In this document: positions 1 through 64,000 of the stretch, in pieces
Layout of the letters: every line of letters begins with the position of its first letter
Numbering within the stretch: the first letter of the stretch is position 1
Source of the DNA: Komagataeibacter sucrofermentans DSM 15973
GTDB taxonomy: Bacteria > Pseudomonadota > Alphaproteobacteria > Acetobacterales > Acetobacteraceae
Direction: 5' to 3'
Length of the DNA: 64,000 bases
NCBI RefSeq assembly: GCF_040581405.1
Contig: NZ_CP137157.1
Location: forward strand, 2,540,001 to 2,604,000
Program-made: the position numbers and the translations under genes
The notes under the pieces: model-generated
The model's input: the letters and a program-made list of their open reading frames with translations, nothing else
What the model was told of the DNA's origin: nothing
The model's database searches: none

Positions 1-236
1 GCCGGCACTGAAGGGCGGAACATCTCGCCCACCTGCTGCTCGCGGGGGGTCATGGCCTTTTCCACCGTGAACACATGCTTCGCGCCATCAGCCGTGGTGA
101 TGGTGAGCGGCACGGTGGGCAGCGGGGCCTGCGCGTGGGTGGGTTCACCCGTTTCCTCCGCCGCCATGGCGGGAACGGACACTGCGGCCATGCATGCGGC
201 CAGGGCCAGCCACCGGCCCGCCTTGAAGGACATCAT
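1..236 (-). CDS. DUF192 family secreted protein, C-terminus beyond window
   Basis: The frame starts at one of two adjacent ATG codons (236 or 233), about 10 nt after an AGGAG ribosome-binding site, and runs off the left edge, so only about 78 residues are visible. Residues 1-29 form a signal peptide ending near PAMAAEE. From about residue 50 the pattern FTVEKAMTPREQQVGEMFR matches the start of the DUF192 domain, whose usual form is a VExA segment followed by GLMFR. Proteins of this family are small periplasmic or exported proteins of unknown biochemical role. The usual GLM triplet reads GEM here. Family assignment rests on this short motif. Confidence 0.75.
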   Translation of the reverse strand, partial: MMSFKAGRWLALAACMAAVSVPAMAAEETGEPTHAQAPLPTVPLTITTADGAKHVFTVEKAMTPREQQVGEMFRPSVP

Positions 237-271
237 AAGCAAATACTCTCCTGCACCCTTTAATCCATCCG

Positions 272-931
272 TCAGGTCAGGAAGGGGTTGCCCTTCCGCT
301 CCGCGCCGATTGTCGTTGCGGGACCATGACCGGGCAGGATCGTGACATCATCATCCAATGTAAGCAATTCCCGCCCGATCGCCTCAATCAGCTGCGCATG
401 GTCGCCATAGGGGAAATCGGTCCGCCCCACGCCGCCCCTGAACAGGGTATCGCCCACGAAGGCGAAGCGGGCAGCGGGATCATAAAAGATGACATGGCCC
501 GGCGTATGGCCGGGCACATGGCGCACCTCAAAGCTGTGGCCCAGGGCCTCGAGCTTTTCACCATGCCTTACAAAACGGTCGGGCTTTACGTTCTCCAGCC
601 CGGTCAGACCGAACAGGGCGGCCTGTTGGGGAATGGTTTCAAGCAGGGGCGCATCCGCCCGGTCCGGCCCCAGCACCGGCACGGGGGCGCCCTGCCGGGC
701 CGAGAGTTCGCGCCGCAGGGCATCCGCCCCGCCTGCGTGGTCGAGATGGCCGTGGGTAAGCCAGATGGCGTCAACCGTCAGGGCCTTGTCGGTCAGGAAT
801 GCCATGATGCGGGGCACGTCGCCACCGGGATCGACCACGACCGCATGATGCGTATCGGGGTTCCACAGGATCGAGCAGTTCTGCCCGAATGCGGTCACGG
901 GCACGACTTCGAGTGACAGGGGTGTTGGCAT
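272..931 (-). CDS. MBL-fold metallo-hydrolase (glyoxalase II-like)
   Basis: A 219-residue metallo-beta-lactamase-fold hydrolase. The metal-binding signature THGHLDHAGG lies at residues 59-68 (ligands H60, H62, D64, H65), followed by GHTPGHV, the FVGDTLF aspartate region and a late PGHG histidine. This size and order match the YcbL/GloB-like subgroup that hydrolyses thioesters such as S-lactoylglutathione; the substrate is inferred only. The ATG at 931 is preferred over an upstream TTG (952) because an AGGG sequence precedes it. It lies downstream of a terminator that ends the neighbouring minus-strand gene. Confidence 0.88.
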   Translation of the reverse strand: MPTPLSLEVVPVTAFGQNCSILWNPDTHHAVVVDPGGDVPRIMAFLTDKALTVDAIWLTHGHLDHAGGADALRRELSARQGAPVPVLGPDRADAPLLETIPQQAALFGLTGLENVKPDRFVRHGEKLEALGHSFEVRHVPGHTPGHVIFYDPAARFAFVGDTLFRGGVGRTDFPYGDHAQLIEAIGRELLTLDDDVTILPGHGPATTIGAERKGNPFLT

Positions 932-956
932 GATGGAAAGCCCTACAAACAAAAAA

Positions 957-982
957 TGCGCCCCACGTTACCGCAGGGCGCA
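957..982 (-). terminator. Rho-independent terminator after host-attachment-like gene
   Basis: On the minus strand a stem TGCGCCC / GGGGCGCA is followed directly by a run of six T (plus-strand A run 951-956). It sits 25 nt beyond the stop codon of the gene ending at 1007 and ahead of the MBL hydrolase gene. Confidence 0.8.
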
Positions 983-1006
983 CCGTTACTGAACCACGCA
1001 GGTGAC

Positions 1007-1387
1007 TCAGCTCTCCTTGGCGAGCGGCCAGCCGGTGGCCGGAATATCAAAATGCGGGGCCAGCTTGTTGTCCGGCGTGTTGGTCAGGTCATGCTCGAGA
1101 ACCTTCACCACCAGCGGGCGGGCTTCCACGTCCAGATGTTCGCGGATCTGGTGCATCACCTCGCCGGGGGCGGCAAGGGCGATGCCCGGTGCTTCCTTTG
1201 CGCGGACGGCCTTGTTCAGGAACTCGGCAATTACCTTGCCATAAGCACCGTTGCGCGGAGCGTCCATGCCCTTGGCGTCGTCACTCTTGAGGTGGGTGAT
1301 GGTGGCCAGGCCGTGTTCGCCATGCTTGAGAATGCGGGCGTGAATGCTATCGGCCACAACATACCAGACCGGATCGACATAGCTCAT
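1007..1387 (-). CDS. Host attachment protein family
   Basis: A 126-residue protein resembling the family named as required for attachment to host cells (PF10116 / baeRF-like). Supporting features are the opening YVVADSIHARIL, a central GKVIAEFLNKAV segment and the ending in which VVKVLEHDLTN precedes a short tail; the family is related to archaeal release factor domains. Three in-frame ATGs exist (1417, 1405, 1387). The last is chosen because GGAG stands 8 nt before it. No signal peptide is visible, so a cytoplasmic location is likely. The attachment role comes from the family name and is not shown by the sequence. Confidence 0.75.
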   Translation of the reverse strand: MSYVDPVWYVVADSIHARILKHGEHGLATITHLKSDDAKGMDAPRNGAYGKVIAEFLNKAVRAKEAPGIALAAPGEVMHQIREHLDVEARPLVVKVLEHDLTNTPDNKLAPHFDIPATGWPLAKES

Positions 1388-1410
1388 ATAAAATACTCCA
1401 TTCATGCATC

Positions 1411-1430
1411 GGGCCACCCAGTGGTGGCCC
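1411..1430. promoter_or_regulatory. Perfect 8-bp inverted repeat in divergent gap
   Basis: GGGCCACC, a 4-nt spacer (CAGT) and GGTGGCCC form a perfect palindrome 24 nt upstream of the chosen start of the host-attachment-like gene and 87 nt upstream of xdhC. The position suits an operator for one or both divergent genes, but no regulator can be named. Confidence 0.35.
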
Positions 1431-1516
1431 GCGTGTTGTCACACTACATGGGGTGTCCGGACATGCATGTCCAGCGGGTGACAGGCGCGCATGCGTGCTG
1501 ATAAAGTGAAGCTGCC

Positions 1517-2596
1517 ATGACAAAACTTTCTTCCACGCCCGATCCGCTGGACCTCCTGACCGAATGGGCCCGGGCGGGACTGCCCTGCGCCCTTGCCACC
1601 GTCACCTCCACCTGGGGCAGTTCCCCCCGGCCTGCGGGCAGCATGATGGCCGTGTGCGCGAATGGTCGCATCGAAGGCTCGGTCAGCGGTGGCTGCGTGG
1701 AAGGCGCCGTCATAGAAGAAGCCACCACCGTCATGCGCACCGGCAAACCGGCGGCCCTGTCCTATGGCGTATCAAGCGATGATGCCTGGGCGGTGGGGCT
1801 GGCCTGTGGCGGACTGCTTGATGTGTACGTGGCTGCGATCAGCACCCCCACCCACCCGCAGGGCACGCTGCCGCTCTCCATGCTGGAAACCGTGGCCGAA
1901 AAGCGCCGCGCCCGCGTGCCGGTCATCATGGCGACCGAGCTTGCCACCGGCGCGTGCCGTCTGCTGTATGATAATGTCGCGCCTGCTACGCCCACGGACC
2001 TCGAGGGCCGCCTCGCCGCCCGCGCACGCGAGGTTTTTGAAACCGGCCGCAGCCTGCGGCTTGAAGATGAAGCGGGGCAGGCCATATGGTTCCTGCACCT
2101 CGTGCCCATGCCGCCACGCCTGTTGATCGTGGGCGCGGTACATATTGCGCAGGTGCTCGCCCCCATGGCGCAGAGCACCGGCTTTTCGGTCACGGTCATT
2201 GACCCGCGCACGCAACTGGCCACGCCGGAGCGCTTTCCCGGCATCACGCTGGACACCGACTGGCCTGATGAAGCCCTTGAGCGGCTGGGCATCGATAACC
2301 AGACCGCCATCGTCACCCTGACGCATGACACCAAGCTCGATGACCCGACGCTGCAATACACCCTGGGCAGCGAGGCTTTCTATATCGGTGCGCTGGGATC
2401 GCGCAAAACGCAGGCCTCCCGCGTGGCGCGGCTGCATGAGAGCGGCTTTGCCGCTGACCAGATCGCGCGCATCCACGGCCCCGTAGGGCTGGCCATTGGC
2501 GCGGTGGGGGCGGCGGAAATCGCGCTCTCGATCCTGGCCGAGATCGTGGCCGTGCGGCACAACAAGCCACTGGGGCGGGTATCGGGCTGGGCGTGA
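1517..2596 (+). CDS. xdhC: XdhC/CoxI family molybdoenzyme maturation protein
   Basis: A 359-residue protein with the two XdhC parts: an N-terminal XdhC_CoxI domain (about residues 10-80, with TWGSSPRPAGSMM and SVSGGCVEG) and a C-terminal Rossmann-like domain (about 190-340, LLIVGAVHIAQVLAP, then FYIGALGSRKT). XdhC proteins bind molybdenum cofactor and aid its sulfuration and delivery to xanthine dehydrogenase-family enzymes. The stop overlaps the GTG start of the next gene by 4 nt (GTGA), so the two are translationally coupled. No molybdoenzyme subunits occur nearby. Confidence 0.93.
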   Translation: MTKLSSTPDPLDLLTEWARAGLPCALATVTSTWGSSPRPAGSMMAVCANGRIEGSVSGGCVEGAVIEEATTVMRTGKPAALSYGVSSDDAWAVGLACGGLLDVYVAAISTPTHPQGTLPLSMLETVAEKRRARVPVIMATELATGACRLLYDNVAPATPTDLEGRLAARAREVFETGRSLRLEDEAGQAIWFLHLVPMPPRLLIVGAVHIAQVLAPMAQSTGFSVTVIDPRTQLATPERFPGITLDTDWPDEALERLGIDNQTAIVTLTHDTKLDDPTLQYTLGSEAFYIGALGSRKTQASRVARLHESGFAADQIARIHGPVGLAIGAVGAAEIALSILAEIVAVRHNKPLGRVSGWA

Positions 2597-3663
2597 CAGC
2601 CGCGCCCGGGCGCATCGCCGCCATCGTGCTGGCGGGGGGCGCCTCGAGCCGCACGGCGCCCGCCCACAAGCTGCTTGCCCCCGATGCCACCGGCCTGCCC
2701 ATGATTGCCCGCACCCTGCGCGCGGTCACGGCCAGCCGGGCCGACCCCGTTGTGGTCGTGCTGGGCCACCGGGCCGCCGAGATCCGGCAGGCGGCATTAC
2801 AGGGGCTGCGACCGGACCGACGACCCCATTTCATTAGCGCGCCCGACCATACGCATGGCCTGTCACGCACGCTGGCCGCAGGCGTGCAGGCGGCCATGGA
2901 TGACCCCACCATAACAGGCGCGCTGATCTGCCTCGGTGATATGCCGCTGGTCGGCACCGCCCTGCTTGATGCCATGATGGCTACTTTCCACACCCATCCC
3001 GGCTGCCCCGGCGTGCTGGCCACGCATGAAGGCAGGCGCGGCAACCCGGTGCTGTGGAGCCGCGCCCTCTTTACTGCCCTGATGGCGGGCGAAGGCGATA
3101 GCGGGGCCCGCCACCTGCTGGCGCAGCATGCCCCCGCCATGCCCCGCGTCGCGGCCGGCGCGGAAATTGCAGCGGATTTTGATACCCCGGAACGACTGAG
3201 CGAATTCAGCCGCCTTTTCGGGGGGGAGTTGACCTCAGCCCGGGCCAGCGCGAAGAGGGAAGGCAGCGCATGTGGCGCGCCGCATGCCAACCAACCAACC
3301 AGGATCCATAACATGAGCAAGATCATTCGCACCGAGCCCAACCCCATCCTGTCCAAGGTGGTGGAGTATCATGGCTTCCTGTTCACGCAGGGATTCGTGG
3401 CGAGCGACCTGTCCGCCGACATCACGGCCCAGACCAAGGACGTGCTGGCCCAGATCGATGAAGCACTGGAACTGCATGGCACCGACAACACCCGCCTGCT
3501 GCAGGCCCAGATCTGGCTGAAGGACATCAACGACCGTGATGCGCTGAATGCCGTGTGGGGCCCCTGGCTGCCCAAGGGCGGCGCACCGGCCCGCGCCTGT
3601 GTCGAGGCCAAGATGGCGCACCCGGACGTGCTGGTCGAAATCATGATCATCGCGACCAAATAA
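2593..3663 (+). CDS. MocA-like nucleotidyltransferase reading in frame into RidA
   Basis: One open frame of 356 codons. Residues about 1-210 are a MobA/MocA-type NTP transferase (AAIVLAGGASSR at 8-19, a later ICLGDMPL metal site, and RGNPVLW), the family that adds CMP or GMP to molybdenum cofactor. MocA makes the cytosine dinucleotide form used by xanthine dehydrogenase-type enzymes, which fits the preceding xdhC. Residues 241-356 are a complete RidA protein. The join contains a run of seven G (3220-3226). With one G fewer, the frame would end at once in TGA after about 212 residues, the normal length for a stand-alone transferase. The fusion may therefore be real, slippage-controlled or a sequence error. 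Confidence 0.8.
   Translation: MTAAPGRIAAIVLAGGASSRTAPAHKLLAPDATGLPMIARTLRAVTASRADPVVVVLGHRAAEIRQAALQGLRPDRRPHFISAPDHTHGLSRTLAAGVQAAMDDPTITGALICLGDMPLVGTALLDAMMATFHTHPGCPGVLATHEGRRGNPVLWSRALFTALMAGEGDSGARHLLAQHAPAMPRVAAGAEIAADFDTPERLSEFSRLFGGELTSARASAKREGSACGAPHANQPTRIHNMSKIIRTEPNPILSKVVEYHGFLFTQGFVASDLSADITAQTKDVLAQIDEALELHGTDNTRLLQAQIWLKDINDRDALNAVWGPWLPKGGAPARACVEAKMAHPDVLVEIMIIATK
3313..3663 (+). CDS. RidA family protein (internal start within the longer frame)
   Basis: From the ATG at 3313, preceded by AGGA with an 8-nt spacer, a 116-residue protein can be made separately from the upstream transferase. It is full length for the RidA/YjgF family, with FLFTQGFVASD, a central AQIWLKDIND and the ARACVEAKMA segment that carries the substrate-binding arginine. 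RidA enzymes hydrolyse reactive enamine/imine intermediates to ketoacids and ammonia. Its own ribosome-binding site suggests a separate cistron, whatever the state of the upstream G7 tract. Confidence 0.7.
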   Translation: MSKIIRTEPNPILSKVVEYHGFLFTQGFVASDLSADITAQTKDVLAQIDEALELHGTDNTRLLQAQIWLKDINDRDALNAVWGPWLPKGGAPARACVEAKMAHPDVLVEIMIIATK

Positions 3664-3674
3664 GACCTCGGGGC

Positions 3675-3724
3675 AGCGGGAAAGGCACCTGTGAAACATG
3701 TCACATTTTTGCAACTTTCCCGCT
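3675..3724. promoter_or_regulatory. Nested palindromes with CRP-type site
   Basis: An outer inverted repeat AGCGGGAAAG (3675-3684) / CTTTCCCGCT (3715-3724) encloses TGTGA-AACATG-TCACA (3690-3705), a perfect match to the Crp half-sites with 6-bp spacing. It lies just after the RidA stop and about 280 bp before the CHAP gene. The outer arms could form a terminator stem; the inner palindrome could bind a CRP/FNR-family protein. Confidence 0.45.
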
Positions 3725-3856
3725 TTCCCAGAATCATTCTACTTCTGTTCTCCTCGCTGAAATCCTTGGAATAAGCGGCAGAAAATCAGGGCATAAATAG
3801 TCCGAATAAAGAATATATTCCTATTTTTTAATTCTGAACGTGTTTTTGGAGGAAAT

Positions 3857-3925
3857 ATGCAATTGTGCTCTTCATCCTCCACAGCGCAGGCTTGTCAGAC
3901 TTGCAATGGGCTTGCTACTCGATGA
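3857..3925 (+). CDS. Possible 22-residue peptide with strong ribosome-binding site
   Basis: An ATG preceded by GGAGG with a 4-nt spacer opens a 22-codon frame rich in serine, with three cysteines (LC, AC, TC), closed by TGA 59 nt before the CHAP gene start. It could be a leader peptide for that gene. There is no homology support, and a short frame with a chance Shine-Dalgarno sequence is possible. The rest of the 3664-3984 gap is AT-rich near 3770-3850, consistent with a promoter, and holds no other gene. Confidence 0.3.
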   Translation: MQLCSSSSTAQACQTCNGLATR

Positions 3926-3984
3926 ACGCGATGTGAGCGGATCATTTTGAGAATCACCCGGATGGGGTGGAGAGATTGCGAAAA

Positions 3985-4752
3985 ATGCGGATCAGAAACA
4001 TGAAGCGTGGCGTCCTGCTTTCCGTTCTTACGGCCACTTTCGGATTCATGTTTTCTGAACAGGGCAAGGCCCATACCGTTCGGCATGTCAGCCATGTGCA
4101 CCCTGTCGCTGCGCACACGACCTCTTCCAGCCACGCGTCAGTCCATCATGTGGCCTATCATGGCACCCATACCCATGAGCGCGGGCATGTGATCCAGTGC
4201 GTGGCCTTCGCCAAATCCGCATCCGATGTCGAGATTCGCGGCAACGCGGTAGACTGGTGGTATAAGGCCGCAGGCCGTTACGCGCGCGGCAGCGCACCGG
4301 AGGAAGGCAGCGTGCTCAACTTCCGTGGCACGCGCCGCATGCCGCTTGGCCATGTGGCCGTGGTGCGCCAGGTGGTCAACAACCGCACCATCGTCATTGA
4401 CCAGTCGCACTGGGGCCAGCGCGGCATCAGCCGCGATGTACCGGTCATCGATGTTTCCCCCAACAATGACTGGTCCGCCGTGCGCGTGGCGCTTAACAGC
4501 CGCAACGGCGCTTTTGGCAGCATTTACCCCACCTACGGCTTCATCTACGCCCGGCCTGATACCACCTCGCACATGATGCTGAGCACCTATCAGAATGCCA
4601 TGCGCAACCCTGCCGTCATGGCGCAGGCGCGCACCACCACCACCGCCCGCCACAACGGCACGGAAGTGGCGGAAGCGCCCGAGGGCATTGCGGGGCGTGC
4701 GTCCTCGTCCCTCGCCTATACGGATGATGCGCCCAACCGCTCCCTGCGCTAA
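3985..4752 (+). CDS. Secreted CHAP-domain protein
   Basis: A 255-residue protein with a basic, hydrophobic N-terminus (MRIRNMKRG, then VLLSVLTATFGFMF) that reads as a signal peptide. A His-rich linker follows, then a CHAP-type cysteine peptidase/amidase core: catalytic Cys in VIQCVAFAKSAS, catalytic His in LGHVAVVRQV, and a later VIDQSHW. CHAP enzymes cut peptidoglycan cross-links or stem peptides, so a role in cell-wall turnover is likely. A GTG at 3967 and an ATG at 4000 are alternative starts; the choice is uncertain because the nearest GGAG is 12 nt upstream. Confidence 0.82.
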   Translation: MRIRNMKRGVLLSVLTATFGFMFSEQGKAHTVRHVSHVHPVAAHTTSSSHASVHHVAYHGTHTHERGHVIQCVAFAKSASDVEIRGNAVDWWYKAAGRYARGSAPEEGSVLNFRGTRRMPLGHVAVVRQVVNNRTIVIDQSHWGQRGISRDVPVIDVSPNNDWSAVRVALNSRNGAFGSIYPTYGFIYARPDTTSHMMLSTYQNAMRNPAVMAQARTTTTARHNGTEVAEAPEGIAGRASSSLAYTDDAPNRSLR

Positions 4753-4865
4753 AAAAGCACGCGCGGCGCCAGACCTCTCCCCGGAAAGTGTCTGGCAACG
4801 CTGTTTTCAGGAAATTCGAGACAATACCGCCTTATGAAAAGGCGCTACAGCAGCCCGAGCGGCCT

Positions 4866-5327
4866 TCAGTCAGGGCGGCCCGCCCGGTGATAGGGATGCC
4901 CGGCTGAAATGGCGCGGGCGCGATAAAGCTGCTCGGCCAGCATGCCGCGCACCAACATGTGCGGCCACGTCATCTTGCCAAGCGAGAGCGTATGGTCTGC
5001 ACGCTGCACAACCGGGCCATCGAGCCCTTCCGCCCCACCAATGACAAAACATAGCGGCCGTGGTGTCTCGATCCACTGTTCCACCGCACGGGAGAAGGCC
5101 ACGCTGTCATAGGTGCGGCCGCCTTCGTCCATAGCCACGACAATGGCGCGATCAGGCAGGGCCGCCAGAATCGCCTGCCCTTCCCTGCGCTTGATCTCGT
5201 TGGGCGCGCCGCGCCCTTCAGGCAGTTCAACCAGCTTGATGCGGGGCGAAAGCCGGGTGGCATAACGCTCGAACAGGTCGCGCTCCACCCGGTCCTTCAT
5301 GCGGCCCACGGCAATCAGGTGAAACAA
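4866..5327 (-). CDS. rlmH: 23S rRNA pseudouridine-1915 N3-methyltransferase RlmH
   Basis: 153 residues, the normal RlmH length. The SPOUT knot motifs are present: [15 protein letters not shown] binds S-adenosylmethionine, and the C-terminal [23 protein letters not shown] is almost invariant in the family. The enzyme methylates pseudouridine 1915 in helix 69 of 23S rRNA on assembled ribosomes. It follows rsfS on the same strand with a 3-nt gap, the usual rsfS-rlmH pairing. Confidence 0.96.
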
Positions 5328-5330
5328 GGC

Positions 5331-5864
5331 TTACGCAACCGGGCCTGCGGGCGCCTCCGGCGGCACGTCGAGGTCATCGCCCCACATGCGCTCCAGCCCA
5401 TAAAGCGCGCGGGCTTCGGCCTTGAACAGATGCACCACGATATCACCGGCATCAAGCAGCACCCAGTCGGAGCCGGTAGCCCCTTCCGTGCGCACGCGCT
5501 TGAGCCCGGCCTCGCCCAGCTTGCGCTCGATATGCGCGGCCATGGCGGCAATCTGCCGGTCGGCCAGGCCGGTGGCGATCACCATGCGATCGGCAAAGGA
5601 AGCGCGGCCCGTCAGGTCGATCACCACGATATCCTCAGCCTTGTCATCTTCCAGGCTGGTGGTGATGATCTCCAGAAACTGTTCCACGCGCGGGTCGGGC
5701 TCGCGCGCTTCGGCGCGGGCAGGGCCTGCCACGGCGGCCTTCTTGCGCGGCGTGCCCGGCACCTGCACGGCACTGCCCAGTGAACCCGTGACGGCACGCG
5801 GCGCGGCATGGGGGCTGCCGGTACGGCGCTTGGCGCCACTCTCGGCTATAGGCTTTCTGGTTAT
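5331..5864 (-). CDS. rsfS: Ribosome silencing factor RsfS
   Basis: The conserved RsfS domain covers the C-terminal 110 residues or so (EQFLEIITTSLEDDKAEDIVVIDL, here starting near 5688, then ADRMVIATGLADRQIAAMA and DWVLLDAGDIVVHLF). RsfS binds ribosomal protein L14 and blocks subunit joining in starvation. It also has a low-complexity N-terminal extension. The open frame reaches back to an ATG at 5972 inside nadD. No ATG, GTG or TTG lies just after the nadD stop, but an ATA at 5864 stands 8 nt after GGGAG and 5 nt past that stop. That ATA is taken as the probable start; a GTG inside the extension is the main alternative. Confidence 0.85.
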   Translation of the reverse strand: MTRKPIAESGAKRRTGSPHAAPRAVTGSLGSAVQVPGTPRKKAAVAGPARAEAREPDPRVEQFLEIITTSLEDDKAEDIVVIDLTGRASFADRMVIATGLADRQIAAMAAHIERKLGEAGLKRVRTEGATGSDWVLLDAGDIVVHLFKAEARALYGLERMWGDDLDVPPEAPAGPVA

Positions 5865-5869
5865 GGCTG

Positions 5870-6502
5870 TTACTCCCGTCGGCGGCCATGCGCGGCCTGC
5901 GATGCACGTATTTCTGTAGCTGATATAGCGTTCTGCGGCGCGGGAAGAAAGACCCATGCGGGCGGCATGCATGTAGCCAGTGTTCCCGCCCTGCGCGCAG
6001 GCAGCCGCCAGCGTGCAAGCCTGCGCGCAATCTGCCCGTGCAATGCGGCAGGATTATAGCCCGGGCGCGGCAATACGGCAAAGGGCACCATATGCACGAT
6101 ATCGCGCCACCGCCGCCACCGGTTCATCTGCGCCAGCCCGTCCGCCCCCATCAGCCACACAAAGCGCACATGCGGGAAAAGGCGCTTCAGCCGCGCCAGC
6201 GTATCGACCGTATAACGGGTACCGATGCGGCTTTCGATATCGGTGGCCACCAGTCGCCTACCCGCCACGCCGTGAATGCGCGCCCGCACCCCCGCCAGTC
6301 GCTGCGCCAGCGGGGCCATGCCCGCTACCGGCTTGAGCGGATTGCCAGGCGAGACAAGGAACCAGACCTGATCCAGCCCCAGTTGCCGCAATGCCCGCCA
6401 GGCAAGCTGCACATGGCCTTCATGCACCGGGTTGAACGAACCACCAAGCAGGCCCACGCACAGGCGCCGCCCATCCCCATGGGTCGGGATCACAGGCGCC
6501 AT
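5870..6502 (-). CDS. nadD: Nicotinate-nucleotide adenylyltransferase
   Basis: Transfers AMP from ATP to nicotinate mononucleotide, making deamido-NAD, the penultimate step of NAD synthesis; the NAD synthase that finishes the pathway is encoded at 31020. The nucleotidyltransferase signature GLLGGSFNPVHEGH is near the N-terminus, and the second ATP-binding motif, ISATEIR, is near the C-terminus. Total length is about 210 residues, normal for the family. A GTG at 6514 is an alternative start. It lies between proA and rsfS on the same strand; nadD-rsfS-rlmH is a common arrangement. Confidence 0.95.
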   Translation of the reverse strand: MAPVIPTHGDGRRLCVGLLGGSFNPVHEGHVQLAWRALRQLGLDQVWFLVSPGNPLKPVAGMAPLAQRLAGVRARIHGVAGRRLVATDIESRIGTRYTVDTLARLKRLFPHVRFVWLMGADGLAQMNRWRRWRDIVHMVPFAVLPRPGYNPAALHGQIARRLARWRLPARRAGTLATCMPPAWVFLPAPQNAISATEIRASQAAHGRRRE

Positions 6503-6521
6503 GCCACCGTGCACAGCCAGA

Positions 6522-7805
6522 TCAGGGCCTGACCTGCCCCGTGCCGATCACCTCGTAGCGGAAGGTGGTGAGCTGCTCGAGCCCGACCGGGCCACGGGCA
6601 TGGAACCGCCCGGTGGCAATGCCGATCTCGGCCCCAAAGCCGAACTCGCCGCCATCACAGAACTGGGTGGAGGCATTCCACATCACCACCGCGCTATCCG
6701 TGCCGTTGAGGAAGGTGGTGGCCGCCTGCGCATCTTCCGTCACGATGGCTTCAGTATGGGCGCTGCCATAGCGGGCGATATGGACCAGCGCATCTTCCAC
6801 GCCATCCACCACGCCCACTGAAAGCACGGCATCAAGCCATTCGGTGGCGAAATCCGCATCGGTGGCGGCGGGCAGGTCGGGAATGATCTCGCGCGCGCGC
6901 TCGTCGGCGCGGAAGGTGCAGCCACGGGTGGCCAGATCCTCGATCAGGCCGGGTAGTATCCTGGGCGCAATGGCCTGATCGACCAGCAGCGTTTCAGTCG
7001 CGCCACAGATGCCGGGGCGGCGCAGCTTGGCGTTGAGCACGATGCGCCGCGCCATTTCCAGATCAGCCGCCGCGTGCACATAGGTGTGGCAAAGCCCTTC
7101 GGCATGGGCCAGCACCGGCACGCGGGCCTCGGCACAGACGCGCTCGACAAGCGACTTGCCACCACGGGGAATGATGAGGTCGATCAGCCCGGCCGCACCG
7201 AGCATGGCGGCCACATGGGCACGATCAGCATCGGGCGGGATCTGCACACATTCAACCGGCAGGGCCGCCGCTTTCAGCCCCGCCTGCATGGCTGCATGGA
7301 TCACGCGCGCGCTGTTCAGGCTGTCCGACCCGCCGCGCAGGATCACGGCATTGCCGGACTTGATGCACAGCGCCGCCGCATCCGCGCCCACATTGGGGCG
7401 GCTTTCATAAATCATGCCGATCACGCCCACGGGCGTTGCCACCCGGCGGATGCGCAGGCCGTTGGGCCGGTCCCACTCCGCCATGACGTGGCCCACAGGA
7501 TCCGGCAGGGCGGCAATCTGTTCAAGCCCCTGCGCCATGGCCTCGACCCGCTCGGGGTTGAGTATCAGCCGGTCACGAAAGGCTGCGGCCCCGGCAAATG
7601 CCGCCACGTCACGCGCATTGGCCGCTAGCAGTTCCGGCTGGGCGGCGCGCAGGGCCATGGCGGCGGCAGTCAGGGCTTTATTACGGGTTTCGGTCGTGCT
7701 GCGGGCCAGCACGCGGGCCGCCGCGCGGGCGGCAAGCGCCATGGTGCGGATCACGTCCGGCTGCGGTGCGTCAGCCCGCGTGGGGGTTGCAACAGCCTGG
7801 TCCAT
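6522..7805 (-). CDS. proA: Glutamate-5-semialdehyde dehydrogenase (gamma-glutamyl phosphate reductase)
   Basis: 427 residues, full length. It reduces gamma-glutamyl phosphate to glutamate semialdehyde with NADPH in proline synthesis. The aldehyde-dehydrogenase-like fold shows the cofactor region [14 protein letters not shown], a substrate segment [13 protein letters not shown] and the catalytic cysteine in [13 protein letters not shown]. The final step of the pathway, ProC, is encoded at 18099; no proB is in the window. It lies a few bases upstream of nadD, so co-transcription is likely. Confidence 0.96.
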
Positions 7806-7851
7806 GATCCGTAACTCCCTGATCTATCCCTGAACGGGCACCGCGCCCGTA

Positions 7852-8946
7852 TCAGACGTTGAAGCGGAACAGCAGGACATCGCCATCCTGCACCACGTAA
7901 TCCCGCCCTTCGATGCGCAGCTTGCCCGCCTCACGGGCACCTGCCTCGCCATTGCAGGCGATGTAATCATCATATGCAATGGTCTCGCACGCAATGAAGC
8001 CCCGCTCGAAATCGTTATGAATGACGGCGGCGGCCTGCGGGGCCCTGGTGCCTTCGGTAATGGTCCAGGCCCGCGTCTCCTTCGGCCCTACGGTAAAGTA
8101 GGTGCTCAGGCCCAGCAGGCGGTAGCCTGCCGCGATCACGCGGTCGAGCCCGCTATCCTTCAGGCCAAGGCCTTCAAGGAACTCGACGCGGTCTTCAGCG
8201 CCAAGCTGGCTTACTTCGGCCTCGATCGCGGCGGAAACGACAACCATTGCTGCCCCTTCCTCTTCCGCCCGCGCACGCACACGCTCGGAAAATTCGTTGC
8301 CCGTGGCCGCCGAGGCTTCATCCACGTTGCACACATACAGCACCGGCTTCGAGGTCATGAGCTGCAGGCGGCGCACGGCCTCCTCCTGCCCCGCCGGGAT
8401 GGCCTTGCGCGCGGGCAGGCCCTCACGCAGGGCTTCGATCAGCGGCTCCATCAGCTCAACCTGAGCTGCCGCCTCGCGGTCATTGCCGCGCGCCTTCTTC
8501 TGCAGCGCCACGATCCGCTTCTCCAGCGATTCGAGGTCGGCCAGCATCAGTTCGGTCTCGATGATCTCCGCATCGCGGATGGGGTCGACGCCACCTTCCA
8601 CATGGGTGATGTCATCATCTTCAAAGCAGCGCAGCACATGGATGATGGCATCCACCTCGCGGATATTGGCCAGGAACTGGTTGCCCAGCCCCTCCCCGCG
8701 CGAGGCGCCGCGCACCAGGCCCGCAATGTCCACGAACTCAAGGCTGGTGGGCAGGATCTTCTGCGATTTGCCAATCCGCGCCAGTTCCGCCAGCCGCGCA
8801 TCCGGCACGGCCACGCGCCCGACATTGGGCTCGATGGTGCAGAACGGATAGTTCGCGGCCTGCGCCGACGCGGTCTCGGTCAGGGCGTTGAACAGCGTCG
8901 ATTTGCCCACGTTGGGCAGGCCCACGATGCCACAGTTAAAGCCCAT
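7852..8946 (-). CDS. ychF: Redox-regulated ATPase YchF (Obg/OLA1 family)
   Basis: 364 residues. The N-terminus has the P-loop [14 protein letters not shown] and the switch motif [20 protein letters not shown]. The position-4 motif reads NVDE where GTPases have NKxD, the known change that makes YchF/OLA1 prefer ATP. A TGS domain ends the protein ([10 protein letters not shown] to [11 protein letters not shown]). The family binds ribosomes and influences translation and oxidative-stress responses. It follows pth on the same strand with a 6-nt gap, the typical pth-ychF pair. Confidence 0.96.
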
Positions 8947-8952
8947 ACGCCC

Positions 8953-9525
8953 TTACTCCCCGGCCTGCGCGGCCATTCTTGTCATGAACAGTTCCGGCTT
9001 GCCATCCGCCAGCAGCGTGGCTTCATCAGCCAGCGTATCAAGCATCGGGTCCAGCCACTCACGGTCCGTGCGGGAAAAATCGCCCAGCACATGGCCCGTC
9101 ACACGCTCGCGGCTGCCGGGATGCCCGATGCCAAGCCGCACGCGCCAGTATTCTTTCGTGCCCAGCATGCGGTCCATCGACCGCAGGCCGTTATGCCCTG
9201 CCGCCCCGCCGCCACGCTTTACGCGGATGCGGCCCGGCTCAAGGTCAAGTTCATCATGGAAGGCCGTAATGGCCTCGGGCGGCAGCTTGTAGAAGGCCGC
9301 CGCCTGCTGAACGCTCTCGCCCGAGAGGTTCATGTAGGTCATGGGCTTGAGCAGCAGCACCTTGTGCCGCCCCACCATGCCTTCGGCAATTTCGCCACGG
9401 AAGCGCTTGCGCCACGGGCCAAACCCGTGGCGCTGCGCAATCCGGTCCACCGCCATGAAGCCGACATTATGACGATTCCGGCTCATCCCCGTCTCGGGAT
9501 TACCAAGACCGGTCCAGAGCAGCAT
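8953..9525 (-). CDS. pth: Peptidyl-tRNA hydrolase
   Basis: 190 residues. Pth releases peptides from peptidyl-tRNAs that drop off the ribosome. The opening LLWTGLGNPETGMSRNRHNVGF contains the catalytic histidine (RHNVGF). LLKPMTYMNLSGESV binds the peptide side, and the catalytic aspartate lies in FHDELDLEPGRIRVK, followed by GGGAAGHNGLRSM. It belongs to the rplY-like/pth/ychF cluster, a widely conserved order. Confidence 0.96.
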   Translation of the reverse strand: MLLWTGLGNPETGMSRNRHNVGFMAVDRIAQRHGFGPWRKRFRGEIAEGMVGRHKVLLLKPMTYMNLSGESVQQAAAFYKLPPEAITAFHDELDLEPGRIRVKRGGGAAGHNGLRSMDRMLGTKEYWRVRLGIGHPGSRERVTGHVLGDFSRTDREWLDPMLDTLADEATLLADGKPELFMTRMAAQAGE

Positions 9526-9566
9526 CGTTCAGTCTCCTGTCAGGGTTCGTGGCGGTGGGTAAGCAA

Positions 9567-10187
9567 TCAGCCTTCGGCTGCGGCTTCGGCGCCTTCAGCG
9601 GCCTCGGGCTCTTCATCAACGCTCGGCGGGGCCACGTTGGCGATGACGAAGTTGTTGTCCTGCAGCACGGGGGTCACTTTTTCCGTGCCCTTGAGGTCTT
9701 CCCAGCGCACGTTGTCGTGGAAGTCGAGCTGGGACAGGTCGGCGGTGAAGAATTCCGGAATATCGGCCGGATCAACCACGACATCGACCGTGTGACGGAC
9801 GATGTTCATCACGCCACCGCGCTTGACGCCCGGCGAAACCTCTTCACCCGTGAAGCGGATTTCCACTTCCACGTGCACCTTATGGCCAGCGGCGAGGCGC
9901 TGGTAGTCCACATGGATCGGGGCATCGGTTACGGGGTGCAGCTGGATCTCGCGCAGCAGGGCGTGCACGGAGGCACCACCTTCAACGGAGATGTCATAGA
10001 TGCGCGAACGCCAGCCGGACTTGTGCAGCTCACGGTGCACGATGCGGGGGTCAAGCGCGATCAGGGTGGGTTCCTGGCCGCCGCCATAGATCACGCCGGG
10101 CACGTGGCCGGCACGCCTCGTTGCACGCGCTGCCCCCTTACCAGCCTTCGCGCGCGAAGAGACTTCGATTTTGGTGAATTTGGTCAC
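9567..10187 (-). CDS. rplY: 50S ribosomal protein L25/CTC-type
   Basis: 206 residues, the long CTC form: an N-terminal 5S rRNA-binding L25 domain ([20 protein letters not shown], then [20 protein letters not shown]) followed by the TL5-like beta domain and an acidic Ala/Glu-rich tail. GTG at 10187 is chosen because AGGAG precedes it by 7 nt; the longer frame to the ATG at 10208 would begin upstream of that site. It heads the rplY-pth-ychF cluster. Confidence 0.93.
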
Positions 10188-10300
10188 TTGTCTGCTCCTG
10201 AAACACAAGCGCGCGGGCCTCCAGGGGTGCCAGCGCGTGCGCGGCGTTTAACGGAAAACCGCGCCTTATGCAATCACCAAGCCCGGACAGGCCCGGTTTT

Positions 10301-10891
10301 TCAGGAAAGCGCGGTGAGACTCCACACCCCGGTCGCCCCCGGCTCGGCCCACATGGGGGTGGCGTTGGGCAGGCGCACGTTGGGCTTGAGGTGCATGGCC
10401 GCGCGCAGGGCGCGGAACATCGCGCCGTGGCACACGATCAGCGGCACGCCATCGAGCTCAAGCGCGCGATTGACCGCCGAGACCGCGCGCTCGCGCAGGT
10501 CGGCAAAGCTTTCGCCATCAGGAGGCGTGTACTCGCCTGCAATCCAACTGTCGTACCACGAGCCCATCGGCTTGCCTTCTTCCGCCCCGAAGCAGACTTC
10601 CTTCAGCCCGTCATCAAGGGCGACCTCAAGGCGGGGGGCACCGTGTGCCGCAAGCTGGTCGGCCACGATCTCGGCCGTGCGGCGCGCGCGCACCAGCGGC
10701 GAGGCAACAATGCGCACGATGGGCGCATGATCGCGCCAGTGCCGCGCCAGCAGCAGGCCAGCGGCCTCGGCCTGGGCAATGCCCGTGGCGTTGAGCGGAA
10801 TATCGGTGCGCCCCTGCGAGCGCCCCTGCGCATTCCAGTCCGTTTCCCCATGGCGCAGGTACCAGTATGGCCGGGTCATCAGATCAGTCAT
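10301..10891 (-). CDS. Histidine phosphatase family protein
   Basis: 196 residues from the ATG at 10891 (AAGGA 7 nt upstream). The catalytic phosphohistidine motif is YLRHGETDWNAQGR. Other family features are an early RTDIPLNATGIAQA, the arginine in VASPLVRARRTAE, the acid residue in FGAEEGKPMGSW and the second histidine in LIVCHGAMFRALR. These proteins dephosphorylate small metabolites or act as phosphoglycerate mutases; the substrate cannot be read from the sequence. Confidence 0.88.
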   Translation of the reverse strand: MTDLMTRPYWYLRHGETDWNAQGRSQGRTDIPLNATGIAQAEAAGLLLARHWRDHAPIVRIVASPLVRARRTAEIVADQLAAHGAPRLEVALDDGLKEVCFGAEEGKPMGSWYDSWIAGEYTPPDGESFADLRERAVSAVNRALELDGVPLIVCHGAMFRALRAAMHLKPNVRLPNATPMWAEPGATGVWSLTALS

Positions 10892-10975
10892 GCGTCGTTC
10901 CTTCACTCTACTACGCCCTTGGGGGTAGCGCCGGGTGGCCGGGGCGGTCAATCCCGCCCCCTGCCTCAAACCGTA

Positions 10976-11965
10976 TCAGTCGAACAGCGAGGAGACGGAA
11001 CTTTCATCCGATATGGCCTGCATGGCGCGTGAAATCAGGGCCGCCGTGCTGATCTGGCGGATATTGGCCGCGTCCTTCACCGCCTCGGTCGCCTTAATGC
11101 TGTCGGTCAGCGTCAGCATGCCCAGCGGCGACTGGCCCACGCGGCTCACCGCGCTGCCGGTCAGCACGCCGTGGGTCACGTAAGCCTCGACGGCTGCCGC
11201 ACCATGCTTCATCAGCGCTTCGGCCGCGTTGCACAGCGAGCCGCCGCTATCAACGATATCATCGACAAGGATGCAGTAACGGCCCCGCACGTCGCCAATC
11301 ACGTTCATCACCTCCGACACGCCCGCACGCTCGCGGCGCTTGTCGATGATGGCGAGGTCCACGTTCAGCCGCTGCGCAAGCTGGCGGGCACGCACCACGC
11401 CGCCCACGTCGGGCGAAACGATCATGAGGTTGTGCGGGCCGCCGGGAATGTCCATCGGCGGGGCGTCATAGGGCAGAGGGGGTTCGCCCTCGAGCTTCAT
11501 GCGGCCACGGATATCGCGCGTGAACAGCGGCGCTGCGTAAAGGTTATCAACGGGGATGTCGAAGAAGCCCTGGATCTGCATAGCATGCAGGTCCATGGTC
11601 AGCAGGCGGTTGGCGCCGGCCTCGACCAGGATATTGGCCACGAGCTTGGCGCTGATGGGCGTGCGCGGGCCGGATTTGCGGTCCTGACGGGCATAGCCAA
11701 AATACGGCATGACCGCCGTGATGCGCCGCGCCGAGCCACGGCGCAGGGCATCGAGCATGATCAGCAGTTCCATGAGGTTGTCATTGGTGGGCGAGCAGGT
11801 GCTCTGGATGACGAACACATCCTCGCCACGCACGTTCTCATGAATCTCGACAAAAATTTCCATGTCGGCAAAACGCCGCACGGTCGCGTTACAGAGCGGT
11901 AGCCCCAGTTCCGCCGCAACTTTCTCGGCGAGAGGCAGGTTGCTGTTACAGGCGACAATTTTCAT
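10976..11965 (-). CDS. prs: Ribose-phosphate pyrophosphokinase
   Basis: 329 residues. The enzyme makes PRPP from ribose 5-phosphate and ATP for purine, pyrimidine, histidine, tryptophan and NAD synthesis. Motifs include VQ-type ATP site [18 protein letters not shown], the flexible loop [17 protein letters not shown], the metal site [11 protein letters not shown] and the PRPP-binding loop [14 protein letters not shown]. It is preceded on its strand by a 228-bp gap after a lipoprotein gene, so it probably has its own promoter. Confidence 0.96.
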
Positions 11966-12193
11966 CGTGTGACGCTCCCGGGCGGCGGTAGAGGCGCTGG
12001 AGGGCGGTTTTTTCCGCCCCCGTTGTGTATGTGCGGCGTTCTATCAACCGGCACATGGCCTGTCACCTGCCTAAGGGTATGCAAACCTGCACGTCTGCCC
12101 CCCGTTGCCGATCCGTCACACCCGTGTGGCCTGCGCCCATAATGCCCTGCCGGGCAGGAAAGCGGGTTCTGGCCCAGATTTTTTCTACAGGTT

Positions 12194-13183
12194 TCAGGGC
12201 TGCGTAGGGGCAGTGGGGGATGCGCCGGCTGCCGGGGCGGGGGCCGGAGCAGGCGCGCTGCCCGGCGTGGGCAGGGTGCCATCGGCGGCAAGCGGTGCGT
12301 TTTCGCGGCCGGAATAGCGGGTGATGATCTGCCGCACGGCTCCTGCCGCTTCATCAGCAGCGGCCACGGCCACGTCGCCCCAGCGGGAATCCAGCGAATG
12401 GGCCGCGATGTCATGAATCTGGGTGGCGGCACCGGCTTCGGCGCCCTGCGCGTCAAGCACCTTCCATGTCAGCACGATATGCTGCTGGGGCGTGGTCGAG
12501 GTGGTGGTCACCGCATCATTGAGCACCACGGTGCAGCGCACCGTGTAATCCGCGCCCGTGGCCGCATGCCGCAGGTCTTCATGCGCATCGGGGAAGGCTG
12601 CGGTAAAGGCGCGGGCCAGCGCGTGATCGCCATCGCCCGGCGCACCCTGCACGCCCGCGAAATAGACATGGGCGGGGCGATTCTTGAGGCTGTTGGGGTC
12701 TTTTTGCATCTGCGCGGCCTGGATGCCGGTCAGCAGTTCGGCAACCCCGGGGGCCACCTCCTGCGCCGAGCGGGTCTCGGCCTGCCCATCCGCGGCCTGC
12801 CACTGTGCCGCAGGCACCGCGGCACCGCTCATATGGCCGCGTTCCTCGCCCTTGGGGGTCATGACGGCATAGGTGGGAATAACCGTATCATCCTGCGCCG
12901 TGGTGGTCATTTTCAGCCACCAGTCACCGGGCTTGGCGGGCTGGCCCATGGCTGGCACCGACTGCGCCAGCATGGCCTCGACCATGGCGTGCTGCCAGGC
13001 CTGCGCGCCAGCCTCATCCGTGCCGGATGCGGTGGAAACCGGCACGGCCAGCCGCGCGGTGGGGGGCTGCGCGCCGGAGCCATCATGGCGGAAGGGGTGC
13101 GGCACATCCACGCAGCCACCCAGCAGGGAAAGCCCCACAAGGGCCGCGAGCGCGCCCGACCGGCGGGCAAGAACGTCTGACAT
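12194..13183 (-). CDS. Predicted lipoprotein of unknown function
   Basis: 329 residues starting at the second ATG (13183). A lipobox LSLLGGC about residues 19-25 predicts cleavage and lipid attachment at the cysteine, so the protein is anchored to a membrane facing the periplasm. The body has no motif I recognise. The C-terminus is a low-complexity tail of proline and alanine with glycine. It lies 11 nt after pgeF on the same strand and near lgt, the enzyme that lipidates such proteins. Function unknown. Confidence 0.75.
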   Translation of the reverse strand: MSDVLARRSGALAALVGLSLLGGCVDVPHPFRHDGSGAQPPTARLAVPVSTASGTDEAGAQAWQHAMVEAMLAQSVPAMGQPAKPGDWWLKMTTTAQDDTVIPTYAVMTPKGEERGHMSGAAVPAAQWQAADGQAETRSAQEVAPGVAELLTGIQAAQMQKDPNSLKNRPAHVYFAGVQGAPGDGDHALARAFTAAFPDAHEDLRHAATGADYTVRCTVVLNDAVTTTSTTPQQHIVLTWKVLDAQGAEAGAATQIHDIAAHSLDSRWGDVAVAAADEAAGAVRQIITRYSGRENAPLAADGTLPTPGSAPAPAPAPAAGASPTAPTQP

Positions 13184-13194
13184 CATGGGGCCCC

Positions 13195-13986
13195 TTATAC
13201 CGCCCGGCAGGCGATAACGGAAATCTGGTGCCCGATCGGGCCGCCACCTGCCAGCGTGCGGCGGCGATGGCTGAAAAACCGCTCTTCATCATGCAGGGTA
13301 TCAAGGCCCAGCGCCATGGCAGACCCCACCCCGCACCGCGCGAGGCGCATGACGCAGTAACCCGGCAGATCGAACATGAAGTGCCCCGCCCGCGCGGCCG
13401 GGCTGAAAAACGTATCCCCCGCCACGTCACAGGCCAGCACGGCATCGCGCATGTCCGGCCCGACCTCGTAACTGGCAGGCGCGATACAGGGGCCGACGAC
13501 AGCGGTGATCTCACTGGCACCGCAGCCCAGCGCGCCCATCGCCGCCACCGTGGCCTCGATAATGCCGCCACATGCGCCCCGCCAGCCCGCATGGGCCGCG
13601 CCCACCACCGTGCCCTGCGCGTTGCTGAACAGGATCGGCGCGCAATCCGCCGTAATCACGCCCAGCGCCAGGCCGGGCGTGGCCGTGACAAGCGCATCCC
13701 CCTCCGGCCCAGCCCCTGCGGGCCAGAGAACGGTCGGCGTCAGCACGCGATCGCCATGCACCTGGGTCAGGCCCAGCAGGTGATCGGGCAAAACACCGAC
13801 ATACTGCGCCACGCGGCGGCGGTTTTCGCGCAAGGCACGCGGATCATCCGCCGAGCGGGTCGAGCAGTTGAGTGTGGCATATGGGCCGGTGGAGACCCCG
13901 CCAAGGCGGGTGAAGAACCCATGGCGCACGCCTTCAAGGGCGGAGGCGCGCACTACCTGCGCATCCGTGATCGCGCTATCCGTCAT
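13195..13986 (-). CDS. pgeF: Peptidoglycan editing factor PgeF (YfiH/laccase-domain)
   Basis: 263 residues. The zinc-site pattern of the family is present: GGVSTGPYATLN near the start, the cysteine in ITADCAPILF, the histidine in GAAHAGWRGACGGI and the late VGPCIAPASYEVG. PgeF hydrolyses UDP-MurNAc-L-Ser errors so that serine is not built into peptidoglycan in place of alanine; older annotation calls it a polyphenol oxidase. It is downstream of the midA-like gene on the same strand, separated by a copy of the dispersed repeat. Confidence 0.93.
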   Translation of the reverse strand: MTDSAITDAQVVRASALEGVRHGFFTRLGGVSTGPYATLNCSTRSADDPRALRENRRRVAQYVGVLPDHLLGLTQVHGDRVLTPTVLWPAGAGPEGDALVTATPGLALGVITADCAPILFSNAQGTVVGAAHAGWRGACGGIIEATVAAMGALGCGASEITAVVGPCIAPASYEVGPDMRDAVLACDVAGDTFFSPAARAGHFMFDLPGYCVMRLARCGVGSAMALGLDTLHDEERFFSHRRRTLAGGGPIGHQISVIACRAV

Positions 13987-14024
13987 CCGTGTTTCCCCTC
14001 AATCCCGTAGCGGACAAATTTACA

Positions 14025-14072
14025 GAAGCTTTTTGGATGCCGCCTTTTTTCAGAAAGCTTCACCAAAAACTT
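14025..14072 (+). repeat. Dispersed three-stem repeat, deleted copy
   Basis: Keeps one left part (GAAGCTTTTTGG, TGCCGCCTTTTTTC) joined directly to the right end (AAAGCTTCACCAAAAACTT), consistent with loss of the middle. It lies between pgeF and the stop of the midA-like gene. Confidence 0.6.
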
Positions 14073-14074
14073 CC

Positions 14075-15112
14075 TTATGCTGACTGCGGGGCACTCCTGT
14101 CGCGCAATCCCGCAAAACCCGGCAACAGGCCCGACATGCCCACCGACAGCCCCAGCACGCGAAACAGCCGCCCCATCTGCTCAGGCGCTGCCAGCCGCCG
14201 GGCGGCCGCCCTTATGTCGTGCGCCTGGTCGGGAGCCGCGCGCGCAAGCTGCTCGCAACGCGCACCCAGCCCGAGTGCCGCGAGAAAATCACCCTGCTTC
14301 ACGCTGCCCCACACATCAACGCCACCCGCCGCCTGCGCCATGCTGGCAAAATCGACATGGGCAGTCAGGTCCGCCATGCCGGGATCACGCAACGGATCAG
14401 CGGGCTGGCCCTCACGGAGTGCCTGCAGGCTGTCGCCCCAGGCCGGGGCATCGTAACCGTAATCAATCAGCAGCGCCGCCCCGCGCCCGCGTTGCAGGCG
14501 GGCGGCAAGGGCGTGCACAAAATCGAGCGCGGGCTGGCAGGTCTCCAGCACGCTGCCCTCCGGCACGGGCCGCGCCAATGCCGGGTGGCCGGACGGCAGC
14601 ACAGCCGCCTGCTCCACAAACCGCCCCGCCTGCACAAAGCGCTCCGCCCAGCCCTGCCCATGGCGGACAAACTGGCGAATGGGCAACGCATCGACAAACT
14701 CGTTGGCCAGCAGAACCACAGGCCCCTCGGGCAGGCTGGCAAGGCCATCATGCCAGTTGACAGGGTTTGGCGTGGCGTCCGTCAGGGCCGCGTTCTGGCA
14801 GGCCCGCAGGCGGGGCGAGGTCTCGATCAGATGCACCCGCGCGGCCTTGTGGCAGTCCGGGGCCACGCGGCGCAGCAGGCGCAGGGCATCGGCCATGAGC
14901 GTGCCCCGCCCCGGCCCCGCCTCGGCCAGCACGAAGGGATCGGGGCGGCCAAGCTGACCCCACACCACGGCCACCCACGCGCCCAGCAATTCACCAAACA
15001 TCTGCGAGATTTCGGGCGATGTAATGAAATCGGCAAACGGGTCGCGGCCTGCGTAATAGGCGGCATTGGCCCGCGCCATGAAGTGGTCCAGCCGTTCGGG
15101 CTGCCCGGTCAT
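14075..15112 (-). CDS. SAM-dependent methyltransferase, MidA/NDUFAF7 family
   Basis: 345 residues from the ATG at 15112, which overlaps the lgt stop by 4 nt (ATGA); the longer open frame to 15385 runs inside lgt. The DUF185 pattern is clear: AYYAGRDPFADFITSPEISQMFGE at the start, the SAM site VLAEAGPGRGTLMADALR and NEFVDALPIRQFV. The mitochondrial homologue NDUFAF7 methylates an arginine of a complex I subunit during assembly, and an NDUFA12-type complex I gene is also in this window (37509). That role is inferred from the family. Confidence 0.9.
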   Translation of the reverse strand: MTGQPERLDHFMARANAAYYAGRDPFADFITSPEISQMFGELLGAWVAVVWGQLGRPDPFVLAEAGPGRGTLMADALRLLRRVAPDCHKAARVHLIETSPRLRACQNAALTDATPNPVNWHDGLASLPEGPVVLLANEFVDALPIRQFVRHGQGWAERFVQAGRFVEQAAVLPSGHPALARPVPEGSVLETCQPALDFVHALAARLQRGRGAALLIDYGYDAPAWGDSLQALREGQPADPLRDPGMADLTAHVDFASMAQAAGGVDVWGSVKQGDFLAALGLGARCEQLARAAPDQAHDIRAAARRLAAPEQMGRLFRVLGLSVGMSGLLPGFAGLRDRSAPQSA

Positions 15113-15963
15113 GCCTTCCCCTCGGCGGCCTCTTCCGCCGGTTCCGCCATCACCACCGTGCGCGCGGGGCGCATATACGCATTGAGCATCAACCCCAGCC
15201 CGCCAATGGCCATGGGCACGCACAAAACCTGCCCCATGGTCACGCCAAAGGGCAGGAAGCCGATGAACGCATCGGGCTCGCGGAAGCATTCGCACACCGT
15301 GCGCGCCACTGCGTAGCCAAACAGGAACAGCCCCGCGATGAAACCGGGATGCTGGCGCACCCTGAGGCTGCGCGAAACGCACCACAGCAGGGTGAACAGC
15401 AAAAGCCCCTCGGCAAAGGCTTCATAAAGCTCGGATGGATGGCGCGGCTCCGGCCCGGCATCGGGGAAGATCATGGCCCAGGGCAGCGAGGGCGGGGCGG
15501 GCCTGCCCCACAGTTCGCCATTGATGAAGTTGGCGATGCGCCCCAGCCCCAGCCCGATGGGCACCACCGTGGTGATCCGGTCGGAAAAGGCAAGGAAACT
15601 CAAACCATTGAGCCGCGTGAATGCAATCAGCGCAATAATCACGCCCGCAGCCCCGCCATGAAACGACATGCCCCCATGCCACACCTGCAAGATGGCCAGC
15701 GGGTGCGAAAGGTAATAGCCGGGCTGATAGAACAGGATGTAGCCCAGCCGCCCGCCCAGCACCACGCCCAGCGTGGCCCATGTCAGAAAGTCATCGACCT
15801 GCAGCGCCGTGGCCGCCCGGGGGGCAAGGGCCGCAAGGCGGCGGGCAATGCGCCACCCCGCTACCAGCGCCACGATATAGGCCATGGCATACCAGCGTAT
15901 GGCGAACGGCCCGAAATGGACCATTACCGGATCAAACTGCGGAAAGACCAGAACAGGCAGCAT
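15109..15963 (-). CDS. lgt: Prolipoprotein diacylglyceryl transferase
   Basis: 284 residues of a polytopic inner-membrane enzyme that transfers diacylglycerol from phosphatidylglycerol to the lipobox cysteine of lipoproteins. Seen are the signature WHGGMSFHGGAAG and GLGLGRIANFINGELWGRP, with the essential histidine and arginine regions, and several hydrophobic segments. Its stop codon overlaps the start of the methyltransferase gene, so the pair is translationally coupled. Confidence 0.95.
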   Translation of the reverse strand: MLPVLVFPQFDPVMVHFGPFAIRWYAMAYIVALVAGWRIARRLAALAPRAATALQVDDFLTWATLGVVLGGRLGYILFYQPGYYLSHPLAILQVWHGGMSFHGGAAGVIIALIAFTRLNGLSFLAFSDRITTVVPIGLGLGRIANFINGELWGRPAPPSLPWAMIFPDAGPEPRHPSELYEAFAEGLLLFTLLWCVSRSLRVRQHPGFIAGLFLFGYAVARTVCECFREPDAFIGFLPFGVTMGQVLCVPMAIGGLGLMLNAYMRPARTVVMAEPAEEAAEGKA

Positions 15964-16011
15964 GGGCCGACTTTCAGTAATCAGGGAGGAAGCAGGGGCA
16001 GCGGTCGATGC

Positions 16012-17022
16012 CTAGAGATAGGGATCGGGCGTGGCAAGATAGTCATGCACGTAACGCCGCACGCCATCTTCCAGCGTGGTGAAGGGATGGCTGTAGCCCG
16101 CATTACGCAGCCTGCGCATGTCGGCACAGGTAAAGGACTGGTACTGCCCGCGCAGCGATTGCGGCATGTCGATGAATTCGATTTTGGGCGCAACACCCGC
16201 CGCATCGCACACCGCATGCGCAAGGTCGGCATAGGTGCGCGCCATGCCGGTGCCGCAGTTGAACAGCCCGCACACATTCGTATGGTCAAGCAGCCACAGC
16301 ATGACATTGACCACGTCACCCACCCATATGAAATCACGCGCCTGCGCGCCATCGGGCAGGCCCGGCACGTCGGAGCGGAACAGCGTAAGCGGGCCGCCTG
16401 CCCGCGCCTCGTCATACTTGACCTTGACCACCGAGATCATGCGCCCCTTGTGGTACTCGTTGGGGCCATAGACATTGAAGAACTTCAGCCCCGCCCATGA
16501 CAGGCCCGACAGCTCGCCCCGGCCCAGCCGGTGCAGCAAAATCTGGTCAAACGCCTGCTTGGACCACCCATACAGGTTGAGCGGGCTGAGCCTGCCCAGG
16601 CCCGCCGGGTCATCGCTGAACTGTTCGATCTTGTCCGCAGCGCCATAGGTGGCGGCCGATGACGCATAGATGAAGCGCACGCCCTCATGCGCGCACCACT
16701 CGGCCAGCCGGCATGACAGGTCGACATTGGTGCGCCACACCAGGTCGCCATCGCTTGCCGTGGTCTCGCTGATCGCGCCGAGATGCACCACCGCCGACAC
16801 ATCGGGCCGGGTGGCCAGCCACCCCTCAAGCGCTTCGGGCGCCACGATCCGCACCGGGGCATGGTGGCGCAGGTTGCGCCATTTGCCCGCATTGCCCAGC
16901 CAGTCCACCACCACCGTATCGACACCGCGCGCGTGCAGGGCCTGCTGCATGCATGAACCGATAAAGCCCGCGCCCCCCGTAATCACGATCACTGCCCGCA
17001 CCCCCGCATTCTGCCTGCACAT
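16012..17022 (-). CDS. hldD: ADP-glyceromanno-heptose 6-epimerase
   Basis: 336 residues of an extended SDR epimerase. The NAD site is ITGGAGFIGSCMQQAL; the catalytic tyrosine-lysine pair is in LNLYGWSKQAFD and a serine-rich IYASSAATYG precedes it. GLKFFNVYGPNEYHKGRMISV is typical of HldD/RfaD, which makes ADP-L-glycero-D-manno-heptose for the lipopolysaccharide inner core. A GTG at 17001 is a possible alternative start. No other heptose genes are adjacent. Confidence 0.92.
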   Translation of the reverse strand: MCRQNAGVRAVIVITGGAGFIGSCMQQALHARGVDTVVVDWLGNAGKWRNLRHHAPVRIVAPEALEGWLATRPDVSAVVHLGAISETTASDGDLVWRTNVDLSCRLAEWCAHEGVRFIYASSAATYGAADKIEQFSDDPAGLGRLSPLNLYGWSKQAFDQILLHRLGRGELSGLSWAGLKFFNVYGPNEYHKGRMISVVKVKYDEARAGGPLTLFRSDVPGLPDGAQARDFIWVGDVVNVMLWLLDHTNVCGLFNCGTGMARTYADLAHAVCDAAGVAPKIEFIDMPQSLRGQYQSFTCADMRRLRNAGYSHPFTTLEDGVRRYVHDYLATPDPYL

Positions 17023-17155
17023 TGATTATGCCGCCCCGAAGGCCGCCACAATCGTGCGGATAGCCCTGAGGCGGCAATGTGTCTATAGTAGCGCCTTTCA
17101 CCTTCGCGCCGCAGCCGGGCTCCGGTAGTGCGCGGAACGTCATGGAGTATCCACT

Positions 17156-17446
17156 ATGTCCGACAGGCCCCGCATTTTTGATGATCTTGCCGGTGTGGCC
17201 GGCGGCGCGTTCTCGGCACTCGCTGGCGTGCGCGAGGAAATCGGCGCCATGGTCCGTGCCCGCGTGGATGAAACACTCGGCAGCCTGAACCTCGTGCGCC
17301 GCGATGAATTTGAAGTGGTGCGCGAAGTCGCCACCCGTGCGCGCCTGGCACAGGGCGAGATGGAAAACCGCATCGCACGCCTTGAAGAGCGCGTGTCCGA
17401 CCTTGAAGCCAGCCTGACCACCCCCGCCCCCCATACCGGAAGCTGA
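17156..17446 (+). CDS. ubiK: UbiK-type accessory factor (BMFP domain)
   Basis: 96 residues with GGAG 8 nt before the ATG. The pattern is that of the BMFP/YqiC family: an amphipathic N-terminal helix (IFDDLAGVAGGAFSAL), a middle VRRDEFEVVREVATRAR and a C-terminal coiled coil ENRIARLEERVSDLEASL that forms trimers. UbiK helps the late hydroxylation steps of ubiquinone synthesis. It stands alone ahead of the ybjN-proC group. Confidence 0.9.
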   Translation: MSDRPRIFDDLAGVAGGAFSALAGVREEIGAMVRARVDETLGSLNLVRRDEFEVVREVATRARLAQGEMENRIARLEERVSDLEASLTTPAPHTGS

Positions 17447-17595
17447 ACGAGGCTTGCAGCCAATGCCTGCGGGCCATAGTGTAACAGGATGGTCCGCGCC
17501 CTGATTCCCCGTAACAGGACACGGACCGGGTTGCAGAGACACGGAATCCGGCGTCATGCCCGGATCTCCTCCACGACGGCTTCGGGGAGTGCCAC

Positions 17596-18099
17596 ATGCC
17601 TGCTCTGACTCAGATCACCACCTCTCGTAATACGAACCCGCTCGACCAGATGGAACAGATCGTGGGCGGCTACGACTGGAATTTCGAGCGCCGCAGCGAT
17701 TCGGAAATGGCAGCCGAGGCACCGGGAAAATGGTGCGATTACGGCCTGTTCTTCTGCTGGTCGGAAGAGGTGAACGCCATGCACTTCACCTGCACGTTCG
17801 ACCTCAAGGTGCCGCCCGAGCAGCGCCGCAACCTGTTTGAACTCGTGGCCCTGGCCAATGAGCGGCTGTGGATCGGCCATTTCGGCATGGATCTTGAACA
17901 CGGCACGCCCGTGTTCCGCCATGCGGTGCTGCTGCGCGGCTCGCGCGGGGCGTCGATGGAAAGCCTTGAGGACATGATCGACATCGCGCTGACGGAATGC
18001 GAGCGGTTCTATCCCGCCTTCCAGTTCGTGCTGTGGGGCGGCAAAAAACCGGCGGAAGCCCTTGAGGCCGCCATGCTTGACTGCGCGGGGATGGCGTAA
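17596..18099 (+). CDS. YbjN domain-containing protein
   Basis: 167 residues; GGGAG lies 6 nt before the ATG. The YbjN/TY3-chaperone-like fold is recognised from DYGLFFCWSEEVNAMHFTC, a central LVALANERLWIGHF and the late MIDIALTECERFYPAFQ. Family members resemble type III secretion chaperones and are linked to stress and motility in E. coli, but the molecular role is unknown. The TAA stop overlaps the proC ATG by one base, so the two are probably co-translated. Confidence 0.88.
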   Translation: MPALTQITTSRNTNPLDQMEQIVGGYDWNFERRSDSEMAAEAPGKWCDYGLFFCWSEEVNAMHFTCTFDLKVPPEQRRNLFELVALANERLWIGHFGMDLEHGTPVFRHAVLLRGSRGASMESLEDMIDIALTECERFYPAFQFVLWGGKKPAEALEAAMLDCAGMA

Positions 18100-18941
18100 T
18101 GGGCGAACTCCTTCCGCCGCTGCTGCTCGTGGGCTGCGGCAAGATGGGGGGCGCCATGTTCGATGGCTGGCTGAAGGAGGGGCTCGCCCCTTCCTTCATC
18201 GTCGATCGCCATCGCGACTCGGTGCCGCCGCCACATCAGCTCGTGCGCAGCCTCGACGCGGTTCCCGCCAGCTTCCGCCCCGGCATGATCGTGCTGGCCA
18301 CCAAACCGCAGAAAGTGGATGCGGTGCTGCCCACCCTCGCCCCCTTTGCCGCCCACGCCCCCGTGCTGTCCGTGCTGGCAGGCCGCACGGTGGAGAGCCT
18401 GGCCACGGCCACGGCCCTGCGCGCCTGCCTGCCCGCAGGCAGCCCGCCTCCTGCCGTGATCCGCGCCATGCCCAATACGCCGAGCGCCATCGGGCAGGGC
18501 ATGACGGTGTGCTACGCCCCGCCGCCTGCTACCGCGGCCGATCGCAGGCTGTGCGCGCGGCTGATGAGCGCGGTGGGCGAAGTGGCCTGGATCGAGCATG
18601 AAGACCAGATGGACATGGTCACCGCCATTTCAGGCAGCGGCCCGGCCTACGTGTTCCTGCTGGCTGAACTGCTCGAGCAGGTGGGCATCGACCACGGCCT
18701 GCCCGCCGCCCTGGCCCGCCAGATCGCGCGCCAAACGGTGGCAGGCTCCGGCGCGCTCATGCAGGCCAGCGGGCTTGATGCCGCCACCCTGCGCCAGAAC
18801 GTGACCAGCCCCGGCGGCACGACGCAGGCCGCCCTTGCGGTGCTGATGGCGCCCGATGCCTGGCCCGCCACGCTCGATGCCGCCCTTGCCGCCGCCGCGC
18901 GGCGCGCGCGCGAACTGTCAGGCCCGCAGCCCGTTTCATGA
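18099..18941 (+). CDS. proC: Pyrroline-5-carboxylate reductase
   Basis: 280 residues. Catalyses the last step of proline synthesis, NAD(P)H-dependent reduction of pyrroline-5-carboxylate. The Rossmann motif is LLVGCGKMGGAMFDGWL; later features are VIRAMPNTPSAIGQGMT and the family signature ISGSGPAYVFLLAELLEQVGI with TVAGSGALM and NVTSPGGTTQAAL. It is coupled to the ybjN-like gene upstream. The companion proA is at 6522 on the other strand. Confidence 0.96.
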   Translation: MGELLPPLLLVGCGKMGGAMFDGWLKEGLAPSFIVDRHRDSVPPPHQLVRSLDAVPASFRPGMIVLATKPQKVDAVLPTLAPFAAHAPVLSVLAGRTVESLATATALRACLPAGSPPPAVIRAMPNTPSAIGQGMTVCYAPPPATAADRRLCARLMSAVGEVAWIEHEDQMDMVTAISGSGPAYVFLLAELLEQVGIDHGLPAALARQIARQTVAGSGALMQASGLDAATLRQNVTSPGGTTQAALAVLMAPDAWPATLDAALAAAARRARELSGPQPVS

Positions 18942-19001
18942 CCCAGTGGCAGCGCACGGCCCCTATTTCTACGACCCCCAACCCGGAAGATCAGACCCTC
19001 C

Positions 19002-19634
19002 ATGGATAACGACCTGTTTGACGCCACCCTTCTCCGCTCCGCGCTGGAGCGTGCCGGTTCGCACGGATGGCGGCGCACCACGGTCGTTGATGCCGCGCGC
19101 GATGCCGGGCTGAGCCTCGAGACCGCGCGCAAGCGTTTTGCGTGCAAGACCAAGCTGCTGTTCACGCTCGGGCGGCTGGCTGATGAATCCGCCCTAGTGG
19201 AAGACGAGACGGAAGGCAACGTGCGCGACAGGCTGTTCGACATGCTCATGCGCCGACTTGATGTGTTCCAGCAATACCGCGAGGGCGTGCGCAGCGTGCT
19301 GCGCGCCCTGCCCACCGACCCCGCTCTGGCCCTGCTGCTTGGCGGTGCGACACTGGAGAGCATGAAGTGGATCGCCACCGCCGCCGGCGTGGACACCAAT
19401 GGCTTGGCCGGGGCGGTGCGCCTGCAGGCGCTGGTGGGCGTATGGACCCTGACCCTGCGCACATGGGACCGTGATGACAGCGTTGACATGGGCCAGACCA
19501 TGGCGGCACTGGAGGAGGCGCTCAAACGCGCGGGCCGCTTTGTCTCCTTCGGGCCTGAGGCCGTCGAGTCCACGGTGCCTGCAGGCCACGACACCGACCC
19601 GCTGGTGGACCTGCCGCTTGAGCCTTCAGCCTGA
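19002..19634 (+). CDS. TetR/COQ9-like protein
   Basis: 210 residues. An N-terminal helix-turn-helix of TetR type (residues about 5-50: ALERAGSHGWRRTTVVDAAR, then GLSLETARKRFACKTKLL) precedes an all-helical domain. The C-terminal GVWTLTLRTWDRD with a final EALKRAGRF resembles COQ9-type proteins as much as true repressors. COQ9 assists ubiquinone synthesis, and ubiK lies 1.5 kb upstream, so either a regulator or a quinone-synthesis helper is possible. I cannot decide between them. Confidence 0.72.
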   Translation: MDNDLFDATLLRSALERAGSHGWRRTTVVDAARDAGLSLETARKRFACKTKLLFTLGRLADESALVEDETEGNVRDRLFDMLMRRLDVFQQYREGVRSVLRALPTDPALALLLGGATLESMKWIATAAGVDTNGLAGAVRLQALVGVWTLTLRTWDRDDSVDMGQTMAALEEALKRAGRFVSFGPEAVESTVPAGHDTDPLVDLPLEPSA

Positions 19635-19681
19635 CGGGTCCGGACCGCTGTTAAAAATAACGCCTTGATAAAACAGAATGG

Positions 19682-19758
19682 ACGTTTTCGGGTGTCGCCT
19701 TTTTTTCAAAAGGCGGCGTTCTTTTGAAGCTTTTTGAAAAAAGCTTCCCCAAAAACAT
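19682..19758 (+). repeat. Dispersed three-stem repeat, near-full copy
   Basis: Outer arm GTTTTCGGGT, hairpin 1 arms CGCCTTTTT / AAAAGGCGGC, hairpin 2 arms GAAGCTTTTT / AAAAAGCTTC, then right arm CCCCAAAAAC. It lies between the TetR/COQ9-like gene and tRNA-Gln. Confidence 0.8.
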
Positions 19759-19857
19759 CTTTCTGATGGTCCGGATGTTTTGAGGGCAGACTTTTCAAAT
19801 CGCGCCTGAGATATTAGAACTGCATCACGCCATGCGAATCGCGTAGCGTTAGCCTGT

Positions 19858-19932
19858 TGGGGCGTAGCCAAGTGGTAAGGCAGCGGATTTTGATTCCGCC
19901 ATGCGGAGGTTCGAACCCTCCCGCCCCAGCCA
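19858..19932 (+). tRNA. tRNA-Gln (anticodon TTG)
   Basis: 75 nt including an encoded CCA end. Acceptor stem TGGGGCG pairs with CGCCCCA, discriminator G. The anticodon arm is GCGGA / TCCGC with loop TTTTGAT, giving anticodon TTG, and the T arm holds GGTTCGAACCC. Copies of the dispersed repeat stand on both sides. Confidence 0.95.
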
Positions 19933-19974
19933 GTTTTTTCCTGAAAAAACGGCCTCTACCAATTTCAGAAACAA

Positions 19975-20030
19975 AAGTTTCCGGGTGCCGCCTTTTTTCA
20001 AAAAGACGGCGTTGCCCGCGGCTTTTCGCC
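19975..20030 (+). repeat. Dispersed three-stem repeat, left half
   Basis: Left outer arm AAGTTTCCGGGTG and hairpin 1 (GCCGCCTTTTTT / AAAAAGACGGC) are kept. The second hairpin is replaced by a short CGGC-TTTT-type stem. It ends 2 nt before the stop of the alpha-E gene, on the other side of tRNA-Gln from the copy at 19682. Confidence 0.65.
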
Positions 20031-20031
20031 G

Positions 20032-21048
20032 TTAGCCGCCACTGACCGCCTGCACCGCCACGGGCGGCCAGAAGGCACCCGCGATCTCGTTCTGGATCAG
20101 CCGCAATTCGCGCTGGATCCAGTCCATGTATTCATGCAGGCCGCGCAGGATGATGTCCTCCACCGTCTGTTCGGCCAGCGTCACGCGCAGTTCCTCCACC
20201 CGCTCCAGAATCGGCCCGCAATGGCGCAGTCGGTATTCTCCCGCCAGTGAGCCGAGCACGCTGTAAACACAGCGCAGGCTGGTAGAGAGCGAACGGGGAA
20301 ACCCGTCATTCTTGAGCAAAAAACCCACGATATTGGCAGGCGTCATGCCCTCGGGCAGCACGCGGCGAAAGGCGTGGTAGGCCGCAGCCGAACGCAGCAC
20401 GGATGTCCACTGGCTCATGTCGATATCTGACCCCACCCCTTCGCCGCTAGGCAGCAGGGTGTGGTATTTGATGTCGATCAGCCGCGTGATCTGGTCCGCG
20501 CGCTCAAGGTTCTTGCCCAGCAGGTAGAACAGCCAGGCCTGGTCGCGGTACAGCGTGCCCTCGGTAATGCCAAAATGGGTCTGGCAATCCTGCTTGAGCC
20601 GCGTGCACAGCGTGGACAGATAGCCCGCCCCCACATCGTCAGGCCCAAGGTCCATGGCCCAGCGGGTAAACATGTTGAGGTGCATCCACATCTCGGTCGA
20701 GATCAGGGGACGCAGCACGCGGGCGTTCTCGCGCACGCACCGCGCCATGGACACGATCGAATCCGGGTTATCGGGATCGGTAATGTAAAAGCCGACCACG
20801 GTGCGCTCGGTCGCCACCTTGTGGCGCAGGAAGAATGTATCCTCATCGGCATTGATGCGGATGACGCTGTCCCATCCTGCATCCAGGTTGCTGGCATGCA
20901 CCGATGTGCCCGTGACCTCGATCAGGCGGGCCATGTTCTCGATGCGCTCCATGTAACGCGCCAGCCACATCGTGCTTTCCGCATAGCGCGAGAGCAGGTT
21001 GCGCAGGCCCGGCAGCACCGGGGTAGGAAAAACCGAAACCTGTGTCAT
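20032..21048 (-). CDS. Alpha-E domain protein (DUF403)
   Basis: 338 residues from the ATG at 21048, whose first bases overlap the stop of the ATP-grasp gene (ATGA). It is an all-helical protein with the family opening LLSRYAESTMWLARYMERIENMARLIEV and paired conserved segments such as WLFYLLGKNLERADQITRLID. Alpha-E proteins occur almost always beside circularly permuted ATP-grasp and transglutaminase genes in predicted peptide-synthesis clusters. The biochemical role is not established. The larger frame reaching 21219 is excluded because it overlaps the upstream gene. Confidence 0.92.
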   Translation of the reverse strand: MTQVSVFPTPVLPGLRNLLSRYAESTMWLARYMERIENMARLIEVTGTSVHASNLDAGWDSVIRINADEDTFFLRHKVATERTVVGFYITDPDNPDSIVSMARCVRENARVLRPLISTEMWMHLNMFTRWAMDLGPDDVGAGYLSTLCTRLKQDCQTHFGITEGTLYRDQAWLFYLLGKNLERADQITRLIDIKYHTLLPSGEGVGSDIDMSQWTSVLRSAAAYHAFRRVLPEGMTPANIVGFLLKNDGFPRSLSTSLRCVYSVLGSLAGEYRLRHCGPILERVEELRVTLAEQTVEDIILRGLHEYMDWIQRELRLIQNEIAGAFWPPVAVQAVSGG

Positions 21049-22511
21049 GACGCCAGCACCCACGTATCTTTCGCCCCGCCACCCTGCGAGGAGTTGACCA
21101 CAAGCGACCCCTTGCGCAGCGCCACCCGCGACAGGCCACCGGGCAGCACCCATGTCTCCCGCCCGGTTACGGCAAAGGGGCGCAGGTCTACATGCCGCGC
21201 CTCGACCCCTGCCGGGCACAGCGTGGGCGAGACCGACAGGCTGATGACGGGCTGGCTGATGTAATTGGCCGGGTCCGCGCGCAGCCTGCCGCGAAAATCC
21301 TCCAGTTCGGCCTGTGTGGCATGCGGGCCGATCAGCAGGCCGTAGCCGCCGGATTCGCCCACCGGCTTGACCACAAGGTGCTCAAGGTTGGCCAGCGTAT
21401 AGGCCAGCCCCTCGGGCTCGGCGCAGATATGCGTCTCCACATTGGTCAGGATCGGCTCTTCATCGAGGTAGTAGCGGATGATGCGCGGCATATAGGCATA
21501 GACCGCCTTGTCATCGGCCACCCCGGTGCCGATCGCGTTGGCCAGCGTGACATTGCCGCGCCGGTAGGCATCGACCAGCCCCGGCACGCCGAGCAGGCTG
21601 TCGGGGTTGAACACCTGCGGGTCAAGGAAGTCGTCATTGAGCCTGCGATAGATGGAATGGACCGGCCGCAGCCCGGCCACGGTGCGCATGTACACCCGCC
21701 CGTCCTCCACGGTCAGGTCGCGCCCTTCCACCAGCGGAATGCCCATCTCGCGCGCAAGGAACACATGCTCGAAATAGGCGGCATTGTAGATGCCCGGCGA
21801 GAGCAGGACCACCTGCGGGTCATCCACGCCAGCGGGTGCGACTTCAGCCAGCGCGCGGTGCAGGCGGGGGCCGTATTCATCCACCGGGCGCAGGTCCAGC
21901 CCGGAGGCGAGGTCGGGCATGAGGCGCAGCATCATCTGCCGGTCCTCGAGCACATAGGATACGCCTGAAGGCGTGCGCGCGTTATCCTCAAGCACCAGAA
22001 AGCGGCCATCGCGGTCGCGCACGAGGTCGGTGCCATTGATGTGCACGTACACCCCGCCGGGCACGTCCAGCCCGACCATGGCCTGGCAGTAATTGGCGTT
22101 GCCCAGCACCAGCTGCGCGGGGATCACGCCATCACGCAATATGCGCCGCTCGTGATAGATATCGTGCAGGAACAGGTTGATGGCCCTGACGCGCTGCTGC
22201 ACGCCGCGCTCGACATGATCCCACTCGGGCGCTGTCAGCACGCGGGGAATGACATCGAACGGCAGCACGCGGTCAATCGCCTCACGGTCGGAATAGACGG
22301 TAAAGGTGATGCCAAGGCGGTAGAACTGCGCCTCGACGGCGGCAGCGCGGCGGCGCAGTTCGGCCAGGTCAAAGCGGGCCAGCCGGTCGCGCACCTGTTG
22401 CAGCCCGGGGGGCGGGATGTCCTTGCGGTTGAGCAGTTCACAGAAAAAATCCGGGACATCATACGTCGCGAACAGCCCGGCGGCCTGTGCCGCCATCTTC
22501 ATGTCACTCAT
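21045..22511 (-). CDS. Circularly permuted type 2 ATP-grasp protein
   Basis: 488 residues; the ATG at 22511 has GGAGG 6 nt upstream. Recognisable segments are FYRLGITFTVYSD, FDVIPRVLTAPEWDHVERGVQQRVRA, VYVHINGTDLVRDRDGRFLVLEDNARTPSGVSYVLE and HLVVKPVGESGGYGLLIGP, all typical of this family. ATP-grasp enzymes form amide or peptide bonds through acyl-phosphate intermediates. With the alpha-E gene downstream and a divergent transglutaminase/metallopeptidase pair, it fits a predicted peptide-ligation system. The product is unknown. Confidence 0.93.
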   Translation of the reverse strand: MSDMKMAAQAAGLFATYDVPDFFCELLNRKDIPPPGLQQVRDRLARFDLAELRRRAAAVEAQFYRLGITFTVYSDREAIDRVLPFDVIPRVLTAPEWDHVERGVQQRVRAINLFLHDIYHERRILRDGVIPAQLVLGNANYCQAMVGLDVPGGVYVHINGTDLVRDRDGRFLVLEDNARTPSGVSYVLEDRQMMLRLMPDLASGLDLRPVDEYGPRLHRALAEVAPAGVDDPQVVLLSPGIYNAAYFEHVFLAREMGIPLVEGRDLTVEDGRVYMRTVAGLRPVHSIYRRLNDDFLDPQVFNPDSLLGVPGLVDAYRRGNVTLANAIGTGVADDKAVYAYMPRIIRYYLDEEPILTNVETHICAEPEGLAYTLANLEHLVVKPVGESGGYGLLIGPHATQAELEDFRGRLRADPANYISQPVISLSVSPTLCPAGVEARHVDLRPFAVTGRETWVLPGGLSRVALRKGSLVVNSSQGGGAKDTWVLAS

Positions 22512-22809
22512 GCCCTGCCTCCGTTTGCGGGGAGGAGGATCAGGCGTGAAGGAATCATGTCCACCCACCTGCTGTTTCATTTCGATCCGTTACTAGCGGA
22601 GCAAGAAAATCACCTCTTGCCAAGAACGAATCTGCAATCTCTTCCCTTTCGGGCCAAAATGCCGAAAAAATACGATATTGCTGCCACCGCCAATCCTGAT
22701 ACCGTGGGAGTGGCATACCAACCATATCCGAACCGTAACCATCGCCGGGATCACGCACCGGAGTCACGATGGCCGGCATGCGGAACAGCTTACCGAGGCT
22801 CAGGATTAT

Positions 22810-23712
22810 ATGAACGCGCGTGCCATGCTGGTCCACCACACACGCTACCGCTACGACCGGCCTGTCCACCTCGGCCCGCAGACCATCCGCCTGCATCCCC
22901 TGCCCGGCTGCGCCACAATGATCGCGCACGGGCTGGAGATCAGCCCCGCGCCCAGCACGCAGGCATGGTGCCACGACCCGTTTGGCAACCGCGTCGCCCG
23001 CGTCACGTTTGATGGGCGTGTCACGCATTTCGATATTACCGTAGCCCTCACCACCGACCAGACGCCCACGACGCCCCGCCCCCTTGCCGTGGCGCCGACC
23101 GCCCGGATCTGGACGGCGCGGAGCGTGGATGACAGCCCGTCGCTCATCGCGTACAGGCAATCCGCCCTCACCGATGCGACCACGCCACGGCTTGACGCGC
23201 TGGTGGCAGACTGGCGCGCGCGCCTGCCCTGCCCCACGGCCGATCTGCTCATGGACCTGACACGCGCCATCGCGGCCGGCATCACCTACCGCATCCGCAC
23301 CGAGGCTGGCGTATGGTCGCCCGAGGAAACCCTGCGCCACGGCGCGGGATCATGCCGCGATACCGCATGGCTGCTCATCGCCATCCTGCGCCGCCTGGGC
23401 TTTGCCGCGCGTTTCGTGTCCGGCTACCTGTTCCAGCCCGAGCGCTGCGCGCCCGAGCAACTGGGCTGCGAACTCCATGCCTGGGCGCAGGTGCACGTGC
23501 CCGGCGCCGGATGGGTGGGGCTGGACACGACATCGGGCCTGCGGGCGGCACAGGGGCATGTGCCGCTGGCTGCAGCCCCCCGCCCGCAGCAGGCCGCCCC
23601 CGTGAGCGGGCTGCTTGACCAGTGCGAGGCGACATTCGAGGCGACAATGCAGACCACCGTGCTGCCCGCGCCCGCCGCATGCGGGCCACTGCGGTCGAGC
23701 CTGTCTTCATGA
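22810..23712 (+). CDS. Transglutaminase-like protein
   Basis: 300 residues. The N-terminal 80 residues form the bacterial transglutaminase N domain (VHHTRYRYDRPVHLGPQTIRLHP, then DPFGNRVARVTFDG). The core carries the catalytic triad in order: C182 in GAGSCRDTAWLL, H223 in CELHAWAQVHV and D239 in WVGLDTTSG. It could cut or transfer glutamyl amide bonds. The ATG at 22810 is chosen over an upstream ATG at 22678; a weak AGGA precedes it. Its stop overlaps the next gene by 4 nt. The 298-bp divergent gap upstream holds the promoters of both operons and no further gene. Confidence 0.9.
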   Translation: MNARAMLVHHTRYRYDRPVHLGPQTIRLHPLPGCATMIAHGLEISPAPSTQAWCHDPFGNRVARVTFDGRVTHFDITVALTTDQTPTTPRPLAVAPTARIWTARSVDDSPSLIAYRQSALTDATTPRLDALVADWRARLPCPTADLLMDLTRAIAAGITYRIRTEAGVWSPEETLRHGAGSCRDTAWLLIAILRRLGFAARFVSGYLFQPERCAPEQLGCELHAWAQVHVPGAGWVGLDTTSGLRAAQGHVPLAAAPRPQQAAPVSGLLDQCEATFEATMQTTVLPAPAACGPLRSSLSS

Positions 23713-24770
23713 AGCTGTTTTTCTGCCAGTCGTGCCAGCAGATCCTGTTTTTCGAGAATACGGCCTGCGAACGCTGTGGCCACACGCTGGGCTACCTGCC
23801 CGAGCTGACTGAACTCAGCGCGCTCGATGCCCTTGGCGGTGATTTATGGAAACCACTCGCCGCCCCCGACCAGGCGCGCGCGCTGTGCGCCAACAACGCC
23901 CATAGCGCGTGCAACTGGCTGGCACAGCCAGGGCAGGCCTACTGCATCGCCTGCAGCTTCAACCGCACCATCCCCAACCTGTCCGTGCCCGGCAATATAG
24001 AACGGTGGCAGAAGCTGGAGGTGGCCAAGCACCGGCTGTTCTACACCCTGCTGCGGCTGGGCCTGCCGCTGCGCAACCGCAGGCAGGACCCCGAGGGCGG
24101 GCTGGCGTTCGACTTTCTCGACAGCCTGCCCGATGGCACGCCCGCCATGACCGGGCACATGAATGGCATCATCACCATCGCCATCCATGAGGCCGATGAT
24201 GCCCAGCGCGAACGCCTGCGGCTGGAAATGGGGGAATATTATCGCACCCTGCTCGGCCATTTCCGCCACGAGATCGGCCATTATTACTGGAACGTGCTCA
24301 TCCGCGACGCAGGCCCCGAACGCCAGGCCGCCTGCCGCGCGATATTTGGCGATGACCGGCGCGACTATGCCGCAAGCCTCAAGGCCTATTACGCCACGGG
24401 CGCCAGCACCGCATGGCAGGGGCGGTATGTCAGCCAGTATGCCACCTCCCACCCGTGGGAGGACTTTGCCGAGACATGGGCGCATTACCTGCACATCATC
24501 TCGACGCTGGAGACCGCCTGGACCTACGGCATGTCGATCAACGCGCGGGGCGCGCAGGCCCCGCCGCTACGCGCCAGCGTCACGCGCGACCCCTATACCG
24601 AGATGACCTTCGACGAGATCACGCAGGGCTGGCTGCCGCTGACCTATGCCGTCAACAGCCTCAACCGCTCCATGGGGCTGCCTGATTTCTATCCCTTCGT
24701 GCTCACGCCCGACATCCTGCGCAAGCTTGCCTTCATCCACGACCTGATCCGCGAGAGTCGGGTGGAGTAG
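23709..24770 (+). CDS. Putative zinc-binding metallopeptidase with N-terminal zinc ribbon
   Basis: 353 residues from the ATG at 23709, overlapping the transglutaminase stop (ATGA). Residues 1-25 form a zinc ribbon with C6-x2-C9 and C20-x2-C23. The metallopeptidase motif HEIGH is at 187-191 (FRHEIGHYYW), and WEDFAETWAHYLH about 250-262 supplies the probable third ligand. This is the predicted metallopeptidase family often found next to alpha-E/ATP-grasp/transglutaminase genes. Coupling to the transglutaminase suggests the two act together, perhaps to remove a peptide made by the ATP-grasp enzyme. Confidence 0.88.
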   Translation: MKLFFCQSCQQILFFENTACERCGHTLGYLPELTELSALDALGGDLWKPLAAPDQARALCANNAHSACNWLAQPGQAYCIACSFNRTIPNLSVPGNIERWQKLEVAKHRLFYTLLRLGLPLRNRRQDPEGGLAFDFLDSLPDGTPAMTGHMNGIITIAIHEADDAQRERLRLEMGEYYRTLLGHFRHEIGHYYWNVLIRDAGPERQAACRAIFGDDRRDYAASLKAYYATGASTAWQGRYVSQYATSHPWEDFAETWAHYLHIISTLETAWTYGMSINARGAQAPPLRASVTRDPYTEMTFDEITQGWLPLTYAVNSLNRSMGLPDFYPFVLTPDILRKLAFIHDLIRESRVE

Positions 24771-24787
24771 TCAGCAGGGTTTCCAAG

Positions 24788-24866
24788 AAAGGTTTCCGGG
24801 GGACGCCTTTATTTCAAAAAAACGACGTCTGCCGCAGCTTTTTGAAAAAGCGTCCCAAAAACCTTT
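24788..24866 (+). repeat. Dispersed three-stem repeat, diverged copy with paired changes
   Basis: Outer arms AAAGGTTT...GGGGAC and GTCCC...AAACCTTT pair with each other although both differ from the other copies. Hairpin 2 is AGCTTTTT / AAAAAGC. It lies between the convergent metallopeptidase and LysR genes. Confidence 0.7.
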
Positions 24867-24867
24867 A

Positions 24868-25806
24868 TCATTTTCCTTCAGCTTCATCGAAAGCGATGGC
24901 CTGCGTACCCGCATGCATGTCACGGCAGCACGCCCGCAGGGTCGCGATGAAATTGGACAGCAGCGGCACATGCTGGCCCGCGCGCATGGCAATGGCCAGT
25001 TCCGCCCGTGGCGCCTTGGCGCCGAGCGAATGATAGGTCACGCCGCCGGAATGGATCTGGTGCAGCGAGCGCGGCACGACCGAAACGCCAAGCCCTGCCG
25101 CAACGAGCGGCACGGTCGAGGCGATCTGCGGGGCCTGCTGGCCCATGCGCGGTGTAAAGCCCGCATTATGGCAGGCGGAGAGAATGGCATCATGAAAGCC
25201 CGGCCCCAGTTCGCGCGGGAAAATGATGAAGGGTTCATCAGCCAGCATCTCGAGTTCCAGATGCGGGTTGACGGCCAGCGGGTGCCCTTTGGGCAGGGCC
25301 ACGACCGTCTCCTCCTCCAGCAGCGGCGAGACCAGCAGCCCTGCCCCATCAGGCACCGGCGGCCGCACGATGGCGATGTCGATCGCGCGGTCATGCAGCG
25401 CCTTGCGCAGGGCGGGCGTGTTGCTTTCCTCAAGGTAGATGGTCACGTCGGGCCACACTTCGCGGAAGCGGCGCACGGTCAGCGGAATCATGGGCAGCAG
25501 CGAGACCGCGCCTGCCAGCCCCACGCGGATATGCCCCTTCTCACCCCGCGCCAGCCCCGTGGCGGTGGCGATGAACTGCTGCTGCATGCCCAGAAGCGCG
25601 CGCGCCTGGTCAAGCAGCACAAGGCCGATATCGGTCAGCTTGACGCCGCGCGTCAGGCGCTGGAACAGCAATACGCCGAGTTCGTTTTCCAGTTGCTTGA
25701 TCTGCTGGCTCAGAGGGGGCTGCTCCATGCCTATCTGCTCTGCAGCCCGCGTGAAGCTCCCGTTCTCGGCAACTGCCACGAAATATCGTAAATGCCTTAA
25801 ATCCAT
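24868..25806 (-). CDS. LysR-type transcriptional regulator
   Basis: 312 residues. The N-terminal helix-turn-helix is standard (DLRHLRYFVAVAENGSFTRAAE, then QPPLSQQIKQLENELGVLLFQR), followed by a two-lobed periplasmic-binding-like effector domain. It is divergent from lutABC, so it probably controls lactate utilisation, although lut operons elsewhere usually use GntR-type regulators. A palindrome starts 2 nt upstream of its ATG and may be its operator. The effector could be lactate or a related acid; this is inference. Confidence 0.93.
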   Translation of the reverse strand: MDLRHLRYFVAVAENGSFTRAAEQIGMEQPPLSQQIKQLENELGVLLFQRLTRGVKLTDIGLVLLDQARALLGMQQQFIATATGLARGEKGHIRVGLAGAVSLLPMIPLTVRRFREVWPDVTIYLEESNTPALRKALHDRAIDIAIVRPPVPDGAGLLVSPLLEEETVVALPKGHPLAVNPHLELEMLADEPFIIFPRELGPGFHDAILSACHNAGFTPRMGQQAPQIASTVPLVAAGLGVSVVPRSLHQIHSGGVTYHSLGAKAPRAELAIAMRAGQHVPLLSNFIATLRACCRDMHAGTQAIAFDEAEGK

Positions 25807-25807
25807 A

Positions 25808-25831
25808 TTCCATATAAATTATATATGGGAA
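25808..25831. promoter_or_regulatory. Palindromic operator candidate in LysR-lutA gap
   Basis: TTCCATATA and TATATGGGAA form a near-perfect inverted repeat around AATTA, with the T-N11-A character of LysR sites. It abuts the LysR start codon and lies about 80 bp upstream of lutA. Binding here could repress the regulator itself and activate the operon. Confidence 0.5.
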
Positions 25832-25912
25832 TCTTCTTCAATATATATTTGACGAAATAACATGCCATGCGCCACGTTTCGCGCCAACCGTGCTGAGGAT
25901 GAGTATCCCCTG

Positions 25913-26656
25913 ATGAAAATTGGCCTGTTCATTCCGTGTTATATCGACGCATTTTATCCCGATGCCGGGATTGCCACGCTGGAGCTGCTGGAAAAACTGG
26001 GGCAGGATGTCGAATATCCGCTGGACCAGACCTGCTGTGGCCAGCCCATGGGCAACTCCGGCTGCAACTCGGATGCCGCGGCGGCTGAAGCGCTGTTCGT
26101 GCGCAACTTCGCCAAATACGACAAGATCGTCATGCCTTCGGGCAGCTGCACGCACCATGTGCGTGACAATTTCGATGCGATTCCCCAGACGGATGAAGTC
26201 CGCCATGTGCGTGAAAATACCTACGAACTGGTGGAATTCCTGCACGATATCCTGAAGGTCGATGCCTTCCCCTGGGCCGAGTTCAACCACACCGTGGGCC
26301 TGCACAACAGCTGCGGCACCCTGCGCGCCCTGCGCACGGCCAGCATGTCGGAACTGGGTGAAAAGCCTTTCTCCAAGCCGATGGACCTGCTGAGCAAGGT
26401 CAAGGGCATCCGCTTCGCCACCCCCAGGCGGCCGGATGAATGCTGTGGGTTTGGCGGCACCTTCTCGGTCACGGAAGAGGCGGTGTCGGCCAGGATGGGC
26501 GTGGACAAGGTGCGCGACCACCATCAGGCAGGCGCGGAATACATCGTCTCGGCTGATTCATCGTGCATCATGCACCAGCAGGGCTGCGCCGAGCGCGCGG
26601 GCGTGCCGATCCGCTTCATTCACATCGCGCAGATCCTCAACGGAGCAGCTCAATGA
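25913..26656 (+). CDS. lutA: Lactate utilisation Fe-S protein LutA (LldE)
   Basis: 247 residues from the ATG at 25913; an ATG at 25862 would add 17 residues. Two CCG domains are seen, each with a paired cysteine motif: DQTCCGQPMGNSGCN and PDECCGFGGTFSV, with GLHNSCGTLRAL and DSSCIMHQQG supplying further cysteines. LutA is one of three subunits of the Fe-S L-lactate oxidising complex that converts lactate to pyruvate. Its stop overlaps the lutB start (ATGA). Confidence 0.94.
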   Translation: MKIGLFIPCYIDAFYPDAGIATLELLEKLGQDVEYPLDQTCCGQPMGNSGCNSDAAAAEALFVRNFAKYDKIVMPSGSCTHHVRDNFDAIPQTDEVRHVRENTYELVEFLHDILKVDAFPWAEFNHTVGLHNSCGTLRALRTASMSELGEKPFSKPMDLLSKVKGIRFATPRRPDECCGFGGTFSVTEEAVSARMGVDKVRDHHQAGAEYIVSADSSCIMHQQGCAERAGVPIRFIHIAQILNGAAQ

Positions 26657-28065
26657 GCAACAAGCCCGTCAATCACGCAAAGGCGGCGGAGCATTTTCTT
26701 GAGGATGCGCCCCACCTGCAGTTCCATGATGAACGCCTGTGGGACATGCGCCAGAAGCGCGATGCCCAGATGCACATCCTGCCCGAGTGGCAGGAACTGC
26801 GCGAGGAAGCCTCGCGCATCAAGGAACACACGCTCTCGCGCCTGCCCGAATACCTTGAGCAGTTCGAGACCAATGCCAAGAAGAACGGCATTCACGTGCA
26901 CTGGGCGCGCGACGGGGCGGAGCATAACCGCATCGTGGGCGAGATCCTCAAGGCCCATAACGCACGCAACCTGATCAAGAGCAAGTCCATGGTCACCGAA
27001 GAGTGTGACATGCGGCCCTATCTTGCCAAACAGGGCGTGACGGTAACCGAGACCGACCTTGGCGAGCGCATCCAGCAGCTTGATGACCAGCTGCCCAGCC
27101 ACATCGTGGTGCCGGCAGTGCACAAGCTGACGGCGGACGTGGCCAAGATCTTCGCCAAGGACTACCACACCGACCCCAACATCCGTGATCCGCACCTGCT
27201 TGCCGAAGCCCAGCGCCAGGCCGCCCGCCCCGTGATCCTGCACGCCGATGCAGGCATGACCGGCGGCAACTTCGTGGTGGCGGAAACCGGCACGTTTGTC
27301 GTGTGCACCAACGAAGGCAATGCCGACCTGAGTGCAACGGTTCCCAACCTGCACATCGCCACCATCGGCATCGAGCGCCTCGTGCCGCGCATGGCGGATA
27401 TGGGCGTGTTCATCCGCCTGCTCTCGCGCAGCGCGCTCGGCTCACCCATCACCCAGTACACCACCCATTTCCGTGGCCCGCAGAAGGGTGGCGAGATGCA
27501 TGTGGTGCTGGTTGATAACGGGCGTTCCGCACGCCTGGGCATGGAAGATTTCTGGACCTCGCTCAAATGCATCCGCTGCGGCGCGTGCATGAACACCTGC
27601 CCGGTCTATCGCCGCTCGGGCGGCTTGTCCTATGGGGCGGTGTATTCCGGCCCGATCGGCGCGATCATTGACCCGACCTTCAACGAGCGCAAATACAGCA
27701 CCCTGCCCTATGCCTCCACGCTGAACGGCAGCTGCACCAATGTCTGCCCGGTCAAGATCAACATCCACGAGCAGCTTTACAAATGGCGCCGCGTGCTGGT
27801 GCAGCACCATGAAATGCCGTTCGTCAAGCGTGAGATCATGCACATGGCGGGCAAGCTGATGGGCCAGCCCAAGATGTACCGTGCCGCCATCAAGGCCACC
27901 GAGGTCTCGCTCAGCACCATGCCGCGCTTCGTGCTCTATAACTGGCTCAACCCGTGGGGCAAGCACCGCGAGAACCCGCATCCGGTCAAGCAGACCTTCA
28001 ATGACTGGTATCGCAAGAACCGCGAGACCGCCAAGCCCGCCGCCGCACCGGAGACCAAGAAATGA
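26653..28065 (+). CDS. lutB: Lactate utilisation Fe-S protein LutB (LldF)
   Basis: 470 residues. An N-terminal LUD domain (GGNFVVAETGTFVVCTNEGNADL, with ERLVPRMADMG) is followed by two 4Fe-4S motifs, CIRCGACMNTCPVYRR and CTNVCPVKI. LutB carries electrons within the LutABC complex. It overlaps lutA and lutC by 4 nt each, so the three subunits are translationally coupled. Confidence 0.95.
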   Translation: MSNKPVNHAKAAEHFLEDAPHLQFHDERLWDMRQKRDAQMHILPEWQELREEASRIKEHTLSRLPEYLEQFETNAKKNGIHVHWARDGAEHNRIVGEILKAHNARNLIKSKSMVTEECDMRPYLAKQGVTVTETDLGERIQQLDDQLPSHIVVPAVHKLTADVAKIFAKDYHTDPNIRDPHLLAEAQRQAARPVILHADAGMTGGNFVVAETGTFVVCTNEGNADLSATVPNLHIATIGIERLVPRMADMGVFIRLLSRSALGSPITQYTTHFRGPQKGGEMHVVLVDNGRSARLGMEDFWTSLKCIRCGACMNTCPVYRRSGGLSYGAVYSGPIGAIIDPTFNERKYSTLPYASTLNGSCTNVCPVKINIHEQLYKWRRVLVQHHEMPFVKREIMHMAGKLMGQPKMYRAAIKATEVSLSTMPRFVLYNWLNPWGKHRENPHPVKQTFNDWYRKNRETAKPAAAPETKK

Positions 28066-28649
28066 CCGCCGCACGCGACGAGATCCTGCAGGCCCTGCGC
28101 AATAACCGCCCCACGCCGGAAAATCATCCGCTGCCGCCGGTTGCCACCCTTGGCGACCTCGATGCCAGCCGCGAGCGCTTCATCACCAGCCTCAAGATCC
28201 TGGGTGGCGACGTGCTTGAGCCGGTGGAGGGTGAAACGCTGGATCAGGCCATCCTGCGCCGCCACCCCGATGCCAAGGTGATCTGCTCAAACGTGCCCGA
28301 GGCAAAAGGCACGCTGCCGGTCGAGAAGGTCAAGACCCCGCAGGATGCCGCCACCATTGACGTAACGGTGGTGCGCTCGCCCTTCGGCATTGCGGAAATG
28401 GGCTCGATCTTTCTGAGCGAGGCCGAACTGCCGATCAATTCGTTTGCCCATCTTGGCCAGCATATCGTGGTGCTGCTGTCAGTTGATCAGCTGACTGCCA
28501 ACATGCACACCGCCTATCAGGAGCGGCCCGAATTCAAGACCGCCAATTACGGCGTGCTGATGAGCGGCCCCTCCGCCACGGCGGATATTCAGGGCGTGCT
28601 GATCCGTGGCGCACAGGGCGTGCGTTCACTTTCGGTCTGGTTTACCTGA
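28062..28649 (+). CDS. lutC: Lactate utilisation protein LutC (LldG)
   Basis: 195 residues of a LUD-domain protein (AEMGSIFLSEAELPINSFAHLGQHIVVLL and a C-terminal SGPSATADIQGVLIRGAQGVRSL). It completes the lutABC operon for growth on L-lactate. An acetic acid bacterium would meet lactate in shared fermentations with lactic acid bacteria. A terminator follows at once. Confidence 0.94.
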   Translation: MTAARDEILQALRNNRPTPENHPLPPVATLGDLDASRERFITSLKILGGDVLEPVEGETLDQAILRRHPDAKVICSNVPEAKGTLPVEKVKTPQDAATIDVTVVRSPFGIAEMGSIFLSEAELPINSFAHLGQHIVVLLSVDQLTANMHTAYQERPEFKTANYGVLMSGPSATADIQGVLIRGAQGVRSLSVWFT

Positions 28650-28658
28650 CCGCAAAAA

Positions 28659-28685
28659 CGGCTCCTTCCTCACGGGAAGGGGCCG
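28659..28685. terminator. Bidirectional terminator between lutC and HU gene
   Basis: Stem CGGCTCCTTCC / GGAAGGGGCCG with loop TCACG. On the minus strand it is followed by TTTTTG, and on the plus strand by a short mixed tail. It separates the convergent lutC and HU genes. Confidence 0.7.
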
Positions 28686-28697
28686 GACATCAAAAGA

Positions 28698-28967
28698 TCA
28701 GACAGCCTTTTTCAGGTTCGGGCTGGCCTTGAAGCGCACCGTCTTGCCTGCCTTGACCTTGACCGGCTCGCCCGTGCGCGGGTTGAGCGCCTTGCGGGCC
28801 TTGGTCTTCTTGACCGTAAACGTGCCAAAAGACGGCAGGGTAAAACCACCCTCGCGCTTCAGTTCCTTGACAATGGCGGCAATCAGGTCAGATGCGGCCT
28901 GATTGGCCGCAACGCCAGTGCAATCGATCGAATCCTGAATGACGGCTGCAATGAAGGCCTTACTCAT
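28698..28967 (-). CDS. HU family DNA-binding protein
   Basis: 89 residues. The HU/IHF signature is complete: FTLPSFGTFTVKKTKARKALNPRTGEPV forms the DNA-binding arm, with N-terminal dimerisation helices (AAVIQDSIDCTGVAANQAASDLI). HU bends and compacts DNA in the nucleoid. HU rather than IHF is favoured by the arm sequence. It is monocistronic. Confidence 0.92.
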   Translation of the reverse strand: MSKAFIAAVIQDSIDCTGVAANQAASDLIAAIVKELKREGGFTLPSFGTFTVKKTKARKALNPRTGEPVKVKAGKTVRFKASPNLKKAV

Positions 28968-29435
28968 CGGAACTGCCTACTCCTTCCGGGCTGGAAATGA
29001 ATTTCGTAAATATCCTGTGCCTGTCTTGAAAAACAGGCCAGTCGCCCCACCGGGCCGGACGGTCGCGGCTTGTAACCTGATGACTGAGGTTAGACCAGCA
29101 ATTTTTTGTTATCACATGAAAATTATCGCTGATTTGTGCAGCAATAACCGACTGAATTCATAAAATGGCAGTCGTGGTCACCGATATGTTCCAGCATGGA
29201 GACTTTGTATCGATGAAGCATCATTAATCGTTTTCTTTGAATCAACTCATTGATAAAAAACGATAAAAATTTATGAAAATTTTCTTTTTTTAAAAAACCA
29301 TGTTGTCTGAAGCTTTTTTGAAAAAAGCTTTACCAAAAAACTTCCTTTAATTTGCATGAGCGCTCATCAGCAGGCTGTTCTGGCCACCTTCCGCGCTCGT
29401 GCAGGCTGGTTGAGGGGCGATTCCGCCCCCCGGTG
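28968..29435. other. 468-bp AT-rich intergenic region between HU and RTX genes
   Basis: Holds the upstream region of the HU gene and the downstream end of the RTX-like gene. From about 29100 to 29340 it is much richer in A+T than its surroundings, and its right part carries a degenerate dispersed repeat (29277-29343). No gene or known RNA is seen. Confidence 0.6.
29277..29343 (+). repeat. Dispersed three-stem repeat, degenerate left half
   Basis: Right half is intact: GAAGCTTTTTTG / AAAAAAGCTT and ACCAAAAAACTT. The left half is reduced to A and T runs. Confidence 0.6.
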
Positions 29436-30869
29436 TCAGCTTTTGAAATTCTGCGCCTTAAGGTCGGTCACACCCACGAAGGTGATCTTGGTCTGGTCAT
29501 CAAGGCTTACGGTTGTATTGCCCCCGCCAACGGTGGCCTGATCGAGCATGGACTGGATGGAAGCCGGAGTCGCATCATAGCCGGACAGGAGAATGGCGTT
29601 ACCGGCCGACTTGCCAAAATCCTGGATGATGTCGGTGCCGCTATTCTTGCCCTTGATGAATTCGAATTCGGTCGCACCCTTGCCGCCCGCAAGCGTATCG
29701 TTGCCCATGCCGCCAACAAGCGTGCTGCTGCCCGCACCACCCACAAGCGAATCATTGCCCCTGCCCGCCACGGCATAGACACTGCCCGCTGCGCCACCGT
29801 TGAGCGTTTCGTTGCCGCTACCGGCATAATACGTGGTCGTGCCGCTGGTGACGGCAGTCAGGTCCAGCCCCGCCGCACCAAAAATGGTGGCCTTGGCGCC
29901 AGTTACGGTATCCGACACGGGCATGGACGACGCGCCGCTGATGAAGGTCAGCGTGCCCCCCACACTGACGCTGCTCTGGTCCACGCCGACCAGCGTGGCG
30001 GACTGGCTGGCTGAAATCGTGTCCTGCATGCCACCCGATACCGTCAGCCCGTGGCTGGCGTTGATCGTGCTGTCGCTCAGTTCGCTCACATTTAGCGAAG
30101 TACCGCCGTTGATGGTGTCATCCATACCACCTGTGATGGAGACGGTGGCGTTGCCCGACCCGCTGTTGAAAAAACCATCGGCATTCGTGGTATTGACCGT
30201 ATCAAACTGGATATCCTGCACCACGACGCCATTGTACACATCGAGCGTGCTTCCATCGCCGTCGAACTGCGTGGGGGCACTGCCTTCCGGGCCGGGAGCC
30301 GTCCAGTCGCCTGTCACGGTAGGGGTGCTGTCATAGGCAAAGATGGTGTCCGTGCCGCCCAGGGTGTGGATGACATCCTGCCCCTTTCCGCTAAGGAAGA
30401 ACGTGTCGCCCGCAGCGGCATAATAATTTACATTGCCCGACCCGCCCGCGTAGACCACCGTGCCCGCATCGCCATCCATCACATTGGTCGCATCGGATCC
30501 GCCCCGGATGTTGATCGACTGGTCGAGCACGCTGCCGGTCTTGCTGCCGATCTCGATCGTTCTGGCCGAGGCATCATAGGTGCCCGCTCCGGCCAACGTT
30601 TCGATACTGCCGCCTGAAGCCTCCTTGAGTGCCCCGTCAATGGCAACCACGCCCACGGCCTGGTCTGCCAGCGCCGCCCCCCATGCGGGGTTGCTGCTAT
30701 CCCCTTCCAGCGCGGTGATTTCGTTCCTGGAGATCCCTTCATTAATGGCATTCAGCATATTCTGGGCATTCTGCGCCGCATTCTGCTGCAGGTCCTGCAT
30801 CTGCGCAGTCGTGTCCTGATTAAGCCCCAGCGTGAGCCCGGTGGCACCGGCTACGGTCACGTATCCCAT
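29436..30869 (-). CDS. RTX-like calcium-binding protein, probable type I secretion substrate
   Basis: 477 residues, acidic and rich in Gly, Ser, Thr and Asp, without a classical signal peptide. A run of beta-helix-like repeats ends in RTX nonapeptides (about residues 365-395: GRGNDSLVGGAG, GMGNDTLAGGKG), which bind calcium and fold outside the cell. The C-terminus (VGVTDLKAQNFKS) follows a beta-rich tail of the type used by type I secretion. No transporter genes are adjacent. It may be an adhesin or surface-layer protein; no enzymatic domain is visible. Confidence 0.8.
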   Translation of the reverse strand: MGYVTVAGATGLTLGLNQDTTAQMQDLQQNAAQNAQNMLNAINEGISRNEITALEGDSSNPAWGAALADQAVGVVAIDGALKEASGGSIETLAGAGTYDASARTIEIGSKTGSVLDQSINIRGGSDATNVMDGDAGTVVYAGGSGNVNYYAAAGDTFFLSGKGQDVIHTLGGTDTIFAYDSTPTVTGDWTAPGPEGSAPTQFDGDGSTLDVYNGVVVQDIQFDTVNTTNADGFFNSGSGNATVSITGGMDDTINGGTSLNVSELSDSTINASHGLTVSGGMQDTISASQSATLVGVDQSSVSVGGTLTFISGASSMPVSDTVTGAKATIFGAAGLDLTAVTSGTTTYYAGSGNETLNGGAAGSVYAVAGRGNDSLVGGAGSSTLVGGMGNDTLAGGKGATEFEFIKGKNSGTDIIQDFGKSAGNAILLSGYDATPASIQSMLDQATVGGGNTTVSLDDQTKITFVGVTDLKAQNFKS

Positions 30870-31005
30870 TCATTCCGTTCCTTGTCTCACGGCGGCAGGA
30901 ACCGACCTCGCCGCAGATGATCCGCTGCCCCTTCCCTGCCGGTAGCCGGAGGAAGCATTCTTTCAGGACCGTATTTGTCAGGAATGGGTTAAGAAATTCG
31001 GAATC

Positions 31006-31019
31006 AAGATTGATCTGGA

Positions 31020-31027
<8 letters not shown>
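31006..31027. promoter_or_regulatory. FNR-type palindrome upstream of the RTX gene
   Basis: AAGATTGATC-TG-GATCAATCTT is a perfect inverted repeat containing TTGAT-N4-ATCAA, the FNR consensus. It overlaps the nadE stop codon and lies about 140 bp upstream of the RTX start. It may link RTX expression to oxygen, or be only the stem of a nadE terminator. Confidence 0.5.
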
Positions 31028-33080
<2,053 letters not shown>

Positions 33081-33240
33081 GGGCTGCCTCCCGCCTGATC
33101 TGCGCGAAACCCCGCTCGGGTCGCGACCGCGCCGGGGCCAAAATAACGTATTGCGATGAACCCGTCGCCCTCTGGCGCATTGTTAAAGGGCGGATGTCAT
33201 GCCCGCGTCTGTCACAACATCGATCGGAAGGAACCGGATC

Positions 33241-33417
33241 ATGGACCTGTTACGCTGGACCATCACATTCCTTGTTCTCGCCCTGATCGCCGCGGTTTTT
33301 GGCTTCGGCGGCATTTCGGACACGTTTGCCTATTTCGGCAAGGTGCTCTTCTTCATCTTCATCGTGCTGTTCATCCTTGGATTGTTTTTCGGCCGCGGCC
33401 GCGGAACTTCGCCCTGA
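33241..33417 (+). CDS. DUF1328 small membrane protein
   Basis: 58 residues from the ATG at 33241, preceded by AAGGAACC. Two hydrophobic segments (WTITFLVLALIAAVFGFGG and VLFFIFIVLFILGLFFG) match the UPF0391/DUF1328 family of small inner-membrane proteins, often stress-induced in proteobacteria. Its end overlaps the convergent dsbB-like gene by 47 bp, so transcripts of the two genes are antisense to each other there. Confidence 0.88.
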   Translation: MDLLRWTITFLVLALIAAVFGFGGISDTFAYFGKVLFFIFIVLFILGLFFGRGRGTSP

Positions 33418-33880
33418 TCCGTAACCCCCGGCGCACGACAGGGATCAGCGCCAGCGCGTAGATCCCGCCCAGCGCCGCCATGGAAAGCGGCACGCCGGGC
33501 ACAAGATAGGTTGCCGCATCGCACGGCTTGGCCGGGCGGCGCGGCATGGACGCCAGACGCTGCGCGAAACTGCCGCCATGAAACGTGGGCGCGCGGCATT
33601 CGGGCAGCGGACTGGGCCACCAGCCCTGCTCCACCCCTACATGCAGCCCGCCAAGAAAAGCTGCCACCAGCAGCACCGGCATGCAAAGCCATAACGCGCC
33701 GCGCGCCGCATCACGCGGCAGCACGAGGCCAAGCAGCCCCAGCCCCGCCAGCACCCGATAGGGCCAGCGCTCCCACAGGCACAGCCCGCAGGGCACATGG
33801 CCCAGCGTGTATTCACTCCACCAGGCCACGCCAAGGGCGGCGCACCCGGCCAGTACCATCAATAAAGCAGTTGAACGCAT
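33371..33880 (-). CDS. Disulfide bond formation protein B family
   Basis: 169 residues with four predicted membrane segments. The first periplasmic loop holds the redox pair CGLC (GHVPCGLCLWERWPYR) and the second loop holds the cysteines in LPECRAP and AKPCDAA. DsbB reoxidises DsbA and passes electrons to quinone. A DsbA-like protein is encoded at 53510, but that one lacks a normal CxxC. Downstream of otsA? No: it is transcribed on the same strand after otsBA with a 6-bp gap. Confidence 0.88.
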   Translation of the reverse strand: MRSTALLMVLAGCAALGVAWWSEYTLGHVPCGLCLWERWPYRVLAGLGLLGLVLPRDAARGALWLCMPVLLVAAFLGGLHVGVEQGWWPSPLPECRAPTFHGGSFAQRLASMPRRPAKPCDAATYLVPGVPLSMAALGGIYALALIPVVRRGLRIRAKFRGRGRKTIQG

Positions 33881-33886
33881 GGGCGG

Positions 33887-35239
33887 TTACGACCGCCCCG
33901 CAACAGGTGCCGCCTCAAGTGCCTGCAGGAAATCAGCCGCCCAGCTGATGGCCGTGGTGCTGCTGACTTCCTGCTCCAGCGCCTGCCAGCGCGTGCGCCG
34001 CTCCGCCAGCCCCATGGTCAGGGCGGCATGCAGGGCATCGGCAATCTCATCGGGATCATAGGGATTGACCAGAATGCCCTCATCCATTTCCGGCGCGGCG
34101 CCAGCAAAATGCGACAGGATCAGCACGCCCGGATTGTCCGGGTTCTGGGCGGCCACGTATTCCTTGGCCACGAGGTTCATGCCATCGCGCAGCGGCGTGA
34201 TCAGGGCGGCTTCGGACCGGCGGTAGAACCCGGCCAGCACCTCACGCGGGAGCGGACGGGTGATGTAGCGGATCGGCGTCCAGTCAAACTCGGAATAGGC
34301 GCCATTGATCCGCCCGGTCAGCTCATCAAGCTGGCGGCGCAACTGGCGGTATTCCTCCACGCTGCCGCGCGAGATGGGGGCCACCTGCAGGAACGTGACC
34401 TTGCCACGATGCTCGGGGTAGCGCGCCAGAAGCGCCTCATAGCCACGAAACCGCTCGGGCAGGCCCTTGGAATAATCCAGCCGGTCCACGCCCAGCACCA
34501 GCTTCGCGCCGCGCAGGCTGCCTTCAAGCCGCTCGACCTCCGGGCCTTCCATGCTCTTTTCAGCCTGTGCGCGGAACTCATCGGGGTCGATGCCGATGGG
34601 GAAGGCCTGGCCCCGCGCATCAAGACCATTGGCCTGAAGGGAATGGTTGAGGTTCTCGGCATCCTCTGGCGTCTGCACGCCAATCAGGTCGTAGCTCTGC
34701 ATATCCTCAAGCAGCAGGTCAGCACCGGGCAGCGAGCGCACGAGGCTCCATGGCGGGAACGGAATATGCAGGAAGAAGCCGATGCGGCACTTCACCCCAA
34801 GGTCACGCAACGCCTGCCCAAGCGGGAACAGGTGGTAGTCATGCACCCAGATCGTGTCATCAGGCTTGAGCAGGGGCAGCAGCGTGCGGGCGAACATGGC
34901 GTTGACCGCCAGATACGTCTTCCAGTCCGTGCGGGAATAGTTCATCAGCCCGACGCGGTAATGGAACAGCGGCCACAGGATGCCGTTGGAGAAATTCTGA
35001 TAGAACCCCTCATATTGCAGCGGGGTCAGGTCAATGGTGGCGTAGGTGACGTTATCAACCTTGTCGAGCCGGGGCACCGGGTCGCCGCCATGTAGCTGCA
35101 CCTGCTTGCCCGACCAGCCGAACCACAGCGATTCCCCCTCGCGCAGGGCATCTTTCAGCCCTACCGCCAGGCCGCCCGCGGGCTGGCTGCGCTCACGCGG
35201 GGAAGGCACGCGGTTGGATACGATTATCAGCCGCCCCAT
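33887..35239 (-). CDS. otsA: Trehalose-6-phosphate synthase
   Basis: 450 residues from the ATG at 35239. A glycosyltransferase family 20 enzyme joining UDP-glucose and glucose 6-phosphate. Motifs include IIVSNRVPSP at the start, AGGLAVGLKDAL, WVHDYHLFPLGQALRD, GVDRLDYSKGLPERF and the late LRDGMNLVAKEYVAAQ. The start lies inside the last codons of otsB (13-bp overlap), so the two are coupled. Trehalose protects against osmotic and ethanol/acid stress. Confidence 0.95.
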   Translation of the reverse strand: MGRLIIVSNRVPSPRERSQPAGGLAVGLKDALREGESLWFGWSGKQVQLHGGDPVPRLDKVDNVTYATIDLTPLQYEGFYQNFSNGILWPLFHYRVGLMNYSRTDWKTYLAVNAMFARTLLPLLKPDDTIWVHDYHLFPLGQALRDLGVKCRIGFFLHIPFPPWSLVRSLPGADLLLEDMQSYDLIGVQTPEDAENLNHSLQANGLDARGQAFPIGIDPDEFRAQAEKSMEGPEVERLEGSLRGAKLVLGVDRLDYSKGLPERFRGYEALLARYPEHRGKVTFLQVAPISRGSVEEYRQLRRQLDELTGRINGAYSEFDWTPIRYITRPLPREVLAGFYRRSEAALITPLRDGMNLVAKEYVAAQNPDNPGVLILSHFAGAAPEMDEGILVNPYDPDEIADALHAALTMGLAERRTRWQALEQEVSSTTAISWAADFLQALEAAPVAGRS

Positions 35240-35982
35240 GCGCCATCGCCCCCCTGCGCCAACTGGGCCAGCCATGCACGGAAAGCCGCCGGATCAGGGA
35301 AATCATTGGGAATGCGAAAACCCACGCCTCCAAGCCTGACCGCTTCACGCATGCCATCCTCATCGGTCACGTCATCACCCACGAAAATGGGCAGCCGGCC
35401 TGCAAACGGCGCGCTCTGCATCACCGCTTCGACCGCATGGCCCTTGTCGATGCCAGCGGGGCGGATTTCCCACGCCATCTTGGCGGCCTGCACATGAAAT
35501 GCGCCACTGGTGGCCTTAACCCATTCATCCGCGATCCGACCCAGAGCCGGGCCCGCATCGGGCGCGCCACGATAATGCAGCACCAGCCCCGCCTTCTTGT
35601 GTTCGATCCGCACGCCGGGGTGGGAGGCGGCCAGCTTCTCCGCCTCATCAATCCATGCCCGGGGCACTGGCGGCAGTGCCGCGCGCTCGATGGGCTGGCC
35701 CGGCGCATGACGGATGGCGATGCCATGCTCGCCCGCCACGGCATAAGGCACATCAGGCAGGAAATGGTCGATCTGCTCAATGGGGCGGCCCGAGATGACC
35801 GCGAGCGCATTGCCGCATTTATCGCGCAGGCGGCGCAGGGTATCGCGCAGGCCGGGCGCCACGACCACGGATTCGGGCGTGGGTGCGATATCCACCAGCG
35901 TGCCGTCAAAGTCCAGAAGGAAGGCCGCCCGCGCGGGAGGCGGCAGCCGATCGAGCGAAGGGAGGGAGGGTGTCTTGCTCAT
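35227..35982 (-). CDS. otsB: Trehalose-6-phosphate phosphatase
   Basis: 251 residues from the ATG at 35982 (an ATG at 36003 is possible). A HAD-superfamily phosphatase: FLLDFDGTLVDIAPTP carries the nucleophile aspartate, LAVISGRPIEQID motif II, and FVGDDVTDEDGM motif IV. It removes phosphate from trehalose 6-phosphate made by OtsA. The order otsB-otsA on one transcript is normal. Confidence 0.95.
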   Translation of the reverse strand: MSKTPSLPSLDRLPPPARAAFLLDFDGTLVDIAPTPESVVVAPGLRDTLRRLRDKCGNALAVISGRPIEQIDHFLPDVPYAVAGEHGIAIRHAPGQPIERAALPPVPRAWIDEAEKLAASHPGVRIEHKKAGLVLHYRGAPDAGPALGRIADEWVKATSGAFHVQAAKMAWEIRPAGIDKGHAVEAVMQSAPFAGRLPIFVGDDVTDEDGMREAVRLGGVGFRIPNDFPDPAAFRAWLAQLAQGGDGAWGG

Positions 35983-36077
35983 GGTAGGTCTAGCCTCTGG
36001 CAAAGCTGGATAATACGCAAGCCCACAAGCGTGCTGTCAGGGCTGCAGCATTTATACGACACAAATTAAATAATTTT

Positions 36078-36701
36078 CTAATGCAACATCAGGGGGGCTG
36101 CCCCTTCATCAGCAGGTTCGGGCGGCATGGCGGGCATCGGTGGTGAAACCGGCTGCGGCGCGGCCTGGGGCGCGATGGGCGCGGCATTCCCCCCACCCGC
36201 TTCAGGCGGTGCGGGCTGGCCATCAGGCGTGGTCATGGCGGGTGCGGTCGCCGCAGGCGCGGCGACAGTGGCGAGTGGCGGCGGAGTGGGCGCGACATTG
36301 TCACCCGCGCAACCGACAAGCTGCACATCATAAAGCGGATTCTGGAACACGCCGGTCGCGGGCTCGGCTACCGCCATCCAGCCCTGAAAGGCGGCCATGC
36401 CCTCATGCGCGTCGTGCACGTCCAGCCACGCGGCGCTATCGGCTGGCAGGGTGGCGGGGCGCTGCAGGCATGACGTGGCGCGCAGGGTCAGGCTTTTATA
36501 GGGCATGTCCTGGCCTACGGGCACGTTGAGCAGTTCGGTATGGGCATCAAGCTTGTCGAGCACGCGCACCACCGCAACCGTGCGCCCCTGCCACGTATCG
36601 GGCGGGTACATGGCAGGTGGCGACAGCCATTCGGTGGCGTGGGCAAGGCCCGGCAGGCCAGCAAGCAGCAGGGCGGGCAGGCAGCGGAGCGCGCGCCTCA
36701 T
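36078..36701 (-). CDS. DUF2155 family exported protein
   Basis: 207 residues. Signal peptide about residues 1-22 (LPALLLAGLPGLAHA). The DUF2155 core follows (RTVAVVRVLDKLDAHTELLNVPVG, then FQGWMAVAEPA and a FQNPLYDVQLVGC end). The C-terminal 70 residues are a low-complexity tail of Pro and Ala. DUF2155 proteins in alphaproteobacteria often neighbour NDUFA12, as here, and their role is unknown. It overlaps the small upstream gene by 4 nt. Confidence 0.85.
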   Translation of the reverse strand: MRRALRCLPALLLAGLPGLAHATEWLSPPAMYPPDTWQGRTVAVVRVLDKLDAHTELLNVPVGQDMPYKSLTLRATSCLQRPATLPADSAAWLDVHDAHEGMAAFQGWMAVAEPATGVFQNPLYDVQLVGCAGDNVAPTPPPLATVAAPAATAPAMTTPDGQPAPPEAGGGNAAPIAPQAAPQPVSPPMPAMPPEPADEGAAPLMLH

Positions 36702-36916
36702 GCGTGGGGGCTCCGCAGGGTGTTGATTACATCGATCAGGATCTGGCGCATGGCCGCCTCATCCACGCCCATCAGCACGGCATCCTCGAACGCATCTTGC
36801 AAGATACCCTGCACTTCCGCATGATTTTCCTGCAGGACCAGCAGTTTGTCGCGGCATGAAACCGGCGTGCCATCGCGCTGCGGCCACATGGCGGGCTGGG
36901 TGCTCCCATCACTCAT
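36698..36916 (-). CDS. Small hypothetical protein in the mlaD-DUF2155 operon
   Basis: 72 residues, acidic, mostly helical, with no membrane segment. Overlaps of 4 nt with both mlaD-like and DUF2155 genes show it is a coupled cistron and support its reality. No motif is recognised. The core around CRDKLLVLQENHAEV and AMRQILIDVINTL suggests a helical, perhaps dimerising, protein. Confidence 0.7.
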   Translation of the reverse strand: MSDGSTQPAMWPQRDGTPVSCRDKLLVLQENHAEVQGILQDAFEDAVLMGVDEAAMRQILIDVINTLRSPHA

Positions 36917-37449
36917 GGCGCGTCTCCGCCCGGCGCAGGGGGCGTGGCCTGGCTGGCCTTGTCCTGCCGGGCCTTGGTCAGCGTATCGGTTACCGAGAAA
37001 ATGAATTTGCTGAGCAGTTGCTCAAGGCTGATCGCGCCCTGGGTCTCGCCAATCGTGCCACCGGGGGCGAGCATCTTGTCATCGCCGCCGGGCGAGAGGG
37101 CGATGTATTTGCCGCCAAGCAGGCTGTCGCTGGTAATGATGGCCGCCGTATCATCAGGCAGCCTGATGTCGGGGCGCACGGTAAAGGTGACCTGTGCGGC
37201 ATAGGTTTTGGGGTCGACGCGCTCATCGACCACCTGCCCCACCGTAATGCCCGCAAGCCTGACATCCGACCCGATGGACAGGCCATCAATATGGGCGAAC
37301 CCGGCATTGAGCCGGTAGCCGGTTTCATGCGGACGGCCCTTGTCGAGCACGGCATAGGCCAGCAGCCCCGCAAGCCCTGCAAGCACGGCAAACCCGGCAA
37401 GAAGTTCCGCTGGCTGACGGCCCGCGCGCCCTGAAACAGCAGCAACCAT
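36913..37449 (-). CDS. MlaD-type MCE-domain protein
   Basis: 178 residues from the ATG at 37449. One N-terminal membrane helix (LLAGFAVLAGLAGLLAYAVLD) precedes an MCE domain (about 38-118: YRLNAGFAHIDGLSIGSDVRLAGITVGQV, then DSLLGGKYIALSPGG). MlaD is the substrate-binding part of the Mla phospholipid transporter that keeps outer-membrane lipid asymmetry. No mlaE/mlaF genes are adjacent, so the ATPase and permease must lie elsewhere. Confidence 0.87.
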   Translation of the reverse strand: MVAAVSGRAGRQPAELLAGFAVLAGLAGLLAYAVLDKGRPHETGYRLNAGFAHIDGLSIGSDVRLAGITVGQVVDERVDPKTYAAQVTFTVRPDIRLPDDTAAIITSDSLLGGKYIALSPGGDDKMLAPGGTIGETQGAISLEQLLSKFIFSVTDTLTKARQDKASQATPPAPGGDAP

Positions 37450-37508
37450 GGTGGCAAAGCTTCCCCAATATCCAATGGCGCACACCCTAGCAGGTTACGC
37501 CACGGGTT

Positions 37509-37877
37509 TCATCCCTCGGGGTACCATGCCTCATAATCACTGGTGGTTGAAGCCCGCTGGCCACCCCGGCAGTCGCTGCCGGGCGGATGATAGGCCCCCA
37601 CTGTTCCGGTCTGGTTGGGCTGCCAGGGCTGCTGCCACGGCTGGCGCGCGCTTTCGGGCAGGGGGGCGGCCTCCATGTGGTGCAGCCAGCCCCACCATTC
37701 GGACGGCACGGCGGATGCGTCCTCGCCCTTATGATAGATGACCCAGCGCTCGTGGCGCTTTTCCCCGCCGCCGGTGCGGTTGGGGGTGCGGGCCTCATAA
37801 TAACAGCGGCCATCGGCATCCTTGCCGACCAGCCGCCCCCTGAAGCGGGTATAGATACGGGTGCCTAGATTTGCCAT
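37509..37877 (-). CDS. NDUFA12 family complex I accessory subunit
   Basis: 122 residues. The B17.2/NDUFA12 pattern is seen in GTRIYTRFRGRLVGKDADGRCYYEAR, RHERWVIYHKGEDASAVPSEWWGWLHHM and the ending TTSDYEAWYPEG. This is the alphaproteobacterial supernumerary subunit of NADH:quinone oxidoreductase. It precedes the mlaD-like/DUF2155 genes on the same strand, the usual alphaproteobacterial neighbourhood. Confidence 0.93.
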   Translation of the reverse strand: MANLGTRIYTRFRGRLVGKDADGRCYYEARTPNRTGGGEKRHERWVIYHKGEDASAVPSEWWGWLHHMEAAPLPESARQPWQQPWQPNQTGTVGAYHPPGSDCRGGQRASTTSDYEAWYPEG

Positions 37878-38208
37878 GCCGCAAGCCTAATCCGCCAGCA
37901 ACCGTATGGTCCACGCGCATCTGCGCGCGCGCCCGTCACATCTGCGGGATCAGCGTGGAGAGGATCAGCGCAGGGAGTGCATTGCGGCTGCCAGCACTTT
38001 CAGGGACGCCGCCTTTTTGAAAACGGCGGCCACCCGGCAACCCTTATTGGCAAGGCGCACGGAGCACCCGCCTCACGGCGCGGTGATGAGGGTGGATGCG
38101 CCTTGTGCACAGTTATCCCCCATATCCACTGTATTCAGGGGCATGTATAGTTGCGACTCCGTTGTAAGCGGGTTCCGCTGGTGTGCGACCGACCGGTAAA
38201 CAGGAAGC
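37878..38208. other. 331-bp intergenic region between NDUFA12 and the NrdJ-like gene
   Basis: Divergent promoter region. It contains a half copy of the dispersed repeat (37996-38030) and, near 38107-38120, TGCACAGTTATCCCC, which resembles a DnaA box but is not one exactly. No gene or RNA is seen. Confidence 0.55.
37996..38030 (+). repeat. Dispersed three-stem repeat, hairpin 1 only
   Basis: ACTTTCAGGGA followed by hairpin 1 with arms GCCGCC / GGCGGC around TTTTTGAAAAC. The second hairpin and right arm are absent. Confidence 0.55.
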
Positions 38209-39804
38209 ATGACAGCACGAAGCCACTGGAACGGCGTGCGTATGCGTACCGTTGAAGCCGCAGCGGACCCAGACGACGCGCCGCGTTCCGTAACCCTGCC
38301 CGCCGACTGGGATGACACGGCAGCCGAGGCCGTGGCCCGGCTGGCCCCCGGTCATGGCCCCGCCAACCTGCCCGAACTCGCGGCGCGATGGATCGATGAC
38401 CTGTGCGCGGGCGAGGTGTCCGGCCCGGTCATTGGCCCGGTCGCGCGTGCGCTGTCGTGCCTGCTGCTCATGCGCCAGGCCGCGCCCACCGAAAGCCTGT
38501 GGCATGGCCACCATGACCGCAGGCCCGCCTTCGTGATCAACCTCGCCGCCTTTGTCGAGGCCGATAACAGCTTCATGGCGCGCGACTTCGTAGCCGCCCT
38601 GCGCCTGCTTGCCCGCGTGCTGCGCACCCTTGCGCACCAGAAGCTGCACATGCGCAATGGCGAACTGCCCCTGCCCGAGCCCGCGGGCGGGCCGGTGGCC
38701 CACCTGCGCGCCGTGGCCCCGCCCACTGCCAGCGAAAGCCATGAACGCCCCCCCGTTGCGGGGGCGCTGCTGCTGACCAACCTCGATGCGTGTCTGGCCG
38801 GGCTGGGGCTCGATTATGACAGTGAGGCCGGGCGCGACGCGGCGTGCAGCATCGTGGCGCTGGCCACCCTTGTAGCCCATGCGGGCGAAGGGGCGGACGC
38901 CATGCCGCTGCCCCCCGTGCGCAGCATCCTGCCCGGCGTGAGCCAGATCGCGCGCAGCGTGTGGCAGGAAGCGGCGGTCGAGACCGACCAGCCCGCCGCC
39001 CGTGTCGAGACCGGCTTTTCAACCCCTGGCCCCATCGATGCGCTGCTGGGCGTGGAAGCGTGCGGACTGGCCCCCGTCTTTTCCCCGCTGCGCGCTGACG
39101 GGCGGCTGGCCATGAGCACGCTGGCCCGCCTGGCCAGCCGGGGCCTGACGCTGGAGGCCGCCTTTGCCGCAACCCTGGCGGGCGAGAGCGTGCTGCCCCT
39201 GCCGGGTGCGGTATCGCATCAGGCCATGCACCGTGCGCTCAGTGGCTTTGTGGACCGCGTGCCCGCACGCCCTGACGCCACGCGCGACACGCTGGCCACC
39301 CGCGCGGGGCTGGAGCGCGGCGTGCGCCGCCACCTGCCCGCCCGCCATGGCGGCTTTACGCAGAAGACCCGCATCGGCGGCCACCGCCTGTTCCTGCGCA
39401 CGGGGGAATATGCCGATGGCTCGCTGGGCGAGATCAGCCTGACCCCCACGCGTGAAAGCCCCATGGTGCGCGGCCTGATGGACACGCTGGGCCAGGCCGT
39501 GAGCATTGGCCTGCAATACGGCGCGCCGCTGGAAAGCTACGTGGAGGCCTTTGCCTACACACAGTTCGGCCCCGCCGGCACGGTAGAGGGCGACCCGGTT
39601 GCATCCTACGCCACATCCATGCTCGACTACGCCTTCCGTGCCCTGTCAGATGCCTATCTGGGCCGCAGGCTACCCGATGCCCCGCATGAGGACGCACTGG
39701 CCGAAAGCCCCGCCCCCATGCTGCCGCTCGACCTGCCCGGCTCCGGCAATGACGATGGCGATGACACGCCCCCCCGGCGGCGCGGGCTGCGGCTGGTCGG
39801 ATAA
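38209..39804 (+). CDS. NrdJ-like protein without catalytic core (TSCPD-type C-terminus)
   Basis: 531 residues. The C-terminal 130 residues match the end of vitamin B12-dependent ribonucleotide reductase: GGFTQKTRIGGHRLFLRTGEYADGSLGEI, then SIGLQYGAPLESYVEAFAYTQFGPAG and a SMLDYAFRALSDAYLGR ending. Parts of the N-terminal half (LPADWDDTAAEAVARLA, LTNLDACLAGLGLDYDSEAGR) also resemble NrdJ. The catalytic barrel with its active cysteines is missing: only isolated cysteines occur. It is therefore unlikely to reduce ribonucleotides. Role unknown; a nucleotide-binding regulator is possible. RidA follows 43 bp downstream. Confidence 0.75.
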   Translation: MTARSHWNGVRMRTVEAAADPDDAPRSVTLPADWDDTAAEAVARLAPGHGPANLPELAARWIDDLCAGEVSGPVIGPVARALSCLLLMRQAAPTESLWHGHHDRRPAFVINLAAFVEADNSFMARDFVAALRLLARVLRTLAHQKLHMRNGELPLPEPAGGPVAHLRAVAPPTASESHERPPVAGALLLTNLDACLAGLGLDYDSEAGRDAACSIVALATLVAHAGEGADAMPLPPVRSILPGVSQIARSVWQEAAVETDQPAARVETGFSTPGPIDALLGVEACGLAPVFSPLRADGRLAMSTLARLASRGLTLEAAFAATLAGESVLPLPGAVSHQAMHRALSGFVDRVPARPDATRDTLATRAGLERGVRRHLPARHGGFTQKTRIGGHRLFLRTGEYADGSLGEISLTPTRESPMVRGLMDTLGQAVSIGLQYGAPLESYVEAFAYTQFGPAGTVEGDPVASYATSMLDYAFRALSDAYLGRRLPDAPHEDALAESPAPMLPLDLPGSGNDDGDDTPPRRRGLRLVG

Positions 39805-39847
39805 CCCGGCGCAGCACCCCGCCGCCTGAATGTAAGGATTGTTGCCC

Positions 39848-40315
39848 ATGCCCGATACAACACCCGAACAGCGCCTCAGGCAGCTTGGCATCGTGCTGCC
39901 CACGCCTGCAACGCCCGTGGCCAATTACGTGGGCACCGTCATCAGCGGCTCCTCGCTGGTGGTGTCCGGCCAGTTGCCGCTGGTTGATGGCAAGCTGCTG
40001 ACCACCGGCAAGCTCGGCGGCACCGTGGCGGTGGAACTGGCGGTGGAAGCCGCACGCTACAGCATGATCAACGTGATCGCGCAGGTTAAGGCCGCCCTTG
40101 GCGACCTCTCGCGCGTCAAGCGCGTGGTGCGGCTGGGCGGGTTCATTGCCTGCACGCCCGACTTCACGCAGCATGCCGCTGTCATGAACGGGGCCTCCGA
40201 CCTGGCGGTGGCCGTGTTTGGTGATGCAGGCCGCCATGCGCGCTCGACCGTGGGCGTGCCCTCGCTGCCGCTCGACTCCGCTGTCGAGGTCGAGGGCCTG
40301 TTCGAAATCGGCTGA
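39848..40315 (+). CDS. RidA family protein (second copy)
   Basis: 155 residues; AAGGA stands 9 nt before the ATG at 39848. This is the longer RidA subgroup with a LRQLGIVLPTPATPVANY opening, SGQLPLVDG, and a late VGVPSLPLDSAVEVEGLFEI. It differs clearly from the RidA at 3313, so they are separate subfamilies rather than a recent duplication. Its general role is clearing reactive enamines. It is probably co-transcribed with the NrdJ-like gene. Confidence 0.9.
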   Translation: MPDTTPEQRLRQLGIVLPTPATPVANYVGTVISGSSLVVSGQLPLVDGKLLTTGKLGGTVAVELAVEAARYSMINVIAQVKAALGDLSRVKRVVRLGGFIACTPDFTQHAAVMNGASDLAVAVFGDAGRHARSTVGVPSLPLDSAVEVEGLFEIG

Positions 40316-40348
40316 TGTAACCGCCACGCATAACAAAGGGAGCCTGTC

Positions 40349-40396
40349 ATGACCGCACCGCCCCGCACAGCCTGCACCAAGGCGCAGGCGTCATGA
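40349..40396 (+). CDS. Possible short leader ORF ahead of the GNAT gene
   Basis: An ATG after AAGGGAG opens a 15-codon frame whose TGA overlaps the GNAT start codon (ATGA). This spacing suggests coupled reinitiation. It could also mean the GNAT gene start is chosen wrongly; no peptide homology can be judged. Confidence 0.3.
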   Translation: MTAPPRTACTKAQAS

Positions 40397-41547
40397 CCGG
40401 CACCACCATGACCCTGCACCGCCGGATTGCCGAAATCCCGGCGGCGCAGTGGGATGGCTGCGCGGGCGATGAAAACCCGTTTGTCAGCCACGCCTTCCTC
40501 TCCGCTCTTGAAGACAGCGGCTCCACCGGCCCCCAGACCGGCTGGATGCCCCAGCACCTCGCCCTGCGCGATGGTGAAGGCCGCCTGCTGGCAGTCGCCC
40601 CGCTTTACGCCAAGGGCCATTCCTTTGGTGAATACGTGTTCGACCACGCCTGGGCCCGCGCCTTTGAGCAGACGGGCGGGCAGTATTACCCCAAATTGCA
40701 GGTGGCCGTGCCGTTCTCGCCCGTGCCGGGGCCGCGCCTGCTCGTTCACCCCACCGCGCCTGATGCCGACAGCCTGCGCCTGCTGGCGGGCCGCGCGCTG
40801 CGACAGGCCTGTGGGGAGATGGGGCTTTCCTCCGTGCATGTCACTTTCTGCACCACGCATGAATATGAACTGCTGGGCGAAGGCGGCTGGCTGCAGCGCC
40901 TTGGCGTGCAGTATCACTGGGATAATCAGGACTACACCAGCTTTGACGATTTTCTGGGCATGCTCGCCTCACGCAAGCGCAAGGCCATAAGGCGCGAGCG
41001 GCGTGACGCCAATGCCTGCGGGCTGAGCTTCCATACCTATCGCGGCGCAGAGATTACCGAGGCGCTGTGGCAGGATTTCCATCACTTTTACCTTTCCACC
41101 GTAGATCGCAAATGGGGCAGCGCCTATCTGCAACCTGCCTTCTTCCCGCTGCTGTCCGAACGGCTGGGCGACAAAGTCGTGCTGATGATTGCCAGGCAGG
41201 ACGGCGTGCCGGTGGCGGGCGCGCTCAACCTGATGGGGCGCGATACGCTGTATGGCCGCAACTGGGGGCGGCGCGATGGCGACTGGCCGTTCCTGCACTT
41301 CGAGCTGTGCTATTACCGCGCCATCGACTTCGCCATCGCCCACGGGCTGAAACGGGTGGAGGCAGGCGCACAGGGCGAGCACAAGCTGCAACGTGGCTAC
41401 CGCCCGTGCCTGACCCATTCCGCCCACTGGATCAGCCACCCCGGCCTGCGCGAGGCCGTGGCCGAATTCCTGCAACACGAGCGCGCGGCCATACGGGCCG
41501 AACTCCCTGCCCTCGATTCCATGACCCCTTACCGCGCGGAGGAATAG
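40393..41547 (+). CDS. FemAB-like GNAT acyltransferase (DUF482)
   Basis: 384 residues. The family pattern of PF04339 is seen: AAQWDGCAGDENPFVSHAFLSALEDS, FDHAWARAFEQTGGQYYPKLQVAVPF, LGMLASRKRKAIRRERR and the final LKRVEAGAQGEHKLQRGY. Such proteins are related to FemAB peptidyl transferases and to N-acyltransferases; substrate unknown. It follows the NrdJ-like/RidA pair on the same strand. Confidence 0.85.
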   Translation: MTGTTMTLHRRIAEIPAAQWDGCAGDENPFVSHAFLSALEDSGSTGPQTGWMPQHLALRDGEGRLLAVAPLYAKGHSFGEYVFDHAWARAFEQTGGQYYPKLQVAVPFSPVPGPRLLVHPTAPDADSLRLLAGRALRQACGEMGLSSVHVTFCTTHEYELLGEGGWLQRLGVQYHWDNQDYTSFDDFLGMLASRKRKAIRRERRDANACGLSFHTYRGAEITEALWQDFHHFYLSTVDRKWGSAYLQPAFFPLLSERLGDKVVLMIARQDGVPVAGALNLMGRDTLYGRNWGRRDGDWPFLHFELCYYRAIDFAIAHGLKRVEAGAQGEHKLQRGYRPCLTHSAHWISHPGLREAVAEFLQHERAAIRAELPALDSMTPYRAEE

Positions 41548-41563
41548 GTCCGGAATTCGGTTA

Positions 41564-41611
41564 AACGTTTTTGGAAAAAGGCGGCATCCAGGAACTGCTG
41601 TTTTCTGAAGC
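41564..41611 (+). repeat. Dispersed three-stem repeat, remnant
   Basis: Left arm AACGTTTTTGG runs straight into AAAAAGGCGGC (right side of hairpin 1), then TCTGAAGC. It lies after the GNAT stop. Confidence 0.45.
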
Positions 41612-41722
41612 AGGACAGCACGATGATGCAGGTCATGCCGCAGGCGCCGCTGCCATGCTAGCCTGCGCATCATGGCACCAGCGGCCAGCAGGCCGCACCT
41701 GTACAGCCAAAGGAGCGCCACC

Positions 41723-42709
41723 ATGTACGCAATGCGACTGCTCGCCCCCCATACTCCCCTGCAATGGACCGAACTGCCCGACCCGCAGCCCGGACCGGGG
41801 CAGATCCGCGTCACCGTAGGCGCGTGTGGCGTGTGCCGCACCGACCTGCACGTGGTCGATGCCGACCTGCCCTTCCCCGGCCATGCGCTCACGCCCGGCC
41901 ACGAGATCGTGGGGCGGATCGACGCCATCGGCCCCAATGTGGAAGGTCTGCACATGGGCCAGCGCGTGGGCATTCCGTGGCTTGGCCATACCTGTGGCTG
42001 CTGCCACTACTGCCAGACCGACCATGAGAACCTGTGCGACCACCCGCTATTCACCGGCTACACGCGCGATGGCGGCTACGCCACCAAGGCGGTGGCGGAT
42101 GCGCATTTCACCTTCCCCCTACCTGATGGGGATGACGACGTGGCCACGGCCCCGCTGCTCTGCGCGGGGCTGATCGGCTGGCGCTCGCTGGTCATGGCGG
42201 GCACGGAGGCGCGCAGCATCGGGCTGTATGGCTTTGGGGCAGCGGCCCATATCATTGCGCAGGTGGCGGTGTGGCAGGGCCGCAAGGTCTATGCCTTCAC
42301 CCGCCCGGGTGACACGAAAACCCAGGAATTCGCCCGCTCGCTGGGCTGCGTATGGGCCGGTGGCTCGGATGAAGCCCCGCCCGAACAGCTTGACGCCACC
42401 ATCATCTTCGCCCCCGTGGGGGCCCTTGTGCCCGCGGCCCTCAAGGCCGTGCACAAGACGGGGCGCGTGGTGTGCGCGGGCATCCACATGAGCGAGATCC
42501 CGGCGTTTTCCTATGACCTGCTGTGGGAGGAACGCCAGATCATGTCGGTGGCCAACCTGACCCGGCAGGACGGGATCGACTTCCTTGAACTCGTGCCGCA
42601 CGTGGGCATCCGCACCACCACCACGCCCTATCCGCTGAAGGACGCCAACAGGGCGCTTGATGACCTGCGCCATGGCCGCTTTGAAGGCGCGGCCGTGCTG
42701 GTGCCCTGA
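41723..42709 (+). CDS. Zinc-dependent alcohol dehydrogenase
   Basis: 328 residues from the ATG at 41723 (AAGGAG 7 nt upstream). Medium-chain dehydrogenase with the catalytic zinc cysteine in GACGVCRTDLHVVDADL, the GHE motif (TPGHEIVGRI) and the structural zinc cysteines in GHTCGCCHYCQTDHENLCD. The Rossmann segment is SIGLYGFGAAAHIIAQVA. The substrate is probably a small alcohol or aldehyde; acetic acid bacteria have many such cytoplasmic enzymes. It resembles AdhA-type enzymes. Confidence 0.92.
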   Translation: MYAMRLLAPHTPLQWTELPDPQPGPGQIRVTVGACGVCRTDLHVVDADLPFPGHALTPGHEIVGRIDAIGPNVEGLHMGQRVGIPWLGHTCGCCHYCQTDHENLCDHPLFTGYTRDGGYATKAVADAHFTFPLPDGDDDVATAPLLCAGLIGWRSLVMAGTEARSIGLYGFGAAAHIIAQVAVWQGRKVYAFTRPGDTKTQEFARSLGCVWAGGSDEAPPEQLDATIIFAPVGALVPAALKAVHKTGRVVCAGIHMSEIPAFSYDLLWEERQIMSVANLTRQDGIDFLELVPHVGIRTTTTPYPLKDANRALDDLRHGRFEGAAVLVP

Positions 42710-42721
42710 AAAAGCTGGAAA

Positions 42722-42797
42722 AAGTTTCTGGCGAAGCTTTCTTCAAAAAGCTTCGCCAGAACGCCGATTTATAAACCGGGGCAGCACCCGGAAACTT
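42722..42797 (-). repeat. Dispersed three-stem repeat, full copy with paired changes
   Basis: Reverse orientation. Outer arms AAGTTTCTGG / CCGGAAACTT pair with changes on both sides relative to the common form. Hairpin 2 is extended to GGCGAAGCTTT / AAGCTTCGCC. Hairpin 1 is degenerate. It lies between the ADH gene and the helicase. Confidence 0.7.
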
Positions 42798-42993
42798 TTT
42801 TCCCGCCCCCTGACCCGCATTGAGAGTGCCTGCGTGCACGCGCAAAAACGCCCGGCCCATTATTAATTCTGGCTTTTGGGGCAATCATTCTTTATGCACC
42901 GGCCTTCTCCCCTGACGCATGAACACGGCCGGCGGCCAGTTTCCTTCCTGCGTCGCCCATGTTCTTCATGTTTTTGTCCGGATTACCCGATAC

Positions 42994-44772
42994 ATGCCGT
43001 TTCCCGAAACCCACCCCGCCCTGCAACGCGCGCTGGACGAGCGTGGGTACGATAACCCGACTCCCGTCCAGAAAGCGGTCCTGGATGTCGCAGCCGAAGG
43101 GCGCGACCTCCTCGTTTCCGCCCAGACCGGCTCAGGCAAGACCGTTGCCTTCGGCATCGCCATGGCCGACACCCTGCTTGGCGGCGCGGAGCACTTTGGC
43201 CCCGCAGGCCCACCGCTGGCCGTCATCATCGCGCCCACGCGCGAACTGGCCATGCAGGTCACGCGCGAGCTGACCTGGCTCTACGCCCCCGCAGGCGGGC
43301 GCATCGTGTCGTGCATTGGCGGCATGGATGCCCGCCGCGAGGCACGTGCGCTCCAGATGGGTGCGCACATCGTGGTCGGCACGCCGGGGCGGCTGTGCGA
43401 CCATCAGTCCCGTGGCCGTCTGGACATGTCGGACCTGCGCGTGGTCGTGCTTGATGAAGCCGACGAGATGCTTGACCTCGGCTTCCGCGATGAACTCGAG
43501 CAGCTACTCGACGCCATGCCCAAGACGCGCCGCACGCTGCTGTTCTCGGCCACCATCGCCAAGGAAATCGCATCGCTTGCGCGCCGTTACCAGAACGACG
43601 CCGTGCGCATCGACACTCTTTCGGGCGCCAAGCAGCATGCCGATATCGAATATCGCGCCATCGTGGCCGATGCCCGCGAGCTGATCCCCGCCGTCGTCAA
43701 CGTGCTGCGCTATACCGACAGCCAGACCACCATGGTGTTCTGCGCCACGCGTGAGATGGTGCGCCACATGCAGGCAGCCCTGGTCGAGCGCGGTTTCTCC
43801 TCGGTCGCCCTTTCGGGTGAACTGGGGCAGAACGAGCGCACGCGGGCCATCGACAGCCTGCGCAAGGGCCAGGCCAACGTGTGCGTGGCCACCGACGTGG
43901 CCGCCCGCGGCATCGACATCCCCGCGCTGGCGCTGGTGGTGCATGCCACCCTGCCGACCGACCCCGCCACCCTGCTGCACCGTTCGGGCCGCACGGGCCG
44001 CGCGGGCCGCAAGGGCGTGTGCGTGCTGATGGTGCCCATGTCGCAGCGCCGCCGCGCCGAGCGCCTGATGCAGGGTGCGAAAATCACCGCCACATGGTCC
44101 GGCGTGCCGACCGCAGCCGAGATCCGCGCGAATGACGCCAAGCGCCTGCTGGCCGACCCCGTGCTGAACCAGGACGTGGCGGAAGCCGATGCCGAACTGG
44201 TGGGCCAGCTTGTGGAAGGCCGCACGAGCGAACAGCTTGCCGCAGCCCTTCTGCAGATGTACCGCGCCCGCCTGCCCGCGCCCGAAAACGTGCGCCACAT
44301 CACGCCCGACGCCCCGCGCCCCGTGCGTGAGCGCCCCGAGCGCGATGGCCCCCGCCCCCCGCGCGAGAGCTATGGCAGCGGCGAGCCGGGTGCCTGGTTC
44401 GCCATGAATGTGGGCCGGCAGGAAAAGGCCGACCCGAAATGGCTGATTCCGCTGATCTGCCGCCTTGGTGGCGTGCGCAAGGCAGATATTGGCGCCATCC
44501 GCATCAACGACAGCCAGACGCTGTTCGAGATCACGCCGGAATCGACCGAGAAGTTCCGCTCGTGCATTGCCGCGATCGAGAATGACGAAGTGCAGATCTC
44601 GCCTGCCGCCGCTCCGGCTGGTGGCGCGGGCCCGCGCCGCAGCGGCCCGCCGCGCGGTGGTCGCCCCTTCGCCGCCCGCAAGCCCGGTGGTGGCGGTGGC
44701 CGCCCCGCTGGCGGATTTGGCGGGGGGCCGCGCGGTGCTGCTTCATCGCGCAAGCGCCCGCCGCGCCCGTAA
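42994..44772 (+). CDS. DEAD-box RNA helicase with DbpA-type RNA-binding domain
   Basis: 592 residues from the ATG at 42994. Helicase motifs in order: TPVQKAVLD (Q), SAQTGSGKTVAFG (I), PTRELAMQV (Ia), VVLDEADEMLD (II), LLFSATI (III), the VATDVAARGIDIP region (V) and HRSGRTGRAGRKG (VI). A DbpA-like RNA-binding domain (about 480-550: WFAMNVGRQEKADPKWLIPLICR) precedes a basic Gly/Arg/Pro-rich tail. This layout resembles DeaD/CsdA helicases that assist ribosome assembly and mRNA decay in the cold. The upstream ATG at 42919 would lack the family start. Confidence 0.93.
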   Translation: MPFPETHPALQRALDERGYDNPTPVQKAVLDVAAEGRDLLVSAQTGSGKTVAFGIAMADTLLGGAEHFGPAGPPLAVIIAPTRELAMQVTRELTWLYAPAGGRIVSCIGGMDARREARALQMGAHIVVGTPGRLCDHQSRGRLDMSDLRVVVLDEADEMLDLGFRDELEQLLDAMPKTRRTLLFSATIAKEIASLARRYQNDAVRIDTLSGAKQHADIEYRAIVADARELIPAVVNVLRYTDSQTTMVFCATREMVRHMQAALVERGFSSVALSGELGQNERTRAIDSLRKGQANVCVATDVAARGIDIPALALVVHATLPTDPATLLHRSGRTGRAGRKGVCVLMVPMSQRRRAERLMQGAKITATWSGVPTAAEIRANDAKRLLADPVLNQDVAEADAELVGQLVEGRTSEQLAAALLQMYRARLPAPENVRHITPDAPRPVRERPERDGPRPPRESYGSGEPGAWFAMNVGRQEKADPKWLIPLICRLGGVRKADIGAIRINDSQTLFEITPESTEKFRSCIAAIENDEVQISPAAAPAGGAGPRRSGPPRGGRPFAARKPGGGGGRPAGGFGGGPRGAASSRKRPPRP

Positions 44773-44797
44773 GCGCAAACGTCTTTCTGTCATCCTT

Positions 44798-44821
44798 CAT
44801 GCCCGGCATCGTCCGGGCATG
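44798..44821 (+). terminator. Hairpin terminator after the helicase gene
   Basis: Perfect 9-bp stem CATGCCCGG / CCGGGCATG with a 6-nt loop, 26 nt past the helicase stop. The following TTGCGTTTC is only moderately T-rich. Confidence 0.6.
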
Positions 44822-45004
44822 TTGCGTTTCAGGGCCGTAAAACAGCGCTGCCCCATACGGCGCACTCTTTTGTGCCTTTGCAACCGCCTGCCCTGCGCGT
44901 TCGGGACCAGGCCACGCATGAGCGTGCTGCTGGCACAGCATATTTCCAAAAACACTTCATCAACGCAGCCCGGCGGGGCCTTTATTGGGAAGGTTCAAAA
45001 AAAA

Positions 45005-45030
45005 TGCCGCCTTCCGAAAGAAAGGCGGCA
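45005..45030 (-). terminator. Rho-independent terminator on the minus strand
   Basis: Stem TGCCGCCTT / AAGGCGGCA; on the minus strand it is followed by eight T (plus-strand A run 44997-45004). It lies about 40 nt past the stop of the gene at 45069-45551 and resembles hairpin 1 of the dispersed repeat. Confidence 0.75.
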
Positions 45031-45068
45031 TCTGAAGACTTTTATGTGACCTATTATAAACCAGTTCT

Positions 45069-45551
45069 TTACTGGCTGTTCTGGCCATTGCCGCCAAACA
45101 GGCCGCTCACGTCGGAGTGGGTCTGGCTTTTCAGGTTATCCCAGCGCTGGCGTTCTTCGCTGCCTGCGTCACGCAGCTTGTCGAGGCGATTTTTGGGTGT
45201 ATTGCGAATCGCATCAAGCCGGTCACGGCCGTTCTGGATCTTCTGGTCCACGCGGTCGCGGTCATCGGTCAGCTTCTGCTTTTCATTATCCCACCGGCCT
45301 ACCGTACCCTGGCGCAGCTTGTCCTTGCGGTCCTGATAACCCTGCTCGACGTTCTGCCGTTTGTCTTTCCACGCCTGCTCGCGGTCCTGCACCCGGGTGT
45401 TGGCACAGTCACCGGCCTGCGCCACGCGGCCGAGCACATCCCATTTGGAGGTGGTCTGGCTGCTATCGCAATCAGCGGCCCGCGCCGTCATGGAAACGCC
45501 CGTGCCTGCCGCCACAACTGCCAGAACAAGCATATATTCACGAAACTTCAT
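45069..45551 (-). CDS. Exported coiled-coil protein of unknown function
   Basis: 160 residues from the ATG at 45551. Signal peptide about 1-25 (MKFREYMLVLAVVAAGTGVS, cleaved near TARAADC). The mature part has a cysteine pair (AADCDSS and AGDCAN) that could form a disulfide, then a charged helical region rich in Lys, Arg, Asp and Gln with heptad-like spacing, predicted as a coiled coil. No family is recognised. A clear terminator follows. Confidence 0.7.
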   Translation of the reverse strand: MKFREYMLVLAVVAAGTGVSMTARAADCDSSQTTSKWDVLGRVAQAGDCANTRVQDREQAWKDKRQNVEQGYQDRKDKLRQGTVGRWDNEKQKLTDDRDRVDQKIQNGRDRLDAIRNTPKNRLDKLRDAGSEERQRWDNLKSQTHSDVSGLFGGNGQNSQ

Positions 45552-45749
45552 CAACGGGTCCTTGTACAAAATGGTTTCTACCTGAAAATTTACAGCAACA
45601 TATGTCAGGTTCCGGTCAGAAACATGACAATGCACTGTCATCATTCCTGAATATAGTAATCAAACGCTGAAAGCGTAACGCCTGCAGCACATGCCACCTG
45701 CCCTGCAAACGCAGATGAACCCGAGACCCCTGGTGGACAGCCCGCCATA

Positions 45750-46094
45750 ATGGCACTATGTGACGCATTAACACGTATACCAGCTATCCCGAACCATAAC
45801 CCTGAACCCGGCTGCGCCCCACCGCCCTGTTGCGGCAATGCGACTGCCTGCCTGCCTGCGATGGTCCCTGCCGCAATGTGGAACGAACCATACCTTGAAA
45901 CCTGCTGCCGCTCGGCCCTGCACCGGCTGAAGCTGAGCGGGGAAAACGGACGCCCGACCGGCCTGCGTGATGATCCCTGCCTGCGCAGGCTCACCGGCAT
46001 GGGTCTGGCGCATATGCATGGCGAGACCCGCTTCACCATGACCGCACAGGGGCAGACCCGCCACCGGACAGAAATACTGAAACTGGCCCCATGA
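45750..46094 (+). CDS. Small hypothetical protein, possible winged helix, coupled to S24 gene
   Basis: 114 residues. The N-terminal half is rich in Cys and Pro. The C-terminal half (RRLTGMGLAHMHGETRFTMTAQGQTR) has the spacing of a winged-helix wing: a leucine-helix, GL, a short beta loop ending in LT-like TMTAQG. The TGA overlaps the next gene's ATG by 4 nt, which supports a real cistron. Function unknown. Confidence 0.55.
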   Translation: MALCDALTRIPAIPNHNPEPGCAPPPCCGNATACLPAMVPAAMWNEPYLETCCRSALHRLKLSGENGRPTGLRDDPCLRRLTGMGLAHMHGETRFTMTAQGQTRHRTEILKLAP

Positions 46095-46762
46095 TCACCC
46101 ATGCCAACATCTGGCGCGCAATCGACCGCCTGGCCGCCGAGCGCGGACTGACCCCTTCAGGCCTTGCGCGGGCAGCAGGGCTGGACAGCACCACCTTCAA
46201 CCCGTCCAAGCGGATCACCTCCTCGGGCCGCCCCCGCTGGCCGGGTACCGAAAGCCTTGCCCGCACGCTTTGCGCCACCGGCATCTCCTTCGAAGGGTTC
46301 AGCCGCCTGCTCGCGGGCCATGGCGACCCCGAGGTGGAGGGCAAGGTGCATCATTCCCACCTCAAGATCGCTCCGTTTTCGCAACTCGCCCACCCCGAAC
46401 TGTTTGATGAAACCGGCCTGCCCGAGGGCGAACGGTGGGAGCAGTGGGATTTTCATGGCATGGCCGACCACCATTCCTATGCCGTGCATGTGGATTGCGA
46501 TTCCATGGAGCCGATCTTCCGCAAGAATGGCACGCTCATCATCTCGCCCACGGCGGCCATACGCGTGGGCGACCGCGTGCTGCTCCATACCGCGCAGGGC
46601 ATGACCTGCTGCGGGCATGTGGTCGAGCGCTGGCATGATGCACCCGTTACCGCCCCGCTGCATGAGCTCGTGCGCATCCGCGGCCTTGGCGCCATTGACG
46701 GGCAGGAAATCATCCTTGATGGCAATACGCGCATCCATCGCATCACGATGGCGTGCATGTAG
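46091..46762 (+). CDS. HTH regulator with S24 peptidase-like domain
   Basis: 223 residues. The N-terminus is a helix-turn-helix (GLTPSGLARAAGLDSTTFNPS) of phage-repressor type. The C-terminus is an S24/LexA-like domain with the expected serine in HVDCDSMEPIFRKNG and GDRVLLHT. At the place where LexA proteins carry the catalytic lysine I see TCCGHVVERW, without a lysine, so self-cleavage is doubtful. It is coupled to the small upstream gene. It may be a stress-responsive repressor. Confidence 0.82.
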   Translation: MITHANIWRAIDRLAAERGLTPSGLARAAGLDSTTFNPSKRITSSGRPRWPGTESLARTLCATGISFEGFSRLLAGHGDPEVEGKVHHSHLKIAPFSQLAHPELFDETGLPEGERWEQWDFHGMADHHSYAVHVDCDSMEPIFRKNGTLIISPTAAIRVGDRVLLHTAQGMTCCGHVVERWHDAPVTAPLHELVRIRGLGAIDGQEIILDGNTRIHRITMACM

Positions 46763-46850
46763 GCCCGCGCGCAGCGCGGCCCCGATATTTTCCTGCCCGG
46801 CATGACAGGTAGCGGCTGACTTTCGTGCAAATTTACACTATGTCTCGCCC

Positions 46851-48656
46851 ATGACCGACACGCCCCTCTCCCTGATCCGCAATTTCTCGATCATCGCGCA
46901 TATCGACCATGGCAAATCAACCCTGGCCGACCGCCTGATCCAGGCCTGCGGCGCGCTGACACAGCGGGAAATGACCAATCAGGTTCTGGACAATATGGAT
47001 CTGGAACGTGAACGCGGCATCACCATCAAGGCCCAGACCGTTCGCCTGACCTATCCGGCGGAAGATGGCAAGACCTACGTGCTCAACCTCATGGACACGC
47101 CGGGCCATGTCGACTTCGCCTATGAAGTCAGCCGCTCGCTCGCGGCATGCGAGGGCTCGCTGCTTGTCGTCGATGCATCGCAGGGGGTGGAGGCGCAGAC
47201 CCTGGCCAACGTGTATCAGGCCATCGACGCCAACCACGAGATCGTGCCGGTGCTCAACAAGGTTGACCTGCCCGCCGCCGACTGCCCGCGCGTAAAGGAG
47301 CAGATCGAGGAAGTGGTGGGCATCGACGCCGAGGACGCCGTCGAGGTCTCGGCCAAGACCGGGCTGAACATCGAGGCCGTGCTCGAAGCCCTCGTCAAGC
47401 GCCTGCCGCCGCCCACGGGCGATGCCGAAGCCCCGCTCAAGGCGCTGCTCGTCGATAGCTGGTACGACCCGTATCTGGGCGTCATCACGCTGGTGCGCGT
47501 GAAGGAAGGGCGCCTCAAGCGCGGCATGCGCATCCGCATGATGTCGTCCGGCGTGGTGCATCTTGTTGACCAGGTGGGCGTGTTCGCGCCGCGCATGACC
47601 AACGTGGCCGAGCTTGGCCCGGGCGAGATCGGCTACATCAACGCCGCCATCAAGACCGTGGCCGACACCAATGTGGGCGACACCATTACCGATGACCGCC
47701 GCCCCGCCGAGACCCCGCTGGCAGGCTTCAAGCCCTCCATCCCGGTGGTGTGGTGCGGCATGTACCCCATCGTGGCCGATGATTTTGAAAAGCTGCGCGA
47801 CAGCCTGGCCAAGCTGCGGCTCAATGATGCCTCCTTCCATTACGAGGCCGAGACTTCCGCCGCCCTGGGCTTCGGGTTCCGCTGCGGGTTCCTTGGCCTG
47901 CTGCACCTCGAGATCATTCAGGAGCGGCTGAGCCGTGAATTCGACCTTGACCTGATCGCGACCGCGCCTTCGGTGGTCTATAAAATGCGGCTGACCAATG
48001 GCGAGACGGCGGAACTGCATAACCCCGCCGACATGCCCGACCTGTCGCTGATCGAGACGATCGAGGAGCCATGGATCAAGGCCACCATCATGGTGCCCGA
48101 TGAATATCTGGGCGCGGTGCTGACCCTGTGCAGCGAACGGCGCGGCGTGCAGGAAGACCTGACCTATGTGGGCAACCGCGCCATGGCGGTCTACCGCCTG
48201 CCGCTCAACGAGGTGGTGTTCGACTTCTATGACCGGCTGAAATCCGTCACCCGCGGTTATGCCAGCTTTGACTACCAGATGGATGGCTATGAGGAGAGCG
48301 ACCTCGTGCGCATCTCCATCCTTGTCAACCAGGAGCCGGTGGATGCGCTGTCCTTCATCGCCCACCGCTCGGCCGCCGAGACGCGCGGGCGCTCCATCTG
48401 CGCCAAGCTCAAGGAACTGATTCCGCGCCAGCTGTTCAAGATCGCGGTGCAGGCCGCCATTGGCAGCCGCATCATCGCGCGCGAGACCATTGGCGCCATG
48501 TCGAAGGACGTGACGGCCAAGTGTTATGGCGGTGACATCTCACGCAAGCGCAAGCTGCTCGAAAAGCAGAAGGAAGGCAAGAAGCGCATGCGGCAGTTCG
48601 GCAAGGTCGAGATCCCGCAGAGCGCCTTCCTCGCAGCGCTCAAGATGGACCAGTAA
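46851..48656 (+). CDS. lepA: Elongation factor 4 (LepA)
   Basis: 601 residues. A translational GTPase that back-translocates or remodels stalled ribosomes. G motifs: [14 protein letters not shown] (G1), RGITIKAQ (G2), DTPGHVDF (G3), NKVDLP (G4) and VSAKTG (G5). Domains II-V follow, and the LepA-specific C-terminus ends [17 protein letters not shown]. It has an 88-bp gap after the S24 gene, so it may have its own promoter. Confidence 0.97.
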
Positions 48657-48668
48657 CCCCTGCCCCGA

Positions 48669-48701
48669 CCGCGTGCCGCGCCGAATTGCGGCGGGCGGTC
48701 A
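48669..48701 (+). terminator. Probable terminator after lepA
   Basis: Imperfect stem GACCGCGTGCCGC / GCGGCGGGCGGTC 12 nt past the lepA stop; a TTTTT stretch lies a little further on at about 48712. Confidence 0.5.
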
Positions 48702-48719
48702 GGACATGCCGTTTTTCGC

Positions 48720-48747
48720 TTGCGCGGACGGAATTTGGTGATATGTT
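48720..48747 (+). promoter_or_regulatory. Possible sigma70-type promoter of tRNA-Ser
   Basis: TTGCGC and TATGTT separated by 16 bp lie 55 bp upstream of the tRNA. Both hexamers are partial matches only. Confidence 0.4.
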
Positions 48748-48801
48748 CCGCACCCATCGGATACCGCCACCCCACGGGCGTGGCCAGACTTCGATACGGC
48801 T

Positions 48802-48892
48802 GGAGAGATGGCCGAGCGGCTTAAGGCGCACGCTTGGAAAGCGTGTGTACGTTAATAGCGTACCGTGGGTTCGAATCCCACTCTCTCCGCCA
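48802..48892 (+). tRNA. tRNA-Ser (anticodon GGA)
   Basis: 91 nt with encoded CCA. Acceptor stem GGAGAGA / TCTCTCC, discriminator G, anticodon loop CTTGGAAA with anticodon GGA, a long variable arm typical of serine tRNAs (TGTACGTTAATAGCGTACC region) and T arm GGGTTCGAATCCC. An integrase remnant begins just downstream, so this tRNA probably served as an attachment site. Confidence 0.95.
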
Positions 48893-48973
48893 CGCCATAT
48901 AAGGCATTGATTTTCCACCACAATTTAGATGGCTTCCCGCAGTGTGACACATGCTTGTGACACACGGATCGAC

Positions 48974-49461
48974 ATGGCCACACCCTATATGACCCAACGT
49001 GGAAACACCTGGTTTTTACGTGTCAGGGTTCCTTCCGACCTTCGCCCGGTTGCCGGGTGCTATGTTGTCAGGACACTGCGAACCCATGATAGGATGACGG
49101 CACGAAACAGGGCCGTAGCCTTGGTGGCGACACTGTCGGGACTCTGGGATGAAATGCGTCTGAAGCTGGCCCAGGCCATCAAGGCTTATAACGACAACGA
49201 CATCACGCTGTCGGACCTGAAAGCCTTCCTGCGCGAGCATCGGGACGAAATCGACCAGTTGCCCCAGACCGACCTGAAGCTGGTGGCCGACTGGATGAAC
49301 GCCAGAAGCGACCGCCTGGACGGTGAAAATCGGGCAGAACGGGCCAATCTGGAAAACATCCGTATCCTGACCGATGCGTGGGCCGATGCTCACGGCAAGG
49401 GCGTTACGGAAGGGCTGGAACGGGCCATCAGGCTTGGTGGTCTGGGTGCCACTGCAAGCAG
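48974..49461 (+). pseudogene. Phage-type integrase, N-terminal remnant cut by an IS
   Basis: Residues from the ATG at 48974 (48929 also possible) read MATPYMTQRGNTWFLRVRVP, the start of tyrosine recombinases with a DUF6538-type arm-binding domain, followed by a helical core-binding-like segment. The frame is broken by the IS at 49462. If the IS is removed with one copy of its 3-bp duplication, the frame continues only about 28 codons beyond 50774 and stops near 50857, well before any catalytic domain. The gene was thus already defective or was later shortened by deletion. Its position beside the tRNA-Ser 3' end marks an old island end. Confidence 0.75.
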
Positions 49462-49525
49462 AAGTGGTCCCCATTTTTCGGACAGGGCGATAAGCTATCA
49501 TCTGACCTGAACGAGGACGGGTTTT

Positions 49526-49837
49526 ATGGGCAAGGTTACGCGGAAACGGTATGCGGCGGAGTTCAAATCACGGGTTGCCCTGGAGGCGATCCGTGGCGAA
49601 CTGACGCTGGCGGAACTGGCGTCGAAACATGGCGTGCATCAGACGATGATCGCCCAATGGAAGCGCCAGGCGATCGAAGGCATGGCAAGCCTTTTTTCTG
49701 GTAAGTCAGTAACGGAACCTTCAGTCAGCCCTGCTGATGTAGAGAAACTGCACGCCAAGATCGGCCAGTTGCTGGTGGAACGGGATTTTTTGCGGGATGC
49801 CTCTGCTCGGTTGGGCGTGATCAGAGGCGGCAGATGA
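49526..49837 (+). CDS. IS3-family transposase OrfA
   Basis: 103 residues. An N-terminal helix-turn-helix (KRYAAEFKSRVALEAIRGEL, then LASKHGVHQTMIAQWKRQA) binds the IS ends, followed by a leucine-zipper-like stretch (VEKLHAKIGQLLVERDFL). The stop overlaps the orfB start (ATGA). A frameshift heptamer near the end may make an OrfAB fusion, the active transposase in this family. Confidence 0.93.
   Translation: MGKVTRKRYAAEFKSRVALEAIRGELTLAELASKHGVHQTMIAQWKRQAIEGMASLFSGKSVTEPSVSPADVEKLHAKIGQLLVERDFLRDASARLGVIRGGR
49786..49792 (+). promoter_or_regulatory. Programmed -1 frameshift heptamer T-TTT-TTG
   Basis: In the orfA frame the bases read as T TTT TTG, the X-XXY-YYZ form of a -1 slippery site. 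After a -1 shift the frame stays open through to the orfB ATG at 49834 and on through orfB. Confidence 0.65.
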
Positions 49838-50712
49838 TTGACCCGAAGCGAGCGCGCCTGCCGATAATCCGGCAATGCACGCTGCTGCAACTCAACCGGT
49901 CGGGCGTCTACTATCGACCTGTGCCACAGAGCGAGGCCAATCTGGAGCTGATGCGGCTGATCGACGCCCAGTTCCTGGAAACGCCGTATTATGGCTCACG
50001 GCAGATGACATGGTATCTGCGCCGCCTGGGACATGAAGTGGGCCGCAAGCGGGTCCGGCGGCTCATGGCGATCATGGGCCTGCGGGCGATCTACCAGAAG
50101 CCGCGCACGACCGTGCCCCATCCGGAACATCGGAAATATCCATATCTGCTACGGGATCTGGTCATCAATCGGCCTGACCAGGTCTGGTGTTCCGATATCA
50201 CATATATTCCCATGAAACGGGGATTTCTCTATCTTGTGGCGATCATGGACTGGTTCACGCGCAAGGTCCTGTCCTGGCGTCTGTCGAACACGATGGACGT
50301 GGAGTTCTGTATCGAGGCGCTACAGGATGCCCTCATGCGCTATGGCGCCCCGGACATTTTCAATACTGACCAGGGGTCGCAATTTACGACACCCCGTTTC
50401 ACCGGGATACTGGAAGAGCGTCAGATCCGCATCAGTATGGACGGGCGTGGGCGATGGCTGGATAACGTGTTCATCGAGCGTCTGTGGCGGTCGCTGAAAT
50501 ATGAATGCGTCTACCTGCACGCGTTCGAGACCGGATCAGAACTGAGGGCCGGGCTTGGCAGATGGATCGCCCATTATAACGAAAGGCGTCTGCATGCGGC
50601 GCTGGCTGGACGAACGCCCGATGAGGCGTATCATAACGTGCCGACGCCCTCTGGTCCGGGGTTAACCCCGGACCAGAGGGCCAACAGCAACGCCGTCAGA
50701 AGGGCGGCATAA
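49834..50712 (+). CDS. IS3-family transposase OrfB (DDE domain)
   Basis: 292 residues with an rve-type integrase core. The DDE triad is visible: first D in QVWCSDITYIPM, second D in FNTDQGSQFTT and E in NVFIERLWRSLKYE. HTH_21-type N-terminus (YYGSRQMTWYLRRLGHEVGRKR). It supplies catalytic activity when joined to OrfA by frameshifting. Confidence 0.94.
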   Translation: MIDPKRARLPIIRQCTLLQLNRSGVYYRPVPQSEANLELMRLIDAQFLETPYYGSRQMTWYLRRLGHEVGRKRVRRLMAIMGLRAIYQKPRTTVPHPEHRKYPYLLRDLVINRPDQVWCSDITYIPMKRGFLYLVAIMDWFTRKVLSWRLSNTMDVEFCIEALQDALMRYGAPDIFNTDQGSQFTTPRFTGILEERQIRISMDGRGRWLDNVFIERLWRSLKYECVYLHAFETGSELRAGLGRWIAHYNERRLHAALAGRTPDEAYHNVPTPSGPGLTPDQRANSNAVRRAA

Positions 50713-50773
50713 CAACAACCGGGTATAGCTTATCAAGCCCGCAAAACTGTCCGAACGGACGGGACCACCTCAG

Positions 50774-51165
50774 CAGGCACGGTGTGATGATACGTGCAGG
50801 TTTTGCAGTAGCCGGCATTTCCCGGCGGCGGGCGCTGCATACGTCTAAAGTATAGATGCACAAATCTGCCAATGACGTGCCGGCACAATCAAAACATGCC
50901 GTTCATATCCTTCCCTTTCCCTTTCATGAGTGGAAAAGGGCTGCGCGCGCAGGCTCTGTCGTTGCGTCAATCCGCACGGCCGTATCGTAACAAAGAATGA
51001 CTGTGGCTTATCGACGGATTATTTTATTCCAGATAGCATGGTCCCATGGCCGCCACGAGGGTGACATGATTCCGTCATGGCACGACAAAACAGCTTGCGG
51101 AATATCCGGTCTGGCGCGTATCAGGCGCGACAACAGGCATTGCGCTCAGGGAAGTACGAAGATCA
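50774..51165. other. Gap after the IS with integrase tail remnant
   Basis: The first 84 bases continue the integrase frame to a stop near 50857. The rest shows no gene. A GC-poor stretch near 50985-51030 may be the promoter of the SDR gene. No second copy of the tRNA-Ser 3' end is seen here. Confidence 0.5.
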
Positions 51166-51990
51166 TTGGAAAAGAGTGCGTTAAACGAAAAACCTGGTGC
51201 AGGTGAAGGCCGGGTTGCCGTTGTCACGGGGGCAACGGGTGGTATCGGGCAGGCTCTCGTCCGCCTCATGCGTGCGCGGGGCTACGCCATCATCATCCTG
51301 TCGCGTCAGGCACGGGCCGCGAGTCCCGGCATTACCAATGTCGTGTGTGACCTGACCGATAGCGAGAGCATAAAGCAGGCCGCAACCCATATTGCAGCCC
51401 AGACCTCCAGGGTTGATGTGCTGGTGCACTGCGCGGGCATCATCACGCCGCAGGTCGTGGGCAAACTCGACAGCGCCACGATTACCAGCCAGATTGCCGT
51501 TGACCTGACCGCGCCGATCGAACTGACCAATGCCCTGCTGCCCATCATGCGGCGCGGGGGGCATATTGTTTTCGTCAATTCCATGGCGGCGGCCTTTCCG
51601 CTTGCGGGCAGCAGTGTCTATACGGCGGCCAAATTCGGCCTGCGCGGGTTTGCGCGCGCGCTCGAGCAGGAACTGCGGCCCCGGCGCATACAGGTTTCCT
51701 CGATCTATCCCGCCAGCGTCAACACCCCCATGCTCAGCCAGGAAATGGCGGCGGGCGGGTCGATCTACAACTTCATCGACCCGCCACAGGAACCCGATGT
51801 CACGGCGCAGCGCATTCTTGAATGCTGCGAGCGTGGCAGCCGCGAGGTCTTCAGTTCCGTATTCGACAAGCTGTTCACCCATGCCTGCCTCACCTCCATG
51901 GGACTGCTCAAGCTGAGCCTGCCCATCATGAAACTGCTCGGGCGCAGGGGCTACCGCCGCTACCAGCGCGGCCTCACCACCCGCCCCTGA
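51166..51990 (+). CDS. SDR family oxidoreductase
   Basis: 274 residues, with a TTG start. Short-chain dehydrogenase: cofactor motif VVTGATGGIGQAL, NAG-type motif VHCAGIITP (alanine where N is usual), catalytic serine in VFVNSMAAAF and YTAAKFGLRG with Tyr and Lys. SYP-type motif SSIYPASVNTPM. NAD or NADP preference and substrate are not readable. It is monocistronic, just outside the old island. Confidence 0.85.
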   Translation: MEKSALNEKPGAGEGRVAVVTGATGGIGQALVRLMRARGYAIIILSRQARAASPGITNVVCDLTDSESIKQAATHIAAQTSRVDVLVHCAGIITPQVVGKLDSATITSQIAVDLTAPIELTNALLPIMRRGGHIVFVNSMAAAFPLAGSSVYTAAKFGLRGFARALEQELRPRRIQVSSIYPASVNTPMLSQEMAAGGSIYNFIDPPQEPDVTAQRILECCERGSREVFSSVFDKLFTHACLTSMGLLKLSLPIMKLLGRRGYRRYQRGLTTRP

Positions 51991-52007
51991 TCCCAGCGGG
52001 GCCGGAT

Positions 52008-53375
52008 TCAGGCCTTTTGCAGCAGTTCGCGCGCCAGTTCATTATGCCGGTGCGCCAGGCGATCAGGGTCATGTTCGGTAAACTGCCCGTCACGGATCAG
52101 CACGCGCCCGTTGACAATGGTGCAGGCCGCGCGGCGGGGCGTGCAGAACACAAGGGCCGCCACCGGGTCGGCCTGCGCGCCGGCATGGTCGATGCCACGC
52201 AGGTCAAACGCCACGATATCCGCCGCCATGCCCGGCGCGAGATGGCCAATGTCGTCACGCCCCAGCACGGCCGCCCCGCCGCGCGTGGCCAGTTCCAGCA
52301 CTTCACGCGCCTGCATCATGGGCTGGCCCTCCGGCGTTTCGATCAGGCGGCCAAGCAGCATGGCCTGCCGGGCCTCGCCCAGCATGTGGCTGCCATCGTT
52401 CGAGGCCGAGCCATCCACTCCCAGCCCGACCCGCATGCCCGCCGCCACCATGCGCCGCACGGGCGCAATGCCCGAGCCAAGGCGCATGTTGGAGCACGGG
52501 CAATGCGCCATGCCGGTATGGGTGGCGCCAAAGCGGTGGATGCCCGCATCATCCAGCCGCACGCAGTGCGCGTGCCATACATCGGGGCCGATCCAGCCGG
52601 TATCCTCGGCATATTCCGCTGGCGTCATGTTGAATTTTTCGCGGCTGTAGGCGATGTCGCTGGCGTTTTCAGCCAGATGGGTGTGCAGCATGGTGCCGGT
52701 GGCCCGCGCCAGGGCGGCGGCATTGCGCATGAGGTCGCGACTGACCGAAAATGGCGAGCAGGGCGCCACCGCAATGCGCTGCATGGCCAGCGGTTCGGGG
52801 TCATGATAGGCCGCGATCACGCGCGCGGTGTCGGCCAGGATCGCGTCTTCGTCCTCCACCACGCTGTCAGGCGGCAGGCCGCCCTTGCTTTCGCCCACGC
52901 TCATGGCGCCCCGGGCGGCATGAAAGCGCATGCCCATCTGCCGTGCCGCCTCGATCTCGTCATCGAGCCGCGCGCCATTGGGGAACAGATACAGGTGATC
53001 GCTGCTTGTGGTGCAGCCTGACCACAGCAGCTCGGTCATGGCCGTGCAGGCAGAAACCCGGATCATCTCGGGCGTCAGCCCCGCCCAGATGGGATAGAGC
53101 GCCTGCAGCCACCCGAACAGCGAGGCATCCTGCGCTGCGGGAATGACGCGGGTCAGCGTCTGGTACATGTGGTGATGGGTGTTGACCATGCCGGGCATGA
53201 CCACATGGCCGGTCATGTCCATCACGTCATCGGCGGCGGGCAGCGGGTCGGTAGCAGTGCCAATGGCCGCCACCTGCCGGTCACGCACAAGCACCCACCC
53301 GCCTTCGATCTCACGCCTTGCGGCATCCATCGTGACGAGACGCAGTGCATTCTTGAGCAAAAGGGTACGAGCCAT
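52008..53375 (-). CDS. 8-oxoguanine deaminase-like amidohydrolase
   Basis: 455 residues of the amidohydrolase superfamily (AtzA/TrzN/GuaD-like). Metal motif VNTHHHMYQTLTR about residue 65, HTHLAENASDI with the second histidine and glutamate, HAHCVRLDD and the catalytic aspartate in LGVDGSASNDGS. WSGCTTSSDHLYLFPN is typical of enzymes known to deaminate 8-oxoguanine to uric acid. Other guanine or triazine deaminase roles cannot be ruled out. It is convergent with the SDR gene. Confidence 0.85.
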   Translation of the reverse strand: MARTLLLKNALRLVTMDAARREIEGGWVLVRDRQVAAIGTATDPLPAADDVMDMTGHVVMPGMVNTHHHMYQTLTRVIPAAQDASLFGWLQALYPIWAGLTPEMIRVSACTAMTELLWSGCTTSSDHLYLFPNGARLDDEIEAARQMGMRFHAARGAMSVGESKGGLPPDSVVEDEDAILADTARVIAAYHDPEPLAMQRIAVAPCSPFSVSRDLMRNAAALARATGTMLHTHLAENASDIAYSREKFNMTPAEYAEDTGWIGPDVWHAHCVRLDDAGIHRFGATHTGMAHCPCSNMRLGSGIAPVRRMVAAGMRVGLGVDGSASNDGSHMLGEARQAMLLGRLIETPEGQPMMQAREVLELATRGGAAVLGRDDIGHLAPGMAADIVAFDLRGIDHAGAQADPVAALVFCTPRRAACTIVNGRVLIRDGQFTEHDPDRLAHRHNELARELLQKA

Positions 53376-53509
53376 GGGCCATCACCATACAGAAACGGGA
53401 AAACGAATGCTTATGCCCCATTTTGCGTGCCATGCCCATGGAACCACGCGAACGGGTATGGTTTCTAGAATTCTGAAACTGGCCTGTTCCCCTTCAAGGA
53501 GTTCGCACC

Positions 53510-54073
53510 ATGGCAACACCCGCCGATACCCTGCATGTCGATCCGCTCGTATGGGGTCATGGCCCAAAAGTATTCGAGGCGTTTTTAGAGCCGACCTGCC
53601 CGTTTTCCGTCCGGGCCTTCACCAAGCTGCCCGAACTGCTTGAGGCGGCGGGGCCGGCGCGCATCACCATCAAGATCCGCCTCCAGTCACAGCCGTGGCA
53701 CATGTTCTCGGGCGTGATCGTGCGCTGCATCCTCGCCGCAGCAACCCTGCCAGACGGGCGGGAAGCCGCCCGCGCCGTCATGGCTGCCGTGGGCGCGCAC
53801 CGCGAGGAATTCGAGTTCACCGACCACTGCGCCGGGCCGAACATGGATGCGACCCCCAACGACATCATCCGCCGGATCGAACGCTATAGCGGGCTGCAGC
53901 TTGCCACGGCCTTTGCCGTGCCCGCATTGCAGAAGGCCATCAAGTGGCAGTGCAGATATTCCCGCCAGAACGGCATTCACGTCTCGCCCACCTTCATGGT
54001 CGATGGCCTGATCGACCCTGCTATCAGCAGCGGCGATACGGTGGAAGAGTGGGTGGCGCGTATTTTTGCCTGA
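53510..54073 (+). CDS. DsbA/thioredoxin-like protein with CPFS active site
   Basis: 187 residues without a signal peptide. The thioredoxin-like fold is seen in VFEAFLEPTCPFSVRAF, with the cis-proline region in GIHVSPTFMVDG. The active site reads CPFS rather than CPxC, so it lacks the resolving cysteine and cannot form the usual intramolecular disulfide; it may act as an isomerase, a glutathione-dependent enzyme or a binding protein. AAGGAG stands before the ATG. Confidence 0.82.
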   Translation: MATPADTLHVDPLVWGHGPKVFEAFLEPTCPFSVRAFTKLPELLEAAGPARITIKIRLQSQPWHMFSGVIVRCILAAATLPDGREAARAVMAAVGAHREEFEFTDHCAGPNMDATPNDIIRRIERYSGLQLATAFAVPALQKAIKWQCRYSRQNGIHVSPTFMVDGLIDPAISSGDTVEEWVARIFA

Positions 54074-54089
54074 CCAGCCATAAAGGGCA

Positions 54090-54169
54090 AAAGGCTGGAA
54101 GCGCTGCCTTTATTTCAAGATAAGGCAGCGTTCTCTGAAGCCTTTTGAAAAAAAACTTCACCAGAAACT
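54090..54169 (+). repeat. Dispersed three-stem repeat, full but diverged copy
   Basis: Hairpin 1 arms CGCTGCCTTAT-like / ATAAGGCAGCG, hairpin 2 GAAGCCTTTTG / AAAACTTC, right arm ACCAGAAACT. It stands just downstream of tRNA-Thr, between it and the DsbA-like gene. Confidence 0.7.
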
Positions 54170-54190
54170 GTTCATGATTTTTAGGGGATA

Positions 54191-54265
54191 TGGTGCCGGG
54201 TGAGGGATTTGAACCCCCGGCCTTCGGTTTACAAAACCGCTGCACTACCACTGTGCTAACCCGGC
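54191..54265 (-). tRNA. tRNA-Thr (anticodon TGT)
   Basis: 75 nt with encoded CCA. Acceptor stem GCCGGGT / ACCCGGC, discriminator A, anticodon loop TTTGTAA giving TGT, T arm GGGGTTCAAATCCC. The outermost anticodon-stem pair is mismatched. Dispersed repeats lie on both sides. Confidence 0.93.
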
Positions 54266-54378
54266 ATTATAGCACTGCTGCTATGCTGTTTTCCCTTTTT
54301 GCCGAAATGTCCCGCACGGTCAAGCAGGGATTCGCGGGGCTGGTGGCTGCGTGAAAAGCCCATGCGAAAAACAGAAGA

Positions 54379-54455
54379 AAGTTTTTGGTGAAGCTTTTTT
54401 CAAAAAGCTTCAGAAGAACGCCGCCTTTTTGAAAAAAGGCGGCGCCCATAAACTT
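54379..54455 (-). repeat. Dispersed three-stem repeat, full copy
   Basis: Reverse orientation of the copy at 61338, with nearly the same sequence: AAGTTTTTGGT, GAAGCTTTTTT / AAAAAGCTTC, CGCCGCCTTTTT / AAAAAGGCGGCG, then AAACTT. It lies on the 5' side of tRNA-Thr, downstream of asmA. Confidence 0.85.
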
Positions 54456-54493
54456 TTATCATTTATTATCAATGCATTGATTCCAATAATCCC

Positions 54494-56614
54494 TTAATGC
54501 GCCGCCATTTTCTTGGCCCATGCGGCATGGATACGCGCGCGTTCAGCCGCACTCAGCCCACCATTGCCAACCGACGGGGCCAATGCAGCCGGAGCCACCG
54601 TGCGGGCATGACGCCCATGGCGCACCGGGCGCGAGGCATGGGGCGCAATGCCTGCAGCCGGGTTCTCGTTCACATCGCGGATCGCGCTGGCGCAGGATGA
54701 GTTCTTGCCCACGCCACCTTCAATGGTAGGCAGCAGGCCGATAGGCGAGAACACGAAGCCCGTCAGCACCGAGGCCACGGCGCGGCCAATAATCTCGGCG
54801 CCGGGGCGGATATTGGGGCTTTTGAGCGGGCCGGTGATGTAGAGCGGGCCGGGAAAGGACGCGATAGCGAAATGCCGCGAATGCGTGAGCAGCGTATAGT
54901 CGATGGTGTTGTTGCTGAACTTGATGTCGCCCTTGCCCACGGTGCGCGTATCGCCTGTTTCAAGCAGCATGGTGCGGGTGTGGAAGACGCCCTCATTGAG
55001 CGGCATGTCGGCTATGAGGCATTTGAGGTCGGTGCGCGCGGGCAGGCCAAGGGCCGAGAGCAGCGCCTTGCCGAGTTCCAGCCCCAGCAGGTCGGGCAGT
55101 ATGGCGGAAATATCGCCGCCATCATCAAGCGCCACGGTAATGCCACCATTGCCGCTGCCCACGATCTGGGCCAGTGACTGGCCATGGCCATGCACCATGA
55201 TGTGCCCGCCAATAATGCCCTGCCCGTGCAGGTTGCGGCCCATCGCCTTCATGAGGCGGGCAAGATCGATCTGTTCCATGTCGATGCGGATGCGCGCATC
55301 AACCCCGTTGCCCTGCGGCACGAAGGTGCCACTACTGGCCAGCCGCCCGCGACCCACGCCAAAATTCAGGTGGTGCACGTCAATCGTGCCATCGCGGATA
55401 TCAGCCAGCACATCGATGTTGTCGAGCGGGACGTGCTGGTTCTCGATATGGTCGCCATGATAGGCGAGATGGACATTGGTGGCCTTGAGCTTGGGCATGT
55501 TGATGGGCGTTGTGGGCAACACGGCGCCGCTGGCCTCATGCGCCTTCTCTTCAGCCGCCTGCTGCGGGGTCGAGGGGTGATCGCCCGGTGTTGCGCCAAA
55601 GAAACCGCCCAGATCGGCCAGGTCCACATGGCGCGAATGCAGGTCGGTATCGACAAAGGTCACGGCCTGATGCGGGTCCACGCTGATCGTGCCACCCAGG
55701 TCGCTGGAGCCGACCTTGCCCTCGAATTCATGAAAGCGCACCCGGCCATCGACATAATCAAGCCCGCCCGCCACACGGTATGCCGGGGTTTGCGGAATTA
55801 CCACGCCGGTCAGCGGGTAGAGCAGCGACATGTCCGGCCCCGCCAGCGTCAGCCGCAGCCGCGCGCCCCTGAACGAGAGCGGGTCATCCACCGACCCCAC
55901 CAGTGTCAGCCGTGTGGGGCCGTGGCGCACGTCCACATCCACCGGGTAGGGCCTCGTCCGGTCCGCCAGCGAGACCAGCGCCCCACCGGAAACATGCCCG
56001 GTAATGGCCTGCCCGGTATAGGTGCCGCGTATGTCGGCCACGATGCGGGGCTGCACGTCGCCCTTGCCGGGCGTGGTGTGCACCGCAGCCCGCATGTCGC
56101 TGCGCAGGCCCGCATGCACGAGGTGGAGCTGGCCGTCATTGATGGTGAGTTCGCCAATCTGCGGCATGCCGCCCGACGAACTGTCGCCGCTGGTGGGGAA
56201 CTGGTAGTTGGCCCGGCCCCCGCGCTGCTCGTTGAGTTCAACCACCGGCTTGTCGAGCGCGATGACCGGCAGGTCGATCCGGCCGCCCAGCAGATGCCAC
56301 AGGTTAAGGCCCACCATCAGGTGGTCGGCGGTGGCGAAGGGGGGCAGCTTTTCAAACCCGTCCGGCTCGTCAATCCGCACGCCATCCGCCGTGACGCGGA
56401 TCACGCGCCCGATATGCACATGCAGGTGAGCCACCGTAACCTTGCGGCCCAGCGCAGCCCCCGCCCTGCGCTCCACGATGGGAATGAACCAGTCCCATGA
56501 CCAGAAGATGACCAGCGCCATAATTGCAATGGCCAGCACCCCCAGAACCGGAAAACGTATCTGCGCCAGCACACCGCGCCGTACCGTGCTGTTCTTGGGT
56601 TCCGGTTGAGGCAT
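54494..56614 (-). CDS. AsmA family protein
   Basis: 706 residues. One N-terminal membrane helix (FPVLGVLAIAIMALVIFWSW) is followed by a long beta-rich periplasmic region typical of AsmA (ALGRKVTVAHLHVHIGRVIRVTADGVRI; later GNGGITVALDDGGDISAILPDLLGLELGKALL and FPGPLYITGPLKSPNIRPGAE). AsmA-like proteins form bridge-like lipid channels between the inner and outer membranes. The C-terminus is an Ala/His-rich low-complexity tail. It is monocistronic. Confidence 0.88.
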   Translation of the reverse strand: MPQPEPKNSTVRRGVLAQIRFPVLGVLAIAIMALVIFWSWDWFIPIVERRAGAALGRKVTVAHLHVHIGRVIRVTADGVRIDEPDGFEKLPPFATADHLMVGLNLWHLLGGRIDLPVIALDKPVVELNEQRGGRANYQFPTSGDSSSGGMPQIGELTINDGQLHLVHAGLRSDMRAAVHTTPGKGDVQPRIVADIRGTYTGQAITGHVSGGALVSLADRTRPYPVDVDVRHGPTRLTLVGSVDDPLSFRGARLRLTLAGPDMSLLYPLTGVVIPQTPAYRVAGGLDYVDGRVRFHEFEGKVGSSDLGGTISVDPHQAVTFVDTDLHSRHVDLADLGGFFGATPGDHPSTPQQAAEEKAHEASGAVLPTTPINMPKLKATNVHLAYHGDHIENQHVPLDNIDVLADIRDGTIDVHHLNFGVGRGRLASSGTFVPQGNGVDARIRIDMEQIDLARLMKAMGRNLHGQGIIGGHIMVHGHGQSLAQIVGSGNGGITVALDDGGDISAILPDLLGLELGKALLSALGLPARTDLKCLIADMPLNEGVFHTRTMLLETGDTRTVGKGDIKFSNNTIDYTLLTHSRHFAIASFPGPLYITGPLKSPNIRPGAEIIGRAVASVLTGFVFSPIGLLPTIEGGVGKNSSCASAIRDVNENPAAGIAPHASRPVRHGRHARTVAPAALAPSVGNGGLSAAERARIHAAWAKKMAAH

Positions 56615-56831
56615 TGCTGCTTGTGCTCCTTGTGCAGATGGGGATCAGCCATCAGATGAACGACTGGCTACGGGGTGGAGTTGCGCCCCACTCCCCGCAG
56701 CCTTGCACACCCCCGGTTAACGGCTGGTTCAGGCCAGTGCGCTTTGGGGTGGCGCGGGGAGCGTGCGTCCTGTATGCGATCAGGCAACTTTATCCCCTTC
56801 TGTAACCAGATTGACGCGAGAGGTCACTGTC

Positions 56832-58694
56832 ATGCCCGCCTATCGTTCCCGCACTACGACCCATGGCCGCAACATGGCCGGTGCGCGCAGCCTGTGGCGT
56901 GCAACCGGCATGAAGGATGGCGACTTCGGCAAGCCCATCATCGCCATCGCCAACTCGTTCACGCAGTTCGTGCCCGGCCATGTCCACCTCAAGGATATGG
57001 GCCAGCTCGTGGCGGGCGCCGTGGCCGAGGCCGGTGGCATTGGCCGCGAGTTCAACACCATTGCGGTTGATGACGGCATCGCCATGGGCCATGGCGGCAT
57101 GCTGTACAGCCTGCCCTCGCGCGAGCTGATTGCCGATGCGGTGGAATACATGGTCAACGCCCACTGCGCCGATGCGCTGGTGTGCATCAGCAACTGCGAC
57201 AAGATCACGCCGGGCATGCTCATGGCGGCGATGCGGCTCAACATCCCCACCATCTTCGTCTCTGGCGGGCCGATGGAAGCGGGCAAGATCCTCAACAACG
57301 GCACCGAGCAGCAGGTTGACCTCATCACATCCATGGTGGCGGCGGCCAACTCGGATGTCAGCGATGAGCAGTCGGCCACGATCGAACGCTCTGCCTGCCC
57401 CACCTGCGGCTCGTGCTCGGGCATGTTCACCGCCAATTCCATGAACTGCCTGACCGAGGCGCTGGGCCTGGCCCTGCCGGGCAATGGCAGCCTTGTCGCC
57501 ACCCACACCGACCGCCGCGAACTGTTCGAGCGCGCGGGCCGCGACATCGTGGCGCTGGCGAAGCGGTGGTATGAGAACGATGACGCCACCGCCCTGCCGC
57601 GCGGCATCGCCACCAAGCCCGCGTTTGAAAACGCCATGACGGTCGATGTCGCCATGGGTGGCTCAACCAACACCGTGCTGCACCTGCTGGCCGCAGCGCA
57701 CGAGGGCAAGGTGCCCTTCACCATGGCCGATATCGACCGCCTCTCGCGCCGTGTGCCCAATCTGTGCAAGGTCTCGCCGTCGCGCATGGACATCCATATG
57801 GAAGACGTGCACCGCGCGGGCGGCATTCCCGCCATCATGGGTGAACTGGCCCGCATGGGGCTCCTGCACATGGACGTGCCGAGCGTGCATGCAGCCGATC
57901 TCGGCACGGCGCTGGGCCAGTGGGATATCAGCGCCACAACGGCGGATGAGGCGGCGCGCACCTTCTTCAGCGCGGCACCCGGCGGCGTGCGCACCACGCA
58001 GGCGTTCTCGCAGTCAAGCCGCTACAAAGCACTTGATACCGACCGGGCGAATGGCGCGATCCGCGATGCGGAGCACGCCTACAGCCGCGATGGCGGGCTG
58101 GCCGTGCTGTTTGGCAACCTGGCGGAAGATGGCGCCATCGTCAAAACCGCAGGTGTTGCCGACAACTTGCTCACCTTCACCGGGCCTGCCCGCATCTTTG
58201 AAAGCCAGGATGCCGCCGTCTCGGCCATTCTGGGCAACGAGATCGTGGCGGGCGACGTGGTGGTGATCCGCTATGAAGGCCCTAAGGGCGGCCCCGGCAT
58301 GCAGGAGATGCTGTACCCCACCAGCTACCTCAAATCGAAGGGGCTGGCCGAGAAATGCGCCCTGATTACCGATGGCCGCTTCTCGGGCGGCAGTTCGGGG
58401 CTTTCGATCGGCCATATCTCGCCCGAGGCGGCGGAAGGCGGAATCATCGGCCTGCTCGAGGAAGGGGACACGATCGAGATCGACATCCCCAACCGTATCC
58501 TGCGCACCACCGTAAGCGATGCCACGCTGGCCGCCCGCCGCGACGGCATGGAAGAACGCGGCGAGCGCGCCTGGCAGCCTGACCGCACGCGCACGGTCTC
58601 GGTAGCACTACAGGCCTATAGCGCGCTGACCACCAGCGCGGCCCGTGGCGCCGTGCGCGATGTCAGCCAGCTTGGCCGCCGCACCAGCCGCTAG
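56832..58694 (+). CDS. ilvD: Dihydroxy-acid dehydratase
   Basis: 620 residues from the ATG at 56832. Dehydrates 2,3-dihydroxy acids in isoleucine, valine and coenzyme A synthesis. Fe-S ligand motifs: [12 protein letters not shown] and [17 protein letters not shown]. The substrate region [21 protein letters not shown] and the late [21 protein letters not shown] are family signatures. The 217-bp upstream gap shows no leader attenuator I can recognise. Confidence 0.96.
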
Positions 58695-58702
58695 AATGCA
58701 CA

Positions 58703-58732
58703 GGTGCCGCCGTGACCTGTCACGGCGGCACC
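58703..58732. terminator. Strong hairpin after ilvD
   Basis: Perfect 13-bp stem GGTGCCGCCGTGA / TCACGGCGGCACC with a 4-nt loop, 8 nt past the ilvD stop. No T run follows on either strand, but the stem is very stable. It lies between convergent genes. Confidence 0.6.
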
Positions 58733-58760
58733 ATTGTCGAAGCTGTTTGAAAAAAACGCC

Positions 58761-58973
58761 TTACGCGCCCGGCAGGCAGGCCCTGCCACGCCCCATGCGG
58801 CGGAACGTGGCCGTGACATGGTGCCGCAGCGCCGCAAGGTCTGGCAGGATGGCGTTATGCAGCGAGCGCACGCTTTCATGCGTGGCATAAAAGCGCAGCG
58901 ACGTGGCCAGCCCGGTGATGATGGCAGCCCCCACGAACACGCCATCCACTTCTATAATCTTTGAATCAAACAT
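58761..58973 (-). CDS. Small hypothetical protein, possible membrane segment
   Basis: 70 residues from the ATG at 58973, with AGGAAG about 6 nt upstream; a longer open frame to 59183 is not supported. A hydrophobic stretch GVFVGAAIITGLATSLRFYA sits near the middle, ahead of a helical, basic tail (FRRMGRGRACLPGA). No family is recognised. Confidence 0.6.
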   Translation of the reverse strand: MFDSKIIEVDGVFVGAAIITGLATSLRFYATHESVRSLHNAILPDLAALRHHVTATFRRMGRGRACLPGA

Positions 58974-59362
58974 AACTTCCTGCCCTGAACGGCCCTTTAC
59001 ACCAGCGCACCGTGCGGTTCTTCCCCAGGTGGAGAAAACCCGCATGCCGGTCATGGCCTGTTTCTTGCTATTGTCGTAACGCGCCAACGCGGCCCGGACT
59101 GAAGGGTTGCCGGGCGAACTGGCACTTAAAAACATTTTTTTACAGACACTTGCGTCCGATTTCGCAACGCCGCGCCGTATCATGTTGCCGCATGCTGTAG
59201 CACTTCATGGCAAGGATAGAAAGAGCGTTATTGTGGCATTTCAAGGGCCATTTTTATATCATGACAAAACGATACTGGAACAATACATACGAGATATAAT
59301 ATATTTTTAATAAATGTCGAAAGATGCGTTTCAATTACATAGATTTGATATGCAACCCTGCC
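58974..59362. other. 389-bp intergenic region
   Basis: Divergent region between two hypothetical genes. Its right part (about 59215-59350) is rich in A and T and probably contains the promoter of the secreted hypothetical protein. No gene, RNA or repeat is recognised. Confidence 0.5.
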
Positions 59363-60130
59363 ATGAGGCATACCCCGCCTGCCGGGCAGGGCTGGCATGA
59401 AGCCGCTCTTCATGACAGGAAAGAAGCCAGAACTGTTTCCTTACCTTCAATACGGACTGGTCCCGCCTTGCACCGCCCTGCATGCCCTTCCCTACCGCAA
59501 CGCCTGCGTCGCCTGCTTCAGGGCGCGGGCGCCTGTCTTGCCGTGACCCTGCTGCCTGCGCCGGGCCATGCGGCACCGGCCTATCCCGCGGCGATCATGG
59601 GGCCGCAGACCACGGCCCATGCCTGGGGCATCGAAACCCGTTTTGCCCAGAGCACGCCCTGCCGGGTGGACATGACCATCAACCAGACAATTTTCATGGC
59701 CCACATGCCGGAAATGATTCAGGCCGGGCTATTCAACACGCAGGTCACGCCCGCGCTGCAAAAACAGATCCCGCACTATCTCATGAATACATTGCAGATC
59801 GATGTGACGCCGGGCTTCGTGCATGCGCTGTTCACCCAGCGCGGCGCGCCCGCAGGCTGCCATTTCGACTGGTTCTATATCGCCCCTGATGGCACCCGCC
59901 ACCCCATGGTGGGCTTTGACATGACACGCGCGGCCGATGCGCGGATTGACTGGGCACATCTGCGCTTTGGGGATATGGCGGCAGCCACCCGCAACCCGGT
60001 GATAGACCCCCGGTTCGATGCGCTGGTCAATCAGGAGACAGTGGATGTGACCATTGCCCTGGGGCAGAACCAGAACGCGGCGGAAAGCGAGTTGCCGCCC
60101 CCTTCAAACGCAGGCAAGCCCGCGCAATAA
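59363..60130 (+). CDS. Exported protein of unknown function
   Basis: Up to 255 residues. A hydrophobic segment in LRRLLQGAGACLAVTLLPAPGHA looks like a signal peptide cleaved before APAYP. This would suit a start later than the ATG at 59363; a TTG at 59468 gives a normal-length signal. The mature part has two or three cysteines (STPCRVD, PAGCHFD) and no motif I recognise. The tail is Pro/Ala-rich. Start and role are uncertain. Confidence 0.6.
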   Translation: MRHTPPAGQGWHEAALHDRKEARTVSLPSIRTGPALHRPACPSLPQRLRRLLQGAGACLAVTLLPAPGHAAPAYPAAIMGPQTTAHAWGIETRFAQSTPCRVDMTINQTIFMAHMPEMIQAGLFNTQVTPALQKQIPHYLMNTLQIDVTPGFVHALFTQRGAPAGCHFDWFYIAPDGTRHPMVGFDMTRAADARIDWAHLRFGDMAAATRNPVIDPRFDALVNQETVDVTIALGQNQNAAESELPPPSNAGKPAQ

Positions 60131-60142
60131 CCGGTTGCCCCC

Positions 60143-60197
60143 AAAGCTTGAAGGCGTTGTCTTTTTTTTAAAGGGCATTACGCTTTCAAAGCTTTTC
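60143..60197 (+). repeat. Dispersed repeat, highly degenerate
   Basis: AAAGCTTGAAGGCG and CGCTTTCAAAGCTTT pair around a T-rich centre; related to the other copies by arms and position between convergent genes only. Confidence 0.4.
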
Positions 60198-60216
60198 TCA
60201 TTCTTCTTTGCACGCG

Positions 60217-60399
60217 CTAGGCGCGGTGCCTGATGAACTGGAGCATGAGATCAATCAGGGCTGCCACCGCCAGCAGCACCGTCACCACGCGCAGCACCAG
60301 CCGCAGCCGACGCTCGCGCGGGGTCGGGGCCAGTTCGCGCCGGTTCATGATAAGGGGCTCCGGCTGGCGCGGAGTGCCTTGATCGGGTCGTTCAGCCAT
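60217..60399 (-). CDS. Small membrane protein
   Basis: 60 residues with one hydrophobic segment (LRLVLRVVTVLLAVAALIDLML) after a polar, arginine-rich start and no known motif. A weak AGGG precedes the ATG at 60399. It may be a single-pass inner-membrane protein; its coding status is moderately supported. Confidence 0.5.
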   Translation of the reverse strand: MAERPDQGTPRQPEPLIMNRRELAPTPRERRLRLVLRVVTVLLAVAALIDLMLQFIRHRA

Positions 60400-60468
60400 T
60401 GCCCTGTGCCATCAGATGTTTCATGGATAGGCCGCCGTTTTACCAGAACAGATGGATAACACCAGAGC

Positions 60469-61323
60469 GTGCCCCTTCCCTTTCTCCGCCCGCGCGCAGC
60501 TTGGTCCGCGCTGCTTTTTTCCGTGGTTCTACTGGCCACCGTGCCCAACCGCGCGGCTCATGCCCAGAACTGCACGGAACTCGGCGCAGGCCAGCAACTG
60601 CCCGTAGTGGATAACCCGAAACTGGCGCGTGACACGCAACTCCTGTGCAGCACCCGCTTTGCCGTGCTGTATTCCGCTCTGGCGCGTGAGCCGCTCTGGG
60701 TGGCCGAGCATCTCGATACCGCCATGGTCCGCGCCGCCATGCAAACCCCGCGTGAAGGCGAATTTCACCCTGACACGCGCATTGCCCCCGGCGCGCGCGC
60801 GGAACTTGAAGATTACGTGCGCTCGGGCTTCGATCGCGGGCACATGGCCCCCTCGGGCGACATGCCCGACCGGCAGACACAGCAGGAAACCTTTGCGCTC
60901 TCCAACATCGTGCCCCAGCGCGCGACACTGAACCGGGGCCGCTGGGCCGAGATCGAATCCGCCGTGCGCGGCCTGGCCCTGCGCACGGGCAACCTTTACG
61001 TGGCCACCGGCCCGGCTTTTCACTCAAGCAGCCTGTCAGCCATCGGGCCGGACCGGGTGCTTGTGCCCACTTCCACATGGAAGGCGGTCTATGACCCCCG
61101 CAGGCAGCAATCTGGCGTGTATGTCTGCCATAATGTGGCGCGCAGCCCCCGGTGCAGCCATGTCAGCGTAATGGAACTGACTCGGATTACCGGGGTCGAT
61201 CCCTTCCCCGCGCTGCCAGCGAACGTCAAGCAGACCTGCATGACGCTACCGCTTGGCCATGCCCGCACGGCCACGAAGCATGCGCGGCGCCGCACCCGAC
61301 GGCGTGTCTATGCACGCTGGTAA
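60469..61323 (+). CDS. Secreted DNA/RNA non-specific endonuclease
   Basis: 284 residues from a GTG. Signal peptide about 1-32 (AALLFSVVLLATVPNRAAHA-like, cut before QNC). The nuclease motif DRGHMAPSGD has D122-R-G-H125, with H125 the catalytic base, and a conserved asparagine follows in ATLNRGRWAEIE. The tail is strongly basic (ATKHARRRTRRR). Serratia-type nucleases of this class cut single- and double-stranded DNA and RNA, here outside the cytoplasm. Confidence 0.9.
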   Translation: MPLPFLRPRAAWSALLFSVVLLATVPNRAAHAQNCTELGAGQQLPVVDNPKLARDTQLLCSTRFAVLYSALAREPLWVAEHLDTAMVRAAMQTPREGEFHPDTRIAPGARAELEDYVRSGFDRGHMAPSGDMPDRQTQQETFALSNIVPQRATLNRGRWAEIESAVRGLALRTGNLYVATGPAFHSSSLSAIGPDRVLVPTSTWKAVYDPRRQQSGVYVCHNVARSPRCSHVSVMELTRITGVDPFPALPANVKQTCMTLPLGHARTATKHARRRTRRRVYARW

Positions 61324-61337
61324 AAAGCAAAAAATAA

Positions 61338-61413
61338 AAGTTTTTGGGTGCTGCCTTTTTGCAAAAAGGCGGCGTTTCCTGAAGCTTTTTGAAAAAAGCT
61401 TCACCAAAAACTT
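61338..61413 (+). repeat. Dispersed three-stem repeat, best-preserved copy
   Basis: Left arm AAGTTTTTGGGT, hairpin 1 arms GCTGCCTTTTT / AAAAAGGCGGC, linker GTTTCCT, hairpin 2 GAAGCTTTTT / AAAAAGCTTC, right arm ACCAAAAACTT. The outer arms pair, so the whole forms a stem carrying two hairpins. Taken as the reference orientation for the family. Confidence 0.88.
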
Positions 61414-61460
61414 CTGGTTTTTTCACCGGCCCTGCAAGAAATATTCTGGATGAAGGAGAC

Positions 61461-61739
61461 ATGACCATGACCGCCCACTCCCCCAAATCCACTACCCTCG
61501 TGCCCTTTGCCGATAACAGCGCCAGCCGCACCATTGCCGGCATGACGGTGGAAAACGGCACCGATAGCATCGCTTTTTATGGCCAGACGGATTTCAGCCG
61601 CGACAAGGCCGGCCTGGCACGCGCCCAGGCGCTGCTGGCCTTCATGCAGCAAGTTGTCACGACGCTGGAGGCACAAAAAGACCTGCCCGATGCCCTGCCG
61701 CCGCGCAAGCCCGCCAAGGTGGACAATCCCTTCATGTAA
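61461..61739 (+). CDS. Hypothetical protein
   Basis: 92 residues; the ATG at 61461 has GGAG 3 to 4 nt upstream, with a second ATG two codons on. No signal or membrane segment. A central helix (LARAQALLAFMQQVVTTLEAQKD) and a basic, Pro-rich end are the only features seen. No family recognised. Confidence 0.65.
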   Translation: MTMTAHSPKSTTLVPFADNSASRTIAGMTVENGTDSIAFYGQTDFSRDKAGLARAQALLAFMQQVVTTLEAQKDLPDALPPRKPAKVDNPFM

Positions 61740-61756
61740 AATCTCCCCCCAACGCA

Positions 61757-61792
61757 CAACGGGGCCGGTCCATTGCTGGACCGACCCCGTTG
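61757..61792. terminator. Bidirectional hairpin between hypothetical gene and rpsI
   Basis: AACGGGG and ACCCCGTT with an inner GGTCC / GGACC stem form a stable hairpin, followed by GAAAAA on the plus strand. Confidence 0.55.
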
Positions 61793-61804
61793 AAAAACCC
61801 GTTC

Positions 61805-61825
61805 CCCGCAGCACAGGGCTGCGGG
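61805..61825 (-). terminator. Probable rpsI terminator
   Basis: Stem CCCGCAGC / GCTGCGGG; on the minus strand GGGGAACGGGTTTTT follows. It lies 11 nt past the rpsI stop. Confidence 0.6.
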
Positions 61826-61835
61826 AAAAGCCGGA

Positions 61836-62339
61836 TCAGCGCTTGCTGAACTGGAAGGAACGGCGGGCCTTGGCGCGACCGTACTTCTTACGTTCAACAA
61901 CACGCGAATCGCGCGTCAGGAAGCCAGCGGCCTTCAGGATGCTGCGCAGCGCGGGCTCATAGTGGGTCAGCGCACGGCTGATGCCGTGACGGACCGCACC
62001 GGCCTGACCGGACAGACCACCACCAACGACCGTGCAGTACACGTCGAACTGGTTGTAGCGGTCAGCCACCAGGAAGGGCTGCGTGATCAGCATGCGCAGC
62101 ACGGGGCGCGCGAAGTAGGTGCCGACCGGACGGCCATTGACGATGATGTCGCCCTTGCCCGGCTTGATCCACACGCGGGCCACGGCATCCTTACGGCGGC
62201 CGGTGGCGTAGGCACGGCCCTGCGCATCGCGCTTGGCTTCATAAACCGGAGCGGCTTCCTGCGCGGACGTCACCTGACCGGAAGCAACGGCTTCCTTGAG
62301 GTCAGCGAGCGTGCCTGTACGTTCTTGGGTTTCAGACAT
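61836..62339 (-). CDS. rpsI: 30S ribosomal protein S9
   Basis: 167 residues, with a short N-terminal extension over the usual 130. The S9 core has [20 protein letters not shown], a [19 protein letters not shown] segment and the tRNA-contacting tail [18 protein letters not shown]. It follows rplM with a 5-nt gap, the universal L13-S9 operon. Confidence 0.97.
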
Positions 62340-62344
62340 ATGGT

Positions 62345-62827
62345 TCAGCCCCCGACCTTCTGGGTGTTGACGGCATTCTTGCGGTTGAGCGATGCAACAT
62401 CGAGAACCTGCGGCTTCTGCCCGTCATGCGGGTGCTCGGCGCCGGCATAGACATACAGGTGCTTCATCTGCGCGCGCTGCAGCGGGCCGCGCGTGATCAT
62501 GCGCTCGATGGCCTTGCGCACGACATGGCCGGGGTTCTTGCCGGTCAGGCGCTGGGTGATGGTGCGCTCCTTGATCCCACCGGGGTAGCCGGTGTGATAA
62601 TGGAACAGCTTCTGGTCAACCTTGTTGCCGGTCAGGCGAACCTTCTCGGCGTTGATGATGACGATATTGTCGCCACAATCAACGTGCGGGGTGAACTGCG
62701 GCTTGTGCTTGCCGCGCAGGCGCTGGGCAACGATGGCGGCCAGACGGCCAAGAACGAGGCCTTCGGCGTCGATCAGGGTCCAGCCACGCGTCACCTCGGC
62801 GGGCTTCAGCGAAAGTGTGGTCTTCAT
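62345..62827 (-). CDS. rplM: 50S ribosomal protein L13
   Basis: 160 residues. L13 motifs are clear: [52 protein letters not shown] and [26 protein letters not shown]. First gene of the rplM-rpsI operon. Confidence 0.97.
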
Positions 62828-62871
62828 GGATCTAGTGTTCCGTCCAGTAATGTAGCGGTAACAGGTGGCGC

Positions 62872-62901
62872 GTTATCAGCCGCATCATGTGCAAACGTCA
62901 A
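62872..62901 (-). promoter_or_regulatory. Probable promoter of rplM-rpsI
   Basis: On the minus strand TTGACG (-35) and GATAAC (-10) are separated by 18 bp and lie about 45 bp before the rplM ATG. Confidence 0.5.
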
Positions 62902-63058
62902 GCACATAATCCGTTCCGAGCGGCATTTTTCCGCTAAAAAATCGTGTGTGGTATCATGATACCGCCATCTTTCGCATCACGACCTTTCCACGAGCGATTG
63001 CCGAGGGGGGGCACAATGCGATAGCAGTCAGTTCAAGGTCATTACGGATATCAGCCTC

Positions 63059-64000
63059 GTGAAGAAACTCTACCCTGCCATTCCCCTGCTTGTACTGGTG
63101 CTGCTGGTTGGCAGCTGGGGGGTGCATCACTTTGCCCAGCACAGGCTTGAAGCCGGCATAGCCGACTTCCGCGCCTCCATCGGGCCGAACGCCACGTTCA
63201 GCTACGCCACGGCCCGGCCGCGCACGCTGGCGCGGGGCGCGCATTTTACGGCCGTTACCTACCACAACCCCGCCATGACGCTGATCGCGGCTGACGTGCG
63301 GCTCGGCGGGCTGACCGGCAACAACGTGCAGGGCGAGAAGATCGGCAGCATCGTGCTGCGCGATGTCAAGATCATGACCCAGACCAGCACCATCTCGCTC
63401 GATGAGGTGGACCTGCGCAACCTGGTGCTGCCCAATACCGACCGCGCGAGCGCCGATTCCAGCCGCCCGCTGGGCTTCGATTCCCTCGTGCTTGATAACG
63501 GCACGTTTGCCAACATGCATCTGGCCATGCCCGCCAGCCAGACCGATGTCACCGTCGCCCGCATGAGCGTGGAGCAGTACGGGATGGGCCGCGCCTCGCA
63601 TCTCGATCTCGACCGGCTGGCCACCCAGATCAACCTCACCCCCCCGCGCCGCATCTCGGTCGAGCACATCAAGATCGACGGACCGGATTTTGCCAGCGAG
63701 GTCGCGAGCCTGATCCAGTCGGGCCACCTGATCCATGAAAGCCATCCGCACACGATGGACCTCAAAAAGGTGGAGATCGACAGCACCCACCCCATGCTCC
63801 AGATCGACCATGTCGCCACCTCCAGCTTCTCCACCGCGACCGAGGACAAGATGGACACGACGCTGGGCAACCTCACGCTGTGGTCCACCGGCACGGATAA
63901 CCAGACAATCCTCAATGCGTTCGGCTATGACAGTTTCAACGGCAACATCCATATCAACAGCACCAGCGACCGCAGTGCCGGGCGGGTGCATCTCGAGCCG
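63059..64000 (+). CDS. Membrane-anchored protein of unknown function, C-terminus beyond window
   Basis: Open from a GTG at 63059 through the right edge (314 codons). The N-terminus (KKLYPAIPLLVLVLLVGSWGV) is a membrane anchor or uncleaved signal, and the rest looks beta-rich and periplasmic, with repeated short strands such as IGSIVLRDVKI and LDEVDLRNLVL. It resembles DUF945/DUF2125-type periplasmic proteins in general form only. It is divergent from rplM. A 345-codon frame on the other strand is a shadow. Confidence 0.7.
   Translation, partial: MKKLYPAIPLLVLVLLVGSWGVHHFAQHRLEAGIADFRASIGPNATFSYATARPRTLARGAHFTAVTYHNPAMTLIAADVRLGGLTGNNVQGEKIGSIVLRDVKIMTQTSTISLDEVDLRNLVLPNTDRASADSSRPLGFDSLVLDNGTFANMHLAMPASQTDVTVARMSVEQYGMGRASHLDLDRLATQINLTPPRRISVEHIKIDGPDFASEVASLIQSGHLIHESHPHTMDLKKVEIDSTHPMLQIDHVATSSFSTATEDKMDTTLGNLTLWSTGTDNQTILNAFGYDSFNGNIHINSTSDRSAGRVHLEP

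Follow-up and report, generated by a model that had tools for sequence, protein, structure and literature searches.

A relic of the class II ribonucleotide reductase NrdJ, without its catalytic cysteines, is conserved at the former nrdJ locus of Acetobacteraceae

Background

Ribonucleotide reductases (RNRs) are treated as pure enzymes, and their genes come and go by class swapping. The betaherpesvirus proteins UL45 and M45 derive from a class I RNR. They are described as enzymatically inactive homologues of the RNR large subunit that act in host signalling (PMC5469499). As for the class II RNRs, the cysteine-rich tail of NrdJ is described as mediating turnover (PMC5704485), and the tails of these enzymes are reported to contain an IscU-like domain, which was proposed to serve oligomerisation (PMC9669993). 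The class II RNR of Pseudomonas aeruginosa is described as a split enzyme, in which NrdJb (229 aa) is the redox subunit and is encoded together with NrdJa (PMC4520616). The NCBIfam model PRK06948 (604 aa) is named "ribonucleotide reductase-like protein", and we found no described function for it. Among the matches listed in the open-licence literature, no description of a bacterial family of dead NrdJ proteins was found.

In the present study, we analyzed a stretch of 64,000 nucleotides from Komagataeibacter sucrofermentans DSM 15973 (hereafter, the window), which contains a gene related to nrdJ. By the 97-98% protein identity of loci from named relatives, the source of the window is close to K. 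xylinus and K. nataicola. Our comparisons show that this gene, here called the relic, is a former nrdJ that has shrunk in place, has no residues for reduction, and is under purifying selection across Acetobacteraceae. The features of the locus are as follows (positions in the window).

36078..36701, minus strand: DUF2155 gene (PF09923), marker of the same locus
36913..37485, minus strand: MlaD gene (PF02470), marker of the same locus
37509..37877, minus strand: NDUFA12 gene (PF05071), neighbour on the divergent side and marker of the ancestral nrdJ locus
38126..38141, plus strand: NrdR-box-like palindrome CCACTGTATTCAGGGG; the second box is poor in this species
38209..39804, plus strand: gutted NrdJ gene, 531 aa plus stop (TSCPD and PRK07562 matches, profile alignment to NrdJ)
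38209..38538, plus strand: residues 1-110, N-terminal part, homologous to NrdJ ~12-158 (hhalign against shuffles; fold match from residue 4)
38539..39090, plus strand: residues 111-294, kept part of the barrel (NrdJ ~493-698) with a variable linker at 151-183, without catalytic cysteines
39214..39255, plus strand: residues 336-349, barrel-end remnant SHQAMHRALSGFVD, aligned to the SHIRMMAA.QPFISG region of NrdJ (profile alignment)
39334..39684, plus strand: residues 376-492, TSCPD / IscU-like domain (Pfam, NCBIfam, AF2 pLDDT 84.7)
39685..39801, plus strand: residues 493-531, low-confidence tail with P.LPL..P and basic LRLV ends, without cysteine
39839..40315, plus strand: Rid-family (YjgF) gene (PF14588), directly downstream and possibly in the same operon; present in 13 of 18 family loci
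40393..41547, plus strand: FemAB-like gene (PF04339), next after Rid; present in 13 of 18 family loci

Results and Discussion

Parts of NrdJ retained in the relic

The reading frame encodes 531 aa, in line with the length of about 530 residues given in the original prediction, which was made from the DNA letters. Residues 385-483 match the TSCPD domain (PF12637; E 1.3e-8, above the Pfam cut-off), and residues 372-487 match positions 968-1083 of PRK07562, the NCBIfam model of alphaproteobacterial NrdJ, with an E value of 1.6e-41; the latter match covers only about one tenth of the model and is far below the full-length cut-off. Thus, the relic carries the TSCPD domain of alphaproteobacterial NrdJ, and the proposed resemblance of its C-terminal 130 residues or so to the end of a class II RNR holds. 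Compared with 80 intact NrdJ sequences, the TSCPD domain of the relic has two nearly fixed differences, G for E at 454 and D for N at 462. A search of the window genome found no other TSCPD domain, and no solved close homologue of the window protein was found by sequence at E<=1. The possibility of a defence or phage protein was considered and rejected, since the window protein had no match in PADLOC or PHROGs.

In an automatic alignment against the NrdJ profile, no part of the A-form relic other than TSCPD was placed, and the homology of its N-terminal and barrel parts therefore rests on family-profile, profile-profile, hhalign and fold alignments. When the profile of 46 family members was compared with two intact NrdJs, two collinear blocks were found: family positions 118-283 correspond to NrdJ 493-698 (54-57 bits), and 335/340-476/478 correspond to NrdJ ~938-1083 (195-197 bits). 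For the main block, the comparison of profile with profile gave an E value of 1.4e-61. The N-terminal 107 columns were aligned by hhalign to NrdJ 12-158, at a collinear position, with E 2.6e-4 and a probability of only 42%; the score of this alignment was 36.3, and 100 column shuffles gave a mean of 14.2, an SD of 2.7 and a maximum of 24.8. Together with the block at 118-283, this N-terminal match above the shuffles agrees with the earlier claim that parts of the N-terminal half are NrdJ-like.

Missing from the relic are NrdJ ~160-490, most of 700-860, and all of the sequence beyond ~1085. In RNRs, the region at ~160-490 carries the specificity site, together with a large share of the active site. 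Part of the barrel, including its most conserved helices, is kept and constrained, and the relic might therefore be considered a nucleotide or cobalamin sensor using a binding site left from NrdJ; however, with the region at ~160-490 gone, we regard this as very unlikely.

The window protein has five cysteines (residues 66, 84, 195, 213 and 285), none of which is catalytic. Cys195 and Cys285 are invariant in 48 acetic acid bacteria, and in the wider family they are found in 24 and 30 of 46 members, respectively. In the profile alignments, the cysteine stretch of NrdJ with HACF and NPCSE has no counterpart in the relic, and the cysteine of ACNLAS is replaced (VINLAAF in the relic, CNLASLNLLAF in NrdJ). 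Thus, neither the thiyl-radical cysteine of NPCSE nor the HACF/ACNLAS redox cysteine pair of class II RNRs is present, and the active-site cysteines are absent, as had been predicted. No C-terminal zinc finger or cysteine pair was found, residue 285 being the last cysteine; because the tail at 493-531 has no cysteine, the zinc finger of NrdJ is gone. Judging from these residues, the relic apparently cannot reduce ribonucleotides by the known mechanism. The original prediction that the ends of NrdJ were kept and its catalytic core lost is correct for the loss of the cysteine core, but more than the ends is kept, as the second half of the barrel is retained too.

Predicted structure

The AF2 model of the window protein (pLDDT 74.9, pTM 0.63) is closest to the Rhodobacter sphaeroides RNR 7b9p (Z 24.6, 329 residues, rmsd 3.4), with residues 4-363 of the model aligned on 12-913 of the 7b9p chain. 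With Foldseek, the best E value was 2.5e-5 and the TM scores were only 0.26-0.31; large parts of the enzyme are missing from the model, and such low scores are expected of a gutted barrel. The structure comparison that had been recommended thus gave a match to an RNR, and the outcome was neither an intact barrel nor a lack of relation to NrdJ. An NrdJ-like protein with a lost catalytic core is therefore backed by sequence, profile and predicted structure.

For the TSCPD domain alone (pLDDT 84.7), the best fold matches were IscU/SufU, with a moderate Z of up to 6.7, which is below 8, the level where the caution of the structure-search tool eases. These matches agree with the IscU-like domain described in class II tails (PMC9669993). 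The cluster-binding cysteines of an IscU-like Fe-S scaffold are not found in the relic, in which residues 376-492 contain no cysteine.

Comparison with known systems

The relic resembles NrdJ (PRK07562; R. sphaeroides 7b9p) in homology along its length, in its locus, in the TSCPD domain, in the RNR-like predicted fold of residues 4-363, and, in many members of the relic family, in NrdR-box-like promoter sites. It differs from NrdJ in its size (531 against ~1,200 residues) and in the absence of the catalytic cysteines and the cysteine-rich tail. Like NrdJb as it is described (PMC9669993), the relic is a separate protein with the TSCPD/IscU-like part of NrdJ; unlike NrdJb, it has no redox tail and carries N-terminal and barrel parts. 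Identity with the NrdJb of a split RNR was rejected, because no NrdJa was found in the window genome and the relic has no redox cysteines. In UL45/M45, as they are described, an RNR large subunit was likewise kept after catalysis was lost and put to other use, whereas these proteins are viral, and the likeness is drawn from their description, without sequence comparison. RNR large subunits that lost catalysis and took up other tasks are thus known from betaherpesviruses, and the relic may be a bacterial RNR pseudoenzyme. PRK06948 was matched by five of the six longer dead NrdJs scanned (see below), whereas the window protein had no match to it at E<=1.

Conservation and selection

A match to the relic was found in 195 of 200 Acetobacteraceae genomes with the family profile, although such a match alone is no proof of a full-length relic, and in 138 of 150 with a single sequence. 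Of the five genomes missed by the profile, four belong to a single genus and the fifth is small. In all 10 species pairs analyzed, the dN/dS of the relic was 0.05-0.16 (some dS values in this analysis are above 1), which is within the range of the neighbours Rid, NDUFA12, MlaD and FemAB-like (31 of 40 comparisons possible). In five pairs, the most constrained parts were residues 184-345 (dN/dS 0.04-0.13) and TSCPD (0.03-0.13). Given the low dN/dS and the profile matches in nearly all genomes, the relic is evidently no pseudogene.

Among the matches listed, the gene is interrupted or split in two Acetobacteraceae genomes, G126 and G136, and in G136 it lies in several pieces.

A neutral remnant in slow decay could account for the loss of large parts of NrdJ, for losses that differ by lineage, for the absence of the gene in one genus, and for the two genomes with interrupted copies among the matches listed. 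However, the dN/dS values, the single open frame across the match in 78 of 80 fetched loci, and the strongly conserved columns of the relic in the family alignments make this explanation extremely improbable. On the other hand, the relic is dispensable, since five genomes lack the gene and 54 of 125 genomes of the class that have this NrdA have no match to the family profile, which may miss forms without TSCPD.

The ancestral locus

At 16 of 18 Acetobacteraceae loci, the relic and NDUFA12 lie side by side in divergent orientation, and MlaD and DUF2155 lie behind NDUFA12 in most. For the nrdJ-like loci of other alphaproteobacteria, the first 20 fetched include 16 with NDUFA12 within ~2.1 kb on the divergent side; two of these 20 loci are catalytically dead, which leaves NDUFA12 beside 15 of the 18 nrdJ genes that are intact. 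Among the matches listed from a class-wide sample of 289 genomes, those outside Acetobacteraceae are almost all NrdJ frames of ~1,200 residues. The presence of NDUFA12 beside both the relic and intact nrdJ shows that nrdJ was gutted in place. A trehalose-phosphatase gene (35227-36003) lies behind DUF2155 in the window and was found at the same locus in 6 of 18 loci of relatives.

Five genomes (g46/g97; L197-L201) have a divergent relic at the same locus, the fifth of which ends at a contig end. The four complete relics have no TSCPD and keep more of the barrel; thus, TSCPD cannot be the whole function of the relic.

Dead NrdJs outside Acetobacteraceae

Eight dead NrdJs without the NPCSE and HACF cysteines were found in eight genomes of six other alphaproteobacterial families: L079 (912 aa), L087 (~1,200 aa), L202 (807), L203 (730), L204 (707), L205 (996), L206 (963) and L207 (947). 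Seven of the eight are beside NDUFA12, and the ACNLAS cysteine is still present in L205. Since L202-L207 were selected out of 24 matches that were weak or otherwise unusual, no frequency can be read from them. The same NrdA type is present in six of the eight genomes, and another RNR in one. In genome G366 (L204; listed as 99% complete), the dead NrdJ was the only RNR-like protein found.

We also checked 80 NrdJ-like loci outside Acetobacteraceae, chosen among the matches listed (50 from genomes with this NrdA and 30 from genomes without it). Intact NrdJ with NPCSE was found in 78 of them; the two dead ones are both in NrdA genomes. The neighbour-gene tree placed Acetobacteraceae in a single clade (support 100) and requires five switches between the intact and the dead state; in this count, Acetobacteraceae is one dead group, though four of its rows (g62) are without the gene, and L079 is left out. 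Well-supported branches alone require at least two changes for the dead NrdJs outside Acetobacteraceae. In the dead pair L206/L207, dN/dS was 0.156, against 0.06 for NDUFA12 and 0.01 for MlaD, and the dead NrdJ is thus less constrained than its neighbours.

One tentative explanation, to which we give appreciable weight but clearly less than an even chance, is that alphaproteobacterial NrdJ has a non-catalytic second function, which would keep the protein once a class I RNR catalyses, and that several lineages independently inactivated nrdJ in place. These lineages would be Acetobacteraceae and four more in the best neighbour-gene tree, at least two being forced by well-supported branches, and several of them have NrdR-box-like sites.

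NrdR-box-like sites upstream of the relic

In three of the four bacteria studied, NrdR sites are described as a pair of 16-bp boxes with 15-16 bp between them (PMC12051234). Upstream of the relic in the window, there is one fair box with a poor second box, and the P value of the pair is 0.01 (dinucleotide shuffles). A scan for single NrdR boxes was ambiguous, and a paired-box test was used instead, with the upstream regions of four other genes of the same loci as controls. At P<=0.01, box pairs were found in 16 of 20 diverse Acetobacteraceae loci and in 1 of 68 controls, and mononucleotide and dinucleotide shuffles agree in these counts. The pair is located 80-84 bp before the start in 13 of the 16 loci, and is best at -101 or -111 in the other three. 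When spacings of 18-49 were scanned in all 20 loci, the fewest mismatches were observed at 32 bp, which corresponds to the spacer of 15-16 bp described for NrdR (PMC12051234). In an earlier scan, which was partly circular because its 16 loci had been preselected for spacings of 30-33, the second-best box was at +31-32 bp in 12 of 16.

The distribution of the pairs among genera is uneven. They were found in 10 of 10 Gluconacetobacter, 2 of 3 Novacetimonas, and 2 of 13 Komagataeibacter (1 of 13 with dinucleotide shuffles); at P<=0.01, none was found in Acetobacter (0 of 24), Asaia and relatives (0 of 9), Gluconobacter (0 of 10), or Commensalibacter/Saccharibacter (0 of 5). In the window genome, the upstream region of nrdA has a box pair, and that of nrdB has none. 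Among the dead NrdJs elsewhere, a clear pair was found at L204 and L207, the others having none or a borderline one. In L038, L039, L043-L045 and other loci, the first NrdR-like box overlaps TATCCACA/TTATCCACA, a sequence that we take to resemble a DnaA box.

The promoter of the relic could be simply inherited from nrdJ. The presence of NrdR-box-like sites upstream of the gene in many relatives favours a link to dNTP supply. Alternatively, the relic may have taken on a task that has nothing to do with dNTPs, such as that of a scaffold with the Rid and FemAB-like proteins encoded downstream. The genes for these proteins follow the relic in 13 of 18 family loci and also lie beside dead L079 and L205, and NrdR-like boxes were not detected in several genera. 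However, most deep lineages retain the boxes, no Rid/FemAB-like genes were seen close to the remaining dead NrdJs that were fetched, and a Rid gene is near three intact nrdJ genes (L082, L083 and L092) too, so that the gene order may simply be old. We therefore consider such recruitment unlikely.

Relation to other RNRs

The window genome encodes a class I NrdA (643 aa) and one NrdB elsewhere. A full NrdJ was sought in this genome, as the original prediction had advised, and none was found; NrdA was the single RNR barrel protein. At E<=0.01, this NrdA matched only PF00317 and PF02867, and no ATP-cone, the usual on/off switch of RNR, was present. An RNR barrel match was found in 145 of 150 family genomes, and among the matches listed most are NrdA-like, with ~620-700 residues.

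Given an NrdA without an ATP-cone, the relic could be a regulatory pseudo-subunit that binds class I NrdA (or NrdA-NrdB) and tunes the RNR. The mostly NrdA-like barrel matches of the family genomes, and the same NrdA type in six of the eight genomes with dead NrdJs elsewhere, would be consistent with this. However, two genomes (g54; G053 and G130, 97% and 99% complete; L034-L037) have the relic together with an intact NrdJ, whose catalytic motifs are intact and which is their sole RNR, no NrdA or NrdB match being found in them. As to the origin of this NrdJ, the rows nearest to it are f80/f51/f145, with support of only 85 or less. Conversely, the four g62 genomes have NrdA, NrdB and the NDUFA12-MlaD-DUF2155 locus, but no relic. 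Mimicry of the NrdB tail was also considered; when the conserved tail of the relic was compared by eye with NrdB C-termini among the matches listed, no resemblance was seen, and this idea was rejected. The difference between the relic tail and the NrdB tails examined likewise counts against a pseudo-subunit, which we hold to be improbable. The relic is not tied to one RNR class. Of the roles first suggested for it, namely nucleotide sensor, decoy subunit or uncharacterised enzyme, a decoy that serves a single class is hard to reconcile with members that have NrdJ only and with class I genomes from which the gene is absent.

Possible function of the relic

The relic probably has a second job besides ribonucleotide reduction. 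Our preferred explanation, which we put at only a little short of an even chance, is a non-catalytic role in dNTP supply or replication, either present in NrdJ already or derived from it. Class I NrdAB would have taken over ribonucleotide reduction, while a second, non-catalytic property, original to NrdJ or developed from it, would have been retained. The relic may act by protein contacts, with the half-barrel as its body and the cysteine-free IscU-like domain as an oligomerisation or docking part. Expression of the relic in most of the deep lineages would follow the release of its promoter by NrdR at times of dNTP shortage. Its role might then be to adjust dNTP supply or the way in which this supply is coupled to replication. 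The strongest argument for such a role is the retention of the protein in separate lineages that have lost its chemistry. The strongest arguments against it are that the relic is dispensable in some genomes and that the boxes are missing in several genera, most Komagataeibacter included.

Conclusion

A selected, family-wide dead RNR remains at the old nrdJ locus and has parallels in six other families, which suggests that the RNR large subunit does more than chemistry. A hidden function of NrdJ would be directly testable in the easily grown acetic acid bacteria, in which it may already be separate from catalysis.
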